Of a stretch of DNA of 64,000 nucleotides, positions 1 to 64,000 are shown piece after piece. The number at the start of each line of letters is the position of its first letter. The first letter of the stretch is position 1. Source of the stretch: Terriglobus albidus (GTDB lineage Bacteria; Acidobacteriota; Terriglobia; Terriglobales; Acidobacteriaceae); assembly GCF_025685425.1 (NCBI RefSeq), contig NZ_JAGTAS010000058.1, positions 744,001 to 808,000 of the forward strand, read 5' to 3'. The notes under the pieces are model-generated. The model made no database searches. It saw only the letters and a program-made list of their open reading frames with translations, and was not told the origin of the DNA. Made by a program: the position numbers and the translations under genes.

Positions 1-950
1 ACGTGGCAGTTCAACGCCTTCATCTCTGACAGAAATGCTGTCGGCTCAGGAAACCGCTGTCCTTCCCATGCAAAAGTGCAGGAGTATGAGTGGCTCTGCC
101 AGCCCGGCTCCAGCCCGAAGACGTCGCAGGGAATCTTGCGATCACGAAACTCTTTCAGGAGTGACACGACTCGTTGCGACGTTGACCGTGAGTCGGCACG
201 ATACCAGAACCCAAGTCCCCACTCCGGCGGCACAAAGCCTCCGCCTGAAAAGACGTTATAGCGGCGAACGGCATCCAGCATGTTCGGCCCCGCGAAGAGG
301 TAGACATCGACACCGGAAGCATTCGGGATTTCGACCGTCACCTGCCCCTGGTCAGCCGTATTAATGTTGTGCGTGTAATTCGGATCAGGATTAACGTTGC
401 TGACACTGCTAGCCGGCTCCTCAGGCTTCGGGCGCGCGTTCCCGACAAAGAAGGTTGCATAACGAGCGGTGTCGACCAGGATGCCCACGCCTTTAGTCGT
501 GACGTAAAACGGCACCGGAGCGTGAGAGTCTCCCGAATCAAACCTGGGATCGGCATTCACGCGCATGGTCTTCTTCTTTCCACGCTGATCGAAAGAAAGA
601 AGCTGCAAGCCTAAGCCGAAGACAAGCTCATTGGGACGGAGCGGCAACTGAACGACTGTTCCCCGGACGGAGGTAGCACCTGAGATAGAAGGAAGTGGCG
701 ATTCGGCCACATGAGGCAGGCGATCAAAACCGTCGGTCTGAGGCCCCACCAGCCGGCCTGAGACCGGAGTGTAGGACTCCGGAGTTCCAATGCGTGCTCT
801 CCATACACCTGGGTGAACCTCGGCCCAATCTGCTTGCCGTAATGACTGTTCTTTCTCCTGAGCGAACAATACCCCCGGCGTTGAGGCTACAGCGCTCGTC
901 ACCAGGAGACGTTTCGCCAGGCTTCTTCTCGTAATCCGATTCGATGACAT
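1..950 (-). CDS. GH31 family glycosidase, 3' end cut by window edge
   Basis: About 316 residues are present; the gene continues past the left edge. The start at 950 has an AAGGAAGG ribosome-binding site just upstream. The N-terminus has a twin-arginine type signal (ITRRSLAKRLL, then a hydrophobic stretch and A-Q), so export by Tat is likely. The body carries the GH31 N-terminal beta-sandwich and the start of the catalytic barrel (PPEWGLGFWYR, then DVFGLEPGW), as in alpha-glucosidase/alpha-xylosidase proteins. The catalytic Asp lies beyond the edge. It follows the GH43 gene by 40 bases on the same strand, so the two probably form a plant or microbial polysaccharide degradation operon. Family is well supported; substrate is not known. 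Confidence 0.82.
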   Translation of the reverse strand, partial: MSSNRITRRSLAKRLLVTSAVASTPGVLFAQEKEQSLRQADWAEVHPGVWRARIGTPESYTPVSGRLVGPQTDGFDRLPHVAESPLPSISGATSVRGTVVQLPLRPNELVFGLGLQLLSFDQRGKKKTMRVNADPRFDSGDSHAPVPFYVTTKGVGILVDTARYATFFVGNARPKPEEPASSVSNVNPDPNYTHNINTADQGQVTVEIPNASGVDVYLFAGPNMLDAVRRYNVFSGGGFVPPEWGLGFWYRADSRSTSQRVVSLLKEFRDRKIPCDVFGLEPGWQSHSYSCTFAWEGQRFPEPTAFLSEMKALNCH

Positions 951-990
951 CGACCTTCCTTCGTAGGTTGTGATGCAGGCAACTTCTCTG

Positions 991-1986
991 TTATGGAAGA
1001 ACCGCTGCTACGCCGCTCTTAACATCCAGAGTCCATGGCTTGGGTTCAGGCAGTCTCATATTTCCTGAGCCAATCTCAAGCGGCATCCAGATATAGCGGC
1101 TGTCAGTAAGCGCAGACGGCTTCCAGCGGTCTCCGATATAGATCACGGTTGTATCTTTCTTCCCGGTAACTTTGACCAGCATGCTCGACTGCGAGTTATA
1201 GGTATTCACTTCCGGCGGAGCGACATCCTTGAACTCACTCCATGGTCCCGCCAGTGACTTGGACGTGGCATAGACGTTGGGATTTGGCTTCCAGCCGGTG
1301 AGATGCGAACCAAGAACGTAGTACAGCCCCTTGTAATGCACAATCGCCCCGCCTTCGAGCGGAGCCCGGATGAAGCTGACCTGCTTTTCGACCGAGAGAT
1401 AATCACTTGAGAGTTTGGCGATAAAAAAACCGTGCGTCGGACGTGATTCGAAGATCAGATAGGCAGCGCCGTCATCATCGATAAACTGACCGATGTCGCG
1501 GCTCTCCTGATCGAGAGGACGGAAGCTCTTCACATACTTATAGTCACCATCTATGGTGTCACTCACCGCGACGGCGACACGCGCAAGCTTGTAGCCAAAT
1601 GCATCCAGGTGGGCATACATAACAAACTTCTTTGTTTGGTCGTTGTAGAAGACCTTCGGCCGCTCCAGAATCCAGTTGTTCAGATTCTCAGGGTTACTCA
1701 GCTTCAGCACCTGGTTGCGAAACTTCCAATGCACCAGATCTGTGGAGGAATAGCAGGAGACATAACGCTTGTCGGGATCATTCGATGGAGTGCGGTCTTC
1801 TCCAAACCAGAAATAGGTATCTTTCACCTTCAGGATTCCACCACCGTGCGCTTCGATAGGCCGCCCACGGTCGTCGAGCCACACCTCTCCGGGCCGAATC
1901 ACCTTCTCCTGTGCACTGGCTTGCTGCAGCATGACACCCGCACAAATACTGGAAACCAACGTGAACAGCCACCTGGACCTCTTCAT
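991..1986 (-). CDS. Glycoside hydrolase family 43 (galactosidase/xylosidase-like), secreted
   Basis: A 331-residue protein with a Sec signal peptide (MKRSRWLFTLV...ASAQ). The start at 1986 is chosen because the signal peptide begins there and AAGGAA lies about 9 bases upstream; the frame is open for 32 more codons but that extension is not signal-like. The mature N-terminus IEAHGGGILKVKDTYFWFGE is characteristic of the GH43 branch that includes exo-beta-1,3-galactanases, and blocks of a five-bladed propeller follow (SSTDLVHWK, ERPKVFYND, SRDIGQFIDDDG, LEGGAIVHYKG). It should cleave terminal sugar units from polysaccharide in the periplasm. It is the first gene of the operon with the GH31 gene downstream. 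Confidence 0.82.
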   Translation of the reverse strand: MKRSRWLFTLVSSICAGVMLQQASAQEKVIRPGEVWLDDRGRPIEAHGGGILKVKDTYFWFGEDRTPSNDPDKRYVSCYSSTDLVHWKFRNQVLKLSNPENLNNWILERPKVFYNDQTKKFVMYAHLDAFGYKLARVAVAVSDTIDGDYKYVKSFRPLDQESRDIGQFIDDDGAAYLIFESRPTHGFFIAKLSSDYLSVEKQVSFIRAPLEGGAIVHYKGLYYVLGSHLTGWKPNPNVYATSKSLAGPWSEFKDVAPPEVNTYNSQSSMLVKVTGKKDTTVIYIGDRWKPSALTDSRYIWMPLEIGSGNMRLPEPKPWTLDVKSGVAAVLP

Positions 1987-2294
1987 CTCCTCAAATTCCT
2001 TTCCGCAAACCATGAATGTATAGGAACTGCCGATCGCGATCAGCCGAGCAGCCGTAGCCATTCTGATGGCGGCAGGATTCATGCGTCAAAAGAGCGCGTC
2101 CCTCTCCGAACGGGCCGTCCTAACCTTTACCGGCTTGGCGGTCCCGGACAACTGAACCCGGCATGGCAGCCTGTTCCCTGAACGTCGCTGAGTCTCTTTT
2201 CCTGAAATCGGGGTGTCAACGTTTGGAACAGTTCAGTCCCGCAGAAATGACCCGATCATGAAGTCCCTCAATGACTTGCATGCTTTCACAAAGA

Positions 2295-2315
2295 ACGTTA
2301 CGAGCACGTTACGAG
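2295..2315 (+). repeat. Direct repeat ACGTTACGAG x2, 11-base period, upstream of the regulator gene
   Basis: The 10-mer ACGTTACGAG occurs at 2295-2304 and 2306-2315, one helical turn apart; a partial copy CCTTACGAG is at 2334-2342. A third exact copy lies at 7909-7918, just before the ECF sigma gene start. The spacing suggests a protein-binding site. The rest of the 1987-2348 gap between the divergent glycosidase operon and the regulator gene shows no gene that I can support and presumably holds both promoters. Confidence 0.5.
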
Positions 2316-2348
2316 GCGTGATATGCTTGGGTTCCTTACGAGTAGACA

Positions 2349-3662
2349 ATGACCTCCTCTTTAGCGCAATCGTCAGCGCACATGTCGCCGCCTTCCCGGG
2401 AGCAGGTAGATGCGGCTCTGGATGAGCTGGCGAGAATTCTGACCAGTGACAGTTTTTCGAGCAGTAAACGGTGCAGAGATTTCCTAGAGTTTGTCGTCAA
2501 ACGTGCCCTCGCAGGAGATGCCGAGAACCTGACCGAGCGCTTCCTGGGTGTAGAGCTCTTTGGCAGGGCAGTCGACTATGAGACCGCAACCGATTCCATC
2601 GTCCGGGTAAGGGCGAATGATGTCCGCCGACGGCTAGCTCAGTACTACTCCAGCCAGCGATCTGTCACGCCGGTACGGATCGACCTGATGGCCGGCGGAT
2701 ACATTCCGGAGTTTCACTGGAAGCTTCAGGAGGCGCCGAGCCAGCCTGCGACTCAGGAACTACCCAGCCCCGTTGATCATCCTCCGGTCTCCACCGTCCA
2801 GGAAGATCAATCGCCTCTTGCACCAAAAGAGTTGGCCGGTCAGCACACGAAGGCACCAGGACGCGCGAGACTCTTCTGGTGGAGCGGCGCCGCTGCCTTT
2901 ATCGCCGTAGCCGTATGGACGGCGCTTGCACTTCGCCCTCATACGACGAATTTCGATCGCTTCTGGCAGCCTATCCTTGACGCCCCGGCGTCACCGGTTG
3001 TCAGCCTCCCGACGAGCGATACAATTCAGCTCCAATCCAACGCTATGCAGCAGTTCTCCCGATTGAAACCGGGCGAATCATTAAGTCTAGGACTGGCAGA
3101 CGTTCAGGCCTTTCATAACTGGCACATCTCACTGCCGGTCCTTCAGGCAACACTGTCGGTTACGCTCGCGTTAGAACGGAAAGGTAAAACACCCTTGGTT
3201 CGCCAGGGTACCGATCTGAAGATGGATGAGCTTCGCGGACACCCGATCATCGCGATTGGGTCATTCTCGAATCCCTGGACCCAACAGAATGTTGCCGGGC
3301 TGCGCTTTACCTTCGACCGAGGTGACTCTGATAGCGGGCCGCCGCGCATCCGCGACGCATTCAATCCGCAAAGGTTGTGGTCTCTGCTCCGCACCTATCC
3401 GGAGCCGCAGGCAAAAGACTATGCCATCGTGACCCGAACCTTCGACCCGGTAACACATGAACCGTTCCTGTCCCTTGCCGGCTTACATAGCTTCGGCAAT
3501 CAGATCGCAGGAGAATTCGTCTCGCAGGAATCATCATGGAACGAAGTGGCCGCGCGAGCGCCCGCCGGCTGGGAGAAGAAGAATCTGCAAGTAGTGCTGG
3601 AGACCAATCTGGTGGGAACAACGACCAGTTCTCCGAAGATCGTGGACGTTTATTTCTGGTAG
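2349..3662 (+). CDS. Membrane-anchored HTH-type regulator (acidobacterial family)
   Basis: A 437-residue protein. Residues about 20-125 contain the conserved block seen in many Acidobacteriota regulators: SSSKRCRDFLEFVVKRAL, LTERFLGVELFGR, DSIVRVRANDVRRRLAQYY and the GGYIPEF motif. That block resembles the N-terminal DNA-binding-like domain of putative adenylate cyclase/OmpR-type regulators. A Pro-rich linker (about 125-170) and one transmembrane helix (about 175-195) follow, then a 240-residue C-terminal domain predicted outside the membrane that I do not recognise. An alternative start is the Met at codon 12 (2382). It lies divergent from the glycosidase operon, so control of that operon is possible but not shown. 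Confidence 0.6.
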   Translation: MTSSLAQSSAHMSPPSREQVDAALDELARILTSDSFSSSKRCRDFLEFVVKRALAGDAENLTERFLGVELFGRAVDYETATDSIVRVRANDVRRRLAQYYSSQRSVTPVRIDLMAGGYIPEFHWKLQEAPSQPATQELPSPVDHPPVSTVQEDQSPLAPKELAGQHTKAPGRARLFWWSGAAAFIAVAVWTALALRPHTTNFDRFWQPILDAPASPVVSLPTSDTIQLQSNAMQQFSRLKPGESLSLGLADVQAFHNWHISLPVLQATLSVTLALERKGKTPLVRQGTDLKMDELRGHPIIAIGSFSNPWTQQNVAGLRFTFDRGDSDSGPPRIRDAFNPQRLWSLLRTYPEPQAKDYAIVTRTFDPVTHEPFLSLAGLHSFGNQIAGEFVSQESSWNEVAARAPAGWEKKNLQVVLETNLVGTTTSSPKIVDVYFW

Positions 3663-3699
3663 GGCGATGGACAGTATCTCTTTCTTTAGAACAATGAAA

Positions 3700-3725
3700 A
3701 GCCCCTCATCGCGAGGGGCTTTTTC
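3700..3725. terminator. Bidirectional intrinsic terminator
   Basis: AGCCCCTC / GAGGGGCT arms (3700-3707 and 3713-3720) with a 5-base loop, flanked by AAAA on the left and TTTTT on the right, so it can stop both the plus-strand regulator gene and the minus-strand genes that converge on it. Confidence 0.85.
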
Positions 3726-3869
3726 TCAACCATTGCTCGGCTTCGTCGGGGGCTCGCCACCGTCTGAACCATCATCGGCGCTCAGCGCGGTTTCAGTTAC
3801 GTTAAGCGCCGCCTCGGTCGGCTCCTGCGTATACTCCGTCTCTTTCGTTTCCTTCAACTCTTCCGGCAT
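3726..3869 (-). CDS. Small acidic protein of 47 aa, overlapping the upstream membrane gene
   Basis: Starts at ATG 3869 with AAGGAG placed 7 bases upstream, an ideal ribosome-binding site, and ends in TGA directly against the terminator hairpin. It begins MPEELKETKETEYTQEP and is rich in Glu, Thr, Asp and Pro with no hydrophobic segment, so it is probably a soluble, disordered polypeptide. It overlaps the last 68 bases of the membrane protein gene in another frame, which suggests translational coupling. I do not recognise a family. Its support is the ribosome-binding site and its exact fit between the upstream gene and the terminator. Confidence 0.6.
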   Translation of the reverse strand: MPEELKETKETEYTQEPTEAALNVTETALSADDGSDGGEPPTKPSNG

Positions 3870-4329
3870 GCACTTTCTCCTTGGGATAGAGCCATAAGAT
3901 AGCAATCCCCGAGCCGATTATGACAGCAAAGTTCGTCCATTGCTGCAATTGATATAAGAAACTTTTCTCGATCTCCTGCGGGATATCACTGACGATAGAG
4001 GGCAGATACTTGATCAGCGCATATCCGCCATTCATGTAAGCCAGCAGCTTCTTCAACCGGGACGGACGTTGAATCTCTTCGTTCAGTAGATATACGCAAA
4101 GCACGATCTCACTCGCCTGGGTAAAATGCTGCTTCCACCAGAACAACTCTTCGTAGCTGGTTTGCGACACCCGGGGAGAGTAGTAGGCCCAGATAAACAC
4201 CAGCGCCAGCAGCGCGAACAGGGCCTGCATTCCGGAGTAAAAACGCAGCTCCTTATATACCTTAGTAACAAGGCAAACGGCACACAGCGCAATCAGGCTG
4301 GCGGTCGTACAGAACCACAATGGATTCAT
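3802..4329 (-). CDS. Hypothetical multi-pass membrane protein
   Basis: 175 residues from ATG 4329 (a TTG 12 codons earlier is possible but neither has a clear ribosome-binding site). Hydrophobic helices are visible at the N-terminus (WFCTTASLIALCAVCLV), next (GMQALFALLALVFIWAYY), a middle segment (ASEIVLCVYLLN) and near the C-terminus (WTNFAVIIGSGIAILWLY). The last 20 or so residues are charged and Gly-rich and coincide with the overlap with the 47-aa gene. No family recognised. The topology would suit a small inner-membrane protein of unknown role. Confidence 0.6.
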   Translation of the reverse strand: MNPLWFCTTASLIALCAVCLVTKVYKELRFYSGMQALFALLALVFIWAYYSPRVSQTSYEELFWWKQHFTQASEIVLCVYLLNEEIQRPSRLKKLLAYMNGGYALIKYLPSIVSDIPQEIEKSFLYQLQQWTNFAVIIGSGIAILWLYPKEKVHAGRVEGNERDGVYAGADRGGA

Positions 4330-4657
4330 ATCTGAAGTGTCAAGCCACTGCGCTGTAAATGGCAAGCGGATTGCGAAAAATTGGCGAAGACGTCATCATC
4401 GCAATCAAGCAACTGCTGACGCCATCCAGCAGGCCTGATCGGGCCCCGCATCCTATGCGTGTACAGTTCACCGCATCCATGCGGCAGAAATCGATGTGGC
4501 ATTCATTTTGCTAACGTCATTCGTTCCTGTTGCGTCTACCGATTACATCGCAAATACGCCGTGCCCGTGTCGCTCGTGCGATATCGTTTTCATCTTGCTT
4601 GTAAGCCTGCATCGCATCATTCTTTCTCCCACAATAAATTGATTTTTCCTGGAAGTT
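4330..4657. other. Intergenic region, divergent
   Basis: No supported gene. It separates the minus-strand membrane protein from the plus-strand secretin operon and should hold both promoters. The base composition is visibly richer in A+T near 4600-4655, just before the secretin gene. I see no clear -35/-10 pair or hairpin. Confidence 0.4.
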
Positions 4658-6412
4658 TTGTCGCTTCCGCACAAATACCCGTGGGGGTGTTTCGCTGTGC
4701 CGCTGAACCGAACTTGGACTCTTCCCTTTCTGGCCATGATCTTGCTGTGGCTATTGCCCATATCAGGATGGGCGGAACCTTCGGCTCGGTCTCTCTACAG
4801 ACAGGGACAGGCTGCAGAGGCGCGTCAGCAGTATGAAGAGGCTTTCCTTGCATATCGCTCGGCCATGCAGAAGTCGCCCGCCGATCTGCGTTACCGCACT
4901 GCCTGCGAGCGCGTTCGCTTGTTATCGTCAGCCTTGCATTTGAAGCGGGGCAATGAATACAGGCAGGCGGGTGATACCACCGATGCCCTGGCGGAGTACC
5001 TTCGCGCCTCCTCCGTTGATCCGTCCAATGCCGCCGTTCAGCAGGCAATCGCCGGACTTGCCGGTATCATCCCTTCTCAACCCGAAAAGAGCGACCTGCC
5101 GCAATCTCCTGAGACCAACCGCAAGGTTGCAGCTATGGCAAAACCGGTTGAGTTGAAAGCGCTCTCAGACGATGCCATCACGCTGCATATGATCGAAGAC
5201 ACCAGGGTGATTTATCAGGCCATCGGCAAAACCGCGGGAGTCAACGTGCTGTTCGACCCTGACCTCATCACCAAACGGGTCGCCGTTGACATTACAAAGA
5301 TCCCGCTCGCGGATGCACTGCAGGTTATCGGCACGCTCACTGGAACGTTCTGGAGGGCGATTACCCCGAATACCATCTTTGTGGCGGCCGATACCCGGGC
5401 GAAGCGAACGAGCCTGGAGACGCAGGCGCTGCAGACCTTCTATCTCGCGAATACCGCGCAACAGAGCGACGCCAACGAACTCATCACCGCCCTGCGGAAT
5501 GTGATGGACCAGAGTGTTCGAACCTTCCTTGTTCCCAGCCAGAACGCCATCGTCATGCGGGGCACGCCTGACCAGCTTCTCCTGGCCCAGAAGGTGATCG
5601 ACGATCTGGACCGGGCACATGCCGAGGTTGTTATCGATGTTGCCGTAATGACCGTCAGCAAAGACAAGGTGCGCAACCTTGGCCTGCAGTTCCCACAGAG
5701 CATCTCGGGCACATTGCAAAGCACCAGCAGCGACTCCAACGCCAAATTCAACCTGAATGACATGGCGCACCTGAATGCGAAGAACATTCAGCTTACGGTC
5801 GGTTCGGCCGCGGCTCAGGTGCTGTTAACCGACAGCGAGACCCGTATTCTGCAGAACCCAAGACTGCGCGCCACAGACGGCCAGAAGTCCACGCTCAAGA
5901 TCGGTTCCAGGATTCCCGTTGCGACCGGTTCTTACAGCACTCCTACGGCAGCCAGCTCCGCTGCCGTGCAGACACAATTCACCTACATCGACGTGGGCGT
6001 CACCATGGAGATGCAGCCGGTGATTCACTACAACGGTGATGTAACGCTGAAGGTAAAGGTAGAGATCAGCGCGAAGACCGGAGAGACCACCATCAGCGGC
6101 GTCACCGAGCCGATCATCAGTCAGCAGGCTGTCGATGAGGTGATCCGGCTGAAAGAGGGAGAGAGCAACCTTATCGGAGGTCTTCTGGAAGACCAGAACA
6201 ACAAGGATGTCAGCGGAACACCCGGCCTGGGAGAGGTGCCTCTCATCAAATATCTCTTCAGCACCCAGAAACAGACGCTGGAACACGACGAGATCGTCTT
6301 TCTCATCACGCCGCACCTCGTCCGCACCGTGCAGGTCGATCCTGCAAGTCTTAGACAAGTGGATATCGGAACGGGCGAGTCGATCCAGCTACGAAAATCG
6401 CACACGGAATAA
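4658..6412 (+). CDS. Secretin (GspD/PulD-like) with N-terminal TPR region
   Basis: 584 residues from TTG 4658; a GTG at 4697 (VPLNRTW) would also keep the signal peptide (LPFLAMILLWLLPISGWAE). Residues about 45-140 look like TPR repeats (ALHLKRGNEYRQAGDTTDAL). Then come STN/N0- and N1-type domains (about 165-330; NVLFDPDLITKRVAVDI, NAIVMRGTPDQLLLAQKVID) and the C-terminal secretin beta-barrel (LKEGESNLIGGLLEDQ, GLGEVPLIKYLFS, DEIVFLITPHLVR). Secretins form outer-membrane channels for type II secretion or type IV pili. No other secretion genes are adjacent; a second secretin-like gene overlaps its stop codon. Confidence 0.85.
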   Translation: MSLPHKYPWGCFAVPLNRTWTLPFLAMILLWLLPISGWAEPSARSLYRQGQAAEARQQYEEAFLAYRSAMQKSPADLRYRTACERVRLLSSALHLKRGNEYRQAGDTTDALAEYLRASSVDPSNAAVQQAIAGLAGIIPSQPEKSDLPQSPETNRKVAAMAKPVELKALSDDAITLHMIEDTRVIYQAIGKTAGVNVLFDPDLITKRVAVDITKIPLADALQVIGTLTGTFWRAITPNTIFVAADTRAKRTSLETQALQTFYLANTAQQSDANELITALRNVMDQSVRTFLVPSQNAIVMRGTPDQLLLAQKVIDDLDRAHAEVVIDVAVMTVSKDKVRNLGLQFPQSISGTLQSTSSDSNAKFNLNDMAHLNAKNIQLTVGSAAAQVLLTDSETRILQNPRLRATDGQKSTLKIGSRIPVATGSYSTPTAASSAAVQTQFTYIDVGVTMEMQPVIHYNGDVTLKVKVEISAKTGETTISGVTEPIISQQAVDEVIRLKEGESNLIGGLLEDQNNKDVSGTPGLGEVPLIKYLFSTQKQTLEHDEIVFLITPHLVRTVQVDPASLRQVDIGTGESIQLRKSHTE

Positions 6413-7836
6413 TGATGTGGCTCTGCAAACATTACCAGATTAAACAAGCGGGGATCCTCTCGGCTTTCACCGCAAGCTGTCTCCTGGCCTGCTGTGCACA
6501 GACACCCGCGCCATCGCACGAGCTGAAACCTTCTGTTGCGCTAAAGCCTTCGGAGAAACGCTGTTCGTTTCATACGCGGACCGATACGTACGCGCTCATT
6601 CGTCAGGTGCTCAATGCATATGATCTGGAAGCTTCGATCGACATCACCGTCCCACAGCGGCAGGTATCGCTGCAGATCGACGATGCCTCACTGCAGCAGG
6701 CACTCGAAGCCCTCGAGCTTGTCACCGGAACCTTCGCCGTGCCCTGGGAGGAGACACAGGCTCACTTCTATGAAGACACGGTAGAAAACCGCAAACGGTA
6801 TGAGTATCTGCAGATGGGAACGATCCGCCTGCTTGGCATGTCTGCTGCCGAGATGAATGACATCGCGGGCCTAATGCGATCTATCCTGGAGACCGGCACC
6901 TATGCGCTGGAGACGAACGCTAATGGCATTACTATCCGCGCCCCACAGCGGGAATTGCTTCCACTGGATGCGCTTCTTCATGAGTTGCTGAATGGACGCA
7001 GCGTGATTCTGCTGAACGTTGAGCTCTATGAGCTCGACAAGAACAAAACCCATAATATCGGTCTGACTCTGCCGGGATCGACCAATCTCTTCCATGTCGC
7101 TACGGAGATCAGCCAGATCCTGTCTGCGAATGCCGATGCGGTCAAACAGATTGTTGCCAGCGGCCTCGCGGATGCAACCGACTACGAAAAGATCGTTGCA
7201 ATTCTCATCGCCTCTGGACTCGTAAAAGACAGTGTCTTCAACAGCCCGTTTGTGGTCTTTGGAGGCGGTCTGACGGCGTTTGGCCTCAATATCGGCGATG
7301 TCGCCGCGGATCTGGCGCTCAACTCTTCGGAAGCCCGCTCTCTTAAACAGATGCAGCTTCGCCTCCTGGATCAGGAGCAAGGAACCATCCGCATTGGATC
7401 GCGATATCCCATCCTCATTTCAAAGACGTCTAACATCGGCTCCTCCTCTTCAGGATCGACCGTTCCGCAGTTTCAATACCAGGATCTCGGTGTCACCCTT
7501 AAGGTCACGCCTCGCATCCACGAATCGGAACAGATCGCCCTGAATCTGGATCTCACCGTCGCGGCTCTTACAGGAACAGGTATCGGAGATCTGCCGATAC
7601 TCTCGAACCGGCAGTACACCGGCGAAGCTGTGCTGCGTTCCGGGCAGAGTGCCCTGCTGGTTAGCCTGCTTGAAAAGCAGGTATCCGCCGCGTTGACAGG
7701 TCTGCCACTCAATGCCGAGCCCCATCGGAATGCCGAGCATGACGCCATGGAGATCATCCTGATGGTGACACCGCACATCGTGCGCATGGCGCACGACAAA
7801 TCTGCGGGTGCGATCTTTCCTCTCCCAACCCACTGA
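6412..7836 (+). CDS. Secretin-like lipoprotein
   Basis: 474 residues. The start overlaps the previous stop as TAATG, so the two genes are translationally coupled. The N-terminus has a lipobox-like sequence (SCLLACCAQ), suggesting an outer-membrane lipoprotein. A short STN-like domain (about 50-105; LEASIDITVPQRQVSLQ, SLQQALEALELVTG) is followed by an unusual 200-residue central region with a Gly-rich hydrophobic segment (VVFGGGLTAFGLNIG) and a secretin-type C-terminus (IRIGSRYPILIS, FQYQDLGVTLKVTP, LRSGQSALLVSLLE, MEIILMVTPHIVR). It is probably a partner of the first secretin. The order of domains supports homology, but pore formation is only inferred. Confidence 0.72.
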   Translation: MMWLCKHYQIKQAGILSAFTASCLLACCAQTPAPSHELKPSVALKPSEKRCSFHTRTDTYALIRQVLNAYDLEASIDITVPQRQVSLQIDDASLQQALEALELVTGTFAVPWEETQAHFYEDTVENRKRYEYLQMGTIRLLGMSAAEMNDIAGLMRSILETGTYALETNANGITIRAPQRELLPLDALLHELLNGRSVILLNVELYELDKNKTHNIGLTLPGSTNLFHVATEISQILSANADAVKQIVASGLADATDYEKIVAILIASGLVKDSVFNSPFVVFGGGLTAFGLNIGDVAADLALNSSEARSLKQMQLRLLDQEQGTIRIGSRYPILISKTSNIGSSSSGSTVPQFQYQDLGVTLKVTPRIHESEQIALNLDLTVAALTGTGIGDLPILSNRQYTGEAVLRSGQSALLVSLLEKQVSAALTGLPLNAEPHRNAEHDAMEIILMVTPHIVRMAHDKSAGAIFPLPTH

Positions 7837-7929
7837 TTCCCCAGCCGGTTCAACGCCTCCGGGAAAAATATCTGGTTTCTCTGGAAGCTTGTACGCCATC
7901 CGTCCAATACGTTACGAGGGACAAAGCAA

Positions 7930-8637
7930 GTGCGCTGGTTTGAACTTCCAGCTAGAGGGACGCCATCAGTCCGTGAAGACGGACCTGATAAAGACCTTGC
8001 GCTCCGCCTGAAGCGGAGAGACAAGGACTCGTTTCTTGCGCTGTACGACCGTTACGGCAGAACCGTATACCGCTATCTGATGCATATGACTGGTTCCATC
8101 TCGGCGGCGGAAGAACTTACGCAGGAGGTCTTCATCGTGATTCTGGATGCGATGGCGACTCCCGAACCGATGCGTTCCTTCGATCCTGCCAAAGGAACCC
8201 TGGAGGGCTACCTGCTCGGTATCGCGCGTAATCTTGCCAGGCAGGAGCATCGCAGGAGCCTGCGGCTGCTGTCTCTGGACGAGATGCAGGGAAGGATGGA
8301 CTGGACCGGCCTGTTCAACAATATCCAAAAGACCTCAGGATCATGGGAGTATCTCGCAGCACTGACAACACAAACTGAGATCAAGCTGCTCCATCGCTTT
8401 ATTCTTGAGCTGCCGGAACACTACCGCACCGTTGTTGTTCTCTGCGCGCTGCAGGAGAAAAGCTACCGCGATGTCGCGGCCATGTTGCAGTGCTCGGAAG
8501 GCACCGTAGCTTCCCGGCTGAACCGCGCCAAGGTTCTGCTCACGGCAAAGCTTACCGCCGGCGATCGAAGCAGGAAGCATCATCGCAAACTCGTGGAAGG
8601 GGGTCTCCATGCCAAAGCATCCGTTGCAAAAGGCTGA
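7930..8637 (+). CDS. ECF-type RNA polymerase sigma factor
   Basis: 235 residues from GTG 7930. Region 2 is seen at about 35-75 (FLALYDRYGRTVYRYLMHMT, AEELTQEVFIVIL) and region 4 at about 160-205 (LPEHYRTVVVLCALQEKSYRDVAAMLQCSEGTVASRLNRAK). It directs RNA polymerase to a specific regulon. It lies 93 bases after the secretin pair. The 3' end overlaps the next gene by 29 bases, an arrangement usual for a sigma factor and its membrane-bound regulator. An ACGTTACGAG motif lies at 7909-7918 just before the start codon. Confidence 0.88.
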   Translation: MRWFELPARGTPSVREDGPDKDLALRLKRRDKDSFLALYDRYGRTVYRYLMHMTGSISAAEELTQEVFIVILDAMATPEPMRSFDPAKGTLEGYLLGIARNLARQEHRRSLRLLSLDEMQGRMDWTGLFNNIQKTSGSWEYLAALTTQTEIKLLHRFILELPEHYRTVVVLCALQEKSYRDVAAMLQCSEGTVASRLNRAKVLLTAKLTAGDRSRKHHRKLVEGGLHAKASVAKG

Positions 8638-9256
8638 CAAACATCTCTCTCATACCGACGAGTTGCTGCGCCTGTTGCGAGAGGCCTCACCGCAAGAGCC
8701 CTCTCCATATATCCGGGAACAACTGGAGGCGATGGCATCCCTGCAATTCAGCACCACGCCGTTTCTTCGCTGGCGGCAAGCCCTCCAGCATCACTGGCTT
8801 TGGGCGCTTCCTGTTGCCTCGCTTGCGGTTGTGGTGGTCGTCGTCATGTTCTTACCGCTCCGTCCTCAAGTTGCAGCTTTGGATGTGCAGGTAACGCCGC
8901 CGGAAGCACCGCCGTCGCTCGGATCACCCCTGGATTCCTCCACACCTTTGGTCCCTGAAGTCCCTGCTCCGGTATCCGGCACAAGGAAGAGCACGCGGAC
9001 GCCAGGTGCGGTCCCCAAAACAAAGCAGGTGGACAGGCTTACTGTCCCTCTGCCTTACTCCAACCCGGATATCTCGACAGGCACCTCCACCGTCGTCCGC
9101 GTAGCCATGCCGCAAATGCAGTTGGCTGCCTTGGGCCTGCCCTTGCCCGCTGTAACCGCAGACTCCAGGATCATCGCTGATGTCACCCTCGGCGACGATG
9201 GACTGCCGAAATCAATCAGCTTGCCGCTCCCACTTCAGGTTGTAAAGGAGAACTGA
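8609..9256 (+). CDS. Probable sigma-factor-linked membrane protein (anti-sigma candidate)
   Basis: 215 residues from ATG 8609 with a GGGGGT ribosome-binding site, overlapping the sigma factor gene by 29 bases. A cytoplasmic N-terminus of about 60 residues (HTDELLRLLREASPQEPS) precedes one transmembrane helix at about 63-84 (WLWALPVASLAVVVVVVMF). A Pro/Thr-rich region and a small C-terminal domain (ADVTLGDDGLPKSI), reminiscent of TonB-C or energy-transducer ends, follow. No zinc-binding HxxxCxxC motif is seen. Gene order and topology point to an anti-sigma role; sequence alone does not prove it. Confidence 0.55.
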   Translation: MPKHPLQKADKHLSHTDELLRLLREASPQEPSPYIREQLEAMASLQFSTTPFLRWRQALQHHWLWALPVASLAVVVVVVMFLPLRPQVAALDVQVTPPEAPPSLGSPLDSSTPLVPEVPAPVSGTRKSTRTPGAVPKTKQVDRLTVPLPYSNPDISTGTSTVVRVAMPQMQLAALGLPLPAVTADSRIIADVTLGDDGLPKSISLPLPLQVVKEN

Positions 9257-9257
9257 C

Positions 9258-10202
9258 ATGAAACGCACCTCCATCCTCCGTTCTGCCATCGCACTCCCTT
9301 TCGCCCTGTCTGTCTGTGCGTTCGCACAGATGCAGGTCTCCCGCTCGGTCCATTGCACGGATGATTCCAGCGGACCATGCACGGTGACAACAACGGGCGT
9401 GCCCGCCGAGGTCGGCATCGTCTCTGTCGGTGGACCAATGAGCATACAGGGGCATGCTGAGGTAGTGACCGGCCGCCCCTATACGGCGCAGGCAGTCACC
9501 GAGCTCAAGCAGACCCTTAGCAATGGCGCTCACATCACGCAGAAGAGCGAGGCGTCCGTTGGCCGCGACAGCAAGGGGCGCACCTTCCGTGTCCAGACGA
9601 TGAATTCCATCGGCCCATGGACCTCCACCGGTGAGCCAACTTCAGGAGGAACACAGAATGAGACGGCGCCGACACTGACGACAATCTTTGATCCCGTAAG
9701 CAAAACTCATATCGACTACACCGACAATCCAAAGCGCGCTCACGTCATTCCTCTTGGAGACTTCGGCGGCCCGGTCCTTACAGCATCCGTCGCGGGAGGC
9801 TCCCCCAACGTCGCCTTCGTTGCCGGAGAACCGGCAGGCGGCGCCGTGGGCTTCGCAACGCAGACCCGGGTGCTTGCCGCGCCTGGAACTCCTGCAAAGG
9901 AACCTGAGGCAGAGCAACTTGGAGAGCGTCAGATCGAAGGCTTCAAAGCCGTCGGCAAAAGAACTCGCGTCGTCATCCCGGCCAACTCTATCGGCAACGA
10001 TTCCCCCATCGAGATTACACACGAGACCTGGTACTCACCGGAGCTCAAGCTGATTCTCGAAAGCACCCAGAACGATCCGCGGTTTGGCGAAACAAAATAT
10101 GCTCTGGTGAAGATCTCAGCCAAAGAACCCAGCGAAAAACTCTTTCAGGTTCCGGCTGGCTACACCGTCGAAGAGGTCCCTGAGCCGCCGCCGTTGCGAT
10201 AG
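9258..10202 (+). CDS. Secreted hypothetical protein
   Basis: 314 residues, starting one base after the previous stop with AAGGAG upstream, so it belongs to the same operon as the sigma factor. A clear signal peptide is present (MKRTSILRSAIALPFALSVCAFAQ). The mature protein is beta-rich with motifs such as LGERQIEGFKAVGKRTRVVIP and HETWYSPELKLILES, which I associate with a family of acidobacterial exported proteins without known function. It ends in a Pro-rich tail. Probably part of the envelope output of the sigma factor. Confidence 0.6.
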   Translation: MKRTSILRSAIALPFALSVCAFAQMQVSRSVHCTDDSSGPCTVTTTGVPAEVGIVSVGGPMSIQGHAEVVTGRPYTAQAVTELKQTLSNGAHITQKSEASVGRDSKGRTFRVQTMNSIGPWTSTGEPTSGGTQNETAPTLTTIFDPVSKTHIDYTDNPKRAHVIPLGDFGGPVLTASVAGGSPNVAFVAGEPAGGAVGFATQTRVLAAPGTPAKEPEAEQLGERQIEGFKAVGKRTRVVIPANSIGNDSPIEITHETWYSPELKLILESTQNDPRFGETKYALVKISAKEPSEKLFQVPAGYTVEEVPEPPPLR

Positions 10203-10260
10203 GAGTGTCATTTCACAATGTCAGGAGCGATTTGATAGGTTGTTGGCCGGAACCGCTCCT

Positions 10261-10785
10261 ATGACGACTCCACCACCGCAGCCAGCAGTGCAGGACACAG
10301 CCACACCGTGCACCTCTTCCGAACATGATTTCGACTTCCTGATCGGAAGCTGGAACGTGCAACACCGCAAGCTGGTACACCGGCTCGCCAAAGATGACAC
10401 CTGGCAGGTCTTCTCCGGAACCTGCGTGATGCAGCCTCTTCTCTCCGGGTACGCCAACGTCGATGAAAACGTGATGGGCGTGCCCGGAGATCCTTACAAG
10501 GCTGTAGCATTACGATCCTTCGATCCTAAACGGAAGACATGGAGCATATGGTGGCTAGACGGCCGTAATCCAGGACATCTGGATGTGCCCGTCGTTGGCA
10601 GCTTTCACAACGGTGTCGGAACATTTTTTGCGAACGACACCTTCGAGGGCCGGCCGATCATCATCCGCTTCCGCTGGTTTGATATCTCCGAGAACTCCGC
10701 AAAATGGCAACAGGCTTTCTCCGAGGATGGCGGCAAGACTTGGGAGACAAACTGGTTCATGGAGTTTCAGCGGGTTCAACAGTGA
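10261..10785 (+). CDS. DUF1579-like protein
   Basis: 174 residues from ATG 10261 (a TTG at 10240 would add seven residues). The motif HDFDFLIGSWNVQHRKL at the start, GTCVMQPLLSGYANVDENV, the Trp-rich KTWSIWWLDGR and the closing DGGKTWETNWFMEF fit a small calycin/lipocalin-like fold as in DUF1579-type proteins. There is no signal peptide. The function is unknown. It is 58 bases after the preceding secreted protein and may be co-transcribed. Confidence 0.6.
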   Translation: MTTPPPQPAVQDTATPCTSSEHDFDFLIGSWNVQHRKLVHRLAKDDTWQVFSGTCVMQPLLSGYANVDENVMGVPGDPYKAVALRSFDPKRKTWSIWWLDGRNPGHLDVPVVGSFHNGVGTFFANDTFEGRPIIIRFRWFDISENSAKWQQAFSEDGGKTWETNWFMEFQRVQQ

Positions 10786-10823
10786 CGGCGGGTTCAGCAG
10801 TGACCTTAAGGAGGCTATTTTTG

Positions 10824-10899
10824 TTTGTCATTTCAGAGCGTCCGGCGGGAAGATATCGGTAGAGAAGCAGATTTCTCCTCTACGCTCCGAAATGACAAA
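10824..10899. repeat. Intergenic inverted repeat element (TGTCATTTC family)
   Basis: Arms at 10824-10841 and 10882-10899 are complementary over 18 bases with one mismatch (TTTGTCATTTC-GAGCGT). The minus-strand reading of 10858-10899 resembles stretches at 48901-48936 and 62232-62270, so this is one copy of an interspersed element. It lies between the convergent DUF1579-like and dinB genes. Confidence 0.6.
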
Positions 10900-10942
10900 A
10901 AATCGCCAGAGCTCCATAAAGCAATCGTCTGAAAGAAGTTCG

Positions 10943-12079
10943 TTATTCCTCGATTCCGGAGAATAGAGGAGACTCTATCTCTTCCTGTTCGTCCTGGAAG
11001 TTGCTGAGGCCTACTCCAACCAGGCGATAGAGCTGTTGTGGAGGAAGCGCAACGCGCTCGCATAACCGCAGTGCGATGCTCGTCACCTCTTCGCACGACG
11101 CTGGAGGCATCTGTGACGTAAAGCTCCGGGTCAGCGTGTTGAACTCTTTGGTCTTCAACTTCAGCACAACGGTCTTTGCTCCTCGCACATTCTCCCGCGA
11201 TGCAATCCACACCTTCTCTGCCAGCCTACGGATGTGCGATTCGCACTCCGCCAGAGGAACGTCTTCCGGAAAGGTATCTTCGGCGGAGATCTGCTTGCGG
11301 ACCCGGTTTGGCGTGACCGGGTTGTGATCGATACCGCGAGCCAACTGATACAGGCGCGCGCCCCACCGGCCGAAGTACGCCTCCAGCGTTGCCATCTCCA
11401 TCGCATGAATATCGCCGACGGTCTTGACGCCAAGCTCCGTCATCCGCGCCTCTGTTACCTTGCCCACGCCGGGAATGCGCCCGATCGGCAGCGGCAACAG
11501 AAATGCCTGCACCTCATGCGGCTGAATCACGAAGAGTCCATCAGGCTTCTTCCAATCGGAGGCAATCTTCGCCAGGAATTTATTCGGAGCCACACCGGCA
11601 GAGGCCGTCAGGTTCAGTTCTTCGCGAATCTGCTGGCGGATGGTCTTCGCCACCAGCGTCGCTGTCGCCAACTGCGTCTTGTTCATCGTCACATCGAGAT
11701 AAGCCTCATCCAGCGACAACGGTTCAATCAGGTCGGTGTGACGCTGAAAGATCTCGCGCACCGCTGTCGAGACGGCCTTATAGCGCGGGAAGTCCGGCGG
11801 AATGAAGACCGCCTCCGGGCACAGGCGCTCCGCGTGGACAGCAGCCATCGCCGACCGCACACCGAATCGTCGAGCTTCATATGAAGCCGCACAAACCACG
11901 GACCGCTTGCCCTTCCATGCCACGACCACCGGCCGTCCACGTAATGAAGGATCGTCCCTCTGCTCCACCGAGGCATAAAAGGCATCCATATCGACGTGCA
12001 CGATCTTGCGCGTGCCCAAGGCCTCGATCGCGGATGAGTTCTCCGGCATCACCGCTATTGTGACATCTTCGCCTTCCAT
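10943..12079 (-). CDS. dinB: DNA polymerase IV
   Basis: 378 residues, the usual length for this Y-family translesion polymerase. The catalytic carboxylates are present (HVDMDAFYASVEQ near the start and LSLDEAYLDV at about 120), as are the YEARRFGVRSAM fingers/palm block, helix-hairpin-helix region (IPGVGKVTEARMTELGV) and a little-finger domain. It copies past damaged bases at the replication fork. The start at 12079 is the longest reasonable one; the Met at codon 11 is an alternative because neither has a strong ribosome-binding site. It stands alone, with no obvious LexA box noted. Confidence 0.92.
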   Translation of the reverse strand: MEGEDVTIAVMPENSSAIEALGTRKIVHVDMDAFYASVEQRDDPSLRGRPVVVAWKGKRSVVCAASYEARRFGVRSAMAAVHAERLCPEAVFIPPDFPRYKAVSTAVREIFQRHTDLIEPLSLDEAYLDVTMNKTQLATATLVAKTIRQQIREELNLTASAGVAPNKFLAKIASDWKKPDGLFVIQPHEVQAFLLPLPIGRIPGVGKVTEARMTELGVKTVGDIHAMEMATLEAYFGRWGARLYQLARGIDHNPVTPNRVRKQISAEDTFPEDVPLAECESHIRRLAEKVWIASRENVRGAKTVVLKLKTKEFNTLTRSFTSQMPPASCEEVTSIALRLCERVALPPQQLYRLVGVGLSNFQDEQEEIESPLFSGIEE

Positions 12080-12254
12080 TCGCTACTGACATTCCGCCCG
12101 GAAGATATCGATCGAAAGCTCGACAGATTCCAAGCCAGCCTGAAATCTTGCCAGGATCATTCTCTGTACGTGTCAGCACATCGCCAACCCATCCCGGCCA
12201 ACCCGCATATGCGTCACACACGTCTTTGCTTAGTAGCTTTGGGTGGGGCAGTGC

Positions 12255-12710
12255 ATGTCCGCAGATCAGACAGTTCAAAAGGCAAACGCTGCCGTTCGTG
12301 TATCGACAAATGTTAAACCTCAGGCGACCGCCGATACCTTCGGGCACTTTTCGGCGCAGGCATCTGCATGGGTCGGATCGAAGTGGGCGTTCCTGGCAGC
12401 GGTACTGGTGATTGGCGGGTGGGCGGCTACCGGTCCACTGTTCCATTACTCCGACACCTGGCAGCTGGTCATCAATACCGGTACAACCATCGTCACCTTC
12501 ATCATGGTCTTCCTGATTCAGAACACACAGAATCGTGACGCCAGAGCCATCAACCTCAAGCTCGATGAGCTGATCCACTCCATCGACAAAGCGGAAAACG
12601 AGATGATGGATATCGAATCGCTCAGCGATCAGGAACTGGCCGACCTGCATAAGCGCTACGAGACCATTCGCGCGGAATGCATGGCCCGCGCTCAACGGAC
12701 AAAGTCCTGA
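12255..12710 (+). CDS. Low-affinity iron permease family protein
   Basis: 151 residues from ATG 12255, chosen because GGGTGGGG precedes it by about 6 bases. The conserved blocks of the family (COG5478) are clear: FGHFSAQASAWVGSKWAF, FHYSDTWQLVINTGTTIVTF and MVFLIQNTQNRD, with two transmembrane helices at about 40-60 and 72-92 and a charged C-terminal helical region with LKLDELIHSID. The name comes from distant similarity to fungal Fet4; direct iron transport by these short bacterial proteins is not established. Confidence 0.8.
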   Translation: MSADQTVQKANAAVRVSTNVKPQATADTFGHFSAQASAWVGSKWAFLAAVLVIGGWAATGPLFHYSDTWQLVINTGTTIVTFIMVFLIQNTQNRDARAINLKLDELIHSIDKAENEMMDIESLSDQELADLHKRYETIRAECMARAQRTKS

Positions 12711-12721
12711 AATACGTGCAA

Positions 12722-12746
12722 CGGGCCGCCCATGGAAGGCGGCCCG
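12722..12746. terminator. Hairpin between convergent genes
   Basis: CGGGCCGCC / GGCGGCCCG arms (9 perfect pairs, 7-base loop) sit between the iron-permease-like gene and the TonB receptor gene that converge here. No T tract follows on either strand, so termination is likely but not by the classical intrinsic pattern. Confidence 0.55.
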
Positions 12747-12767
12747 CTGTATTGAGGTATGGAGAAT

Positions 12768-15700
12768 CTAGAAGGTTAACCGGCCGGAGAACTGGAAGGC
12801 GCGGGAGTCCGCGCTGGCAAAGTTCAACGTACCGAAGGTCGAGCTGTTGACGTTGACGCCAATCTGGCTATTCGCAGCATTATTGCCGAAGGTCGTGTGA
12901 TTGGTGACATTCTGGCAATCGACACCAAAGATAAATTTCACTCGATCGTTGAAGTCAAACGAACGACGAACATTTGAAGTGAGACGGTAGATACTGGGGC
13001 CGCGGAGTCCATAAGCGCCAACACGGGTCAGGTTTCCGATCTTCGCGTTTCCAGCATTGCAGAACGGCCCGGTCGACGAGGCGCATGCGACGCTACCGGC
13101 GCCCACGCCTGAGTTCGTTGTAGAAATATAGCCGTTCAGGTAGGACTTGGTTCCCAGTGTCGCCGCCGTCACGCCCTTCCCCCAACCGTCACTGGTACGC
13201 ACGGATCCGGTAAACGCCGGGTTGTAGTCGGGCATACAGGTGCCCTGGCCAATATTCTGTTGCGTATTGCAGGAACCAACGATCGGCAGTGCGATACCAG
13301 ACGAGTACTGGAAGATATCTCCCGTCTGCCATCCACCAAGGAGTGCCCGAACCAAGAAGTTATTCCCTCCTATCTTGCCTCTACCGAATGGCAATTCATA
13401 AACGCCGAAGACACTCAGATTCTGCGGCTGTGAATTGATCGAAAGCGAGCGATCGATCGCGTTCTGTTTCCATGCTTTGCCCGTCGATGTTACTGCCGCG
13501 GGAAGATCCCAGCCCGAACGGGCGGTGCCGGCGTCGTCGATATTCTTCGAGTAGGTGTAGTTCACGTTCAACGTCAGACCATGTGCCGCACGGTGGCTTA
13601 CGCTGAGCTGGAAAGCGTGGTAGTTGGCGTTCGCCACGTTACCCCAGGGATCCGAAGTACCGGAATACTGCGGCATCCAAGTGAGCATGTGGGCAATGGT
13701 TGCGTTGGAGTTGACGGCGGCTGCGGCGGTATATCCGGAGTACGGCGCTGCCAGGGCTACACCGCTGCGGGCCTGTGCCAATGCAAGATTCGCTGTCGTG
13801 GCAGGCAGATTGAGGCAGGAATTGAAAGCGGTTGTACCAGGCGTTTGGCTGCAATCTGCTGCGCCGACCGAGGCGAGATACGATGCCGGCACCTGGCCCG
13901 ACTGCAGACCGCGAATATTGCCGGCGCCCGCAAGGAAGTGGCTCTGGCTGCCGACATAGTTCGCAGTAACGGTGATGCTCGAGGTGATCTCCCGCTGCAG
14001 GCCAAAGTTCCAGAAGTTGAAGACAGGTGCGCGCCCTCCCAGGTACTTGTCCGGGTAGGAAAGGCCGCTGCCATTACCCGCGGAAGTCCCCGAAGCCCCA
14101 TTGCAAGGCGTGAAGTTCTGACCCGAGCAAACATAGTAGCCCGTGCCCAGGGTCTGGCTCGTTGCCGTAATGGTTGCGGGTGCGGGAAGGACATATCCTG
14201 GTCCGCCCCAGTTTGAGTTAGCGCGGTTGAGATAGAAGGCCGGCCCGGCAGTGCTATCCGCGAGCGAAACCGCTGAGGTGAAACCGAACTGCCCGGTCCC
14301 GGTGCCCGCGCCTCCCGCGCCGCCGGTACCGCCTGCGTGGGAGTACAGCAAACCGAAGCCTCCACGCACGACGGTCTTGTCGTTGATCGTCCATGCCAGA
14401 CCGAAGCGTGGTCCGAAGTTGGTTTTATGTGTATCTACTGGAGTGCTGCAGTTGCAGCTCACGGGCAATCCACCTGCGCGGTTTCCCGCAAACTGTAGCG
14501 CTCCCATGTTGCCTGTAACGGGGTTCTGAATATTCGGATTCAGAAACGACCAACGATCCTGCACCTCGCGGTAGGTGGGGAGGTAGTCATACCGCAGACC
14601 GATATTGAGTGTAAGATCCTTGCGAATTTTCCAGTCATCCTGTCCATATACCGCCCAGGGATGGAAGCGACCGCCCAGAACGCTGAAGGCCTGCTGCGTG
14701 ATTGAGGAGCTTCCCACCGCACCGATCATGAAGCTGGAGTAGGAGTATCCCGTGTTCGTTGCATAGCTGGTGCCGGACAGGTTCGCTGTCTCATTCGTGC
14801 TCCAGGTCAATGTCATCGGTTGAGAAGCTCCATCCGCGACACTGGAGTTGTTCTCGAGCCACTGATACTGGAAACCGAAGTTGAAGGAGTGTGCGCTGTG
14901 CAACCAGGACAGGTTGTCCTTGAGCGTGTAGGTCTCAGAGACATTCGTCGTGGTCGGTGTATTGCCTACCCATGCCGCCGGCGCATTGCTTCCGGAGAAG
15001 CTCGTGTTCGGGAAGTTTTCTGAGGCCTGGCCCGCAGGCAGACCGGTTATGCCTGCCGCAGTCGCAGAATAGAGCGGGTTCCCCTGCGTGATATTGCGTA
15101 CCGGCGGGCCACCGAAGTTCATGAAGCCGTACTTGAACTGATTCACCAGGTTGCCGCTGATCACATAGTTGTCCTCGAGCGAGGCCCAGTGACCCGCCAC
15201 AGTGGACATCGTGGTAGCCAAATAAGGAACTGGAAGATTCGTTGTGGTTGAGGTGTATGGAACCGCGTGCCGGTTACCGCCCGTAACCACCATGATCAGC
15301 GTCTGTTTCGGAGAAACAATGTAATCAATTCTCCCTGAGTACATCCAGTTGTCATATCCCTGAGGGACACCGCCGAGATAGTTGTTGGTAATAGTACCCG
15401 TCGAGTCAATCGTGGGAGCCGGTAGATACTTCTGCATGAACTGCGTGATCGGCGAAAGCTGACTCGCCGGAATAATATTCGCCCCACCGGGCGTAACAAG
15501 CACCGGATTTCCCGCAGCTCCATTCCCGGTTCCTGGGCCATAACCATACTGATACCGGCAAGGGCCAGTGGTGCTATGCGCGGTGCAGCTCGCCTGGGTC
15601 GACGGATCGTAAACGGGATAATTGACTCCGGCGGTATTCCCCTTGCCACCGGTGGTTGCGTTGGCCGTTAGCAGCTCCTGAAAGTTGCCCTGACGCATCA

Positions 15701-16739
15701 GCATGGTTGGAATGGTGCTCGCGCTGGGATTCACTCCCTGGCTGGAATGAAACTTATCGTAGGTGGCAAAGAAGAACAGCTTGTCATGGCCGTCGATCAA
15801 ATGCGGAATCTTGATTGGGCCACCTACTGCAAAGCCGGTCTCGACCTGATGCTCCGGCGTCTTCGGTCCGTCCACCTTCGTGGCCACTCCATTGACGACA
15901 ACCGTCTTCTGATTACCGGGTGCTCCTGGTTTGGTGCTGAAGGTCCAGGCATCGAAGATGGTGTTGCGGAAGTAGCCGAAGATCGATCCGTGATACTTGT
16001 TGCCGCCACTCTTGGTGTTGTAGTTCTCAAGACCGGCGCCCTGGTACTCCGCGGAGAATCCGGAGGTCACAACTTTCACCTGGTCGATCGCTTCCAACGG
16101 CACGATATTGAAGACCGGCCGGTTGTCGCCCTGCTGCGACAACGTCGTAATCGGCAGACCATCGACATACAGTTCGCCAAGCCGCTGGCCAGTGCCTCCA
16201 ATAATCGAGGAGCGGCCTCCCGGAGGAACCTGTGCCCCCGGCAGCAGATTTGAGAATTGGGTAATGTCACGCTGCTGCAAACCTGTAATCATGATCGGCA
16301 ACGCGGTGTAGAGCTTATTGTCGATCGTTCCGCCGAGCGTAGCATTCGTAGTCTCAATCACCGGCGGTGCATCGGTGATCGTCACCGTCTCACTCTGGTT
16401 GCCAACCTTGAGCGCAACGTTCAGGCCGACATTGGCCAGCGCATTGACCTGGATATTCTCCTGGCGAAAGCCGCTGAAACCGGTTGCGGTAACCGTCAGC
16501 GTGTAGGTGCCCGGCACAAGCGGAGCAACGTTATAGACACCGTCGCCGGTAGTGGTTCGCGTTGAGTCCACACCGGTAGCGATGTTATGGGCCACAACCT
16601 TCGCGCCCGGAACGATGGCTCCGGTCGGATCCGTCACCGTTCCGGAGATGGCACCCTCACCACCTTGGGCAAAGGCGGCGCCCAGGGAACCACTGAACAG
16701 CACAAACAACGCCAGAAAACGCACAAAAATACGAAGCAT
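12768..16739 (-). CDS. TonB-dependent receptor, Oar-like, with carboxypeptidase-regulatory domain
   Basis: 1323 residues. Signal peptide (ends AAFAQ), then an Ig-like CarboxypepD_reg domain (about 28-110; GAISGTVTDPTGAIVPGAKV), a plug domain (about 125-240; ELYVDGLPI, VKVVTSGFSAEYQGAG) and a large outer-membrane barrel with many aromatic-alternating strands ending in RLTF, the expected C-terminal Phe. Such receptors take up bulky substrates, often oligosaccharides, across the outer membrane using TonB energy. The substrate cannot be told from sequence. The gene is monocistronic, followed by the 12722 hairpin. Confidence 0.9.
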   Translation of the reverse strand: MLRIFVRFLALFVLFSGSLGAAFAQGGEGAISGTVTDPTGAIVPGAKVVAHNIATGVDSTRTTTGDGVYNVAPLVPGTYTLTVTATGFSGFRQENIQVNALANVGLNVALKVGNQSETVTITDAPPVIETTNATLGGTIDNKLYTALPIMITGLQQRDITQFSNLLPGAQVPPGGRSSIIGGTGQRLGELYVDGLPITTLSQQGDNRPVFNIVPLEAIDQVKVVTSGFSAEYQGAGLENYNTKSGGNKYHGSIFGYFRNTIFDAWTFSTKPGAPGNQKTVVVNGVATKVDGPKTPEHQVETGFAVGGPIKIPHLIDGHDKLFFFATYDKFHSSQGVNPSASTIPTMLMRQGNFQELLTANATTGGKGNTAGVNYPVYDPSTQASCTAHSTTGPCRYQYGYGPGTGNGAAGNPVLVTPGGANIIPASQLSPITQFMQKYLPAPTIDSTGTITNNYLGGVPQGYDNWMYSGRIDYIVSPKQTLIMVVTGGNRHAVPYTSTTTNLPVPYLATTMSTVAGHWASLEDNYVISGNLVNQFKYGFMNFGGPPVRNITQGNPLYSATAAGITGLPAGQASENFPNTSFSGSNAPAAWVGNTPTTTNVSETYTLKDNLSWLHSAHSFNFGFQYQWLENNSSVADGASQPMTLTWSTNETANLSGTSYATNTGYSYSSFMIGAVGSSSITQQAFSVLGGRFHPWAVYGQDDWKIRKDLTLNIGLRYDYLPTYREVQDRWSFLNPNIQNPVTGNMGALQFAGNRAGGLPVSCNCSTPVDTHKTNFGPRFGLAWTINDKTVVRGGFGLLYSHAGGTGGAGGAGTGTGQFGFTSAVSLADSTAGPAFYLNRANSNWGGPGYVLPAPATITATSQTLGTGYYVCSGQNFTPCNGASGTSAGNGSGLSYPDKYLGGRAPVFNFWNFGLQREITSSITVTANYVGSQSHFLAGAGNIRGLQSGQVPASYLASVGAADCSQTPGTTAFNSCLNLPATTANLALAQARSGVALAAPYSGYTAAAAVNSNATIAHMLTWMPQYSGTSDPWGNVANANYHAFQLSVSHRAAHGLTLNVNYTYSKNIDDAGTARSGWDLPAAVTSTGKAWKQNAIDRSLSINSQPQNLSVFGVYELPFGRGKIGGNNFLVRALLGGWQTGDIFQYSSGIALPIVGSCNTQQNIGQGTCMPDYNPAFTGSVRTSDGWGKGVTAATLGTKSYLNGYISTTNSGVGAGSVACASSTGPFCNAGNAKIGNLTRVGAYGLRGPSIYRLTSNVRRSFDFNDRVKFIFGVDCQNVTNHTTFGNNAANSQIGVNVNSSTFGTLNFASADSRAFQFSGRLTF

Positions 16740-16851
16740 CGGACTGAAACCCTCTCTGGGGAGATTGAAAAGACCAGCAGGCCCGTTTCGATAGAAAAAT
16801 AGTTTCGAGATGAACGAGACGGTATTTGAACCGAATGCCGACCGTCAAGAA

Positions 16852-16866
16852 AAATCGTTTCGATTT
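16852..16866. promoter_or_regulatory. Palindromes in the upstream region of TonB receptor 1
   Basis: AAATCG-TTT-CGATTT is a perfect inverted repeat at 16852-16866, and GAGACGTCTC at 16894-16903 is a perfect 10-base palindrome; a half site AAATCG recurs at 16876-16881, and TTTCGA occurs again at 16785 and 16803. They lie 110-165 bases before the receptor start, where an operator might act. The remainder of the 16740-17057 gap has no gene that I can support. Confidence 0.4.
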
Positions 16867-17057
16867 ATGCGCGTTAAATCGCCTGAATAAATTGAGACGT
16901 CTCGTATTTACAGGGGATTCTGGCAGAGCGATCTCATCGAAGCGCTATGACGGAAGGGCGTGCTCGATCTTCTCCATGCGGCAGGCCACGATCGCGATAT
17001 GGGAGCTCTGACTGAAAAAGTTGGCAGAATCCGACCCTTTGGACTGGCTAACGCCCG

Positions 17058-17972
17058 CTATCTTCGCAGAGCTTTCGTCGACGTCTCCGCAATCTCTTTC
17101 ATCAGAAACACCGTCGCCTGTGGGTTGTCGTTGTAACGTTCACAGGCCACAAAGCCTCTTCGCTGATAGAGACCGATGGCAACGCGCAGATCATCTTTGC
17201 TGTCGAGATAGATCCGCTTAAATCCCCGGCTCCTCGCAAAGGCCTCCTGCGCATCGAGAAGAGCATGCGCCACACCTTTGCCGCGAGCGCTCGGTTTGAC
17301 GTAGAGCCGCTTACACTCCGTGGCGCCCGGCATGGATGGCAGGCTATGAAGATAGGCGCATCCCACAATCTTTCCGTTCAGCGTGGCGATCCACACGCCG
17401 GCATCAGGATCGTTCACGATCTCGCCCACGGACTCAGGCGTGTCCCGCACCATCACACCCACTGCCTCGTAGTACTCCTGCAACAGATCAAGCACTTCTT
17501 CGGTGACCTCGCTCAGGCGCTCGACCTGCACCTCGGAGCTCTTCTGCGCGGTCAGCAGAGAACGCACGACGCCGAGTGAGGTGACCAGCCTCTCCCGCTC
17601 CTCTCGGCTCAGGCCCTGCAGCATCTCCTCGATCTGCTTCTCCGATTGCCGGTTAAGCGCGGCCATCTTCTTCTCTCCGGCTGGGGTCAGCGAGAGCAGA
17701 CGCTCCCTGCTGTCGGCCTTCGACACCGCCTGCCGCACAAGCTTCCGCTTCGTCAACGAAGCCAGCAACCGGCTGATATAGCCCCTATCCAGACCCAGAA
17801 TTCCCCGAAGATTCGATGCCGTCAGCCGCGGATTCGCCCAGATCTCGTACAGCATGCGCGCTTCCGTGAGCGAAAACTCGCCATCCAGATGCCGCTGCCG
17901 CAACAGACCCAGCCGGGCTGTATAGAAACGATTGAAATCGCGGATGGCAAAGATCTGGGTTGCATCGCTCAT
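17058..17972 (-). CDS. MarR-family regulator fused to GNAT acetyltransferase
   Basis: 304 residues from ATG 17972 (MSDATQ). Residues about 10-145 form a MarR winged helix (LTEARMLYEIWANPRLTASNLRGILGLDRGYISRLLASLTKRKLV, SLTPAGEKK). Residues about 155-300 form a GNAT domain (IVGCAYLHSLPS, KRLYVKPSARGKGVAHALLDAQ with the acetyl-CoA R-x-x-G-x-G/A loop, GLYQRRGFVACERY). The fusion is a known architecture; the acetyl acceptor is unknown. It is divergent from the iorAB-like genes, with a perfect palindrome 22 bases before its start, so it probably controls itself and perhaps them. Confidence 0.85.
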   Translation of the reverse strand: MSDATQIFAIRDFNRFYTARLGLLRQRHLDGEFSLTEARMLYEIWANPRLTASNLRGILGLDRGYISRLLASLTKRKLVRQAVSKADSRERLLSLTPAGEKKMAALNRQSEKQIEEMLQGLSREERERLVTSLGVVRSLLTAQKSSEVQVERLSEVTEEVLDLLQEYYEAVGVMVRDTPESVGEIVNDPDAGVWIATLNGKIVGCAYLHSLPSMPGATECKRLYVKPSARGKGVAHALLDAQEAFARSRGFKRIYLDSKDDLRVAIGLYQRRGFVACERYNDNPQATVFLMKEIAETSTKALRR

Positions 17973-17993
17973 GCATCTGACCCTAAACGAAAA

Positions 17994-18012
17994 TAGTTGC
18001 TTTAAGCAACTA
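17994..18012. promoter_or_regulatory. Perfect palindrome, likely MarR operator
   Basis: TAGTTGCTTTAAGCAACTA: two 8-base arms around a 3-base centre. MarR proteins bind palindromes of this length, and the site is 21-39 bases before the MarR-GNAT start codon in the intergenic region shared with the molybdenum hydroxylase genes. Operator function is inferred. Confidence 0.65.
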
Positions 18013-18211
18013 AGATGCCTTCCCGAACTGATCCCGTCAAAAGATATTCCGATCACACCCAAACGCCGATTTTGCCGGCGGCCGGTAGCCCGCTCGGGCG
18101 GAATGGAATACTCTTCTGTGGCAGGCTCCGCGACACCCTTGCTGCGCGGCAAACACTGTCCTTACTGCTCGCGACCGAAACGACGCCGGAGCTTAGCCTG
18201 GAGGTGGGTCG

Positions 18212-18739
18212 ATGCTGACGATCACTGTCAATGGAAAGAAGCGCGAGGTGCACTCCGCGGAAGATACACCGCTTCTCTACGTTCTTCGCGACGAGTTGGA
18301 TGTCACCAGTCCTCAGTTCGGCTGTGGTCTGGCACAGTGCGGAGCCTGTTCCGTACTGCTCGACGGCAAAGAAGTTCGCTCCTGTATTACGCCTGCCGTA
18401 GTTGCTGCCGGAAAGGAAGTCACAACTCTTGAAGGTCTGCCTGACCGCTGGGCAAAGCAACAACACCTCTCCCCCGCACAAGCTGCAAAGACACTGCACC
18501 CGGTGCAAGAGGCCTGGATCGAACAGCAGGTTCACCTCTGCGGCTTCTGCCAGAACGGCATGATGATCAAAGCCACCGAACTGCTGGAAAGCAAACAGAA
18601 TCCCTCCGTCGAGGAGATCAAAGACACCTTCACCAATTCAGGGCCGTCGCCACACCTATGCCGCTGCGGCAGCTATGTTGCCATCATTGAAGCCGTCCGC
18701 TTTGCTTCGACTCTCATGGCGAAAGGAGGCGCGCAATGA
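18212..18739 (+). CDS. Molybdenum hydroxylase 2Fe-2S subunit (IorA-like)
   Basis: 175 residues with a GGAGGTGG ribosome-binding site. The plant-type ferredoxin cluster motif (FGCGLAQCGACSVLLDG) is at about 38-54 and the second [2Fe-2S] domain has CGFCQNGMM and HLCRCGSY at about 110-150. It passes electrons from the molybdenum cofactor site of its partner subunit. Its stop codon overlaps the start of the large subunit gene (ATGA), so the two are translated together. Resembles isoquinoline 1-oxidoreductase and aldehyde oxidase small subunits. Confidence 0.9.
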   Translation: MLTITVNGKKREVHSAEDTPLLYVLRDELDVTSPQFGCGLAQCGACSVLLDGKEVRSCITPAVVAAGKEVTTLEGLPDRWAKQQHLSPAQAAKTLHPVQEAWIEQQVHLCGFCQNGMMIKATELLESKQNPSVEEIKDTFTNSGPSPHLCRCGSYVAIIEAVRFASTLMAKGGAQ

Positions 18740-21084
18740 TCGGATTTACAGAACAGACCACCGATGTCTATGGAGCACAGCTCAGCCGCCGTGGATTTAT
18801 GAAAGCCGGCGGAGCGCTGATGGTCGGCTTCGGCCTGCTACGTTCCGGCGCCGCCGAAGCAGCCGCAGCCAACACCAGCCTTCGTGCCTTTGACGCTTCC
18901 CTTCCAGGCTCGTGGATCGAGATCCGTCCTGACAATACCGTCCTCTTCCGTACCGGCAAAAGCGACTTCGGCCAGGGCACCATCTACACCGCATACCGTC
19001 AGATCGTGGCCGAAGAACTGGACCTTCCCTTTGAGGCCATCACCACCGTTGTCTCCGGCGATACCGATGTCACTGCTGACGGAGGCGGGACCTTCGATCT
19101 TCTCGGTCACGGCTCGCCTAATATCCGCAAAGCCGCGGCTTACACCCGCCAGGCGATCCTGCAGCTCGCCTCGGAGCATCTTGCAGTCCCAGCTGATCAG
19201 CTCTCGACGCATGACGGCATGGTCTCCGGAGGCGGAAAACAGGTCCGCTACGGCGATCTGGTAAAGGGTAAGGATCTGAAGCTCACCATCCCTGTCAGCG
19301 GCGACCTCACCAGCATCATTGGACTCGCGGTCGGCGGAAACCCACCGATGAAACCGGTCAGCAGCTATAAAGTCATCGGCAAGTCATACAAAAACAGCAT
19401 CATCGCCGAGAAGGTGAAACACCAGGAGCCGTGGGTCACGAACGTCAAGCTTCCGGGCATGCTGCATGCACGCACCATTCATCCACCCACGCTGGGATCA
19501 CGCCTGGTCTCCGCCGGGAAAGTCGACAAACAGAAATATCCCAATGCACAGGTCATCGTGAAAGGCGATCTGGTGGCGGTTGTTGCGCCGACCGAGTGGG
19601 AGGCGATCCAGGCATCGGGACAGGTCGCGGGCGCCACAAAGTGGACCGAGTGGAAGGGGCTTCCCGGCAAGGAGAAGCTATACCAGTATCTGCGCAACGA
19701 AGCAGACTGGAATGCCACCCCAGTTCAGAAGAGCCGCAAGAGCGCAGGCGATGTTGCCTCCGGCATGAAGTCCGCGGCTAAGGTACTGAAGGCCACCTAC
19801 GAACTGCCCTACATGAAGCATGCGCCAATCGGTCCCACGGTCGCTGTCGCAGACTATCGTCCTGACGGCGTCGTTACCGTGCATACGCATACTCAGAATG
19901 CGCAGGCACTGCGCGGTGAGCTTGCTATGATGCTGGGCGTCAACACCGGCAAGGTCATCGTCAAGACCTACGCCGGCGCCGGACATTATGGCCGCTCGAA
20001 CGGAGGCAACGCCGGAGCCGAGGATGAAGCCGTCCTTCTCTCCAAAGAGTTGGGTAAGCCCGTACGTGTTCAGTGGATGCGCAACGACGATATCCAGTGG
20101 TCCACGCAATCTCCGGCTGCCTTTACCGATATCAGGATCGGCCTTGACGGCAATGGCCGCATCGTCGCGTACGAAGCCGACCACCACCAGCCCGCCGGGC
20201 AGGACGATCGCCCGATCGGAGCCGTACTTGCAGGCCTACCCACCATGCCGGCCCCCTCGGAAAAGGGCGGCATGCTCACCAGCATCGCCAACGGCAGCGC
20301 GGATCCCTGGCAGTACGACGCCGTACCGAATCTCGAAGAGCGTTACCACGGCACCTTCCAGATCGGCCAGAAAGCGTCTCCGCTCGCCATCGGCCTGCGT
20401 GACCACAGCATGCGCACCCCGACGCAGTACCAGCAGAACTTTCCGCGGGAGCTCGCTATCAGCGACGCGGCGGCATTAGCCGGCGCCGATCCCCTTCAAT
20501 TCCGTATCGACCATGCGAAAGAAGAGCGCCTGATTCACGTGCTGCAGCGGCTGCGCGAAGAGTCCGCATGGCAGACACGTCCGTCTCCGCAACCGGCCGC
20601 CGCTTCCACCGGCTCTACTCCTGTACGCGGACAAGGCGTCTCCGTCATGTTCCGCGGTGGAGTCTACTGGGCCTGCGCCTGCCAGATCGCCGTCATTCCG
20701 GCAACGGGAGACGTCAAGGTCGAGAAGTACACCATCGTCGTGGATCCCGGCATCGTGGTAAACCCAGAGCAGCTCAAGCGGCAGATCGAAGGCGGAGCCG
20801 TGATGGGCATCAGCCAGGCACTCTACGAAGAGGTCGCATTCAATGAAAGCGCCGTCACCGCAGCCGACTGGATCTCATATCCCATCCTGAAGATGAATGA
20901 GATTTCGGAGATCAAGGTTGTGCTTCTCAATAATCCATCTGTGGGCAGCTATGGACAGGGCTCGGAAGCGGCCAACGCGCTCGCATCTCCAGCAATTGCA
21001 GCGGCTGTCTTCGACGCAACCGGGAAATCGATCCGCCGCCTTCCGCTACGCTCTGTTTACGTCAAAGAGCTGTTGAAGGCGTAG
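18736..21084 (+). CDS. Molybdopterin-binding subunit of aldehyde/isoquinoline oxidoreductase (IorB-like)
   Basis: 782 residues. The N-terminus has a Tat signal (SRRGFMKAGGALMVGFGLL), so the enzyme is folded with its cofactor and exported with the small subunit, which lacks a signal of its own. Family motifs include GKSDFGQGTIYTAYRQIVAEEL, the central AGAGHYGRSNGGNAGAEDEAV and the C-terminal GSYGQGSEAANALASPAIAAAVF with the expected catalytic Glu position near EAANA. It hydroxylates aldehydes or N-heterocycles in the periplasm. No XdhC-type maturation factor is adjacent. The true substrate is unknown. Confidence 0.88.
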   Translation: MIGFTEQTTDVYGAQLSRRGFMKAGGALMVGFGLLRSGAAEAAAANTSLRAFDASLPGSWIEIRPDNTVLFRTGKSDFGQGTIYTAYRQIVAEELDLPFEAITTVVSGDTDVTADGGGTFDLLGHGSPNIRKAAAYTRQAILQLASEHLAVPADQLSTHDGMVSGGGKQVRYGDLVKGKDLKLTIPVSGDLTSIIGLAVGGNPPMKPVSSYKVIGKSYKNSIIAEKVKHQEPWVTNVKLPGMLHARTIHPPTLGSRLVSAGKVDKQKYPNAQVIVKGDLVAVVAPTEWEAIQASGQVAGATKWTEWKGLPGKEKLYQYLRNEADWNATPVQKSRKSAGDVASGMKSAAKVLKATYELPYMKHAPIGPTVAVADYRPDGVVTVHTHTQNAQALRGELAMMLGVNTGKVIVKTYAGAGHYGRSNGGNAGAEDEAVLLSKELGKPVRVQWMRNDDIQWSTQSPAAFTDIRIGLDGNGRIVAYEADHHQPAGQDDRPIGAVLAGLPTMPAPSEKGGMLTSIANGSADPWQYDAVPNLEERYHGTFQIGQKASPLAIGLRDHSMRTPTQYQQNFPRELAISDAAALAGADPLQFRIDHAKEERLIHVLQRLREESAWQTRPSPQPAAASTGSTPVRGQGVSVMFRGGVYWACACQIAVIPATGDVKVEKYTIVVDPGIVVNPEQLKRQIEGGAVMGISQALYEEVAFNESAVTAADWISYPILKMNEISEIKVVLLNNPSVGSYGQGSEAANALASPAIAAAVFDATGKSIRRLPLRSVYVKELLKA

Positions 21085-21098
21085 TTAGGAAACGCGTA

Positions 21099-21350
21099 AG
21101 GGTGGAAGCCGTGGTTTTTAAGCCACGGCTTCCACCCTAAATGAATGGGATTTTAAGCCCGGCATTTTGGGTGCGTGGCAATCAGCGGGCGGAAACCCGC
21201 CGCTTCTACCCCCTGCTTGCACCGGGAACTCTGAATCCCATCCCACCCATCGCGATGCGATGGATGGGGCACCAATTCTGAGGTAAGGAGAATTTGGGTG
21301 CCCCATTCATGCGAAGCATGAGTGGGATATTCGAGCGGAGCTCGAACCAG
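21099..21350. repeat. Cluster of palindromic intergenic repeats
   Basis: A 16-base perfect hairpin (21099-21114 with 21123-21138; core GGTGGAAGCCGTGG) directly follows the iorB-like gene. Further modules are GCGGGCGGAAACCCGCC (about 21186), GGGTGCCCCATTCAT (about 21295), ATGAGTGGGATATT (21318-21331) and TTCGAGCGGAGCTCGAA (about 21330). The last two recur, inverted, at 49058-49124. The first hairpin may serve as a transcript end. The rest of the 21085-21454 gap has no gene that I can support. Confidence 0.65.
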
Positions 21351-21454
21351 GCAGCATTGGCTGAGCGAAGAACGTGCGGTAGCCTAGCCTGAAAGACAGA
21401 GAAAGCCTATTTAATTTTTTTTAAGCTTCAATCAGCCGACTGAAGAGGCGGCTC

Positions 21455-22843
21455 TCACCCAATCACCACGGGCGGCCTCGTCAACGCCACCCCCGTCAGC
21501 ACAATCCACAAGGGAACGAACTCGACCGTATAACGCGGCTCGGAGTTATCGACGGTTAACAACAAGGCACACCGCAGAACGCCATACGCCAGCATGGCCA
21601 AGAGGATTGGGCGTAGCTCGGGCCGCGTCTTCAGCCTCCATGCCCCAACGGCCGCAAACACGATCAAAACCAGATTCAACGTGCCTAAAAATAGAGCCCG
21701 TCCAAATTGCAGTGGGGACGACTCACTCCATCGCCACCACCGTAGCGGGCCGGGGAGCCAATCCACGCGCGGACGCAGCAGCATATTCCCTAGGCGCGCG
21801 ATGGGCAACAGCAGGTAGTAACGCACCGGGTGCGCTCGTACACGCTCCTCCGCCAGAGCGGCGAACCGGGCATCCACCTCGGGCGAATTCCGCTTGGTCT
21901 GGTTGTAGAGAGCGAAGACCGCCGCCGTCTCGCGATACTGTTTCGGCGAATCGAAGGCGCGAGTCGGCAACGTCGCAAAGTCCAGGGCATCGCCGTCGTA
22001 GTCCCAATAGATATCTTCCGTCGACGCGTAATCGATCGCCCACGTCCGATACCATCGCTGGAAACCATATGGGTTAGGCTCTCCCGGATCGTTCGCGTAA
22101 CGCGGCGCCAGCGGTTGCAGCACATGGAAGACACGGTAGTTCCGGATCGTCCATGGAACCAAGGGAAGCACCACCAGCAAGGCACATGCAGCTGTCGGAA
22201 CAATGGTCCCTTTCACCTGGGGCAGCCGGAATCCGCGGCCCACCAGCATCGCCGGTAAGACCGCTGCCGCCAACAGCCCTTGATCGGGCCTTAACAGAAT
22301 GGCGTAAGCCAGCGCCGCACCCAGCACGACGACCCAGCGCCACTGTGGAGTATCGAGCCAACGCTGCAACACCCAGAAGGCCAGAACTGTACAGAAGAGT
22401 GTTAACGTCTCCGTTAATCCGGCAGCCGTAAACTCTGCCATGAAGGGACACAGCGCAGCCAGCCATAATGCCGTTATCGCCGCCCTCTCGCCGGCAAAAC
22501 GCCGCGCGAGCAGAGCCAGTAAACCGCAGGTCATCAGATCAAACGCCACCTGCACCCACAGCGCCGCACGCAGGTTATCCATGCCGAAGAGCCAGAAGCA
22601 GATCCCTAGGAAGATGGGATATCCAGGCAGCCGGATCAGAGTTGGCCGAACCCCAAATTCCTGGGTAAACCCATAAACGCCGCGCGTCATCCAGTTACGG
22701 ATCACCTCCGCATAGAGCTGGGGATCACCCTGCAACTGTGGGTAATGTCGGATACAGTACGCCCGCAACAGAGCGCCGGCAAAAAGGGCGACGATGGACC
22801 AAAACAGAACTCGGCCCCTTGGGTTTGTCATCAAACGCATCAT
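21455..22843 (-). CDS. Glycosyltransferase family 39/ArnT-like membrane protein
   Basis: About 462 residues from the Met at 22843; the frame is open back to 22882 and neither start has a good ribosome-binding site. The N-terminal loop has the acidic GDPQLYAEVIRNW motif after the first helix and LPGYPIFLGICFWL, both typical of GT-C enzymes that use polyprenyl-phosphate sugars. About ten transmembrane helices are visible, ending with RYTVEFVPLWIVLTGVAL. It would add sugars to a lipid or protein on the periplasmic face. Divergent from the trifunctional GT2 gene with very little space between. Confidence 0.75.
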   Translation of the reverse strand: MMRLMTNPRGRVLFWSIVALFAGALLRAYCIRHYPQLQGDPQLYAEVIRNWMTRGVYGFTQEFGVRPTLIRLPGYPIFLGICFWLFGMDNLRAALWVQVAFDLMTCGLLALLARRFAGERAAITALWLAALCPFMAEFTAAGLTETLTLFCTVLAFWVLQRWLDTPQWRWVVVLGAALAYAILLRPDQGLLAAAVLPAMLVGRGFRLPQVKGTIVPTAACALLVVLPLVPWTIRNYRVFHVLQPLAPRYANDPGEPNPYGFQRWYRTWAIDYASTEDIYWDYDGDALDFATLPTRAFDSPKQYRETAAVFALYNQTKRNSPEVDARFAALAEERVRAHPVRYYLLLPIARLGNMLLRPRVDWLPGPLRWWRWSESSPLQFGRALFLGTLNLVLIVFAAVGAWRLKTRPELRPILLAMLAYGVLRCALLLTVDNSEPRYTVEFVPLWIVLTGVALTRPPVVIG

Positions 22844-22896
22844 ACTGTGCCAGGTTCGCAATTCAGTTCTAAGATGAGGCATAGAACGTACTTACG

Positions 22897-25800
22897 ATGA
22901 CGAAACCTGTCTTTTACGATCCGCAACGACGGCGCTGGAAACGGCTGCGTCGCATTCTCGACGTCTGCGCGGTCGTCGGCAGCATTCTCATCGTGTTTTT
23001 CATCATCGGCCTGGTGCGCATCCGTCCGCTGCCGCAACTGCTCATCGAGTCTCCCAAGCGGAACTATAAGTCGCTGTCTAACCCTCCGGTCCCTGAGCTG
23101 ACGCCCAGAGAGCGTGCACAGCTCAATGCCCATCGCCGCACCACGCGCAAACCTTCAGATATCGCCTTCAACTCTGGCGAAGGTCTCCGCGCGGCCTACT
23201 ATGTCGACGACGATCCGGCCAGCTATTCCTCACTGAAGCAGCACATCCACCAGATCGATCTGCTCTTTCCCGAGTGGCTGCATGCCATCACACCCGACGG
23301 CGCACTCACCGCCTATACCATCGATAACCGTCCGTTCTCTGTCGTAGATAAGGCCGGAGCGGTACATGCTGTTGATCACGAAAACAAGATCGTCCGCACC
23401 ATCACCCAGGCGCGGGAAGACACTGAAATCTTTCCGCTGCTGAATAACTACGACACCAAACGCGGCGGCTTCATTCCCGAGATTGGCCAGCTCCTCAATA
23501 GCCCTGAAGCCACGGCCAATCTCGTGCAGCAGATTCACACCTTTCTTGCGGCCAATCCGCGTTACCGTGGTATCTCGCTCGACTTCGAAGAGATTCCCAG
23601 TGACGCCCAACCCGGGTTCCGGGCTCTGGTAGCGGCCCTTTACGCAGACTTCCATCCACACAGCCTGCGGCTCTATATCAATGTGCCGGTCGGTGACGAC
23701 GACTTCGACATGGCCTATCTGGCCGCGCACTCAGACGGTCTGCTGCTGATGAATTATGACGAGCACCAGACCGAGAGCAAGCCCGGTCCCATCGCTTCGC
23801 AGGAATGGTTCGTGCAAAATCTGCAGGACATCCTGAAGAAGGTTCCCAAGGAAAAGCTCATCTGCGCCCTCGGTTCCTATGGTTATGACTGGTCCACGAC
23901 CATGCCCGAACCGGTGGACAAGAAGCACCCGCATCGCAAGCCACCGCCCCAGAAGGTCGTGAACACGATCAATCTTGCAACGCAGGAAGCCTGGCAGGAA
24001 GCGGTCGACTCCGAGGCAGAGGTCGTTCTTGATCCAGACACGCTGAACCCGCACTTCGCCTACGACGATGTCGATGCGAAGATCCGACACGAGGTCTGGT
24101 TCCTCGATGCTGTCACAGTAGTCAATGAGATGCGGGCCGCCCGCGAGCTCGGTCTGCAGACTTATGCTCTCTGGCGCCTGGGAACGGAAGATCCATCGAT
24201 GTGGAAGATCTGGGACCAGCCCAATCGTTCTAATCCGGTTAAGGAGCTGGCGGACGTACCTCCCGGCAACGGTGTCGATACCGAAGGAGACGGCGATGTC
24301 CTCAAGGTCACCCGCACCATGCAGAACGGCCTGCGCACGGTGAAGATGGACGACGACAACAAGTTCATCGCCCAAGAGACCTTCCAGAGGTATCCACTTT
24401 CCTACACTGTTCAGCAGTACGGCTACCACCCGAAGCGGGTCGCTATTACCTTTGACGATGGACCCGACCCTGACTGGACGCCGAAGATCCTCGACATCCT
24501 CAAGCGGTACAAGGTACCTGCCACCTTTTTCCTGATCGGAGAAGAGGCACAGGAAAATGTCGGCCTGGTCAAACGGATCTACCGTGAAGGCCACGAGATC
24601 GGCAATCACACCTTCACACATCCTGATATCAGCGAAATCTCGAAGAGCCAGCTTGACCTGGAGCTCACGCTCACGACTCGTCTCTTCGCCAGTAAAGTCG
24701 GCGTGCAGCCCCTCTACTTCCGTCCGCCCTATTCCATCGATCAGGAGCCGGATACCAACGATCAGGCAGCTCCTGTGGAAGATGTGCAGAAGCTCGGTTA
24801 TGTGATCGTCGGCAACAAGATCGACACTAACGACTGGGATGAGCATCCGCGCAAGACCCCGGCGGAGATCACACAGAGCGTCTGGGACCAGATCGAAATG
24901 ATGGAGCAGAAGCCGTGGATGCGTGGCTCCATCATCCTGATGCATGACGGCGGCGGGAACCGCCAGCCGACCATCGACGCTCTTCCCGTTCTCATCACGG
25001 CGCTTCGCCAGCGCGGTTATGAGATCGTCCCGGTCTCTCAATTGCTGGGCAAGAGCCGCAGCCAAGTGATGCCACCCATCACAGGGTTCCGCCAGCGCTG
25101 GCAGGCATTCGTCGATTCGGTGATGTTCTCACTCTTCGGCTTCTTCAATCACTTTGTCGTCGCGGTCTTCTTTGTCGGCGACATCCTGATGACCGCACGG
25201 CTCATCATCATCGGTCTTTTCGCCCTGATTGACCGCTTGCGCAAACGCAAGTTGATGGCCGGCGAGGAATACACCCCGCGCGTCGCGGTTCTGATTCCCG
25301 CCTACAACGAAGAGAAGGTCATCGCCCGCACCATCCGTTCGGTGATGATGTCGAACTACAAGAACCTTTGTATCGTGGTCATCGATGACGGTTCAAAGGA
25401 CCGCACCTCCGCCGTTGTCCGCGAGACCTATCCGAAAGAGATCGAAAGCGGCCGTCTCACGCTGCTAACCAAACCGAATGCCGGCAAGGCCGAGGCTCTC
25501 AACTACGCGCTGCAACAGATCGACGAAGAGATCTATATCGGTATCGACGCCGACGGCGTCATCGCCCACGATGCCATCTCACGCCTGGTGCCACACTTTG
25601 CCAATCCGAAGATCGGCGCCGTGGCCGGCAATGCCAAGGTCGGCAATCGCGTGAACCTGTGGACACGCTGGCAGGCGCTTGAGTACATCACCAGCCAGAA
25701 CTTCGAGCGCCGCGCGCTGGACCTCTTCGATGTCGTCATGGTGGTTCCCGGAGCCATCGGTGCATGGCGCACCCGTGCCGTGCAGGATCTCGGTGGCTAC

Positions 25801-26427
25801 CACGCCAACACCGTCGCCGAAGATGCCGACCTCACCATGAACCTGCTCGAGCAGGGCTACTCGGTGATCTATGAAGATCGGGCGCTTGCCTTTACTGAGG
25901 CTCCTGAGAATATGCGCGGCTTGATGCGCCAGCGATTCCGCTGGTCCTTTGGCATCCTGCAGGCCGTCTTCAAGCACATCGGAGCCGTCAGACATCACCG
26001 TGCTATGGGTCTTTTCGCCCTGCCCAACATCATCATCTTCCAGATCATCCTGCCCCTGCTCTCGCCACTGATCGATCTGATGTTCATCGCCAGCATCGTG
26101 CATTATCTGCTGGACAAGCACTTCCATCCGGAAGCAGCCTCCAATGCCAGCTTCCTTAAGCTGCTGGCATTCTTCGTCACCTTCATGGTGGTGGACTTCG
26201 CCGCGTCAGCGCTTGCTTTCGCGCTTGAACGTAAGCATCCCGCCAGCAAGGGCGACGGCTGGCTGCTGGCGCACATCTGGATCCAACGCTTCAGCTACCG
26301 CCAGGTCTTCTCGATTGTGTTGCTCAAGACCATCAAGCGCGCCATCGACGGCAAACCCTTTAACTGGGACAAGCTGGAACGCACCGCTCAGATGTCGGTC
26401 GAAACGGAACAGCTGACCAAAACATAA
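22897..26427 (+). CDS. Trifunctional GH18-like / NodB deacetylase / GT2 glycosyltransferase
   Basis: 1176 residues. One N-terminal transmembrane helix (about 25-45), then a GH18-like barrel (about 90-440; GISLDFEEIP with the catalytic DxE and LLLMNYDEH). A NodB polysaccharide deacetylase domain follows (about 510-715; TFDDGPD, GNHTFTHPD with the metal His pair, LMHDGG). After further membrane helices comes a GT2 synthase domain (about 795-1030; PAYNEEKV, IDDGSKDRT, DADGV, EDADLTMNL and the QRFRWSFG of processive enzymes) and more C-terminal helices. The single chain could make, deacetylate and trim a beta-linked aminosugar polymer. Domain assignments are strong; the product is unknown. Confidence 0.88.
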   Translation: MTKPVFYDPQRRRWKRLRRILDVCAVVGSILIVFFIIGLVRIRPLPQLLIESPKRNYKSLSNPPVPELTPRERAQLNAHRRTTRKPSDIAFNSGEGLRAAYYVDDDPASYSSLKQHIHQIDLLFPEWLHAITPDGALTAYTIDNRPFSVVDKAGAVHAVDHENKIVRTITQAREDTEIFPLLNNYDTKRGGFIPEIGQLLNSPEATANLVQQIHTFLAANPRYRGISLDFEEIPSDAQPGFRALVAALYADFHPHSLRLYINVPVGDDDFDMAYLAAHSDGLLLMNYDEHQTESKPGPIASQEWFVQNLQDILKKVPKEKLICALGSYGYDWSTTMPEPVDKKHPHRKPPPQKVVNTINLATQEAWQEAVDSEAEVVLDPDTLNPHFAYDDVDAKIRHEVWFLDAVTVVNEMRAARELGLQTYALWRLGTEDPSMWKIWDQPNRSNPVKELADVPPGNGVDTEGDGDVLKVTRTMQNGLRTVKMDDDNKFIAQETFQRYPLSYTVQQYGYHPKRVAITFDDGPDPDWTPKILDILKRYKVPATFFLIGEEAQENVGLVKRIYREGHEIGNHTFTHPDISEISKSQLDLELTLTTRLFASKVGVQPLYFRPPYSIDQEPDTNDQAAPVEDVQKLGYVIVGNKIDTNDWDEHPRKTPAEITQSVWDQIEMMEQKPWMRGSIILMHDGGGNRQPTIDALPVLITALRQRGYEIVPVSQLLGKSRSQVMPPITGFRQRWQAFVDSVMFSLFGFFNHFVVAVFFVGDILMTARLIIIGLFALIDRLRKRKLMAGEEYTPRVAVLIPAYNEEKVIARTIRSVMMSNYKNLCIVVIDDGSKDRTSAVVRETYPKEIESGRLTLLTKPNAGKAEALNYALQQIDEEIYIGIDADGVIAHDAISRLVPHFANPKIGAVAGNAKVGNRVNLWTRWQALEYITSQNFERRALDLFDVVMVVPGAIGAWRTRAVQDLGGYHANTVAEDADLTMNLLEQGYSVIYEDRALAFTEAPENMRGLMRQRFRWSFGILQAVFKHIGAVRHHRAMGLFALPNIIIFQIILPLLSPLIDLMFIASIVHYLLDKHFHPEAASNASFLKLLAFFVTFMVVDFAASALAFALERKHPASKGDGWLLAHIWIQRFSYRQVFSIVLLKTIKRAIDGKPFNWDKLERTAQMSVETEQLTKT

Positions 26428-26434
26428 CCGAAGG

Positions 26435-26465
26435 AACGATTCAACCATTCAACGATTCAACCATC
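26435..26465 (+). repeat. Short tandem duplication
   Basis: AACGATTCAACCATTC (26435-26450) is followed immediately by AACGATTCAACCAT (26451-26464). It lies in the 85-base gap between the GT2 protein and the P5C dehydrogenase gene. Confidence 0.6.
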
Positions 26466-26512
26466 GGGGCCATCTGGCCCTGCCCAACTTCAAGCGATAA
26501 ACTTAATCTGTT

Positions 26513-28078
26513 ATGTCGATCCTTGATCTGCCCCCGTTTAAGAACGAGCCTTTTGTTAATTTCAACGATCCGGCCGCAGCGCAACACATGCGCGAAGGCC
26601 TCGAAACGGTAGCAGGACTCCTCGGCAAAGAGTACGACCTCATCATTGGCGGCAGACACGTCACAGCCTCCGAAAAGATCGTCTCCGTCAATCCCGCGCG
26701 CACCGGGCAGGTTGTCGGCATTCATCAGCGCGCCACCGAGCAGCACGCCGAGCAGGCGATGCAGGCAGCGCAGGCGGCATTCCAAACCTGGTCCCGTCTT
26801 CCCATGGAAGATCGTGTCAAAGTCCTGCTCCGCACTGCACAACTTGTACGAGCACGCAAGTTCGAGTTCTGCGCCTGGCTGACGTACGAGGTCGGCAAAA
26901 ACTGGACGGAAGCCGATGCAGACGTGGGCGAGACGATTGACTTCCTCGAGTTCTACGCCCGTGAAGCGCTGAAGCTCGACCAGTCCACAACCCCGATCCA
27001 ATATCCCGGTGAGCGCAACCGGCTCCGCTACATGCCTCTCGGGGTCGGCGCCGTGATTCCGCCGTGGAACTTTCCCCTCGCCATCATGGCGGGCATGACC
27101 GTTGCCGCGATCGTCTGCGGCAACACCGTCGTTCTTAAGCCCTCGGCGGATGCTCCTACCATCGCCGCACGCTTCGTTGCCGTGTTGGAAGAAGCAGGCC
27201 TGCCCGACGGAGTTGTAAACCTGCTGCAGGGCGAGGGACCCGAGGTCGGCCGTGCTCTCGTCGACCATCCCCAGACCCGCTTTATCGCCTTCACCGGCTC
27301 GAAGGCCGTGGGTCTCGAGATTCACGAGCGCGCCGCCAAAACCCAGCCCGGACAGAAGTTCATCAAGCGCACCATCCTCGAGCTGGGCGGCAAAGACTCT
27401 ATCATCGTCGAAGCCGACTGCGATCTCGATGCGGCGGTTGATGGCGTCATCGCATCAGCCTTCGGATTCAATGGTCAGAAGTGCTCTGCCTGTTCGCGCG
27501 TCATCGTCAACCAGGCTATTTATGACACCTTCACTGACAGGCTCCGCGAAAAGGTCGCTACCCTCAAGACGGGCGATCCCGTGGAGAACGTCTATACCGG
27601 TCCGGTCAGCAGCCAGCGCGCCTTCGACCGCGTAATGAGTTATCTCGCTATCGGGAAAACGGAAGGCAAACTGCTTCTGGGCGGGAATGCTATCCCCACC
27701 AAAGAAAACGGCTATTACGTTGAGCCCACGATATTTACTGATGTTGCACCAACCGCGCGCATTGCACAGGAAGAGATCTTTGGCCCAGTGCTTGCCGTGA
27801 TCAAGTCGCAGGACTTCGACGATGCGCTCTCCATCGCCAATAACACCGAGTACGGTCTGACCGGAGCCCTTTACTCCAACTCTGCCGCCAAACTCGACCG
27901 TGCCCGCGTGGAGTTCCACGTCGGCAACCTGTACTTCAACCGCAAGTGCACCGGCGCGATGGTCGGAGCGCATCCTTTCGGCGGTTTCAATATGAGCGGT
28001 ACAGACTCCAAGGCGGGCGGAGCAGACTATCTGCTACTCTTCACGCAGGCAAAGTCGATTGCTGAAAAAGTGCAATAG
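26513..28078 (+). CDS. L-glutamate gamma-semialdehyde (P5C) dehydrogenase
   Basis: 521 residues, the usual length for the RocA/PruA group of aldehyde dehydrogenases. The NAD site and catalytic blocks are present: VVLKPSADAPTIAARF, AFTGSKAVGLEIHERAAKT (about 260), LELGGKDSIIVEADCDLDAAV and GFNGQKCSACSRV with the nucleophilic Cys near residue 322. It oxidises the proline and ornithine breakdown product P5C to glutamate. No proline dehydrogenase gene is adjacent. The start at 26513 lacks a visible ribosome-binding site. Confidence 0.9.
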   Translation: MSILDLPPFKNEPFVNFNDPAAAQHMREGLETVAGLLGKEYDLIIGGRHVTASEKIVSVNPARTGQVVGIHQRATEQHAEQAMQAAQAAFQTWSRLPMEDRVKVLLRTAQLVRARKFEFCAWLTYEVGKNWTEADADVGETIDFLEFYAREALKLDQSTTPIQYPGERNRLRYMPLGVGAVIPPWNFPLAIMAGMTVAAIVCGNTVVLKPSADAPTIAARFVAVLEEAGLPDGVVNLLQGEGPEVGRALVDHPQTRFIAFTGSKAVGLEIHERAAKTQPGQKFIKRTILELGGKDSIIVEADCDLDAAVDGVIASAFGFNGQKCSACSRVIVNQAIYDTFTDRLREKVATLKTGDPVENVYTGPVSSQRAFDRVMSYLAIGKTEGKLLLGGNAIPTKENGYYVEPTIFTDVAPTARIAQEEIFGPVLAVIKSQDFDDALSIANNTEYGLTGALYSNSAAKLDRARVEFHVGNLYFNRKCTGAMVGAHPFGGFNMSGTDSKAGGADYLLLFTQAKSIAEKVQ

Positions 28079-28101
28079 AGCATTGATAGTCACCGCAGTC
28101 T

Positions 28102-28150
28102 AGAGCAGTTCTCCTGATACTTCGCTCTACATTCTTAGGAGAAATGCTCT
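28102..28150. repeat. Short inverted-repeat element, copy 1 (AGAGCA-TTCTCCT ends)
   Basis: Termini AGAGCAGTTCTCCT (28102-28115) and AGGAGAAATGCTCT (28137-28150) are inverted repeats with one mismatch. A second element with nearly the same ends but a different, longer inside is at 48019-48131. Both lie upstream of a response regulator gene. Apart from this element, the 28079-28298 gap has no gene that I can support. Confidence 0.6.
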
Positions 28151-28298
28151 GGTACATTTCCCAGTTGCTGGGTATCCCGGAAGAGGAGTGCAGCGGTGTT
28201 TTCATTGCGGAAAACGCCCATGGATGCGGAATCCCTGCACTACACTTACAGGGAAATGCTGTGACGGAAATTCCCCCGAGCGAGGAGGGACAGGAGCC

Positions 28299-28676
28299 GT
28301 GGCCCGCGTTCTCTGCGTAGATGATGAGTCGGAAGCTCTGCTTCTGAAATGCGCCATCCTGGATCGGGCCGGTCACACGGCTATCCCGGCGCCCTCAGTC
28401 ACACAGGCGCTGGCTCATCTGCGAGCCACGCCCTTCGATGCCATTGTGATGGACTGGCAGCTTGGTACAGAAGACGGTCACCTTCTGCTGCAGCAGATCA
28501 AACAGCTCTCTGCAGCTCCAGTGATTGTCGTCTCCGGATATGTCTCCCGGGCCTTCCAGTCCTCGGAACCAACTGCCGACATCTATCTTGAAAAACCGGT
28601 CGACCCTTCAGAGCTGGTCACCATCCTGGAAACGCTACTCCGCCCTTCAGCGGAAGGAGCCACGCTTGCAAGCTAA
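28299..28676 (+). CDS. Single-domain response regulator
   Basis: 125 residues from GTG 28299, chosen for the AGGAGG and AGGAG sequences in the 17 bases before it and because the receiver fold starts there (VARVLCVDDESEALLLK). The phosphoacceptor Asp is in AIVMDWQLG (about 52), the switch Ser in VIVVSGYVS and the Lys in LEKPVDP. No output domain, so it likely works through protein contacts or phosphorelay. Its 3' end overlaps the convergent LuxR-type gene by four bases. Confidence 0.8.
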   Translation: MARVLCVDDESEALLLKCAILDRAGHTAIPAPSVTQALAHLRATPFDAIVMDWQLGTEDGHLLLQQIKQLSAAPVIVVSGYVSRAFQSSEPTADIYLEKPVDPSELVTILETLLRPSAEGATLAS

Positions 28677-29296
28677 GAGACGGCCACGCCCTCGACCACA
28701 TGATGGTGGATGGCGAACAGCGCCAGTTCCAGGCGGTCCGAAACGCCGACCTTACCGTAAACACTGCGCAGGTAGTTCTTGACGACCTGCTCCTTGGTGC
28801 CTAGCTGGTTGGCAATGTCCTTGTTACGGCATCCCTGAACGATAAGACCAACGACCTGCATCTCGCGCGGCGTGAGCTTCTCGCGGACGAGGTGGCCCAT
28901 ATGGTCCTTCTGCACTCCGGTCTGTTTCGTCTCCGGAAATACCCGCTGACCGCGGGTCACCCGGCGTACACACTCCACCAACGCCTGGCCATCCACGTCG
29001 CGGTGCACCACACCAAAAACCCTGGCACGCATCTCCGGTGTCGGCTCCTCGCCCTTTTCCAGGACCAGAATCAGTCGGCTACCCGACTCAATGACTGCGG
29101 CGAACAGTGCCGGGAGGTCACTGCACATAGACCGGCCCACCAGAACGATTGATGCGCGGAACGTGCGCACGGACTCCATCAACCGTTGTTCATCGCCACA
29201 CTGCGCCACGATGCGAGTCTCGTCATCACGGACTAAAACCCTCGCCATTCCCGCGCGGAAAATTGCCTCGTTGTCTCCCAGAATCAGCCGGACCAT
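28673..29296 (-). CDS. LuxR/NarL-type regulator with degenerate receiver
   Basis: 207 residues. The C-terminal HTH is clear (about 140-200; LTPREMQVVGLIVQGCRNKDIANQLGTKEQVVKNYLRSVYGKVGV). The N-terminal domain is receiver-like (LILGDNEAIFRAGMARVL), but the phosphorylation Asp is replaced by Gly in SIVLVGRSM (about residue 54), and the usual Lys is His/Arg in VVHRD. It therefore probably does not use ordinary Asp phosphorylation. Convergent with the single-domain regulator and divergent from the receiver/TrxR fusion. Confidence 0.8.
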   Translation of the reverse strand: MVRLILGDNEAIFRAGMARVLVRDDETRIVAQCGDEQRLMESVRTFRASIVLVGRSMCSDLPALFAAVIESGSRLILVLEKGEEPTPEMRARVFGVVHRDVDGQALVECVRRVTRGQRVFPETKQTGVQKDHMGHLVREKLTPREMQVVGLIVQGCRNKDIANQLGTKEQVVKNYLRSVYGKVGVSDRLELALFAIHHHVVEGVAVS

Positions 29297-29477
29297 CAGT
29301 CAATACCTCTCGATAACTCTCTCGTCACGGCTTATCGGCACGCTCGCCGCCCTCGCAAGCGGTGTCTGGAAACGGAACACATCTTGCATTGCGCACATCT
29401 TGAGTTGCAACCTAAATTTTGCGTCCCGGCGGCTGTGGAACGAATCTAAATGCCGTCGCGAAGCTAGACTCAACGGT

Positions 29478-31130
29478 ATGCCCAAACCAATCATCCTCGC
29501 AGTCGACGACGATACCAGCGTTCTGGAAGCGGTAGTCCAGGATCTTCGCCGCCATTACGGGCAGCAATACCGTATCCTGCGAGCCGCCTCAGGCAAAGCA
29601 GCGCTTGATACGGCCGAACAGCTCAAGGAACGCGGTGAGCAGGTCGCACTCTTCCTCTCCGACCAGCGCATGCCCGGCATGACCGGCGTCGAACTGCTGG
29701 AAAACGTTATCCCCCTCTATCCAGACGCCAAGCGCGCCCTTCTGACCGCCTACGCCGATACAGAAGCCGCCATCCGGGCGATCAACTCCGCCAAGATCCA
29801 CTACTACCTGAATAAGCCTTGGGATCCGCCGGAAGAGAAGCTTTATCCCGTGCTGGACGATCTTCTGGAAGCCTGGCAGCAGGGCTATAAGCCTGCATTC
29901 GAGGGACTTCGGGTCATCGGCACCCGCTGGTCACCTCAGGACCACGCCACCCGGGACTTTCTCGGTCGCAACCATGTGCAGTATCAATGGCTGAATCTGG
30001 AACAACACCCGGAGGCCACCAAGCTCCTGGAAGAACACAAGCTCGACGCCAAAAACCTGCCGGTGGTCTGCTTCGGTAACGGGGACTTTCTGGTACAGCC
30101 GTCGCAACTCGAACTCGCCCAGAAGATCGGCCTCCGTACCCAGGCTGAGCAGCAGTTCTACGATCTGGTCGTCATTGGCGCCGGTCCTGCCGGTCTGGCG
30201 GCTGGCGTCTATGGAGCCTCAGAGGGGCTTCGCACCCTGATCGTCGAGCCTGAAGCCCCCGGTGGACAGGCGGGTTCCTCCTCGCGCATCGAGAACTACC
30301 TGGGCTTCCCCCAGGGCCTCTCCGGCGAAGAGCTGGCCAAGCGGGCCACCCTGCAGGCCAACCGTCTTGGAGCCGAGTTCCTCACGCAGCGTGCTACCTG
30401 TGTTCGCAGCGAGAACAACTACCACATCATCACCATGGCCGATGGCAACGAGGTCACCTGCCACGTCTGCCTGGTGGCCACGGGCGTCTCCTACTGCAAG
30501 CTCGACGTCCCTGGAGCTGATCTCTTCACCGGAGCAGGGGTGTACTATGGCGCTTCCATGAGTGAGGCCATCTCCTGCGCCAATGAAGAGGTTTACATCG
30601 TAGGCGGAGCGAATTCTGCCGGTCAGGCTGCCATGCACTTCTCCAACTACGCCGCTTCCGTACGGATGCTGGTTCGTGGCGGGGGCCTGGAGAAGTCGAT
30701 GTCCAAGTACCTGATCGACCAGATTGCCTCTCGTCCGAATATCACGGTTGAAACCCAGACCGAGATCGTCGGCTTCGATGGCGACGGGCATCTTGAGTGC
30801 ATCACCGTAAAAACTCCGAAGGGCGAAGAGAGGCGTTCTACCTCTTCTGTCTTTATCTTCATCGGCGCCGCACCCAAGACCGATTGGCTACCCTCCACCG
30901 TTCTGACCGACGATCGCGGCTTCATTCTGGCCGGTCCGGATCTTCCCTCCGACCTGAGGGCAAAGCTCAAGATCGACCGCGATCCGTACCTGCTGGAGAG
31001 CAGTGTCCCCGGCATCTTTGTCGCCGGGGATGTTCGCCATGGCTCCGTCAAGCGCTGTGCCTCCGCCGTTGGCGAAGGCTCTATCGCCGTCCAATTCGTT
31101 CACCAATATCTCGCAAACCTTTCTCGATGA
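29478..31130 (+). CDS. Response regulator fused to thioredoxin-reductase-like FAD oxidoreductase
   Basis: 550 residues from ATG 29478 (MPKPIILAVDDDTS); the frame is open further upstream but that part is not protein-like. Residues 1-125 are a receiver (LFLSDQRMPGMTG, Lys in LNKPW). A middle thioredoxin-like region (about 145-225) precedes an FAD/NAD(P) reductase of the TrxR type (about 230-550; VVIGAGPAGLAAGVYGASEG, APGGQAGSSSRIENYLGF, YIVGGANSAGQAAMHF, GIFVAGDVRHGSVKR). The TrxR CxxC is replaced by a YYGASMSE stretch, so no disulfide reductase chemistry is expected. The stop overlaps the next gene as ATGA, pairing it with the kinase. Confidence 0.88.
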   Translation: MPKPIILAVDDDTSVLEAVVQDLRRHYGQQYRILRAASGKAALDTAEQLKERGEQVALFLSDQRMPGMTGVELLENVIPLYPDAKRALLTAYADTEAAIRAINSAKIHYYLNKPWDPPEEKLYPVLDDLLEAWQQGYKPAFEGLRVIGTRWSPQDHATRDFLGRNHVQYQWLNLEQHPEATKLLEEHKLDAKNLPVVCFGNGDFLVQPSQLELAQKIGLRTQAEQQFYDLVVIGAGPAGLAAGVYGASEGLRTLIVEPEAPGGQAGSSSRIENYLGFPQGLSGEELAKRATLQANRLGAEFLTQRATCVRSENNYHIITMADGNEVTCHVCLVATGVSYCKLDVPGADLFTGAGVYYGASMSEAISCANEEVYIVGGANSAGQAAMHFSNYAASVRMLVRGGGLEKSMSKYLIDQIASRPNITVETQTEIVGFDGDGHLECITVKTPKGEERRSTSSVFIFIGAAPKTDWLPSTVLTDDRGFILAGPDLPSDLRAKLKIDRDPYLLESSVPGIFVAGDVRHGSVKRCASAVGEGSIAVQFVHQYLANLSR

Positions 31131-32566
31131 TGATTGATCTAACCCAGACCGTGTCGCTCTCACCCGCCGAAGTTGCTGAAAGACTTCGCGCGCTGCCTGT
31201 CTTCTCCACCCTCTCCGAAGAGGAGCTGACCTGTATCTCGGCGGCTCCTGTCGTGCATGTCCCTGCGGGGCAGATTCTTGCCCAGCAGGGAGAGAAGCTG
31301 ACGCTGTTCGGCATACTGTTACAGGGTTCGGTCCGTGGTTACTATCACTATGGCACCAAACAGGCACAGACGATCTCGACCCTCGAGCCCGGTGCGGTTA
31401 TGGGCGAATACGCACTCATTACCCAGCAGGCCATCCCGGTCACGGCCGAGGCTGTGGAAGACTGCCTGATCCTTTCCTACAGCGAGGAGGAATTCTGGGG
31501 CCTTATGGCTCGCTGCCCCGCCATGCGCAGCTTTATCCTGAGCCAGTTGAATGAGCGGGTACGGGGCGCACAGCACCGCTCCATTCAGGAGGAGAAGCTC
31601 GCCGCTCTGGGTACACTCACCGCCGGTCTGATGCACGAGCTGAACAATCCCGGCGCCGCCGCCAGCCGCGCAGCCAGCCAGCTACGAAGCAACCTTCGCC
31701 TGATGCATGAGCTAGGCAAGGCATTCTCCCGGGAGCACGATAAACGGGAATTTGAATGCGTCTGGGCTCTGCAGGAACGTGCCTTCTCCTCTGAGCGGCC
31801 GCAGTGCATGAGCTCGCTGGAAGAGGCGGACGCAGAAGAGGCGCTGGCCGAATGGCTGGAATCGAACAACGTTCCCAACTCCTGGGGTCTGGCTCCGATT
31901 CTTACCTCCATCGGCATCACCACCCACGACCTGGATTGCCTGAAAGCCGAAGCGCTGGAAGATGGTAAACACTCGATCGAAAACATCATTGCCTGGCTCG
32001 CCTCCATGGTCAGCTCCATGCAACTGGTAGGCACTATCGAAGAGAGCATCACCCGCATCACCGGCCTCGTCAAAGCAGTAAAGACCTACACCTACGAAGG
32101 CAAGAGCGGACAATCCATAGACCTGAACGAGAGCGTGCATGCCACGCTCATTCTTTTGAAGCACAAGATCTACGAAAAACAACTCAGCATCAAAAAGAGC
32201 TTTGCCGGCGGCCTTCCTCCTCTCTCTGTCCACGCCGCGGGTCTGAACCAGATCTGGACCAATCTCCTCGACAATGCCATCGATGCCGCTCCCAGCAAGG
32301 GCGGTGAGATTACCGTCAAGACCGGAGCCAACGACGGCCGCATCTTTGTCACCATCGGAGACAACGGAGCCGGCATCGCGCCGGAGGACCAGGGCAAGAT
32401 CTTCGAGACCTTCTTCACCACCAAGCCCATGGGGGTTGGCACCGGACTCGGGCTCGGTATCGCACAACGAATCGCCGAACAGGCGGGCGGCACCATCAGC
32501 TTTACCTCGGAGCCGGGCAAGACGGAGTTTACCGTCAGCTTTCCCATCAAGCAGGAGTCGAAGTAG
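31127..32566 (+). CDS. Histidine kinase with cyclic-nucleotide-binding domain
   Basis: 479 residues from ATG 31127, overlapping the previous stop. Residues about 20-140 form a cNMP/CRP-type sensory domain (PVFSTLSEEELTCI, GEYALITQQAIPVTAEAVED). The kinase core has the H-box GTLTAGLMHELNNPGAA (about 175), a long insert before the catalytic domain, then N-box NLLDNAIDAAP, G1 DNGAGI and GTGLGLGIAQRIAE. No transmembrane segment, so the signal is cytoplasmic. Its partner is almost certainly the receiver/TrxR-like fusion encoded just before it. Confidence 0.87.
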   Translation: MMIDLTQTVSLSPAEVAERLRALPVFSTLSEEELTCISAAPVVHVPAGQILAQQGEKLTLFGILLQGSVRGYYHYGTKQAQTISTLEPGAVMGEYALITQQAIPVTAEAVEDCLILSYSEEEFWGLMARCPAMRSFILSQLNERVRGAQHRSIQEEKLAALGTLTAGLMHELNNPGAAASRAASQLRSNLRLMHELGKAFSREHDKREFECVWALQERAFSSERPQCMSSLEEADAEEALAEWLESNNVPNSWGLAPILTSIGITTHDLDCLKAEALEDGKHSIENIIAWLASMVSSMQLVGTIEESITRITGLVKAVKTYTYEGKSGQSIDLNESVHATLILLKHKIYEKQLSIKKSFAGGLPPLSVHAAGLNQIWTNLLDNAIDAAPSKGGEITVKTGANDGRIFVTIGDNGAGIAPEDQGKIFETFFTTKPMGVGTGLGLGIAQRIAEQAGGTISFTSEPGKTEFTVSFPIKQESK

Positions 32567-32643
32567 AGCCTTTCCTGAGACGTCCGGACGACGCCTGTAA
32601 CCTGCTAACCGATTCCGCGTCCAATGCGAGGAGGTCAACTGCC

Positions 32644-33321
32644 ATGCGCAAACTTTCACGAGTTCTGGCGGGTATGCTTGGCGTACTCACGCTTACCGCA
32701 GGAGCCGCTACCAAGCAGCCCATTCCCGCGCCGACTCACGATGTCGCCCTCGCTACCACCCATGGCCGCCAGACCGCCGTTTTTGCCGGCGGATGCTTCT
32801 GGGGCACACAGGCTGTCTTCCAGCGCCTGAAGGGCGTACTGCACACCACCGCCGGATACTCCGGCGGCACCAAAGAGACCGCAAACTACGGCCAGGTTGT
32901 CACTGAGACCACCGATCACGCCGAGTCGGTTGAGGTCGTCTACGATCCCGCGCGCATCACCTACGGCACCTTGCTGCGCATCTTCTTCTCCGTAGCGCAC
33001 GATCCCACACAGCTCAATCGCCAGGACAACGACATCGGCTACTCCTACCGTTCGGCCATCTTTTATGCCAATGAGGAGCAGCGCAAGCTGGCCGCCGACT
33101 ACATCGCCCAACTGGATGCGGCGCATGTCTTCCACGGGAAGATCGTTACCAAGCTCTCTCCCCTGCAGGCGTTTTATCCCGGAGAGGACTATCACCAGGA
33201 CTATGCCCTCAAAAACCCCGGCAATCCCTACATCCAGGTATGTGATCTGCCGAAGATTGCAGCTCTGAAGAAGCAGTTCCCGGACCTATTCGTCGAGTAC
33301 AACGGCCACTACCAGCAGTAA
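32644..33321 (+). CDS. msrA: Peptide-methionine (S)-S-oxide reductase, exported
   Basis: 225 residues with a strong GAGGAGG ribosome-binding site. A signal peptide (MRKLSRVLAGMLGVLTLTAGA) sends it to the periplasm. The MsrA domain has the catalytic Cys in GGCFWGTQAVF (about 50), then TTAGYSGG, HAESVEVVYDP and YCY-like/GEDYHQDY blocks. It repairs oxidised methionine in proteins of the cell envelope. There is no fused MsrB domain. It stands as its own unit, ending in a good terminator. Confidence 0.92.
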   Translation: MRKLSRVLAGMLGVLTLTAGAATKQPIPAPTHDVALATTHGRQTAVFAGGCFWGTQAVFQRLKGVLHTTAGYSGGTKETANYGQVVTETTDHAESVEVVYDPARITYGTLLRIFFSVAHDPTQLNRQDNDIGYSYRSAIFYANEEQRKLAADYIAQLDAAHVFHGKIVTKLSPLQAFYPGEDYHQDYALKNPGNPYIQVCDLPKIAALKKQFPDLFVEYNGHYQQ

Positions 33322-33326
33322 GAGCA

Positions 33327-33371
33327 CGCAGGAGAATGGATTTCCAACCGTTTTCCTGCGGCTTTTTTTTC
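33327..33371 (+). terminator. Intrinsic terminator of msrA
   Basis: CGCAGGAGAA / TTTTCCTGCG arms separated by about 14 bases, followed after GC by eight T residues (33363-33370). Confidence 0.8.
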
Positions 33372-33430
33372 GTCTGTCCCGTCATACCTCCACCACGCAA
33401 TAACATCTGTTTTTCTTCTGTGGAGGTTGT

Positions 33431-34102
33431 ATGTTTCGCAAGCCCACTCTGCTTCTGGCAGGTCTGCTGACTTTCGCCAGCGCCGCTATCCACGCTCAAA
33501 TGCCTGGTCCTGGAGGCCCCGGCGGACCGCAGCAGCCACCACCGCCTCCGACTCCCGGCGCCAAACTGGATGTCATTACCGAGGGCTCATCCGCCAGCTA
33601 TCGCGTGACCGAACAGTTTGTCGGTGTGGCCTTTACCAATGAAGCCATCGGCACCACAAACCTGGTCTCCGGGACGCTGATCATCAAGGCTGACGGAACA
33701 GTCGATCCCAGTTCCAAGATCACCGTCGACCTGCGCGGCCTGAAGAGCGATCAGGACCAGCGCGACGGCTTTGTCCAGAACCGCACCCTGGAGACCGCAA
33801 AATACCCCACCGCGGAATTCGTTCCCACCAAGGTGACCGGCCTCGATAAGCTGATTCCCTCCGCCGGGCAGGCGGGCATTGCCCTCACCGGCAACCTGAC
33901 CATTCACGGCGTGACGAAAGAGGTGACCTTCCAGGGCATCGCCACCTTCAATCCGCGCGACAATATGGTCGCCGGCCGAGCCAAGACAATTCTGACCTTC
34001 GACCAGTTCGGCCTCAACCCGCCGAAGATCGGCCGTCTGGCCAGCGTCGAAAACAAGATCGACCTGGAACTCGCCTACCGCTTCAAACGCAGCCTGCCGT
34101 AA
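33431..34102 (+). CDS. YceI family exported protein
   Basis: 223 residues with a GGAGG site and a signal peptide (MFRKPTLLLAGLLTFASAAIHAQ), then a Pro/Gly-rich linker. The YceI lipocalin-like domain covers about 55-220 (TSGTLIIKADGTVDPSSKITVDL, TLETAKYPTAEFVPTKV, NLTIHGVTKEVTF). YceI proteins bind polyisoprenoid-type lipids in the periplasm; the physiological role is often stress related. Follows msrA after its terminator. Confidence 0.87.
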   Translation: MFRKPTLLLAGLLTFASAAIHAQMPGPGGPGGPQQPPPPPTPGAKLDVITEGSSASYRVTEQFVGVAFTNEAIGTTNLVSGTLIIKADGTVDPSSKITVDLRGLKSDQDQRDGFVQNRTLETAKYPTAEFVPTKVTGLDKLIPSAGQAGIALTGNLTIHGVTKEVTFQGIATFNPRDNMVAGRAKTILTFDQFGLNPPKIGRLASVENKIDLELAYRFKRSLP

Positions 34103-34119
34103 GGGAAGAACGAGATAAA

Positions 34120-34146
34120 CGAAGGTCTGGGTCTCCCGGACCTTCG
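34120..34146 (+). terminator. Hairpin after the YceI gene
   Basis: CGAAGGTCTGGG / CCCGGACCTTCG arms (one G-U pair) around a 3-base loop, followed by a pyrimidine-rich CCGTTTCCTATTTT. Likely transcript end for the YceI gene. Confidence 0.65.
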
Positions 34147-34167
34147 CCGTTTCCTATTTTCCCCAAC

Positions 34168-34305
34168 CCGGGTGCCCCACCCTCACAACGTTAAGGTGGG
34201 CAAGGAAGCCACAAAATTTTAGTAAGCCCGTGTTACCGGTTCCACGTTTGTCGGAATTTATGGGTAACCCCGCCCACCCTAACTCCGTGAGGGTGGGGCA
34301 CCCGG
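34168..34305. repeat. Long-range inverted repeat element (GGGTGCCCCACCCTCAC)
   Basis: The 19-base arms at 34168-34186 and 34287-34305 are perfect inverted repeats, and a second nested pair (AAGGTGGGC / GCCCACCCT) lies just inside. The GGTGCCCCA module also occurs near 21295 and 62302. It lies between convergent genes. Confidence 0.65.
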
Positions 34306-34319
34306 TAGGGATGAATCCC

Positions 34320-35525
34320 CTACAAAATCCCCATCCTCTTCGCTGTTCCGGTCAGGATCTCCAGCGCCCGATCCAACTGAGCCTTTGTATGTTCACTGGA
34401 AACAATCGTCCTCACCCGCGCCTTTCCTTCCGGAACCGTCGGAAATGCAATCCCTGTCGCCAGCACCCCAGCCTCGAATAATGCCTTGCTGAACTCCATC
34501 GTCAGCTTGCCCTCACCGATGATGATGGGCGTAATCGGAGTCTCGCTGGCGGGTGTAGTCTTTCCACCTACATCGAAGCCCGCACTCGTAAGCTGCTGCT
34601 TAAAGTAGTGTGTGTTCTCCCACAGCCGTTCGATCCGTTCCGGCTCACTCTCCAGCAGATCGAAGGCCGCAATACACGTCGCCGCGACTGACGGTGGATG
34701 CGATGTCGAAAACAGAAAGGGCCGCGCACGGTGGTAGAGATACTCAATCAGATCGCGCGATCCGCAGACATATCCGCCGAGAGCGCCGATCGCCTTCGAC
34801 AGCGTGCCTACCTGCACATCCACCCGCCCATGACAGTGGAAGTGATCGATAGAGCCACGCCCATTGCGGCCCAGCACGCCGGATGCATGCGCATCGTCCA
34901 CCATCATGATGGCGCCATACTTCTCCGCCAGATCAGCCAGCTTATCGACAGGCCCAATATCGCCATCCATCGAAAAGACACCGTCGGTGATCACCAGCTT
35001 GCGGCCGGGTTCGTTTTGCACTTCCTGCAGTAGCTCTTCACAGTGAGCGACATCCTTATGGCGAAAGACCTTGATCTTTGCCCGCGAGAGCCGTGCTCCG
35101 TCAATGATGGAGGCGTGGTTCAGCTCGTCTGAAAGGATGAAATCTTCTTTGCCCAGAATCGAGGAAACAGTTCCGGCATTTGCCGTGAAGCCCGACTGAA
35201 AGACAACGCACGCCTCCACATTCTTGAAGGCAGCGATCTTCTCTTCAAGCTCAAGATGGATCTTCATCGTGCCGGCAATCGTGCGCACCGCACCCGAACC
35301 AACACCATACTTCTCGGTCGCTTTCAGTGCAGCTTCCTTCAGCTTCGGATGATCGCAAAGACCGAGATAGTTATTGGAGGCCAGGTTGATGACCTCGCGG
35401 CCGTCGTAGACACTGACCGGCCCCTGCTCTCCATCGAGTACACGCAGCTTGAAGTAGGTTCCGCGCTCTTTCAGCTCATTCAGCGCGGCGGTCAGATGTG
35501 CAAGTTGAGGACGTGTCTGGCTCAT
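34320..35525 (-). CDS. kbl: Glycine C-acetyltransferase (2-amino-3-ketobutyrate CoA ligase)
   Basis: 401 residues, the family's usual length. Alpha-oxoamine synthase motifs: NYLGLCDHPKLKEAA, SDELNHASIIDGARLSRA, VDDAHASGVLGRNGRG and the PLP Lys in GTLSKAIGALGGYVCG. It splits 2-amino-3-ketobutyrate with CoA to glycine and acetyl-CoA. It lies three bases after the threonine dehydrogenase stop, forming the standard tdh-kbl operon for threonine breakdown. Confidence 0.95.
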   Translation of the reverse strand: MSQTRPQLAHLTAALNELKERGTYFKLRVLDGEQGPVSVYDGREVINLASNNYLGLCDHPKLKEAALKATEKYGVGSGAVRTIAGTMKIHLELEEKIAAFKNVEACVVFQSGFTANAGTVSSILGKEDFILSDELNHASIIDGARLSRAKIKVFRHKDVAHCEELLQEVQNEPGRKLVITDGVFSMDGDIGPVDKLADLAEKYGAIMMVDDAHASGVLGRNGRGSIDHFHCHGRVDVQVGTLSKAIGALGGYVCGSRDLIEYLYHRARPFLFSTSHPPSVAATCIAAFDLLESEPERIERLWENTHYFKQQLTSAGFDVGGKTTPASETPITPIIIGEGKLTMEFSKALFEAGVLATGIAFPTVPEGKARVRTIVSSEHTKAQLDRALEILTGTAKRMGIL

Positions 35526-35528
35526 GCG

Positions 35529-36566
35529 TTATACCGTGCTCCAATCCAGGATGACCTTACCTGAGCTTCCTGCGCGCATGGCGTCGAAGCCCTTTTCAAA
35601 CTCGTTCCACTGGTAGCAATGCGTAATCACCTTACTGATATCAAGGCCCGACTGCAGCATCACCGTCATCTTGTACCAGGTCTCATACATCTCGCGGCCA
35701 TAGATACCGCGGATGGTCAGCTGATCGAAGATCACCTGGTTCCAATCAATCGCCATCTCCGAGGGCGACGGGATCCCCAGCATCGCGATCTTTCCACCAT
35801 GTGACATGGTTGCGATCATGTCGCGGAAGGCATGCGGATTGCCGCTCATCTCCAGCCCGACATCGAAGCCTTCGTGCATATCGAGCTGCTGCATTACATC
35901 TTTGAGGCTCGTCTCTTTCGGATTCACCGCCAGCGAAACACCCGCGGCCTTACGCGCCAGCTCCAGCCGCACCGGATTCAGATCCGTGATCACGACATGC
36001 CGCGCTCCGGCATGTTTCGCCACGGCGGCGGCCATAATGCCGATTGGGCCTGCGCCCGTCACCAGCACATCCTCTCCCAGCACTGGGAAGGCCAGTGCCG
36101 TGTGCACGGCGTTGCCGAAGGGATCGAAGATAGCCGCGACATCCGTCGGGATATTGTCGGCATGCCGCCAGATATTGGTCATGGGCAGCACCACATATTC
36201 GGCAAAGGCGCCGGGCCGGTTCACACCGACACCCAGCGTATGGGCACAGAGATGGCGCCGTCCTGCCAGGCAGTTGCGACAGCGGCCGCAGACCACGTGT
36301 CCTTCACCGCTCACCCGGTCTCCCGGATGAAAGTCAGTAACGTTGGAACCTACCTCAACGATCTCACCAACAAACTCATGGCCGATGGTCATCGGGACCG
36401 GGATGGTCTTTTGGGCCCACTCATCCCACTGATAGATATGGAGATCTGTACCGCAGATACCTGTTGCCAGAACCTTGATCTTGACGTCGTTGATGCCAAT
36501 CTCCGGCTCGGGAACATCTTCCAGCCACAGCCCTCTTTCGGCTCGGCTCTTGACGAGAGCTTTCAT
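35529..36566 (-). CDS. tdh: L-threonine 3-dehydrogenase
   Basis: 345 residues from ATG 36566 ([12 protein letters not shown]). A zinc medium-chain dehydrogenase: catalytic zinc region [17 protein letters not shown] and GHEFVG, structural zinc Cys set [18 protein letters not shown] fold [21 protein letters not shown]. It oxidises threonine to 2-amino-3-ketobutyrate for kbl. The frame is open to 36659 but the region before 36566 is not conserved and carries the divergent promoter of the Cys-leader operon. Confidence 0.95.
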
Positions 36567-36637
36567 GCGCAACCCTGCAGCTTTCCGGGCGTCCTTTGGG
36601 GGGTCGAACGCCGCCCCCATTTTAGTGCCCGCCGCCC

Positions 36638-36673
36638 TTGACGTGAGGCCTGGGAACATCTAACCTCTCAGTA
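36638..36673 (+). promoter_or_regulatory. Promoter giving a leaderless Cys-rich ORF
   Basis: TTGACG (36638-36643), a 17-base spacer and TAACCT (36661-36666) form a near-consensus sigma-70 promoter. Seven bases later is the A of ATG at 36674, so the expected transcription start is at or one base from the start codon. No ribosome-binding site precedes that ATG, as expected for a leaderless message. Confidence 0.7.
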
Positions 36674-36757
36674 ATGGTTATGAACCGCATCGCCGCTTGT
36701 ACCTGTTGCGTTTGTTGCAACAGCGTATGCTGCTGCGCGGTTTCTGACCTGGCCTAG
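36674..36757 (+). CDS. Cysteine-rich leader peptide 1 (27 aa, 8 Cys)
   Basis: ATG 36674 to TAG 36757. It begins MVMNRIAAC and then has Cys at positions 9, 11, 12, 14, 15, 19, 20 and 21. It is probably translated directly from the 5' end of the mRNA. Such density of Cys codons just before a terminator is the signature of amino-acid attenuation: when Cys-tRNA is scarce the ribosome stalls and changes RNA folding. A hairpin (36703-36709 with 36717-36723) lies inside the Cys codons and would be blocked by a stalled ribosome. The peptide itself is probably only a sensor. Downstream are a 42-aa membrane protein and a YeiH-type sulfur-linked transporter. Confidence 0.78.
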   Translation: MVMNRIAACTCCVCCNSVCCCAVSDLA

Positions 36758-36791
36758 CCAAAGCGTAAAAAGACGCTCCCAAGATTCAGAG

Positions 36792-36834
36792 ACCCACGCA
36801 TCAGCCAAAGCGCGATGCGTGGGTTTTCTCTTTC
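36792..36834 (+). terminator. Attenuator terminator upstream of the yeiH operon
   Basis: ACCCACGCATC (36792-36802) pairs perfectly with GATGCGTGGGT (36814-36824), followed by TTTTCTCTTT. It sits after the Cys-rich leader ORF and before the first structural gene, so it can only control read-through into that operon. The sequence AGCCAAAGCG in its loop also occurs at 36756-36765. A possible competing hairpin is 36762-36766 with 36773-36777. Confidence 0.8.
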
Positions 36835-36881
36835 CGGCGCATCGCGAACAACGAACCACCCCGGTAAGGAGTTTCGCAACG

Positions 36882-37010
36882 ATGTCACCGAATCAAACCA
36901 AGGCAGCCATCAAGCACAACACAGCCGTCATCGATATGCTGGCCATCGGCATTGCACTGACACTGGCCGTACTGGTACGCCTCAACGTCGTTCCGCATAT
37001 CAGCTTCTAG
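36882..37010 (+). CDS. Small single-pass membrane protein, 42 aa
   Basis: ATG 36882 with TAAGGAG 10 bases upstream; the frame is open further upstream but the terminator hairpin lies there. A short polar N-terminus (MSPNQTKAAIKHN) precedes one transmembrane helix (MLAIGIALTLAVLVRLNVV) and a tiny tail. It is 22 bases before the YeiH gene, so the two are probably co-translated and the small protein may be an accessory subunit. No family recognised. Confidence 0.6.
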   Translation: MSPNQTKAAIKHNTAVIDMLAIGIALTLAVLVRLNVVPHISF

Positions 37011-37032
37011 CACTTTGCAGTCTCGCTGAACC

Positions 37033-38130
37033 GTGTCTACCGTACTTGCATCCCCGGATACGTCCGCGCGGAGTTCCGCGTCTGCCTATAGGGCATTTTT
37101 GCGTCTGCTACCGGGCATGGCGCTGCTCTTCGGTATCGGGTTCCTCGGCAAGTTCATCGAGCATGAATTCACGCATCTCCGCACCGAGTACCACCTGCGT
37201 CTACCGCAGATCGAGTACGTGCTCTGGGCCATCATCCTGGGCCTCATCATCTCCAATTTCATCGGCATCAAACCCATCTTCCGCCCTGGTATCGCTACCT
37301 ATGAGCTCTGGCTGAAGCTCGGTATCGTTCTGGTTGGCGCACGCTTTGTCTTCTCCGATGTGTTGCGCATCGGCACTGTCTCGCTGGTGCTGGTCTTTAT
37401 CGAGCTGGCGCTGTCCCTCACTGTCATGACGCTGCTCGGCCGCATCTTCGGGCTGCGTCCAAAGTTGACCTCGCTGCTCGCCATCGGCTCTTCCATCTGC
37501 GGCGTCACGGCCATCATGGCTGCGCGCGGAGCCATCGAACCTGAAGAAGAAGACGTCTCGACCGCCATCGCCGCGATTCTCACACTTGGCGCAATCGCGT
37601 TGTTCACCTTCCCGGCGATCGGCCATATGCTCGGCCTCAGCCAGGAAAGCTATGGCATCTGGACCGGTCTGGCCGTAGATAACACTGCCGAGGCCACCGT
37701 GACCGGCGCCCTCTACGGCGATGTCGCTGGACGCTTCGCCATCCTTGCCAAGACCGCTCGCTCCGCCTTCATCGGCTTTGTCGTTCTTGGCTATGCCGTC
37801 TACTGGGCCTCCAAGGGCCAGGCGCCCGATGTACCCAACAAAGCGCTCTTCCTCTGGCAGAAGTTTCCCAAGTTCATCCTCGGCTTTCTAATCATCTCGG
37901 TGCTGGCGTCTTCGAGCTTCTTCAATACCTCGCAGCTCTCCAGCCTGAGCAATCTTTCGCGCTGGGCGTTTCTTCCGGCATTTGCCGGAGTTGGCCTGCG
38001 CACTGACCTGCGCGACCTGACCGGGCAGGGATGGCGGCCCATCGTGGTCGGCATCCTTGGCGAGATCTTCATCGCCCTGGTCACGCTTGGCCTGGTCTAT
38101 TGGACCTTCATTCGCGGAGGAATCCAATGA
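37033..38130 (+). CDS. YeiH/UPF0324 family putative sulfate exporter
   Basis: 365 residues from GTG 37033. About ten transmembrane helices with the family motifs GIKPIFRPGIATYELWLKLGIVLVGARF, LLAIGSSICGVTAIMAA, EEDVSTAIAAI and the WTGLAVDNTAEATV block. The family is annotated as putative sulfate or sulfite exporter; transport direction and substrate are not firmly established. Here a Cys-rich leader with attenuator precedes it and a second Cys-rich ORF overlaps its stop, both tying it to sulfur or cysteine supply. The start codon has no clear ribosome-binding site and may depend on coupling to the 42-aa gene. Confidence 0.85.
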   Translation: MSTVLASPDTSARSSASAYRAFLRLLPGMALLFGIGFLGKFIEHEFTHLRTEYHLRLPQIEYVLWAIILGLIISNFIGIKPIFRPGIATYELWLKLGIVLVGARFVFSDVLRIGTVSLVLVFIELALSLTVMTLLGRIFGLRPKLTSLLAIGSSICGVTAIMAARGAIEPEEEDVSTAIAAILTLGAIALFTFPAIGHMLGLSQESYGIWTGLAVDNTAEATVTGALYGDVAGRFAILAKTARSAFIGFVVLGYAVYWASKGQAPDVPNKALFLWQKFPKFILGFLIISVLASSSFFNTSQLSSLSNLSRWAFLPAFAGVGLRTDLRDLTGQGWRPIVVGILGEIFIALVTLGLVYWTFIRGGIQ

Positions 38131-38174
38131 TCTCTCGCCGCGGCTCCGCAGAATCCTGTTGTTGTTGTCGCTAG
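38127..38174 (+). CDS. Cysteine-rich leader peptide 2 (15 aa, 4 consecutive Cys)
   Basis: MISRRGSAESCCCCR, encoded by ATG 38127 to TAG 38174. GGAGG lies 7 bases upstream and the ATG overlaps the yeiH stop codon (ATGA), so ribosomes finishing yeiH can translate it. Four TGT codons in a row near its end make it a cysteine sensor candidate for the TonB receptor gene that starts 113 bases later. No intrinsic terminator is visible in that gap, so control might act through Rho or by masking the receptor's AAGGAG site. Confidence 0.7.
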   Translation: MISRRGSAESCCCCR

Positions 38175-38286
38175 CCCTCCCGGGCCGCGCACCTATCCTG
38201 CATCTTCTGGCAGTTCTCACTTCACATTCCAAGCCGCGCTGCACCTGAGCAGACGCGCACCAAAGAACCACAAGGAGATTGACTCC

Positions 38287-41200
38287 ATGCGCCGTATCGC
38301 ATACTTCGCTGCATTCCTGCTCTTATTCGCCAGCTTCGCTCTTCTCCGAGCCCATGCCCAGATGGTGGGCGGCTCCATCTCCGGCACAGTCACTGACGCC
38401 AGCGGCGCCGCCGTCTCCGGCGCAACCGTTACCGTCCGCAACGAAGAGACGGGCACAGAACGCCATCTGACCACCGACGCCCAGGGCCGCTACTCGGCTC
38501 CCTCCGTCACCATTGGCCGCTGGTCCGTCAGCGCGGAGAAGGACGGCTTCGCCCGCCAGACCCTCACCGCTGTGCCCGTTGTGGTCGGCCAGGCAGTCAC
38601 CGCTGATATCCGCCTTACGGTCGGTGAGGTCTCGCAGGCGGTCTCGGTCGTAGACACTCCGCCGGTCGTAAATCTGTCGACGCAGCAGACCGCCGGGCTC
38701 GTCGATGAGCGTGCCGTCAAGGAGCTCCCCCTCAACGGCCGCTCCTACGATCAGTTGCTGACGCTCAATCCCGGCGTCGTGAACTACACCGGCCAGCGCT
38801 CCGGTTCCGTCGGCACTTCGAACTCTTCCGTTGGCGCCATGTTCTCCGTTGCGGGCCGCCGACCGCAGGACAATATCTTCCTTCTGAACGGCATTGAGTA
38901 CACCGGCGCCTCGTTGATCAATGTCACCCCCGGCGGCGCGAGCGGACAGCTCCTCGGCGTCGATGCCGTGCGTGAGTTCAACGTCATCACCGACACTTAT
39001 GGAGCCAACTACGGCAAGCGTCAGGGTGCGCAGATCTCCATTGTTACCGCCAGCGGCACCAACCAGTACCACGGCAATGTCTACGAGTTCCTGCGCAACT
39101 CCTCTCTCGATGCTCGTAACTATTTCGACCAGCCAGGAGCCAACGGTAAGCGCCTGCCGCAGTTCCAGCGCAATAACTTTGGCGGCTCCGTCGGCGGACC
39201 TATCCGCAAGGACAAGCTGCTGCTCTTTGCCAACTACGAGGGATATCGCCAGAACCTCGGCCTCTCTAACAAAGCCATCGTTCCCAACGATCGCGCGCGC
39301 CAGGGATATGTTCCTAACAGCAGCGGAACCGGAGAGACTTACGTCGGCGTGGCGCCCGGCGCAGCGAATCTTCTGAATCTGTGGCCGCGGGCCAACGGGC
39401 CCGATCTCGGTTCAGGCCTGGCCTATGCGTACTCCAATCCGGTGCAGCGCATCCGCGAAGACTTCGGCACCACGCGTTTCGACTGGAACCTCGGCAGCAA
39501 AGACCAGTTCTTCTCCGTCTACACGGTCGATGACTCCACCGCCCACACACCAACCGTGAATCCGCTGACATGGATCAATGAAGACGTACGCGAGCAAGTC
39601 ACCAGCCTGCAGGAGCAGCATGTCTTCTCTCCGCGTCTGCTGAACACGGCGCGCTTCGGATACTCGCGCGCTGCTTTCTTCTTCACCGGCGAAGTTCCCG
39701 TGGATGGAGTTACGCCATTTGTGGTTGGCAGGCCGGTCGGAGCCATCGTCATCGCCGGTTCCACTGCGTCGAACGGAGTCTCCCAGGTCTCCACCGCAGG
39801 AGCCAATGTAGGCTCCAACAATCGCGCCGTACGCAACCTCTTCACCTTCGACGACCACATCTTCTACACCGTAGGCCGCCATCAGATCGAAGCCGGTGTA
39901 TGGCTGCAGCGGCTGCAGGCCAATGATCTGCTGGCGCAGAACCAGTATGGCCAGGCCTCGTTCTCCACACTCACAACCTTCCTGCAGGGCACAGCCGCCA
40001 CCTTCAGCGTCGTTCCGGCTCCGACAGCGCTTGGCTTCCGCGCTCTCTTCGGTGCGGGTTTTGTAGAAGATACTTTCCGCATCACTCCACGTCTCGAAAT
40101 CCGCGCCGGTTTCCGCTTCGAGTCAGCCAGCAACTGGAGCGAGGCGCAGAACCGCGCGGCTAACTACAAACTCAACAACTGGGTCATCGACACCAACCCG
40201 ACTGTCGGCAAGTATGCCCTTTACGACAACAAGGCCAAGTTCCTCCCGGAGCCTCGCCTGGGCCTCTCCTGGTCGCCCTTCGCCAGCGGTAAGACCGCGA
40301 TCCGCCTCGGCGTAGGTATCCATCGCGCCCTGCTGGATAATCTGGACTACCGTCTGACCCAGGTGGCCCCCTTCAATACAACCCTGGCCTTCAAGAACAT
40401 TCCCGTCTCTAGCCTGGCCATCACGCCATCGACTACGGCTGCAGCCGGTTCGCTGATCTCGCCCTCGAACGTACAGCCCGACATCCGCACTCCAACGGTC
40501 ATCGCCTGGTCGTTGCGCGTCGAACAGCAGATCGCTAACAACACCTCGCTTACCGTCGGTTATGCAGGATCACGCGGATACCACCAGATCGTCTCCGGCG
40601 ACCTCAACGAACCGCCCGCGGTGGTTTGCCCGAATCCATCCTGCCCTGCATCGCTGGCAGCTGGAACCGTCTACTATCCAACGACCACGAAACTGAACCC
40701 CAACGTCGCCAACACCACCTCCTGGTGGTCTGCTGCGAACAGCTTCTACAGCGCGCTCCAGGTGGATGTCCGCCGGCAGTTCTCGCACGGTCTGCAGATT
40801 CGCGGCAACTACACCTTTGCCCGCAACCTCGACAATGGCTCGGCATGGAATACCAGCGTCAGCGCCAACACGCCAGCCTTCGTCAGCGTTCCTTACTTCC
40901 CCAAGCTTGACTGGGGCCGGGCCGCCACGGATATCAAGCACAACGCGGCAATCAACGGCACCTGGGAGATTCCCTTCGCGCACCGCCTCAGCTCCGGCGT
41001 TGCACGTCAGACTCTGGATGGCTGGACGGTCAGCAGCATTGCAAATCTGCAATCAGGCTTCCCCTTTACGCCGCAGCTTGGCTATAACCCCACTGGCAGC
41101 GGAGACACCCGCAATCCGGTGCGCCCAGACGTCAATCCGAACTTCAATGGCGACCTTTATCCGCATACCGTCAACCAGTGGTTCAATCCCGCCGCCTTCA

Positions 41201-41520
41201 GCGCTCCCCACTACGGCGCGGTCGGTAACCTGGGACGCGACACCCTCACCGGGCCGCATCTCCTGAACGTTGACCTGTCTCTGCTCAAGCGCTTCAAGGT
41301 GGGTGAGCGGGTGAACGCCCAATTCCGGGCCGAGGCCTTCAACTTCCTGAACCACACCAACTTCGCCCTCCCCAACCCTACGGTCTTCAGCTCAGGCCCG
41401 ACACAAGGCACAGCCGCCAACCAGACCACCGCCGCGGTGGCTTCGTCCACGGCGGGGGCTATCACGGCAACCTCGACCACCTCCCGCCAGTTACAGTTCG
41501 GATTGAAGCTGGCCTTCTAA
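38287..41520 (+). CDS. TonB-dependent receptor 2, Oar-like
   Basis: 1077 residues with AAGGAG 9 bases upstream. Signal peptide (ends LRAHAQ), CarboxypepD_reg domain (about 28-110; GSISGTVTDASGAAVSGATV), plug domain (about 125-240; LPLNGRSYDQLLTLNPG, DNIFLLNGIEY, REFNVITDTYGANYGKRQG) and a barrel ending LKLAF. It would import a TonB-dependent substrate. Its place after the YeiH gene and a Cys-rich leader suggests a sulfur-containing substrate, which is an inference from context. A strong terminator follows. Confidence 0.9.
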   Translation: MRRIAYFAAFLLLFASFALLRAHAQMVGGSISGTVTDASGAAVSGATVTVRNEETGTERHLTTDAQGRYSAPSVTIGRWSVSAEKDGFARQTLTAVPVVVGQAVTADIRLTVGEVSQAVSVVDTPPVVNLSTQQTAGLVDERAVKELPLNGRSYDQLLTLNPGVVNYTGQRSGSVGTSNSSVGAMFSVAGRRPQDNIFLLNGIEYTGASLINVTPGGASGQLLGVDAVREFNVITDTYGANYGKRQGAQISIVTASGTNQYHGNVYEFLRNSSLDARNYFDQPGANGKRLPQFQRNNFGGSVGGPIRKDKLLLFANYEGYRQNLGLSNKAIVPNDRARQGYVPNSSGTGETYVGVAPGAANLLNLWPRANGPDLGSGLAYAYSNPVQRIREDFGTTRFDWNLGSKDQFFSVYTVDDSTAHTPTVNPLTWINEDVREQVTSLQEQHVFSPRLLNTARFGYSRAAFFFTGEVPVDGVTPFVVGRPVGAIVIAGSTASNGVSQVSTAGANVGSNNRAVRNLFTFDDHIFYTVGRHQIEAGVWLQRLQANDLLAQNQYGQASFSTLTTFLQGTAATFSVVPAPTALGFRALFGAGFVEDTFRITPRLEIRAGFRFESASNWSEAQNRAANYKLNNWVIDTNPTVGKYALYDNKAKFLPEPRLGLSWSPFASGKTAIRLGVGIHRALLDNLDYRLTQVAPFNTTLAFKNIPVSSLAITPSTTAAAGSLISPSNVQPDIRTPTVIAWSLRVEQQIANNTSLTVGYAGSRGYHQIVSGDLNEPPAVVCPNPSCPASLAAGTVYYPTTTKLNPNVANTTSWWSAANSFYSALQVDVRRQFSHGLQIRGNYTFARNLDNGSAWNTSVSANTPAFVSVPYFPKLDWGRAATDIKHNAAINGTWEIPFAHRLSSGVARQTLDGWTVSSIANLQSGFPFTPQLGYNPTGSGDTRNPVRPDVNPNFNGDLYPHTVNQWFNPAAFSAPHYGAVGNLGRDTLTGPHLLNVDLSLLKRFKVGERVNAQFRAEAFNFLNHTNFALPNPTVFSSGPTQGTAANQTTAAVASSTAGAITATSTTSRQLQFGLKLAF

Positions 41521-41538
41521 GTAGCCGATAACTCAAAC

Positions 41539-41568
41539 AAATGGCGCGGCTTCTGCCGCGCCATTTTT
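41539..41568 (+). terminator. Intrinsic terminator of the yeiH-TonB receptor operon
   Basis: AAATGGCGCGGC / GCCGCGCCATTT arms (12 perfect pairs, TTCT loop) followed by a short T run. Confidence 0.85.
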
Positions 41569-41664
41569 GGGCCTCGTCCGATTAGCGCACAGAATATGCG
41601 AAAATCGATACACGACGCCCTGAAACCCCTGCCGAAAGTACTTGCGCAGGCTTAGCATAGGTGT

Positions 41665-41694
41665 GGCGGATTTTCGAGGAAAAATTCGCCTTTT
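41665..41694 (+). promoter_or_regulatory. Terminator-like hairpin in the sucA leader
   Basis: GGCGGATTTT pairs with AAAATTCGCC (one G-U pair) around a 6-7 base loop and is followed by TTTT, then the GGAG site of sucA. A 19-codon ORF (ATG at 41595, MRKSIHDALK...) ends just before it. It may be an attenuator or simply a leader structure; evidence is limited to the fold. Confidence 0.4.
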
Positions 41695-41709
41695 GGAGAA
41701 GATGGTGCA

Positions 41710-44223
41710 ATGGCGACAAAGGCTCCTGTCGAACGGAAGAAAACCACAACCCCACAAACGAATGAAACGGCACCCGCAATGACGCGCGATGTTGTATTCG
41801 ATGTCTTTCGTCGCTGGGGTTATCTGCAGGCACAGCTTGATCCGCTGGGCCAGCATCTTCCGCCGGAGCCCTTTCCGGTCGATGTGCCTGAAGATGAGCT
41901 CTCCAGCGAGATTGCACAGGAGGCTCGCAGCTACTACTGCGGCACCATCGCCGCCGAGTTCATGCATATTCCATCGCCTGAGCGACGCCAGTGGCTGCAG
42001 AATCGCATGGAGCGCCCGGCGCCAAAGTACGATCAGAAGCACATCCTCTCCCAGCTCATCCGAGCCGACATCTTCGAACAGGTCATCCAGGCCCGCTATC
42101 TCGGAACGAAGCGTTTCTCTCTCGAAGGCCTCTGCTCCCTGATTCCCTTCCTCGATCAGCTTTTTGCCACCAGCGCCGCACAGGGTGTTGAGATCTGTGT
42201 CTTTGGCATGGCTCACCGCGGACGCCTGAACGTGATGACCAACACCGTTGGCCGCGCCGCGGTAGAGCTCTTCACCAAGTTTGAAGACGTCGATCCTCGC
42301 TCCACACTGGGCGGTGGCGACGTGAAGTATCACCTCGGAGCCACCGGCACCTACACCTCTCCTGATGGCAAGAAGATGGCCCTGCACCTGGCCTCCAACC
42401 CGTCGCACCTCGAAGTGGTGAATCCGGTGGTCGTCGGCCGCGTACGCGCCAAACAGACCCGCATTGGAGCCGACGGACAGAAGAAGGTCCTTTCCATGGT
42501 CCTCCACGGCGATGCCGCCTTCGCCGGACAGGGCATGACCGCCGAGACGCTGAACCTTGCCACGATCAACGGCTACAACGTTGGCGGCACCATCCAGGTA
42601 CTCACAAACAACCTGCTCGGCTTCACCGCCATGCCGCAGGAATCCAACTCGTCGCGCTACTCCACGGACCTGGCCAAGCGTTTGCCGATTCCCATCTTCC
42701 ATGTCAACGCGGAAGATGTCGACGCGGTTGTGCGTGTCGCGGAGATCGCTGCCGACTACCGTGCCACCTTCGGCTCCGATGTAGTCGTCGATCTGGTTGG
42801 CTATCGCAAGCACGGTCACTCCGAGGTGGACGATCCGACGGTCACTCAGCCGCGCCGTTATGCCCTGATCAAGGACCGTCCCGCGATCTATCAGGCCTAT
42901 GCGCAGAAGATCGGCGTCGATCCGACGGCAGAGGCTAAGGCTGTTCAGGAAGAACTGCTCAACGCGCAGAAGCAGGCGACGCAGGCCACCGAGATCCCGC
43001 ACATGACCGATGCGCCCGCGTACTGGGATAACTACAAGGGCGGCTATCTTCCGGTCAACGACGACACGGTCACGGGTCTTCCCACCGAACGCATCGCGGA
43101 GCTGGTCAACAAACTCACCACCTATCCGGCCGACTTCAACATCCATCCCAAGGTGAAGGCCCTTCTCGCCCAGCGCAAGGAGATGGGAGAGGGCAAGCGT
43201 CCGTTCGACTACGGTATGGCTGAGCTGGTCGCCTATGCCTCTTTGCTTGAGTCCGGTGTACCCGTCCGCCTCTCCGGACAGGACTCTCAGCGCGGCACCT
43301 TCAATCAGCGTCACAGTTTCTACACCGATACCGAAACCGAGTTCCGCTGGTCGCCGCTGCAGCATCTGAGCGAGAAGCAGGCCAACTTTGAAGCCTACAA
43401 CTCCATGCTCTCCGAAGCTGCTGTGCTTGGCTTCGAATACGGCTTCTCGCGCGACTTCCCTGAGGCCCTCGTTCTGTGGGAGGCGCAGTTTGGCGACTTC
43501 TCCAACGGCGCGCAGATGGTCATCGACCAGTTCATCTCCGCGGCAGAGGCCAAGTGGCACCTGCTCTCCGGCATCGTCATGCTGCTGCCGCACGGCTACG
43601 AAGGCCAGGGTCCGGAACACTCCTCGGCCCGTATGGAGCGTTATCTGCAGCTCTGCGCGCAAGACAATATGATCGTGGCGCAACCTTCCAACGCTGCGCA
43701 GTACTTCCATCTGCTGCGCCGCCAGGCGCTGTCACCCTATCGCAAGCCGCTGGTTGTCTTCACGCCCAAGAGCATGCTGCGTCATCCGGACGCGATCTCT
43801 CCGATTGCCGACTTCAGCCATCAGCACTTCCAGACCGTTCTGCCGGAAGGCGAGATTAAGAACGCCAGACGCCTGCTCATTTGCAGCGGTAAGATCGGCC
43901 ACAACCTCCGCGTCGAGCGCGCCAAGCGCAAGGACACCGAGACCGGCATTGTCTTCATCGAACAGCTCTTCCCCTGGCCGGAAGCTGCGTTGCAGGCCGC
44001 CATCGCGCAGCATCCGAACGTCGAAGAGCTTATCTGGGTACAGGAAGAGCCGGCCAACATGGGCCCGCTCACCTACATCAATCCGAAGCTGCGCTACGCC
44101 GCAGGCGACATCCCCGTACGCACCGTCAACCGTGCCGCAGCCGCCAGCCCAGCCACCGGCTCCGCCAAGGCGCACGAGATCGAAGAGAAGCTGCTGATGG
44201 AGATCGCCTTCGGCCGCGTATAG
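41710..44223 (+). CDS. sucA: 2-oxoglutarate dehydrogenase E1 component
   Basis: 837 residues, somewhat shorter than the common 900-plus because the N-terminal part is reduced. Thiamine diphosphate domain signatures are complete: GMAHRGRLNVM, ASNPSHLEVVNPVVVG, GDAAFAGQGMTAETLNL, DLVGYRKHGHSEVDDPTVTQP, then the transketolase-type second half (RLSGQDSQRGTFNQRH, WEAQFGDFSNGAQ, LPHGYEGQGPEHSSAR) and the C-terminal WVQEEPANMG. It decarboxylates 2-oxoglutarate in the TCA cycle. The E2 and E3 genes are not adjacent. Confidence 0.94.
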   Translation: MATKAPVERKKTTTPQTNETAPAMTRDVVFDVFRRWGYLQAQLDPLGQHLPPEPFPVDVPEDELSSEIAQEARSYYCGTIAAEFMHIPSPERRQWLQNRMERPAPKYDQKHILSQLIRADIFEQVIQARYLGTKRFSLEGLCSLIPFLDQLFATSAAQGVEICVFGMAHRGRLNVMTNTVGRAAVELFTKFEDVDPRSTLGGGDVKYHLGATGTYTSPDGKKMALHLASNPSHLEVVNPVVVGRVRAKQTRIGADGQKKVLSMVLHGDAAFAGQGMTAETLNLATINGYNVGGTIQVLTNNLLGFTAMPQESNSSRYSTDLAKRLPIPIFHVNAEDVDAVVRVAEIAADYRATFGSDVVVDLVGYRKHGHSEVDDPTVTQPRRYALIKDRPAIYQAYAQKIGVDPTAEAKAVQEELLNAQKQATQATEIPHMTDAPAYWDNYKGGYLPVNDDTVTGLPTERIAELVNKLTTYPADFNIHPKVKALLAQRKEMGEGKRPFDYGMAELVAYASLLESGVPVRLSGQDSQRGTFNQRHSFYTDTETEFRWSPLQHLSEKQANFEAYNSMLSEAAVLGFEYGFSRDFPEALVLWEAQFGDFSNGAQMVIDQFISAAEAKWHLLSGIVMLLPHGYEGQGPEHSSARMERYLQLCAQDNMIVAQPSNAAQYFHLLRRQALSPYRKPLVVFTPKSMLRHPDAISPIADFSHQHFQTVLPEGEIKNARRLLICSGKIGHNLRVERAKRKDTETGIVFIEQLFPWPEAALQAAIAQHPNVEELIWVQEEPANMGPLTYINPKLRYAAGDIPVRTVNRAAAASPATGSAKAHEIEEKLLMEIAFGRV

Positions 44224-44243
44224 ATCTAAGCCATCCCCAAATA

Positions 44244-44275
44244 AAAATGCCCGGCTCGCCCCGGGCATTTTATTT
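44244..44275. terminator. Bidirectional terminator between sucA and the DUF3999 gene
   Basis: AAAATGCCCGG / CCGGGCATTTT arms (11 pairs, 6-base loop) with A and T tracts on the two sides; it overlaps the stop codon of the minus-strand gene. Confidence 0.85.
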
Positions 44276-45520
44276 GGGAAGCTTCATCGCCGAGCGTAGC
44301 GCCACCAGGCCCAGCGTCCCTACGACACCAATCAGCGCCAGCCACAGCAATTGCGGATAGCGGTCGGTCAGCGGGCGCTTTGCCTGTGTCTGGTGAAAGA
44401 GCACATTATTCTCCTCCGCCCCTATCGTTGCTTCGGCCTGTCGCCCGCTTACCGGAAAGATCCGGGCATAGTCGTAGACCGGAGCCGGCAGTGTCTTGTC
44501 GCCGTAGTACAGGACCGGCGAACTGGCTACACTTGTCTGCCAGCATAGCTTCCGTTGGCGCATCTCCAGGTTAACTGCGGCAATCGGCAACGGCTGGTCG
44601 TCGCCGTTCTCAACGGCAATCTCCACGGTTGCCGGCGACTGCAGATTCGCTCCAATCGTGAATGGAATCGTCAGATCTTCGTCTTCGATCTCGCGCCCGC
44701 CTCGCGTGATCTTCACGCGCAGAATCTCTCCCGTTGCGGACTCGCTACGGCTGCCTTCTTCGGAGGCTCGCGCGGTCACCCTCACCGTGCGTGCAAAGTT
44801 CACGGCCTTTCCCGTTTGCATCTGGAACCGGACACGCTCCACCGGCACCTGTGGCGGCAACGGGATCGTTGTCACCGTCCGCCTTCCCTGCTGGGTGAAG
44901 TTCGTGCTGCGAGCCACCACGGTGTAAAGTGTCTGTTCCTCGCGGCTTGGCGGAATCGTCGCTCCTCGTACACTCCCCATCGTGAGAGCGTGCGGGTTCC
45001 CCTGCGGGGTGATCGGCGTGAGTTCGACGTGGAGGATGGAAAACGTGCTCTCCTGCAGATGCAGCGTCGTATTGCGGCCGAGATGCTGGCTGGAGAGATC
45101 GAAGATCGTATAGCTGCCAAGCACCTCACCGCCGGCCGAAACCTTCGCTGCTGCCAGAAAGTCCTTTGCATCGAGATTCAGCTCGATCTCGGTATAAGGA
45201 TGTCCCGGCATCACCAGATCGAAAACGACAGAATGCCCCTGGGCTGCAAGATTCAGCACGCGTGCGGGCTCGGCCTCCGGCGTGGCCGGTTCAGATACCG
45301 TGGTGGCATACGGCACCTCTTGCCTGCCGGAGAAGAGTCGCAGATCGCGCAACGCCGGTGCAGCATGGGCAAAAACATCAGAATCCAGCACGGCGCATGC
45401 CTGGTCCGCGCCGGCGACAGAAGGCGCGGTGAGCCGGCGCTGGTAGCGGAAATCCGAGGGTTGGGGGGAGGGCGCCGACGATGCCACCAGCAACGCCAGC
45501 CCTGCGGCAAACCACTTCAC
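44270..45520 (-). CDS. DUF3999 family protein
   Basis: 416 residues with a signal peptide and one C-terminal transmembrane helix (LLWLALIGVVGTLGLVAL). The body is a beta-rich exported domain (FRYQRRLTAPSVAG, APALRDLRLFSGRQEVPYA, EIELNLDAKDFLAAAKV, PERVRFQMQ-type blocks) matching the DUF3999 family. It follows the DUF2339 membrane gene by six bases; the two are commonly found together and probably work as a unit in the envelope. Biochemical role unknown. Confidence 0.82.
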   Translation of the reverse strand: MKWFAAGLALLVASSAPSPQPSDFRYQRRLTAPSVAGADQACAVLDSDVFAHAAPALRDLRLFSGRQEVPYATTVSEPATPEAEPARVLNLAAQGHSVVFDLVMPGHPYTEIELNLDAKDFLAAAKVSAGGEVLGSYTIFDLSSQHLGRNTTLHLQESTFSILHVELTPITPQGNPHALTMGSVRGATIPPSREEQTLYTVVARSTNFTQQGRRTVTTIPLPPQVPVERVRFQMQTGKAVNFARTVRVTARASEEGSRSESATGEILRVKITRGGREIEDEDLTIPFTIGANLQSPATVEIAVENGDDQPLPIAAVNLEMRQRKLCWQTSVASSPVLYYGDKTLPAPVYDYARIFPVSGRQAEATIGAEENNVLFHQTQAKRPLTDRYPQLLWLALIGVVGTLGLVALRSAMKLPK

Positions 45521-45526
45521 GACAAA

Positions 45527-47275
45527 CTACTCCTCTGAACGGGACACGGCTTTCAGGCCGAGCCAGTCTTTCTGATAGACGAAGCTTACGGCCATCAACA
45601 GCGCTCCCAGACCGATAAAGCTGAGAACCCGATATCCCTGTGACAGGCTACGCATGTCGTACAGGAAGACCTTTCCTATGGTAGCGACCAGCAGCACCAG
45701 CCCTTGCCAGCGCACGAAAGCCGTGCGCTTCCAGAAGCCGATCGCCAACAGTGCCGCACCGTGGAGCATCATGAAAGCGGAGAAAGTGAACTCCAGCGCA
45801 ATCGAATCATCCAATGTTCCTCGAACCGGTAAAAACGCAAAGATCTCGCGGCGTACGGTCACGAGTATAAGCAGGTTCAACGCGACCGAGGAGATCGCAG
45901 GAATCTGCATCTGACCACGTTTGAGATCGATCCAAATCACGACGGCTAATGCGGCAATCGCGCAGATCTCGGCGACAAAAGCTGCATTCGCAAATGGAAC
46001 CGGGCTGCTGCTCGTCCACCAGGGCAATGTGATGGCTCCAACATAGCCCAATGCAAGCGCTCCCAGCGAAAGCCAGCGCACGCTGGACTGCAGTCCTGCG
46101 GCCTGCCGCTTCATCTTCTCAGCCGCGATCCAGTACAACGAGACCCCCTCTGCCAGCCAGCCGATCGTAATCCAGCGTCCCGAAGCCTTCAACGGAATGG
46201 CAATGGTCAGGAAGACGATCGCCAGCGACAGATGAATTGCCTCACTGACCGCATTTGGGCGTAACCGGATCTGCAACCGCATCAACAGAAGGTACAGGGC
46301 GGCAAGCGCAACCGCTCCCCAACTCAACCATCCATGGCGGCCGCTATCCTGCAGCAGCGAATAGAACGTCAACGAGCCATAAGCGCTCGCTGCCAGCGGC
46401 AACCAGACCGACAGCACCCCGTTCTCTTCCAACGACTGCACAAGTGGCAACATCGCAAACAAAAGAAACAGCACCAACGTAAAGAAGCTGGCCACGCCGA
46501 ACTGATCTGGCGTAAAAAAGCGTGTGTACCAGGCGATGGTGTAGATCGAAGACATCGCCAAAGCTCCCAGCAGCAGGCGAGGCCACACTTTGAAGGCCAG
46601 CAGTACGACGACAGAACCACTTAGCACAATCAAGTAGCTAAAAAGGAACACCACATGGTTCTGCCCGGTCGACAGGAGTCCGGGAGTGGCAAATCCCCCG
46701 GCGAGAGCATACGCCGCCAGGAGCTCAGCATCCTGAGCCCAGGCCATCCAGGCATTCCACGCAGTTACCGCCAACATTGCCGCGAAGACCACGCCTTCCG
46801 GCAGCAAGTGATAGAGCTGAAAGGAAGCCCAGAGCGACAGATACAAAACACCGGTGCCTACCGCTTTCAGCGAATAGGAAAAGACTCGGAAACCTTTGCT
46901 GCGGAAACGCTCCGACCACACCACAATCCCGGCGCCCGCGATCAGGCCTGCGAGAATGCGCCCAGCAGGGCCGATCCATTGGTTATCGATCGCCAGTTTC
47001 AGCGCCCATGCCGCCCCAATCAGCAATGCCAGCACGCCGACACGATTGAAGATCTGCGATCCCAGCCGCGATTCAAGGTTCTGCCGCTCTTTCAGAACTG
47101 AGCTCGATACGCCAGAACGAGCGGGCCGGGCCGGAGGCGGCACAGCCTGGGTTCTGGGCATACCTGGCTGGACAGCACGTTGGCCGCGGAGCGTAGCAAT
47201 CTCGTCCTCCAACGCTTCAACGCGTTTTCGTAAGAGCAATAACTGCTCCGCAAGATTTTCCGGGCTGTCTTCCAT
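45527..47275 (-). CDS. DUF2339 multi-pass membrane protein
   Basis: 582 residues from ATG 47275 (MEDSPENLAEQLLLLRKR), chosen because the coding signal starts there. A short N-terminal coiled-coil (about 5-35), a Pro-rich linker and the DUF2339 entry motif SRLGSQIFNRVGVLALLIGAAW precede roughly 15-18 transmembrane helices. The family is very hydrophobic and of unknown function. Divergent from the receiver-Hpt gene with 28 bases between. Confidence 0.83.
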   Translation of the reverse strand: MEDSPENLAEQLLLLRKRVEALEDEIATLRGQRAVQPGMPRTQAVPPPARPARSGVSSSVLKERQNLESRLGSQIFNRVGVLALLIGAAWALKLAIDNQWIGPAGRILAGLIAGAGIVVWSERFRSKGFRVFSYSLKAVGTGVLYLSLWASFQLYHLLPEGVVFAAMLAVTAWNAWMAWAQDAELLAAYALAGGFATPGLLSTGQNHVVFLFSYLIVLSGSVVVLLAFKVWPRLLLGALAMSSIYTIAWYTRFFTPDQFGVASFFTLVLFLLFAMLPLVQSLEENGVLSVWLPLAASAYGSLTFYSLLQDSGRHGWLSWGAVALAALYLLLMRLQIRLRPNAVSEAIHLSLAIVFLTIAIPLKASGRWITIGWLAEGVSLYWIAAEKMKRQAAGLQSSVRWLSLGALALGYVGAITLPWWTSSSPVPFANAAFVAEICAIAALAVVIWIDLKRGQMQIPAISSVALNLLILVTVRREIFAFLPVRGTLDDSIALEFTFSAFMMLHGAALLAIGFWKRTAFVRWQGLVLLVATIGKVFLYDMRSLSQGYRVLSFIGLGALLMAVSFVYQKDWLGLKAVSRSEE

Positions 47276-47303
47276 ATGCAGGCTGTTATACCCTGTCAGC
47301 GTC

Positions 47304-48008
47304 ATGGCTACCAACCAGATTCTCGTTGTCGAAGACGACCCCATGAGCCTGGAGCTGCTGGATGTCTTGCTCACCCAGGAGGGTTTCATCGTCACTGGCT
47401 GCGGTTCCGGCGACGATGCGGTAGCTGCTATCACGAAGAACCATGAGATCGGTCTGGTGCTGACGGATCTGCAGATGCCCGGCCTGCGGGGCCCTGCTCT
47501 GGCAGCTGCCATGCGAAAGGCCACCCCCACCCAGCTGCGCATTTTCGCTATGAGCGCCACGGCTCCGGAACACCGCTTGCCGGGCTTCGATGCCTTCCTC
47601 CTCAAGCCGCTCTCGATGGAGCGTTTTCTCTCCCTCACGCATGGTTCCGGCTTGCATCCTGGCGCCTCTCCCGAGGAGGCTCATCTGTTGGACGAAGGCA
47701 TCTATCGCCGCATGGCGGCCGCCATGCCGGCCACCCAGTTAAAAGCGACTTATACCTTCGCTCTGGATGATGCCCTCACACGGATTAGAGCCATGCGCAC
47801 GGCCTTCCATGAAAATGACAACTCCTCGTTCCGCCGCCAGGCCCATGCCATCAAGGGAGGCTGCGCCATGGTCGGCGCGGTTGAACTCGCTTCCCTGGCC
47901 TCTCTTTTTGAACGCAACGGCATCTCGGGGAAGCAAGTTGGTACCGAGTTGGATGAATTCGAGCTCGCAGTAGACCGTCTGCGTCGTATGCTGGAAGCGC
48001 GGTTTTGA
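47304..48008 (+). CDS. Response regulator with C-terminal Hpt domain
   Basis: 234 residues from ATG 47304. Receiver at 1-115 (ILVVEDDPMSLELLDVLL, LVLTDLQMPGLRG, LLKPLS). Residues about 135-234 form a histidine phosphotransfer domain with the phosphorylatable His in RRQAHAIKGGCAMVGA. The combination suits a phosphorelay, perhaps with the response regulator encoded downstream. The start lies 28 bases from the divergent DUF2339 gene. Confidence 0.85.
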   Translation: MATNQILVVEDDPMSLELLDVLLTQEGFIVTGCGSGDDAVAAITKNHEIGLVLTDLQMPGLRGPALAAAMRKATPTQLRIFAMSATAPEHRLPGFDAFLLKPLSMERFLSLTHGSGLHPGASPEEAHLLDEGIYRRMAAAMPATQLKATYTFALDDALTRIRAMRTAFHENDNSSFRRQAHAIKGGCAMVGAVELASLASLFERNGISGKQVGTELDEFELAVDRLRRMLEARF

Positions 48009-48018
48009 TGGGCCAATA

Positions 48019-48131
48019 AAGCAGTTCTCCTAAAGGTGTAGTGCGGAGTTATAGCTGTGTGCGCCGTTTTCCTGCGAAGAAAATGGAATTCGCAGATTTA
48101 TCCAGAGCTACAGTATTAGGAGAATTGCTCT
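48019..48131. repeat. Short inverted-repeat element, copy 2 (AGAGCA-TTCTCCT ends)
   Basis: AAGCAGTTCTCCTAA (48019-48033) and TTAGGAGAATTGCTCT (48116-48131) are inverted repeats matching the ends of the element at 28102-28150. The 80-base interior differs from the first copy. It fills most of the gap between the two response regulator genes. Confidence 0.6.
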
Positions 48132-48167
48132 AGCCGTATCAACCCTCTCCAGACCGGAGGAATACAG

Positions 48168-48881
48168 ATGAAAGCAGCTACCTCGAAGTCTGGGGCGCAC
48201 AGTATCGGGCACTCCGGACTTCCGGTTCGTATCGTAATCGCCGACGATCATCCAGTCGTGCGCTTCGGCGTGCGCAACATGCTCGCACCCGAACACGGAT
48301 TTGACGTTGTAGGCGAGGCGGAAGATGGTGATGTCGCCATCACCCAGACGCTGGAACACGAGCCTGACATCCTCCTGCTTGACCTGCAGATGCCGCGGCT
48401 TCCCGGCCTGGAGACCATGCGGGCGATCATGAGCCGTTCACCCGGAGTCAAGATCGTCCTCCTGACCAGCGCCATCACGACGCAGCAGCTCATTGAAGCG
48501 CTGCAGATCGGGGCACGCGGTATCGTCCTCAAAGATTCCGTCGCCGGAGATCTGTCACAGGCTGTCCGCGCGGTCGCCGGCGGCGATTACTGGATCGGCG
48601 GCGAACGTGTTGTCAACCTCGTCAAGGCACTGCATGACCTGATGCAGAGAGCCGCCGCGCAGCCGGAACGCAAGACCTATGGTCTGACTCCGCGTGAACT
48701 GGAAGTCGTCTCCTGCATTGTCGAAGGTTGCAGCAACAAGGACATTGCAAAGCAATTCTCCATCAGCGAGGAGACAGTAAAGCGCCATCTGTCGAACGTC
48801 TTCGACAAGACCGGCGTCTCCACTCGTCTGGAACTCGCACTCTTCGCGATCTCGCATAAGCTGGTTCAGGCCGATAACTAG
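48168..48881 (+). CDS. NarL/LuxR-type response regulator
   Basis: 237 residues with a GGAGG site. Receiver at about 20-140 (IVIADDHPVVRFGVRNML, DILLLDLQMPRLPG, Lys in GIVLKDSVAG) with the acceptor Asp present. The HTH is at about 170-230 (LTPRELEVVSCIVEGCSNKDIAKQFSISEETVKRHLSNVFDKTGV). Its C-terminus closely resembles that of the degenerate regulator at 28673 (RLELALFAI), so the two are probably paralogues. No dedicated kinase is adjacent. Confidence 0.88.
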   Translation: MKAATSKSGAHSIGHSGLPVRIVIADDHPVVRFGVRNMLAPEHGFDVVGEAEDGDVAITQTLEHEPDILLLDLQMPRLPGLETMRAIMSRSPGVKIVLLTSAITTQQLIEALQIGARGIVLKDSVAGDLSQAVRAVAGGDYWIGGERVVNLVKALHDLMQRAAAQPERKTYGLTPRELEVVSCIVEGCSNKDIAKQFSISEETVKRHLSNVFDKTGVSTRLELALFAISHKLVQADN

Positions 48882-48900
48882 AAACGTAGACAGATACTTT

Positions 48901-49124
48901 CTCATTCCAGCGTCGCGGAGGAATCTGCTTTTCTAAACTGGTGGGAACAGCGGACTTCAGGCCGCTGATAAAGGCGTAAAAGTAGATTGGCTTTTAGCCC
49001 TGAGCCCATTTCTATCTAGCGCCGATAGACCGTGGCCTGAAGGCCACGGCTCCCACCGGTTCGAGCTTCGCTCGAATATTCCCCAAGCGACCCAAGTCCC
49101 CGGTGTCCCGAATATCCCACTCAT
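48901..49124. repeat. Cluster of intergenic palindromic repeats
   Basis: Modules include a TGTCATTTC-family stretch (48901-48936), an outer GGTGGGA (about 48940) to TCCCACC (49051-49057) pair enclosing CCGTGGCC-TGAA-GGCCACGG, then GGTTCGAGCTTCGCTCGAATATT (49058-49080) in two overlapping halves of a hairpin, and AATATCCCACTCAT (49111-49124). The last two recur inverted near 21318-21347. The rest of the 48882-49457 gap has no gene that I can support. Confidence 0.65.
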
Positions 49125-49457
49125 TGGTACCCAACGGATGGGCAATCTGAGTATGGGATTCCGAATGTATCGATTCGCCTAAAAGGAATACTCGGCCGCT
49201 TCGAACCCCAACGCAGATTGCGGTTGCTGCGAAATGACAAAGCAAACTTCGCTTCCCGCCGGCAAAACCCCTCTCAGGTTGCCTCCATTCGACAAAAAAT
49301 AAGGTTCCATTCCCAGCCTCGGAGATGGACACCCTTTCGCAATTTCCCCCGCATCCCACCAATGCACACCGGAGTTTCATAGCCCGCCGGTGTTCTGAGG
49401 CCCCTCGTCAAAACCGCATTAAGGAAGGGGCACAGAGAGCGATGAAGGAGCGAGACC

Positions 49458-51062
49458 ATGTACGTCATTTCCAGGTACACGTTCTATGCAACCCTGCTCG
49501 CTGCGGCCAGTCTGCCTCTTGCCGCCGCAGCGCAGGAGCCTAATCCGACGAATACGCCTGCGGCACAGTCACGAACAGGCGGAGCACACCTCGAAGGCGA
49601 ATATAACGGTGTTCCCCTCTATCGCGTCACCGTCGTCCAGCGCGACCTTGATGCCGTCAACTACTTACATCGCAGTGGGTCAACAACCCTTGACCTAGTG
49701 GGGACACCGCTTCTTGCCAATGCCAAAGGCAAGGCTGTGGTGAAGAGCGACAAGGGCCGCATGCTCATCGACGCGAAAGTCGATCACCTTCCTCCAGCCA
49801 ACGGCTTCGGTCCGGAATACCTGACCTACGTGCTGTGGGCCATTACACCCGACGGCCACCCGCAGAATCTTGGCGAACTTCTGCCTTCGGGCAATGATGT
49901 CAACATCTCCGTCACCACCGGCCTGCAGAGCTTCGGCCTAATGGTCACCGCCGAACCTTACTTTGCGGTCAGAGTACCCTCTGACGTGGTTGTTCTTGAG
50001 AATCACATCATCGAGAACAAGACCAATGGCGTTACGGAAAAGGTGAATGCGCACTATACGCTGCTGCCGCGCGGCCAGTACGTCTCTCAAACCAACGGAT
50101 CGAAGACGGTGATGAACCCGATCACACGCGATGAGAAGAGTCCGTTGGAGCTGTACGAAGCGCACAACGCCTATCGCATCGCCGTCAACGCCGGCGCTGA
50201 GAAGTACGAACCTCAGATCATGGCGCAGGTGAAGCAGAGTCTCGACAACGCCGACTCGCTCGATCAAAACAAACACGGCGACCGCAAACAGGAAGTGACC
50301 TTCGCCCGTGAAGCGGTTCAGCGCTCGGAAGATGCTCGCATCAGTACGCTACGAAAGATCGCGGCCGAACAACAGCAAGCTGAGATCGATGCGCGCAAAG
50401 CGGCCGAACTGCAGGCAGCAAACTCTCAGGCAGCCGCTGAAGCGGAAGCAGCCCAGCGTGCCCGTGCTGAAGCCGAAGCCGCCAAGGCTCGCGCCCGCGC
50501 GGCTGAGGCCGCCCAGGCAGCCGCAAGCGCACAGGAGTCTGCTACCGAAGCTCGCGAAAAATTGCGTCAGCAGTTGAACTCGGTCCTCGCGACCCAGGAG
50601 ACCGCTCGTGGCCTGATCGTCAATATGTCCGATGTCCTCTTCGATACCGGCAAGTACACTTTGAAGCCTGATACCAAAGTGGCTCTCGCAAAAGTCTCCG
50701 GCATCCTGATGGCCTATCCTTCGCTGAAAGTTCAGGTGGAGGGTCACACCGATTCCGTGGGCGGCGATGACTACAACCAGAAGCTCAGCGAAGATCGCGC
50801 TAATACGGTCGCCAGCTTCCTGACCACGGAAGGCGTTCCCCAGGATAATGTCACCGCCAAAGGCTTTGGCAAGACCCGTCCTGTAGCGGACAACACGACC
50901 GCCCAGGGCCGCCAACAGAACCGCCGCGTGGAACTTGTCGTCTCCGGCGCGGCCATCGGCGTGAAGGACTCCGAGAACTCCGGTGTAGCCACCAGCACCG
51001 GTACGTCCGCCCCCACGCAAACTACCGGAACCTCCACCCCTCCGGCCAACCAGCCGCAGTAA
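49458..51062 (+). CDS. OmpA family protein with Ala-rich coiled coil
   Basis: 534 residues with AAGGAG before the ATG. Signal peptide (ends LAAAAQ), an N-terminal beta-rich domain (about 45-215), an Ala/Glu-rich helical region (about 280-375; repeats of AAEAEAAQRARAEAEAAKAR) and a C-terminal OmpA peptidoglycan-binding domain (about 395-500; VLFDTGKYTLKPD, VEGHTDSVGGDDYN, KGFGKTRPVADN, NRRVELVVSG). It should anchor the outer membrane to the cell wall. The Thr/Ser tail is low complexity. Confidence 0.87.
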   Translation: MYVISRYTFYATLLAAASLPLAAAAQEPNPTNTPAAQSRTGGAHLEGEYNGVPLYRVTVVQRDLDAVNYLHRSGSTTLDLVGTPLLANAKGKAVVKSDKGRMLIDAKVDHLPPANGFGPEYLTYVLWAITPDGHPQNLGELLPSGNDVNISVTTGLQSFGLMVTAEPYFAVRVPSDVVVLENHIIENKTNGVTEKVNAHYTLLPRGQYVSQTNGSKTVMNPITRDEKSPLELYEAHNAYRIAVNAGAEKYEPQIMAQVKQSLDNADSLDQNKHGDRKQEVTFAREAVQRSEDARISTLRKIAAEQQQAEIDARKAAELQAANSQAAAEAEAAQRARAEAEAAKARARAAEAAQAAASAQESATEAREKLRQQLNSVLATQETARGLIVNMSDVLFDTGKYTLKPDTKVALAKVSGILMAYPSLKVQVEGHTDSVGGDDYNQKLSEDRANTVASFLTTEGVPQDNVTAKGFGKTRPVADNTTAQGRQQNRRVELVVSGAAIGVKDSENSGVATSTGTSAPTQTTGTSTPPANQPQ

Positions 51063-51083
51063 CTTTAACTCGAACAACCACAC

Positions 51084-51115
51084 CAGCATGGGCCGCCCTC
51101 GGGTGGCCTATGCTG
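51084..51115 (+). terminator. Hairpin between the OmpA and SDR genes
   Basis: CAGCAT...GGCC / GGCC...ATGCTG form a strong imperfect stem-loop over 32 bases 21 bases after the OmpA stop. It has no T tract and lies 26 bases before the SDR start, so it may end the OmpA transcript or lie in the SDR leader. Confidence 0.5.
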
Positions 51116-51140
51116 TCTCCGGACGTGCTAGCGTGAAGGT

Positions 51141-51929
51141 ATGCAGCCCGTTCGCGGAAACATTGTCTTCATCACCGGCGCCAGCTCCGGCATCGGCGCA
51201 GCCACCGCCCTTACCTTCGCCCAGCAGGGAGCGCGCCTGCTGCTTTGCGCGCGTCGCATCCAACGCCTCGAAGCCATGCGCGAAGAGCTGCTCGCCGCCG
51301 GAGCCGAAGCGGTTCATCTCTTCCAGCTCGACGTCCGCGATCGTCACGCCGTCAATCAGGCAATCGCTGATCTGCCTGACGAGTGGACTGCCATCGACAT
51401 CCTGGTCAACAACGCCGGCCTCGCCCGCGGCATGGGCAAGATGCACGAGAATAACCCCGACGATTGGGACGAGATGATCGATACCAACGTGAAGGGACTT
51501 CTCTACGTCACCAAAGCGGTGGTGCCCGGCATGGTGGCGCGGAAGCGCGGCCACGTCGTCAATATGGGCTCGACCGCCTCATACGCCACCTATGCCAACG
51601 GCGGCGTGTACTGCGCCAGTAAGGCGGCCGAAAAGTCGATCTCAGAGGGGTTGAAGATCGATCTGCTCGGAACCCCGATCCGCGTTACTTCCATCGATCC
51701 AGGCATGGTGGAAACCGAGTTCAGCAAAGTACGTTTCCATGGGGATGAGGCAACGGCTGCCAAGGTCTATCAGAACATTACGCCGCTCACCGGCGAAGAT
51801 ATCGCCGATGCCATTTTGTGGGCGGTCACACGGCCGGCACACGTCAACATTCATACCATCGTGCTGACGACCATCGACCAGGGCAACGCCTACTACTTCC
51901 ACCGCCACACCGGTGCCACTACCCGGTAG
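51141..51929 (+). CDS. SDR family NAD(P)-dependent oxidoreductase (YdfG-like)
   Basis: 262 residues. Rossmann motif VFITGASSGIGAATALTFA at the N-terminus with a basic RRIQR that suggests NADP, the NNAGLARG block at about 85, the Ser of MGSTASYATYANGG and the YCASKAA catalytic Tyr-Lys at about 155-160. It resembles the 3-hydroxy acid dehydrogenase group (ydfG). The substrate is not determined. Confidence 0.88.
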   Translation: MQPVRGNIVFITGASSGIGAATALTFAQQGARLLLCARRIQRLEAMREELLAAGAEAVHLFQLDVRDRHAVNQAIADLPDEWTAIDILVNNAGLARGMGKMHENNPDDWDEMIDTNVKGLLYVTKAVVPGMVARKRGHVVNMGSTASYATYANGGVYCASKAAEKSISEGLKIDLLGTPIRVTSIDPGMVETEFSKVRFHGDEATAAKVYQNITPLTGEDIADAILWAVTRPAHVNIHTIVLTTIDQGNAYYFHRHTGATTR

Positions 51930-51942
51930 ACCGGCACCGTCA

Positions 51943-52194
51943 TTAGAGGTGAATGGCCCAGCCAAGTGCGGCCAGCTTCTCTTCAATATCGGCCAGAGCC
52001 GTCTCTAAAGCGGTTCTGCGATGGGGATTGGAGGTGCGCTGCGACAGAATATGTTCGCGTTGCAGCTCCAGTTCCTTCCGCCGGCGGGCCTTCTCAGCCT
52101 CCGCCGCCTTTTCGATCTTCTGGTCCTGCGGTTTAGGTGCTTCAGTCTGTGCCTGCTGTTCTTCCACGGATTTACTCTCCCACCCTCGCGCCAT
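51943..52194 (-). CDS. Small charged helical protein
   Basis: 83 residues, mostly charged and helical (IEKAAEAEKARRRKELELQREHIL, then TALETALADIEEKLAALGWAI), probably a coiled coil. No signal peptide or membrane segment. It converges on the SDR gene and is divergent from the RND pump operon. No family recognised; reading frame and composition look genuine. Confidence 0.6.
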   Translation of the reverse strand: MARGWESKSVEEQQAQTEAPKPQDQKIEKAAEAEKARRRKELELQREHILSQRTSNPHRRTALETALADIEEKLAALGWAIHL

Positions 52195-52248
52195 ACTCTC
52201 ATTCTAGCCCCGTACGCTGTAACTCGAATTATTTATGGCATTTGTCTT

Positions 52249-52279
52249 ATATCGGATGATCGCTCCGGATATCCGATAT
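52249..52279. promoter_or_regulatory. Inverted repeat upstream of the RND pump operon
   Basis: ATATCGGAT (52249-52257) and ATCCGATAT (52271-52279) are perfect 9-base arms with a 13-base spacer, 135 bases before the pump start codon. This could be an operator for a pump repressor; no repressor gene is adjacent. The rest of the 52195-52413 gap has nothing clear. Confidence 0.4.
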
Positions 52280-52413
52280 TTAGGCCTCGGAGCTGCGACC
52301 CCACGCCCCTCCAAAACGTCTAGACATCATTCAGAAATTCGACCGTGCGCGCTCTACAATGGGCATGTCCCGGAAAATACATCGAATCGCTCGTTGAAGG
52401 CTGAAGAGTTCCC

Positions 52414-55400
52414 ATGTGGATTGTCCGTCTAGCCCTGCGTCGTCCCTACACCTTCGTGGTGATGTCTGTCTTGATCTTCGTACTGGGCATCGTCAGCATC
52501 GCGACCATGAGCATCGATATCTTTCCCACGATCGATATCCCGGTCGTGACGGTCATCTGGCAGTACAACGGCACCAGTCCCGACGAGATGGAGAAACGGT
52601 TTACCACCGTCTCCGAGCGCAGTATGACCACCACGGTCAACGACATCGAACATATTGAGTCGCAGTCGGTAAACGGCATCTCCATCATCAAGATCTTCTT
52701 CCAACCGGGAGCGAAGATTGAGTCCGCCGTAGCTCAGATCGCTGCAGGTAGCCAGTCCATCCTTCGTATCATGCCGCCGGGAACCCAGGCTCCGTTCATC
52801 CTGCGCTACTCGGCTTCAAACGTTCCCATTCTTCAGCTCGGCCTCTCCTCGGATCGCCTCACCGAAGCCGACCTGAACGACATCGGCCTCAACTTCCTGC
52901 GTACGCAACTTGCCACGGTGCAGGGTGCCCAGGTACCCGCGCCCTACGGCGGAAAAGCCCGCAGCATCATGGTCGACCTGGATCTGCAGGCTCTCTTCTC
53001 CAAGGGCCTCTCGCCGACCGATGTCGTCAATTCGCTGACCGCGCAAAATCTGATTCTGCCCGCCGGCGACGTCAAGGTGGGCACCACCGATTACATCGTG
53101 CGCACCAACGCCAGTCCTCTGGTTCTGGACCAGTTGAATGACATCCCCATCCGTCAGGTCAACGGAGCCACGGTTCACATGCGGGATGTGGCCTTTGTTC
53201 ACAATGGGTCGCCCATCCAACAGAACATTGTCCGGCTTAACGGTAAGCGTGCTGCGCTGATCACCGTCCTGAAGTCCACCAACGCGTCCACGCTCGACAT
53301 CATCAAGCGCGTGAAGGAGACGCTGCCGCGCATCATCGCCAACCTTCCACCACCACCGCCTGACGTTATCCCGCTGCTCGATCAGTCCCTCTTTGTGCGG
53401 GCCGCTCTGCAGGGCGTCGTCAAGGAAGCCGCTATCGCCGCCAGCCTGACAGCGCTGATGATTCTGCTCTTTCTTGGAAGCTGGCGCTCAACGATCATCG
53501 TCGCTATCTCGATTCCTCTCTCGATCCTGGTCTCCATCATCATCCTCAATATGTTTGGCGAGACCCTGAATACCATGACCCTCGGCGGCCTCGGCCTAGC
53601 CGTCGGGATTCTGGTTGACGATGCCACCGTTGAGATCGAGAACATCCATCGCAACCTCGGCCTCGGCAAGGAGATCGAACCGGCCATCCTGGATGGCGCC
53701 GCCCAGATCGCTGTTCCCGCCTTCGTCTCCACCCTGGCGATCTGCATCGTCTTCGTCCCGGTAGCCTTCCTCTCCGGGGCCGCCAAGTCCCTGTTCACGC
53801 CGTTGGGCATGGCCGTGGTCTTTGCCATGATGGCCTCCTATCTGCTTTCGCGTACGCTGGTTCCCACCATGGTGAAGTTCCTCCTCGCGTCCGAGGTGGA
53901 TATGTACCAGCAGTTGGAAGAAGGAGGCCACCACAATGTCACAAACGCGAGTCTGATCTGGCGAATCCATTTCCGTTTCAATGACCTCTTCGAGCGGCTC
54001 CGCTCCCGCTACCACGCACTGTTGGATTGGACTCTGGCGCATCCGAAGTTCACGTTGGGATCGTTCGCGCTTTTCATCGCCGGAACTCTCTGCCTTATTC
54101 CCTTCATCGGCGAACACTTCTTCCCACAGGTGGATGCCGGCACCTTCCGCCTGCACGTCCGCGCCGCTCCCGGAACCCGCATTGAAGAGGTAGAGCAGGT
54201 CTTTGCCAAGGTAGAAAATACGATTCGCGAGGTCATCCCTCCGGACGAGCTGAATACAGTTCTTGATGACATCGGCATCCCCAGCGGCGGTTTCAATCTT
54301 GCCTTCGGCGACAGCTCGCTGACCGATGTGCAGGACGGCGAGGTCATCGTCTCCATGAAGGAAGGCCACCGCCCCACCGCCGAGTACCGGCAGAAGCTTC
54401 GCAAGGTGTTGCGCGAGCGTTTTCCCGACGCGGTCTTCTACTTCCAGGCCTCCGACATCGTCAACCAGATCCTGAACTTCGGCCTTCCCGCTCCTATCGA
54501 CGTCCAGATCAGCGGCCGCCAAACGCTGCCCAACTATGAGATTGCGCAGAAGATGCGCGCCGAAATCGCGAAGATCCCCGGTGCTGTGGACGTTCACGTT
54601 CATCAGGTTCTCTACTCTCCGCAGTTGGTCGTCAACGTCGACCGCACGCGCGCACAGAACCTGGGCATGACCGAAGCAAACGTCGCCAGCAGTATGCTCT
54701 TCGCTCTCTCCGGCTCCGGAACGGCACAGCCGAACTTCTGGCTGAACCCGCAGAACGGCGTGAACTATATCGTCCAGGTACAGGTCCCACAGCACCAGCT
54801 CGACTCGATCGATTCGCTCCAGCGTATGCCCATCACTTCCGGTACGGGCGCCGCTGCTCCGCAGCTACTTTCCAACCTGGCGACCTTCCAACACGGTTCC
54901 AGCCCGGCCATCACCAACCACTACAACGTGCAGCCGGTCTTTGACGTATTCGCCACCACAGAGGGCCGCGATCTCGGCGGTGTCGAAAAAGAGATCGACA
55001 AAATTATCGAGAAGTACCAGAAGCTGGCGCCGCCGGGAGCCTCCATCACCGTCCGAGGACAGGTTAAGAGCATGCGCGACTCTTTCGTCGGTCTGGGCCT
55101 GGGCATGTTCTTCGCCGTGCTCCTGGTCTATCTGCTGATGGTCGTCAACTTCCAGAGCTGGCTTGATCCCTTCATCATCCTGATGGCGCTGCCTGGCGCC
55201 GCTTGCGGCATCCTCTGGATGCTCTTTGTCACCGGCACCACCTTCAGCGTCCCATCGCTGATGGGCGCCATCATGTGCGTCGGTGTTGCAACCGCCAACT
55301 CTATCCTGATGGTGACCTTTGCCAACGACCAGCGACGTGCCGGCATGAACGCCCTCCAGGCAGCTAGCTCCGCAGGTTTCACCCGTCTTCGTCCTGTCAT

Positions 55401-55608
55401 GATGACGGCTCTGGCCATGATCATCGGCATGCTACCCATGTCGCTGGGCATGGGCGAGGGCGGCGAGCAGAATGCGCCGCTCGGCCGCGCCGTTATCGGG
55501 GGTCTGCTGGTTGCGACCTTCACCACCTTGCTGATTGTTCCCATCTTCTATAGCCTGCTGCGCAAGCAGGAGATCAAAGAGCTGCACGCCGACGAGATTC
55601 CCGAGTAA
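52414..55608 (+). CDS. RND efflux pump inner-membrane transporter
   Basis: 1064 residues, the full length of an AcrB-type pump. N-terminal helix and FPTIDIPVVTVIWQYNGTSPDEME block, periplasmic porter domains, the membrane proton-relay motif GLAVGILVDDATVEIENIH in TM4 with the paired Asp, and matching repeats in the second half (FAVLLVYLLMVVNFQSW, LMGAIMCVGVATANSIL, GGLLVATFTTLLIVPIFYSLL). It expels toxic compounds using the proton gradient. The adaptor follows 17 bases later. No outer-membrane channel gene is in the cluster. Confidence 0.92.
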   Translation: MWIVRLALRRPYTFVVMSVLIFVLGIVSIATMSIDIFPTIDIPVVTVIWQYNGTSPDEMEKRFTTVSERSMTTTVNDIEHIESQSVNGISIIKIFFQPGAKIESAVAQIAAGSQSILRIMPPGTQAPFILRYSASNVPILQLGLSSDRLTEADLNDIGLNFLRTQLATVQGAQVPAPYGGKARSIMVDLDLQALFSKGLSPTDVVNSLTAQNLILPAGDVKVGTTDYIVRTNASPLVLDQLNDIPIRQVNGATVHMRDVAFVHNGSPIQQNIVRLNGKRAALITVLKSTNASTLDIIKRVKETLPRIIANLPPPPPDVIPLLDQSLFVRAALQGVVKEAAIAASLTALMILLFLGSWRSTIIVAISIPLSILVSIIILNMFGETLNTMTLGGLGLAVGILVDDATVEIENIHRNLGLGKEIEPAILDGAAQIAVPAFVSTLAICIVFVPVAFLSGAAKSLFTPLGMAVVFAMMASYLLSRTLVPTMVKFLLASEVDMYQQLEEGGHHNVTNASLIWRIHFRFNDLFERLRSRYHALLDWTLAHPKFTLGSFALFIAGTLCLIPFIGEHFFPQVDAGTFRLHVRAAPGTRIEEVEQVFAKVENTIREVIPPDELNTVLDDIGIPSGGFNLAFGDSSLTDVQDGEVIVSMKEGHRPTAEYRQKLRKVLRERFPDAVFYFQASDIVNQILNFGLPAPIDVQISGRQTLPNYEIAQKMRAEIAKIPGAVDVHVHQVLYSPQLVVNVDRTRAQNLGMTEANVASSMLFALSGSGTAQPNFWLNPQNGVNYIVQVQVPQHQLDSIDSLQRMPITSGTGAAAPQLLSNLATFQHGSSPAITNHYNVQPVFDVFATTEGRDLGGVEKEIDKIIEKYQKLAPPGASITVRGQVKSMRDSFVGLGLGMFFAVLLVYLLMVVNFQSWLDPFIILMALPGAACGILWMLFVTGTTFSVPSLMGAIMCVGVATANSILMVTFANDQRRAGMNALQAASSAGFTRLRPVMMTALAMIIGMLPMSLGMGEGGEQNAPLGRAVIGGLLVATFTTLLIVPIFYSLLRKQEIKELHADEIPE

Positions 55609-55625
55609 GGAAGACAACAAAACAG

Positions 55626-56822
55626 ATGAACCCTAATTCCCAGACCGAACGCTCCTCTCGCGGCCCTTATATCGCCGTCACGGGATTGTTCCTGCTGCTT
55701 GGCGTCGTTGCCGTCGTTGTCTTCCTTCCCCGGCTGCGTCATAACCAGGCTCTGAAAGTTGAAGCCGACGCTGTCACCGGCCCTCCTGTAGTGGTTGTCA
55801 CCAAAGTCAAGACGGGCACGAAAGACACGAAGCTGGAACTTCCCGGCACGGTACAGGCCTTTGAGCAGGCCGCGATCTTCGCCCGCACCAACGGCTATGT
55901 CAAAGCCCGCTACGTTGACATCGGTGACCGCGTCCGTCAGGGTCAGTTGCTTGCTCTGATCGAAGATCCCACCACCGAGCAGTCATTACGCCAGGCACAG
56001 GCCAACGTCGCCCAGCTCAAGGCTCAACTCGCCCTCGCCCAGGCGAACGCCAGACTAGCCGACGCCAATGATGCCCGCTGGCGCGACCTCTACGCCCAGG
56101 GCGTCGTCAGCAAACTCGATGCCGACACCCGCGGAGCCACCGCCTCCACCAACCAGGCTACAGTGGAGGCCGCCAAAGCCAGTATTGCCGCAGCGGAAGC
56201 GACCGTGACGAGCCTGGAACAGCAGCTCAGCTTCTCACGTGTTACGGCTCCGTTCGATGGCGTCATCCTCTCGCGCAACATCGACAATGGATCGCTGATC
56301 ACCTCCGGCTCCTCCACCAACACGACGCAGATGTTCACGGTCGGCCGTTCCGACACGGTGCGGGTCTTCAGCTCTGTACCGCAGGCTGAAGCCGTCTCCG
56401 TCATGAACTCTAAGGCGGCGAAGGTCAACTTCCGTGAGTTGCCGAACCATCCTTACCCCGGCTCCATCTCCCGTACTAGTGCCAGCATCGACCCGACCTC
56501 GCGCACCATCCTGGTCGAGATCGATTTGAAGAACGATGGCAAGATTCTGCCAGGAATGTACGCCACTATTCAGTTCGACGCACCGCGAGCCGAGCCGCCC
56601 ACCGTGCTACCGACCAACGCTCTCTTTGTACGCACCGCCGGTCCGCAGACCTTCGTTGTCGGAGACGATAACATCGCTCGCCTGCGCAACCTCGTCCTGG
56701 GACGCGACATGGGGAACGCAGTCGAGATCGTCTCCGGACTGAAGCCCGGCGAAAACGTCGTCATTAACCCGACTGACATGGTCGCGGACGGCGTTCTCGT
56801 GAGCCCAAAGGCCCTGCAATAG
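55626..56822 (+). CDS. RND efflux periplasmic adaptor (membrane fusion protein)
   Basis: 398 residues. One N-terminal anchor helix (GPYIAVTGLFLLLGVVAVVVF), biotinyl-lipoyl half domains (ELPGTVQAFEQAAIFARTNGYVKARYVDIGDRVRQGQLLALIE and FSRVTAPFDGVILSRNIDNGSLI) that flank an alpha-helical hairpin (about 115-190), then beta-barrel and membrane-proximal domains. It links the RND pump to an outer-membrane channel encoded elsewhere. Its stop is 7 bases before the ABC ATPase start, so all four transport genes are probably one operon. Confidence 0.9.
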   Translation: MNPNSQTERSSRGPYIAVTGLFLLLGVVAVVVFLPRLRHNQALKVEADAVTGPPVVVVTKVKTGTKDTKLELPGTVQAFEQAAIFARTNGYVKARYVDIGDRVRQGQLLALIEDPTTEQSLRQAQANVAQLKAQLALAQANARLADANDARWRDLYAQGVVSKLDADTRGATASTNQATVEAAKASIAAAEATVTSLEQQLSFSRVTAPFDGVILSRNIDNGSLITSGSSTNTTQMFTVGRSDTVRVFSSVPQAEAVSVMNSKAAKVNFRELPNHPYPGSISRTSASIDPTSRTILVEIDLKNDGKILPGMYATIQFDAPRAEPPTVLPTNALFVRTAGPQTFVVGDDNIARLRNLVLGRDMGNAVEIVSGLKPGENVVINPTDMVADGVLVSPKALQ

Positions 56823-56829
56823 ACTTGTA

Positions 56830-57774
56830 GTGGTGATCGTAGAGATTCAATCGCTGCGCAAGGTATATGACGGCAAGCAGACTGTCACGGCCGTCGATGG
56901 GATAGACCTTTCCGTCCGCCCTGGAGAGATTTACGGTCTGCTCGGCCCCAATGGAGCCGGCAAAACCACAACCATCTCCATCTGCACCACGCGTGCCCTG
57001 CCGACCGCAGGCAGCGTGCATATCGCAGGAATCGATGTCGTGGCCAATCCAGCTGAAGCCCGCCGTTACATCGGTGTGGTGCCGCAGTACAACACGCTGG
57101 ACCGCGCCTGCACCGTCTTCGAGAACATCTACTTTCACTGCCGCTACTTCGGCGCTTCTTCGTCAGAAGCCAAGGCACGTACGTCCCAGCTGCTGGAACA
57201 GTTCCACCTGAGCGAACGCACCAAAGCCTATCCCCAGCAGCTCTCTGGCGGACTTGCGCAGCGCCTGCAGATCGCCCGCGCCATTGCACATCACCCCAAA
57301 GTACTTTTCCTCGATGAGCCCTCCGCCGGCCTCGACCCGCAATCGCGTATTGCCATGTGGGATATCGTCCGCCGCCTGCACACCGAAGGCATCACCGTCG
57401 TGCTCACCACGCACTACATGGAAGAGGCCGACGCGCTTTGCGGACGCGTCGCTATTATCGACCACGGCAAGATCCTGGTACAGAACACGCCTGCCGCGCT
57501 GAAAAGTTCCATCGGCGCGGAGACCATCTATCAGCTTGATCTGCGCCAGATCGAAGAGGCGCCCTTACTCGCCACGCAACTGCGCTCGCTGAACGGCGTG
57601 GCCAGCGTCGAGACCACAGCGAACGGCGTACGCGTACTTGCCAAAGCCTCCGATGGTCTTTTGCCGGAGATCGTCACCGCCGCCAATCCCTTCGGCCTGC
57701 GCGATCTCTCCATTACCGAGCCGACACTCGAAACCGTCTTTATCCGCCTGACCGGGCGCGATTTGAGAGATTAG
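56830..57774 (+). CDS. ABC transporter ATP-binding protein (DrrA-type)
   Basis: 314 residues from GTG 56830. Walker A LLGPNGAGKTTTISIC, signature LSGGLAQRLQIARAIAH, Walker B VLFLDEPSAGLDPQ and switch His in VLTTHYMEEAD. The C-terminal 90 residues match the DrrA-type extension (SLNGVASVETTANGV). It powers export of a drug or lipid through the permease encoded next; its stop is two bases before that start. Confidence 0.92.
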   Translation: MVIVEIQSLRKVYDGKQTVTAVDGIDLSVRPGEIYGLLGPNGAGKTTTISICTTRALPTAGSVHIAGIDVVANPAEARRYIGVVPQYNTLDRACTVFENIYFHCRYFGASSSEAKARTSQLLEQFHLSERTKAYPQQLSGGLAQRLQIARAIAHHPKVLFLDEPSAGLDPQSRIAMWDIVRRLHTEGITVVLTTHYMEEADALCGRVAIIDHGKILVQNTPAALKSSIGAETIYQLDLRQIEEAPLLATQLRSLNGVASVETTANGVRVLAKASDGLLPEIVTAANPFGLRDLSITEPTLETVFIRLTGRDLRD

Positions 57775-57776
57775 CT

Positions 57777-58604
57777 ATGCCGAGCAACTCGATCCGATAT
57801 GTTCATGCTTTTCGCGGACTCTTTCTCCGCGACCTGCACGTGCTGCGGCGTGAGAAGTTTCCCTTTCTCATCCGCATCTGCATGAACCCGATCCTCTTCC
57901 TGTTCGTATTCACCTACATCATGCCGCACATGGCTGGCGGTTCCTCCATGAACCCAACCGCCGGTATGGCTGAGGGAACAGGCGTCAGCTTCTCTACTGT
58001 GCTGCTTCCAGGCCTGATGGCCGTGGCCATCATGTTCTCCGGAATTGCTGCCGTAGCTCTTCCCCTGGCGCAGGAGTTCGGCGTCACCCGCGAGATCGAT
58101 GATCGCGTCATGTGTCCGCTGCCCGTTGGCGCGGTTGCTCTGGAAAAGATTGTCTTCTCGGCCATGCAGAGCATCATCGCCGCCTGCATCGTCTTCCCGC
58201 TGGCATACTATATCCCCAGCACACCGGTCTCGGCGCACGTTACCAGTTGGCCGCTGCTGATCGTGGTGCTCATCCTCGCCTCACTCACCGCCGGCGCTTT
58301 GGGCCTCACCATCGGCACTACCGTGAAGCCGCAGCAGATCGGCCTGATCTTCGGCGTAGTGGTCATGCCCATCACCTTCCTGGGCTGTGTCTACTATCCC
58401 TGGGCAAAGCTGGATCACATTCGGTGGTTACAGTACGGCGTGCTCTTTAACCCGATCGTCTACATGAGCGAAGGTCTGCGCGCATCGCTTACGCCCGCAC
58501 TGCCGCACATGCATCCGGCTGCCATTCTGGGCATGCTGTGCTTTTTCCTGGTTCTGCTGACCTGGCTAGGCATTCGCGGCTTCCTTCGCCGCGTCATTGG
58601 ATAG
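57777..58604 (+). CDS. ABC-2 type transporter permease (DrrB-type)
   Basis: 275 residues with six transmembrane helices of the ABC-2 fold (FPFLIRICMNPILFLFVFTYI, LPGLMAVAIMFSGIAAVALPLA, LTAGALGLTIGT, PITFLGCVYYPWAKL). It forms the channel partner of the preceding ATPase. Its last 39 bases overlap the 3' end of the convergent sensor kinase gene. Confidence 0.88.
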   Translation: MPSNSIRYVHAFRGLFLRDLHVLRREKFPFLIRICMNPILFLFVFTYIMPHMAGGSSMNPTAGMAEGTGVSFSTVLLPGLMAVAIMFSGIAAVALPLAQEFGVTREIDDRVMCPLPVGAVALEKIVFSAMQSIIAACIVFPLAYYIPSTPVSAHVTSWPLLIVVLILASLTAGALGLTIGTTVKPQQIGLIFGVVVMPITFLGCVYYPWAKLDHIRWLQYGVLFNPIVYMSEGLRASLTPALPHMHPAAILGMLCFFLVLLTWLGIRGFLRRVIG

Positions 58605-60443
58605 TATTGGCCGAACGCTATTAAGCCCGTCTTTCGGAAAGAAGATCGCGAAGGTCGTCCCTGATTGTTCTCCCTGCCGGCTCTTCACACGCACGGTGCC
58701 GGAGTGCTTGCGGATAATCTCATCGCTTACCCACAGGCCGAGTCCGGTGCCGGTAGCGTCCTTCGTGGTGTAGAACGGCTCAAAGAGACGGCGCCGCGTC
58801 TCCTCGCTCATTCCCGTTCCGGTATCGCTCACCGTTACGCGCACACCCTCACACCAGCCGCCACGGAGAGAACGGCCCGTGCCATAGCGGGCACGCACAA
58901 TCAGCCTGCCGCCGCCTACCATCGCATCAATCGCATTCCCGATCAGGTTGGCGAACAACTGACGCAGCTCTCCGCTGAAACCAAAGAGCGCCACCGCAGG
59001 ACCATACTCACGTTCCACGGTAATCCGCGCGCTGCCAAGCCTCAACTGATGCAGCGCGAGCACCGAGTCCAGCACCTCACCCACCTGCGTCTGCACCGGG
59101 AAGGTCGACTGACGGTAGAAGCGTAGCGTCTGTTGCGTGATCTCTGAGACGCGCGCCAGTTCGGCCTGTGCGGTGGACACGTACTCACGTGCCGCGGAAT
59201 CAAGCTCCGGGTGAGTCTGCAGCAGGTACAGGAGATTCGTCACAGCTTCGAGAGGATTATTGATCTCATGCGCAATGCTTGCGGCAAGCCGTCCTGCCGC
59301 GGCCAGCTTCTCCGTCTTACGCAGCGCCTCCTCCGCCTGCAGGCGTTGCGTGATCTCCATTACGACCACACCAACCCACCGCACAACACCCTGCTGCGTG
59401 CGTACGGGATACCAGTTACAGATCCAGGAACGCGGCACACCCGGAAGGCTGGGCAGCTCACCTTTCATCTCGATATCCCGCACCGGCTCCCCTGAATCGA
59501 AGACGGTGGAGAGAAGCATCTCCACCCGCTCAGCGAGCGGCCCGGGAAAGACCTCTGTCATCCTGCGGCCAAGGTGCCGATTGATCGGCAGTCCATTGAT
59601 ATCCGCAAGAAACTGGTTTAACCGTACGTACCGCAGCTTCTGATCAAAGAACGCAAAACCGATGGGCGCATTTCCCAGCATGGAGTCCAACAGCGCCAGA
59701 GTTTCATATAAACCAGCTCGCTGGTCTTCCAGCTCCCTCACCATCGTGTTGAAGCTGCGTGTCAACTCGCCTACTTCGTTGGAGGCGGTCACCACCAACG
59801 GAAAGCCTGCATTCGATTCCGGATCGCGGATAATCTGCTGCGTTGCCTCACGCAGTTTCCGCAGCGGCCGGCTTACGCCGCGCACAATCAGCAGAATCGG
59901 CAACAGGTTTGAGAGCAGCGCCAGACCGCCGTACCAGAGCGCCCCAGTTACGATGATGCCGATATTACTCGCAAGCGCAGAAGAACTCGGTTCCAGCCAG
60001 ATCAGACCCGCAGGCTTCCCGCTGACAAAGATCGGAGCAACGCCCTCCGTTCGCCCCTGAGCCGTGGCAAACAGCCGCGCCTTCACCGGTCCCATCAGCT
60101 CACGCCGTTCTTCGGCGCTCAATGGCTCATCAGCGTTCGATTCGGATACTGCCAGAGTCCTGCCACTCAGATCCGTGACACGCGCCCCGTCAATGGTCGG
60201 TGTAATCCGCGCCGTCTCAAGGATCTCCTTCAACGCGTCCATGTGATTCTGGCTCAGCGGAACACTGCACGCTCCTGCCAGACGCTCCACCTGCTGCAGC
60301 AATCTCTGACGAGCCCGCTCTCGCGTCTGGGAGCGCTGCGCGGAGATCGTGTAGGTCAGAAAGATGACAAGCAACACCGTCTGCACCACGATGGTGCCAA
60401 AGATCAGTTGCCCCTGGATCGTTCTTGGCAGAATACGGCGCAT
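58566..60443 (-). CDS. Membrane sensor histidine kinase (HAMP-PAS-HisKA-HATPase)
   Basis: 625 residues. Two transmembrane helices (about 12-32 and 160-185) enclose a periplasmic sensor domain with a short cache-like fold. Then HAMP (RPLRKLREATQQI), a PAS domain (about 260-365; LDSMLGNAPIGFAFFDQKLRYVRLN), the H-box KLAAAGRLAASIAHEINNPLEA (about 395) and ATPase boxes NLIGNAIDAM, DTGTGM and GTGLGLWVSDEI. No response regulator is adjacent; the signal is unknown. Confidence 0.88.
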   Translation of the reverse strand: MRRILPRTIQGQLIFGTIVVQTVLLVIFLTYTISAQRSQTRERARQRLLQQVERLAGACSVPLSQNHMDALKEILETARITPTIDGARVTDLSGRTLAVSESNADEPLSAEERRELMGPVKARLFATAQGRTEGVAPIFVSGKPAGLIWLEPSSSALASNIGIIVTGALWYGGLALLSNLLPILLIVRGVSRPLRKLREATQQIIRDPESNAGFPLVVTASNEVGELTRSFNTMVRELEDQRAGLYETLALLDSMLGNAPIGFAFFDQKLRYVRLNQFLADINGLPINRHLGRRMTEVFPGPLAERVEMLLSTVFDSGEPVRDIEMKGELPSLPGVPRSWICNWYPVRTQQGVVRWVGVVVMEITQRLQAEEALRKTEKLAAAGRLAASIAHEINNPLEAVTNLLYLLQTHPELDSAAREYVSTAQAELARVSEITQQTLRFYRQSTFPVQTQVGEVLDSVLALHQLRLGSARITVEREYGPAVALFGFSGELRQLFANLIGNAIDAMVGGGRLIVRARYGTGRSLRGGWCEGVRVTVSDTGTGMSEETRRRLFEPFYTTKDATGTGLGLWVSDEIIRKHSGTVRVKSRQGEQSGTTFAIFFPKDGLNSVRPILSNDAAKEAANA

Positions 60444-60493
60444 GAGATGGTTCCAAGGCTAAACCCGTCCGGGTTCCGTGGAAAGCTTTTCCC

Positions 60494-61486
60494 TTACGAG
60501 AGCTTGCTCGTTAAATCGCGGGCAATCTGCGCGCCATGGAAACGCCCGTTTTCAATAAATACTTCGTTGGTGCGCTCACCAGCGATAATGACTCCGGCCA
60601 GATAGACCCCCGGGACATTCGACTCCAACGACTGCGGGTCGCACACCGGGCACCGGCTGTTGTTCTCATCCAGCTTGACGCCCAATGCCTCCAGAAACTC
60701 GAAGTCAGGCCTGTATCCCGTCAGAGCGAAGACAAAGTGATTCGGAATCGTCGTCTCTCCCTCAGGGGTCATCAACGTCACCGTATCTTCTGAGATCTGC
60801 TTCACCACGCTTGAAAAGTATGCCTTGATCTCGCCGTTCTTGATGCGATTGTTGATGTCAGGCAAAATCCAGTACTTCACGTGGCTATGCATCGCAGGTC
60901 CACGATGCACCAGCGTCACACGCGCTCCATGACGCCAGAGATCCAGCGCCGCAATCGCCGCGGAGTTCTTTCCCCCGATCACCAGCACATCAAGACCGAA
61001 GTACGGATGCGGTTCGTTGTAATAGTGCATGGTCTTGGGAAGGTCTTCGCCCGGTAGGCCGAGATAATTCGGCAGATCGTAGTACCCGGTGGCCACCACA
61101 ATCTTCCTCGCCTGATGCTGCAGCACACGGCCAAAGCGATCTTCGGTATGAACAACAAACTGCCCATCGCTTCCAGTGACCTTATCAACACGTTCGTACT
61201 GCCGCACATCCAGCCGATAGTTCTCAGCGACCTTGCGATAATACTCCAGGGCCTCGCTTCGTGTCGGCTTCTGGTTCGGACTCGAGAAGGGTATATTGCC
61301 AATCTCAAGCAGCTCCGGCGTTGTAAAGAATGTCATGTGCGCCGGATAGTGAAAGAGCGAGTTACACAGGCAGCCCTTGTCCACCAGCACCGCCTTCAGG
61401 CCGGCGCGCTGCGCTTCAATCGCGCATGCCATACCCGTCGGACCTGCTCCGATCACCAGTACATCGAAAATCCCGCTCGAGGCCAT
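60494..61486 (-). CDS. ypdA: YpdA-type bacillithiol-disulfide reductase (FAD/NADPH)
   Basis: 330 residues from ATG 61486 (MASSGIFDVLVIGAG). FAD fold VLVIGAGPTGMACAIEAQRAG with the CLCNSLFHYP pair of Cys, FFTTPELLEIGNIPF, the NADP fold VLVIGGKNSAAIAALDLWRHGA and the C-terminal GVYLAGVIIAGERTNEVFIENGRFHGAQIA typical of YpdA. In Firmicutes it reduces oxidised bacillithiol. The acidobacterial family also makes bacillithiol, so the same role is likely. Divergent from the nitroreductase gene. Confidence 0.88.
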   Translation of the reverse strand: MASSGIFDVLVIGAGPTGMACAIEAQRAGLKAVLVDKGCLCNSLFHYPAHMTFFTTPELLEIGNIPFSSPNQKPTRSEALEYYRKVAENYRLDVRQYERVDKVTGSDGQFVVHTEDRFGRVLQHQARKIVVATGYYDLPNYLGLPGEDLPKTMHYYNEPHPYFGLDVLVIGGKNSAAIAALDLWRHGARVTLVHRGPAMHSHVKYWILPDINNRIKNGEIKAYFSSVVKQISEDTVTLMTPEGETTIPNHFVFALTGYRPDFEFLEALGVKLDENNSRCPVCDPQSLESNVPGVYLAGVIIAGERTNEVFIENGRFHGAQIARDLTSKLS

Positions 61487-61573
61487 ATCTTTAATCTTAT
61501 CGGAGATGCTGCGACGTCGAAGTAGCCGCCGCATCCAACCAAAGGCACCACTATCTCGAAGGAGCATCTGCAC

Positions 61574-62179
61574 ATGCCCGACCTCGAACACATCAAGCAC
61601 GGTCCCTCGGAGACTGGCGTTCTCGATCTGATCCTCAAGCGCTGGAGCCCACGCGCTTTCTCCGACAAACCCGTTGCTGCCGAAGACTTGAAGAAGATCT
61701 TTACCGCCGCCGGATGGGCTGCCAGCTCCTACGGAGAAGAGCCCTGGCGCTTCATCGTCGGCATCAAGGGCGACAGCACCTACGACAAGATCTATTCCAC
61801 GCTGGTCGAGTTCAACCAGGCTTGGGCAAAATCTGCTCCTGTACTCTACCTCACCGCCGCCAAGAAGACGTTCACCGCCAGCGGTCACCCCGACTACCAC
61901 AACCTGCACGACACCGGCGCCGCCTCAGCTACGGCAGCTCTGCAGGCCATTGCTCTCGGCATCCACACCCATGGCATGGGCGGCTTCGACCACAAAAAGG
62001 CCCGCGAAGTCTTCCAGATCCCTGAGGACTTCGACGTAGGCGCCGTATGGGCCATGGGATATCTCGGCGATCCGAATACGCTGCAAGGTGGTATGAAAGA
62101 CCAGGAACTCTCTCCCCGCAAACGTAAACCGTTCGATAGCTACGTCTTCTCCGAGTGGGACAAGCCGGCAAAATTCTAA
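61574..62179 (+). CDS. Nitroreductase family protein
   Basis: 201 residues. FMN-binding blocks are clear: LKRWSPRAFSDKPV near the start, WAASSYGEEPWRFIVG, and HDTGAASATAALQAIALGIHTHGMGGFDHKKAREVFQIP. It would reduce nitro- or quinone-type compounds with NAD(P)H. Divergent from ypdA (87-base gap), which fits a redox-stress role. Ends at a strong terminator. Confidence 0.9.
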   Translation: MPDLEHIKHGPSETGVLDLILKRWSPRAFSDKPVAAEDLKKIFTAAGWAASSYGEEPWRFIVGIKGDSTYDKIYSTLVEFNQAWAKSAPVLYLTAAKKTFTASGHPDYHNLHDTGAASATAALQAIALGIHTHGMGGFDHKKAREVFQIPEDFDVGAVWAMGYLGDPNTLQGGMKDQELSPRKRKPFDSYVFSEWDKPAKF

Positions 62180-62184
62180 ACAAT

Positions 62185-62210
62185 AAAGGCCCGCCAGCAG
62201 CGGGCCTTTT
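62185..62210 (+). terminator. Intrinsic terminator of the nitroreductase gene
   Basis: AAAGGCCCGC / GCGGGCCTTT arms (10 perfect pairs, 5-base loop) followed by T. Confidence 0.85.
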
Positions 62211-62231
62211 CTAACGAGTTCGGTACAAACC

Positions 62232-62348
62232 TTGTCATCCTGAGCGAAGCGAAGAATTCGCTTCTAGACTGCATAGACAATTCCGTGAGCCGATACTCTG
62301 GTGCCCCATGTCCCCAGGGGACATGGGCATTCGCGCGGCGCGCGAATG
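62232..62348. repeat. Intergenic repeat stretch with two perfect hairpins
   Basis: A TGTCATCCTGAGCGAAGCG stretch (62232-62270), related to those at 10858-10899 and 48901-48936. Then CATGTCCCC-A-GGGGACATG (62307-62325) and CATTCGCGC-GGC-GCGCGAATG (62328-62348), both perfect. GGTGCCCCA at 62300 is shared with the repeats at 21295 and 34171. No gene is seen between 62211 and 62364. Confidence 0.6.
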
Positions 62349-62364
62349 CTTTTCTAAACGGAAA

Positions 62365-62913
62365 TCATTCCAAAATCGGATGACTACCCTCTTCAAACGT
62401 CACAATTCGACCATGCAAAACCATCGAGGATATCTGCCTCGCCACTTGCAGTGATATCCCATTTTTTTGCTGAAGAAACAAAGGATGGCTCGGGTCATCA
62501 ACAAAAAACACCGGGCGCTGCCCCACCCTCTGTAGGCGAACCGTGACCGGGAGGTTGAAAGGATCGGGCACCATACCCATCTTGTTCGCTATTCTTCCTT
62601 TGAACGGTCCATGATGGTCCTCGCGACCCGCTTCCTCCCAACAGTCCGAAATCTCATCGAAATCTCTCTCCCAGAGAGTCACCCAAACTCCCCACAAAAA
62701 GGGTTCATCCTGTCCGAGAATTGGAATCTCGATGAGTCCTCGAAGGAAGAAATTCTTACCATCTAAAATGCATTGATCGGAACCAGCAACCACACGGTTC
62801 TCGAACTCTTCACGCGAGAAAGATGCAACAGGATCAGGGAAATCGGCCGCAAAACTGAACGGGATTTCCTGGTGGGTCTCCCCACACGTCGAACAGACCC
62901 ACGCCTCGCTCAT
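62365..62913 (-). CDS. DUF2199 domain protein
   Basis: 182 residues. A zinc-finger-like start (WVCSTCGETHQEIPFSF) with two Cys, DQCILDGKNFFLRGLIEIPI, a WGVWVTLWERDF core and the closing LQVARQISSMVLHGRIVTFEEG block match DUF2199 proteins, which are cytoplasmic and of unknown function. Its base composition is visibly richer in A+T than the neighbours, so recent acquisition is possible. It sits 12 bases after the fumarase stop codon, so it could be read from that gene's transcript. Confidence 0.8.
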   Translation of the reverse strand: MSEAWVCSTCGETHQEIPFSFAADFPDPVASFSREEFENRVVAGSDQCILDGKNFFLRGLIEIPILGQDEPFLWGVWVTLWERDFDEISDCWEEAGREDHHGPFKGRIANKMGMVPDPFNLPVTVRLQRVGQRPVFFVDDPSHPLFLQQKNGISLQVARQISSMVLHGRIVTFEEGSHPILE

Positions 62914-62925
62914 TCCTAGCCACTC

Positions 62926-64000
62926 CTACTGAAAGATCGCCACTCCCTCAAACTCCCCGGCAATCCTCGCCTTCCACTCCGCCGGCCCGGTCTCATGCAC
63001 ACTGACACCCTTGGAATCCACCGCCACCGTCACCGGCATATCCTTCACCGTGAACTCGTAGATCGCTTCCATGCCCAGGTCTTCAAAAGCCAGCACACGC
63101 GATGCCTTGATCGCTTTCGAGACCAGATAAGCGGCTCCACCCACAGCCATCAGGTAAACAGCCTTGTTATCGCGAATCGCCTCGATCGCGGCGGGCCCAC
63201 GCTCGCTCTTACCCACCATGCCCAGCAGACCTGTCTGCTCCAGCATCTGGCGCGTGAACTTGTCCATGCGCGTCGCCGTCGTGGGACCCGCCGGGCCAAC
63301 GACCTCTTCACGCACGGGATCGACTGGGCCAACGTAGTAGATAAAGCGACCGGTAAAGTCGACCGGCAGCTTCTCGCCCTTATTGAGCATATCGATCATG
63401 CGCTTGTGCGCGGCATCGCGGCCGGTCAGAAGCTTGCCGTTCAGCAGCAGCACCTCGCCGGGCTTCCAGGTTGCTACGTCTTCGCGGGTCACTGTGTCGA
63501 GATCAACACGGCGCGCATTCGCGGGCGAGTACGTCAGCTCCGGCCAGTCTTCCAGAGATGGAGCTTCAATATGCGCCGGTCCCGAGCCATCCAGATGGAA
63601 GTGTGCATGGCGCGTCGCCGCGCAGTTGGGAATCATCGCCACGGGCAGGTTTGCCGCGTGCGTCGGATAATCAAGGATCTTAATATCGAGCACCGTCGTC
63701 AGACCGCCCAGGCCCTGCGCTCCAATACCCAGCGCATTGATCTTGCGGTAGAGCTCGATACGCATCTCTTCCAGCTTGTTCTGCGGACCGCGCGCGATCA
63801 ACTCCTGCATATCGATCGGCTCCATCAGCGCTTGTTTGGCCAGCAGCATCGCCTTCTCGGCTGTTCCACCGATACCGATACCCAGCATGCCCGGCGGGCA
63901 CCAGCCGGCGCCCATCGAGGGCACGGTTTTCACCACCCAGTCCACAATCGAGTCCGACGGATTCAGCATGGCGAACTTTGATTTCGCCTCGCTGCCGCCA
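62926..64000 (-). CDS. Fumarate hydratase class I, 5' end cut by window edge
   Basis: About 358 residues are present; the frame stays open to the right edge and matches family sequence there (GSEAKSKFAMLNPSDS), so the start codon lies beyond the window. The iron-sulfur region MGAGWCPPGMLGIGIGGTAEKA, NCAATRHAHFHLDGSG and the C-terminal domain (GPTTATRMDKFTRQMLEQTGLLGMVGKSERGP) are those of class I fumarases. It interconverts fumarate and malate in the TCA cycle. Confidence 0.92.
   Translation of the reverse strand, partial: GGSEAKSKFAMLNPSDSIVDWVVKTVPSMGAGWCPPGMLGIGIGGTAEKAMLLAKQALMEPIDMQELIARGPQNKLEEMRIELYRKINALGIGAQGLGGLTTVLDIKILDYPTHAANLPVAMIPNCAATRHAHFHLDGSGPAHIEAPSLEDWPELTYSPANARRVDLDTVTREDVATWKPGEVLLLNGKLLTGRDAAHKRMIDMLNKGEKLPVDFTGRFIYYVGPVDPVREEVVGPAGPTTATRMDKFTRQMLEQTGLLGMVGKSERGPAAIEAIRDNKAVYLMAVGGAAYLVSKAIKASRVLAFEDLGMEAIYEFTVKDMPVTVAVDSKGVSVHETGPAEWKARIAGEFEGVAIFQ

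Follow-up and report, generated by a model that had tools for sequence, protein, structure and literature searches.

A putative cysteine-responsive transcription attenuator with a polycysteine leader upstream of a YeiH-type transporter operon in an acidobacterium

The leader and its surroundings in Terriglobus albidus

The window, by which we mean the whole 64,000-nucleotide stretch of Terriglobus albidus DNA analysed here (contig NZ_JAGTAS010000058.1, positions 744,001 to 808,000), contains on its forward strand two promoter-like boxes, a short reading frame rich in cysteine codons, a hairpin and genes for a small hydrophobic protein, a YeiH-type transporter and an outer-membrane protein (Table 1). 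The leader peptide, MVMNRIAACTCCVCCNSVCCCAVSDLA, has cysteine at 8 of its 27 codons, and the ATG lies 36 nt from the first T of TTGACG. The boxes and the frame are present just as an earlier, sequence-only reading of the locus had described them, and the hairpin that it placed within 35 bases of the frame has 11 pairs, lies 34 nt past the stop codon and carries a U-rich tail. Its arms are ACCCACGCATC and GATGCGTGGGT, separated by a loop of 11 nt, and the U tract of the tail, TTTTCTCTTT, is interrupted. That reading had the first real gene follow the hairpin; this has to be corrected, given that the 42-residue hydrophobic frame comes first, with YeiH behind it. On the opposite strand, 5' of the leader, lie genes of the zinc-dehydrogenase and aminotransferase types (by Pfam), which we take to be those for threonine dehydrogenase and its partner ligase.

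Table 1. Positions of the leader elements and downstream genes in the window
Feature	Coordinates	Strand	Basis or remark
-35 box TTGACG	36638..36643	+	read from sequence
-10 box TAACCT	36661..36666	+	17-nt spacer after -35
Polycysteine ORF, putative leaderless, ATG..TAG	36674..36757	+	27 codons, 8 Cys
Segment 1, protector 5' arm, codons 1-10	36676..36703	+	predicted pairing
First Cys cluster CCVCC, proposed stall site	36704..36718	+	
Segment 2, antiterminator 5' strand GCTGCTGCGCGG, overlaps second Cys cluster	36729..36740	+	predicted pairing
Spacer hairpin after stop, AGCGT/ACGCT	36762..36777	+	single-sequence folds, without control run
Segment 3, terminator 5' arm (36792-36802) and antiterminator 3' strand (36794-36805)	36792..36805	+	
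Segment 4, terminator 3' arm (36814-36824) and U-rich tail	36814..36835	+	
Hydrophobic small ORF, 42 aa, GGTAAGGAG upstream	36882..37010	+	no Pfam family
YeiH-type transporter	37033..38130	+	PF03601, E 1.9e-73; TIGR00698 below cut-off
TonB-receptor-like outer-membrane protein	38287..41520	+	CarboxypepD_reg and OMP_b-brl_4

The arrangement is real and non-random. A rule that demands TTGAC, 34-40 nt, ATG or GTG and an ORF of 10-48 codons with at least 3 Cys is satisfied once in the whole window, on both strands, namely by the leader ORF, and, with at least 4 Cys, finds no match in 88,831 bases of other loci from the same genome (L087-L116, fetched around a Cys-codon pattern). These control loci contain one true leader, L091 at a peroxiredoxin gene, which escapes the rule because its TTGAC is 43 nt away. 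The leader RNA folds with a z of -4.84, none of 200 shuffles being as stable. Simple promoter and terminator scanners reported neither the leader promoter nor the leader hairpin, the former because TAACCT is a poor match to the -10 box and the latter because the loop of 11 nt is over the scanner limit of 8. Pfam finds no domain in the leader peptide, and the Rfam covariance models give no match at the leader (window 36200-38300) or, in 13 sources of which 11 are leader loci, at the leaders there. What Rfam does report is one sub-threshold histone stem-loop inside YeiH in that part of the window and, in the other loci, tRNAs together with sub-threshold matches that overlap them.

Conservation of the leader, the hairpin and the downstream genes

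A scan of named genomes yielded 55 loci encoding relatives of YeiH; among 61 related genomes, 35 have a match. The leader is deeply conserved at such loci. It is present in 39 of the 40 fetched loci with YeiH identity of at least 67% (L002-L031, L049, L050, L057-L064), as a Cys-rich short ORF about 290-540 nt 5' of the extrapolated YeiH start, a count that is not one of independent loci, some being one genome reached via two collections (for example, L018/L064 and L005/L062, the latter pair with identical leaders). In all 39 leader loci, which had been chosen by a Cys-only rule with no prior demand for a promoter, the start codon (ATG or GTG) of an ORF with at least 6 Cys is preceded at 35-40 nt by TTGAC. 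Two further carriers, L034 and L056 (the latter with a partial YeiH at a contig end), stand outside the 40 loci. The exception is L019, where a YeiH of 75% identity has no leader; there, the gene lies directly behind an adenylylsulfate kinase gene (L019:2278-4023), a juxtaposition that suggests a link of YeiH to sulfate assimilation. Among the YeiH loci of at most 64% identity together with those of actinobacteria (30 loci, 27 with 700 nt upstream), a convincing leader was found in L034 only. Within this distant group, a Cys-rich frame in L065 was read and not accepted as a leader, and one in L067, with 7 Cys and TTGCTG, is a candidate only.

Deduplication of 36 hand-picked leaders, for which a -35 box was required, at 92% ORF identity left a set of 28 that includes L034 and L056. 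These start with ATG (26) or GTG (2) and have 25-32 codons with 4-11 Cys; 27 of the 28 carry the motif CCxCC. In the 28-row alignment, TTGAC is invariant, the rows having been picked with the -35 requirement, and in the -10 box the first T is invariant while the first A and the last T reach at least 90%; the one TTGAC distance of 22 comes from a second, nearer TTGAC. Gaps within the ORF are mostly multiples of three, and outside the Cys codons the peptide varies strongly between sequence groups. Because the spacing from promoter to start codon is fixed, initiation is probably leaderless, with transcription starting at ATG 36674 or within 1-2 nt of it; predictions put the share of leaderless genes in three acidobacterial genomes at 9.7-19.4% (PMC3160421).

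The hairpin, too, is kept. In the same alignment 88.1% of its cells are paired, 6 pairs are altered on both sides, and on four of five measures none of 500 column shuffles scores as high (4 of 500 on the fifth). Its arms can be quite different, for instance CCCGCGC/GCGCGGG in L010, CCCAAGC/GCTTGGG in L031 and CCCATGTCAGC/GCTGACATGGG in L049. The automatic finder picked another hairpin in L006, L017 and L056; the arms CCCACGC/GCGTGGG are present in L006 and L056 and absent from L017, where no antiterminator and no terminator stands out clearly. In the comparison among relatives that the sequence-only reading had proposed as a check, the promoter and the Cys clusters are kept, as are both terminator arms with their compensatory changes. 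We interpret the hairpin as an intrinsic terminator, at which termination is predicted.

Between terminator and YeiH, 27 of the 28 leaders are followed by a small hydrophobic ORF of 38-63 aa, none being listed for L026; it is possibly a transporter subunit. Such an ORF is also found 5' of YeiH genes without a leader (L040, L065, L066, L068, L070). A counterpart of the TonB receptor follows YeiH in 28 of 36 loci, that of the window included, in which YeiH is at least 67% identical and at least 1400 nt are available downstream; the window itself aside, these counterparts are 56-98% identical over the aligned part. None was found in the 30 YeiH loci of at most 64% identity, bar a 26% match in L040. 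The receptor-like gene of the window is perhaps in the same operon as YeiH.

Alternative pairings and the proposed switch

Which parts of the leader could act as the switch? The sequence-only reading had put forward a hairpin inside the Cys codons (36703-36723) and a duplicated AGCCAAAGCG (36756 and 36803). Neither survives as the key element: the duplication is already lost in L061, a locus with a YeiH of 91% identity, the hairpin turns out to be just the tip of a longer predicted protector helix, and the best antiterminator is provided by the distal part of the ORF itself. In the window, GCTG-C-TGCG-C-GG (segment 2) can pair with CC-A-CGCA-T-CAGC (in segment 3), and segment 2 can pair either with the 5' arm of the terminator or with the first codons of the ORF. 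In L049 and L034, the pairing segment comes after most or all Cys codons and still matches their divergent terminators. Near the position of the spacer hairpin of the window, a hairpin of differing sequence is predicted in relatives.

The antiterminator core has 86.7% of its cells paired versus 11-49% with a slid partner, the columns having been defined by the pairing in the window, a choice that favours the true register over slid versions. Column shuffles reach the native number of paired cells in 2 of 500 cases and the native covariation score in 3 of 500; on the other three measures the signal is weak, 23-26 of 500 reaching the native value. When partners are permuted, 4 of 20000 permutations give duplexes as good. 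The z is negative in 26 of the 28 leaders, with a mean of -1.68, and only -0.86 against synonymous-codon shuffles, so that part of the complementarity between segments 2 and 3 must be due to the Cys codons themselves. In L018 and L023, the antiterminator is no better than shuffles.

The protector helix was assessed leader by leader because a MAFFT/RNAalifold consensus (alignment A2), which recovers the terminator and some of the inner helix of the ORF, missed the outer helix. The native protector duplexes average -23.6 versus -19.6 kcal/mol for permuted ones, none of 20000 permutations being as good; the z is negative in all 28 leaders, and the ORF alone folds as a single long imperfect hairpin in all 28, to which L016 adds a second small one. 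Since relatedness inflates such per-leader counts, z was averaged within nine groups, each of whose means is negative for both pairings. The combined z is -4.89 (antiterminator) and -4.87 (protector) against dinucleotide shuffles and -3.33 and -4.46, respectively, against synonymous-codon shuffles, the groups being defined by us from the peptides and mutually homologous, so that the combined z is not a true probability. Together, sequence comparison and modelled folds support the antiterminator and the protector as mutually exclusive alternative pairings.

With the ribosome represented by masking, folds made before segment 4 exists give a mean antiterminator probability of 0.68 for a ribosome stalled at the first cluster, 0.37 for free RNA and 0.00 for a ribosome at the stop codon; in the window leader, the antiterminator forms at this stage even without a ribosome (0.73). 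Once segment 4 is present, the antiterminator averages 0.23 versus 0.65 for the terminator with a stalled ribosome, and 0.00 versus 1.00 in the window leader. On average, the terminator still wins at full length despite the stalled ribosome, and any switching would have to be a kinetic competition.

Attenuators of the trp and his operons consist of four segments, with 1:2 as protector, 2:3 as antiterminator and 3:4 as terminator. The acidobacterial leader follows the same four-segment logic; it differs in its putative leaderless start, in its Cys codons and in that segment 2 is part of the leader ORF and shares bases with the second Cys cluster. It shares with this class the repetition of codons for the presumably sensed amino acid (8 of 27 in the window, 230 of 784 in the 28 leaders), a predicted intrinsic terminator before the first gene, as read from the sequence, and an antiterminator and a protector, as suggested by comparison and energy, with L017, L018, L023 and the reductase leader L205 (see below) as exceptions. 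The combination of terminator, antiterminator and protector helix points to a classical transcription attenuator, with control of translation as a less likely mode.

We are quite confident that the leader in the window is a cysteine-responsive, ribosome-controlled transcription attenuator, in which ribosome stalling and the dependence on cysteine are the parts that we infer. Transcription would begin at or 1-2 nt from the ATG, and 70S ribosomes would load at the 5' end. With no translation, segments 1 and 2 would pair, as would segments 3 and 4, and RNA polymerase would stop. With ample Cys-tRNA, the ribosome would reach the stop codon and mask segment 2, allowing the terminator to form. When Cys-tRNA is scarce, the ribosome would stall at the first Cys cluster and open the 1:2 helix, and the freed segment 2 would pair with segment 3 while segment 4 is still to be transcribed; the ensuing antitermination would permit read-through into the operon of the small ORF, YeiH and the TonB receptor. 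In short, a tiny gene that consists in large part of Cys codons probably lets this soil acidobacterium sense cysteine and switch a sulfur-related transport operon; that it senses Cys-tRNA, in which direction it responds and what YeiH does are presumptive.

If the family-wide regulon considered below exists, the acidobacterial YeiH operon would import a sulfur source when cysteine is short, despite the family name attached to TIGR00698 ('YeiH family putative sulfate export transporter'). Beside this uptake reading, YeiH may export sulfite that accumulates during a block in cysteine synthesis; the Salmonella protein makes the cell resistant to sulfite (PMC12880088). Either way, the attenuator would offer a functional clue for YeiH, the uncharacterised TonB-type receptor and the small hydrophobic protein. 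The upstream neighbours of YeiH, considered as another source of such clues, were set aside: of 10 ORFs in 9 loci, 6 are without Pfam family and 4 lie outside sulfur metabolism.

Related leaders at other genes and known systems

A covariance model built on 27 leaders, each taken from its ATG to its terminator, matches 93 of 250 genomes of the family at E of at most 0.1. All 18 matches below 1e-20 encode YeiH-type peptides and are followed by a YeiH gene; L135, L136, L147 and L148 are followed by one as well, which makes 22 of 22. A phylum-wide draw of 297 genomes gave matches in 36, and no match below 1e-3 lies outside the family; the model being trained on YeiH leaders and its filters strict, this says little about other leaders elsewhere. 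The weaker matches that were fetched and read are mostly those below 1e-3. L158 apart, 44 of 56 non-YeiH matches have a short ORF of at least 4 Cys at the match, with TTGAC 33-43 nt upstream in 33 of those 44; the Cys count is tied to the model, and TTGAC, which the model does not cover, and the downstream genes are independent of it. L185 counts among the leaders, its TTGAC being 36 nt upstream. The other 12 of the 56 fail the 4-Cys rule: L149-L155, L165, L167, L179 and L194 resemble other elements or coding sequence, and L170, before a reductase gene, has 3 Cys and TTGACT. L191 passes the rule, lacks TTGAC and resembles coding sequence.

The leader recurs before sulfur genes. The genes after the non-YeiH leaders are those for a NirA/SiR-type reductase, CysD, a 1-Cys-type peroxiredoxin and, as judged by eye, TonB receptors. 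The reductase has NIR_SIR domains and scores below the cut-off of the NirA-like NCBIfam model, compatible with sulfite or nitrite as substrate; CysD is above its family cut-off; and in L186 the peroxiredoxin is followed by a cysteine-synthase-like gene that scores below cut-off and is cut by the end of the stretch. A siroheme-methyltransferase-like gene lies after the reductase in L196, L206 and L209 (by eye), and in L158 two polycysteine leaders diverge, one facing CysD. Among these downstream genes, CysD and the peroxiredoxin-cysteine synthase locus belong to cysteine metabolism, the NirA/SiR-type reductase likely does, and for YeiH and the TonB receptor such a link is only plausible.

A permissive finder detects a terminator in all of 51 non-YeiH leaders chosen by eye (L159, L174, L185, L189, L192, L193 and others were omitted), and 3 of 10000 permutations beat their native antiterminator duplexes. 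The mean antiterminator z is -0.91 for 21 reductase, -0.83 for 24 peroxiredoxin and -1.63 for 5 receptor leaders and +0.43 for the one CysD leader, so that many single cases show nothing. The genome of the window has a reductase leader, L205, with MQTAKNTCCCSAACCCV, TTGACT 37 nt before the ATG and a terminator; here the antiterminator is undetectable, worse than shuffles (z +1.67), as it is in two near relatives (+1.31 and +0.71). The peroxiredoxin leader of this genome, L222, has MITRFANSCMCCCRCCCCGPMRVCE, TTGACA at 43 nt, a terminator and an antiterminator with a z of -2.36. Across the genus, a Cys-rich ORF at the proper distance from TTGAC precedes the reductase in 7 of 16 scanned loci (3 of 19 were left unscanned) and a second reductase, 32-35% identical, in none of 6 scanned loci; a Cys-rich short ORF lies upstream in 17 of 19 peroxiredoxin loci. 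At CysD of the window genome (L251), a frame of 13 codons with 3 Cys and no TTGAC is not claimed as a leader. Peroxiredoxin leaders without TTGAC were seen in L137, L138, L140, L141, L142 and L162, and L141, L142 and L162 share GCTAGCTTAGCTGGC upstream of the leader ORF, perhaps another type of promoter.

The polycysteine attenuator that the sequence-only reading proposed ahead of the YeiH operon thus gains good support from comparison, but the element is not confined to YeiH. The sequences point to what is likely a cysteine attenuation regulon in the family, for which a response to Cys-tRNA is predicted. We lean, by a narrow margin, towards the broader view that in Acidobacteriaceae a regulon of leaderless polycysteine transcription attenuators is a main cysteine sensor, tying sulfate activation by CysD, sulfite reduction, peroxide defence by a peroxiredoxin (in one case with cysteine synthase) and the transport operon, which spans outer and inner membrane, to the charging of Cys-tRNA. 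This class of leaders now has a probable signal, a putative switch and a set of target genes.

How does this class relate to known systems? Canestrari et al. reportedly described, in 2020, attenuators with leaderless polycysteine ORFs in mycobacteria. These share with the acidobacterial leader the short leaderless ORF, the runs of Cys codons and the position upstream of cysteine-related genes, and by analogy are its nearest counterpart in the input stage; the available parts of the reports describe them as translation control (PMC9031893, PMC13236596), whereas the leader considered here, from a different phylum, has a terminator and competing helices. The 'same logic' seen by the sequence-only reading applies to the kind of ORF and probably not to the mode of control. 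A mycobacteria-like scheme, in which stalling in the ORF frees the ribosome-binding site of the following gene and the hairpin does not act as a terminator, would fit the leaderless polycysteine ORF; in addition, several CysD loci of the genus (L240-L246, L254, L256) have Cys-rich short ORFs with TTGAAT or no -35 match and no obvious terminator by eye, which are possibly attenuators of the translation type. Given the U-rich tail of the YeiH hairpin, its stem kept by compensatory changes and, in the window, a GGTAAGGAG about 40 nt past the hairpin, we consider this scheme highly improbable for the YeiH leader, but a translational mode, at those CysD loci, may exist beside the transcriptional one.

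By description, the nearest counterpart in the output stage appears to be the uORFC-8-2 motif, found exclusively upstream of cysS in Rhodobacterales and proposed to act by ribosome-mediated attenuation; it likewise combines a Cys-codon uORF with a U-run terminator, but has two Cys codons, usually at positions 14-15, and the accessible part of the source mentions no leaderless start (PMC8632094). Candidate cys leader peptides of Mycobacterium, Propionibacterium and Bifidobacterium similarly have runs of Cys codons before cys/cbs genes, but the mycobacterial regions lack conserved terminator hairpins, as far as the accessible part of the source goes (PMC1262725). Among the open-licence titles listed, none concerns a polycysteine leader attenuator in Acidobacteria. 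A leaderless polycysteine ORF coupled to a terminator and an antiterminator in a phylum far from mycobacteria would imply either convergence or a wider, so far unnoticed distribution.

A different kind of sensor has to be taken as a serious alternative because it, too, heads a TonB-receptor operon. CruR of Bordetella, a Cys-containing uORF product, is described in the available part of the report as a copper-responsive DUF2946 protein with CXXC and RAPP motifs that acts through Rho-dependent termination (PMC9426467). In an analogous scheme, the Cys-rich nascent peptide would bind copper or another metal and thereby set stalling, and the receptor would import the metal. However, Pfam finds no domain, DUF2946 included, in the window peptide, the RAPP arrest motif is absent from the leader peptides examined, the spacing of Cys differs widely among leaders, and the co-regulated genes (CysD, NirA/SiR and, once, cysteine synthase) belong to sulfur assimilation and the cysteine pathway rather than to copper, all of which makes metal sensing very unlikely. 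Least credible of all is that the ORF yields a Cys-rich micropeptide with a function of its own, such as buffering redox state or a metal, and that the terminator only trims expression: the ORF is retained with gaps mostly in threes, but the peptide varies much outside the Cys codons, and its codons stay complementary to the terminator and to one another beyond the level of synonymous shuffles. The cysteine-responsive attenuator remains the preferred reading.

Another conserved leader element, CTCCCTTCGGGTTGAGTC..ACGAAGTCCACCCACTTCGT, with a very similar terminator, came to light near the model match in L149, L150, L152, L153, L154, L165 and L167, and a similar one in L151; Rfam has no match at it in L149 or L151. 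A transporter-like gene follows it in L149 and L153; in L167 it lies about 200 nt 5' of a YeiH leader.
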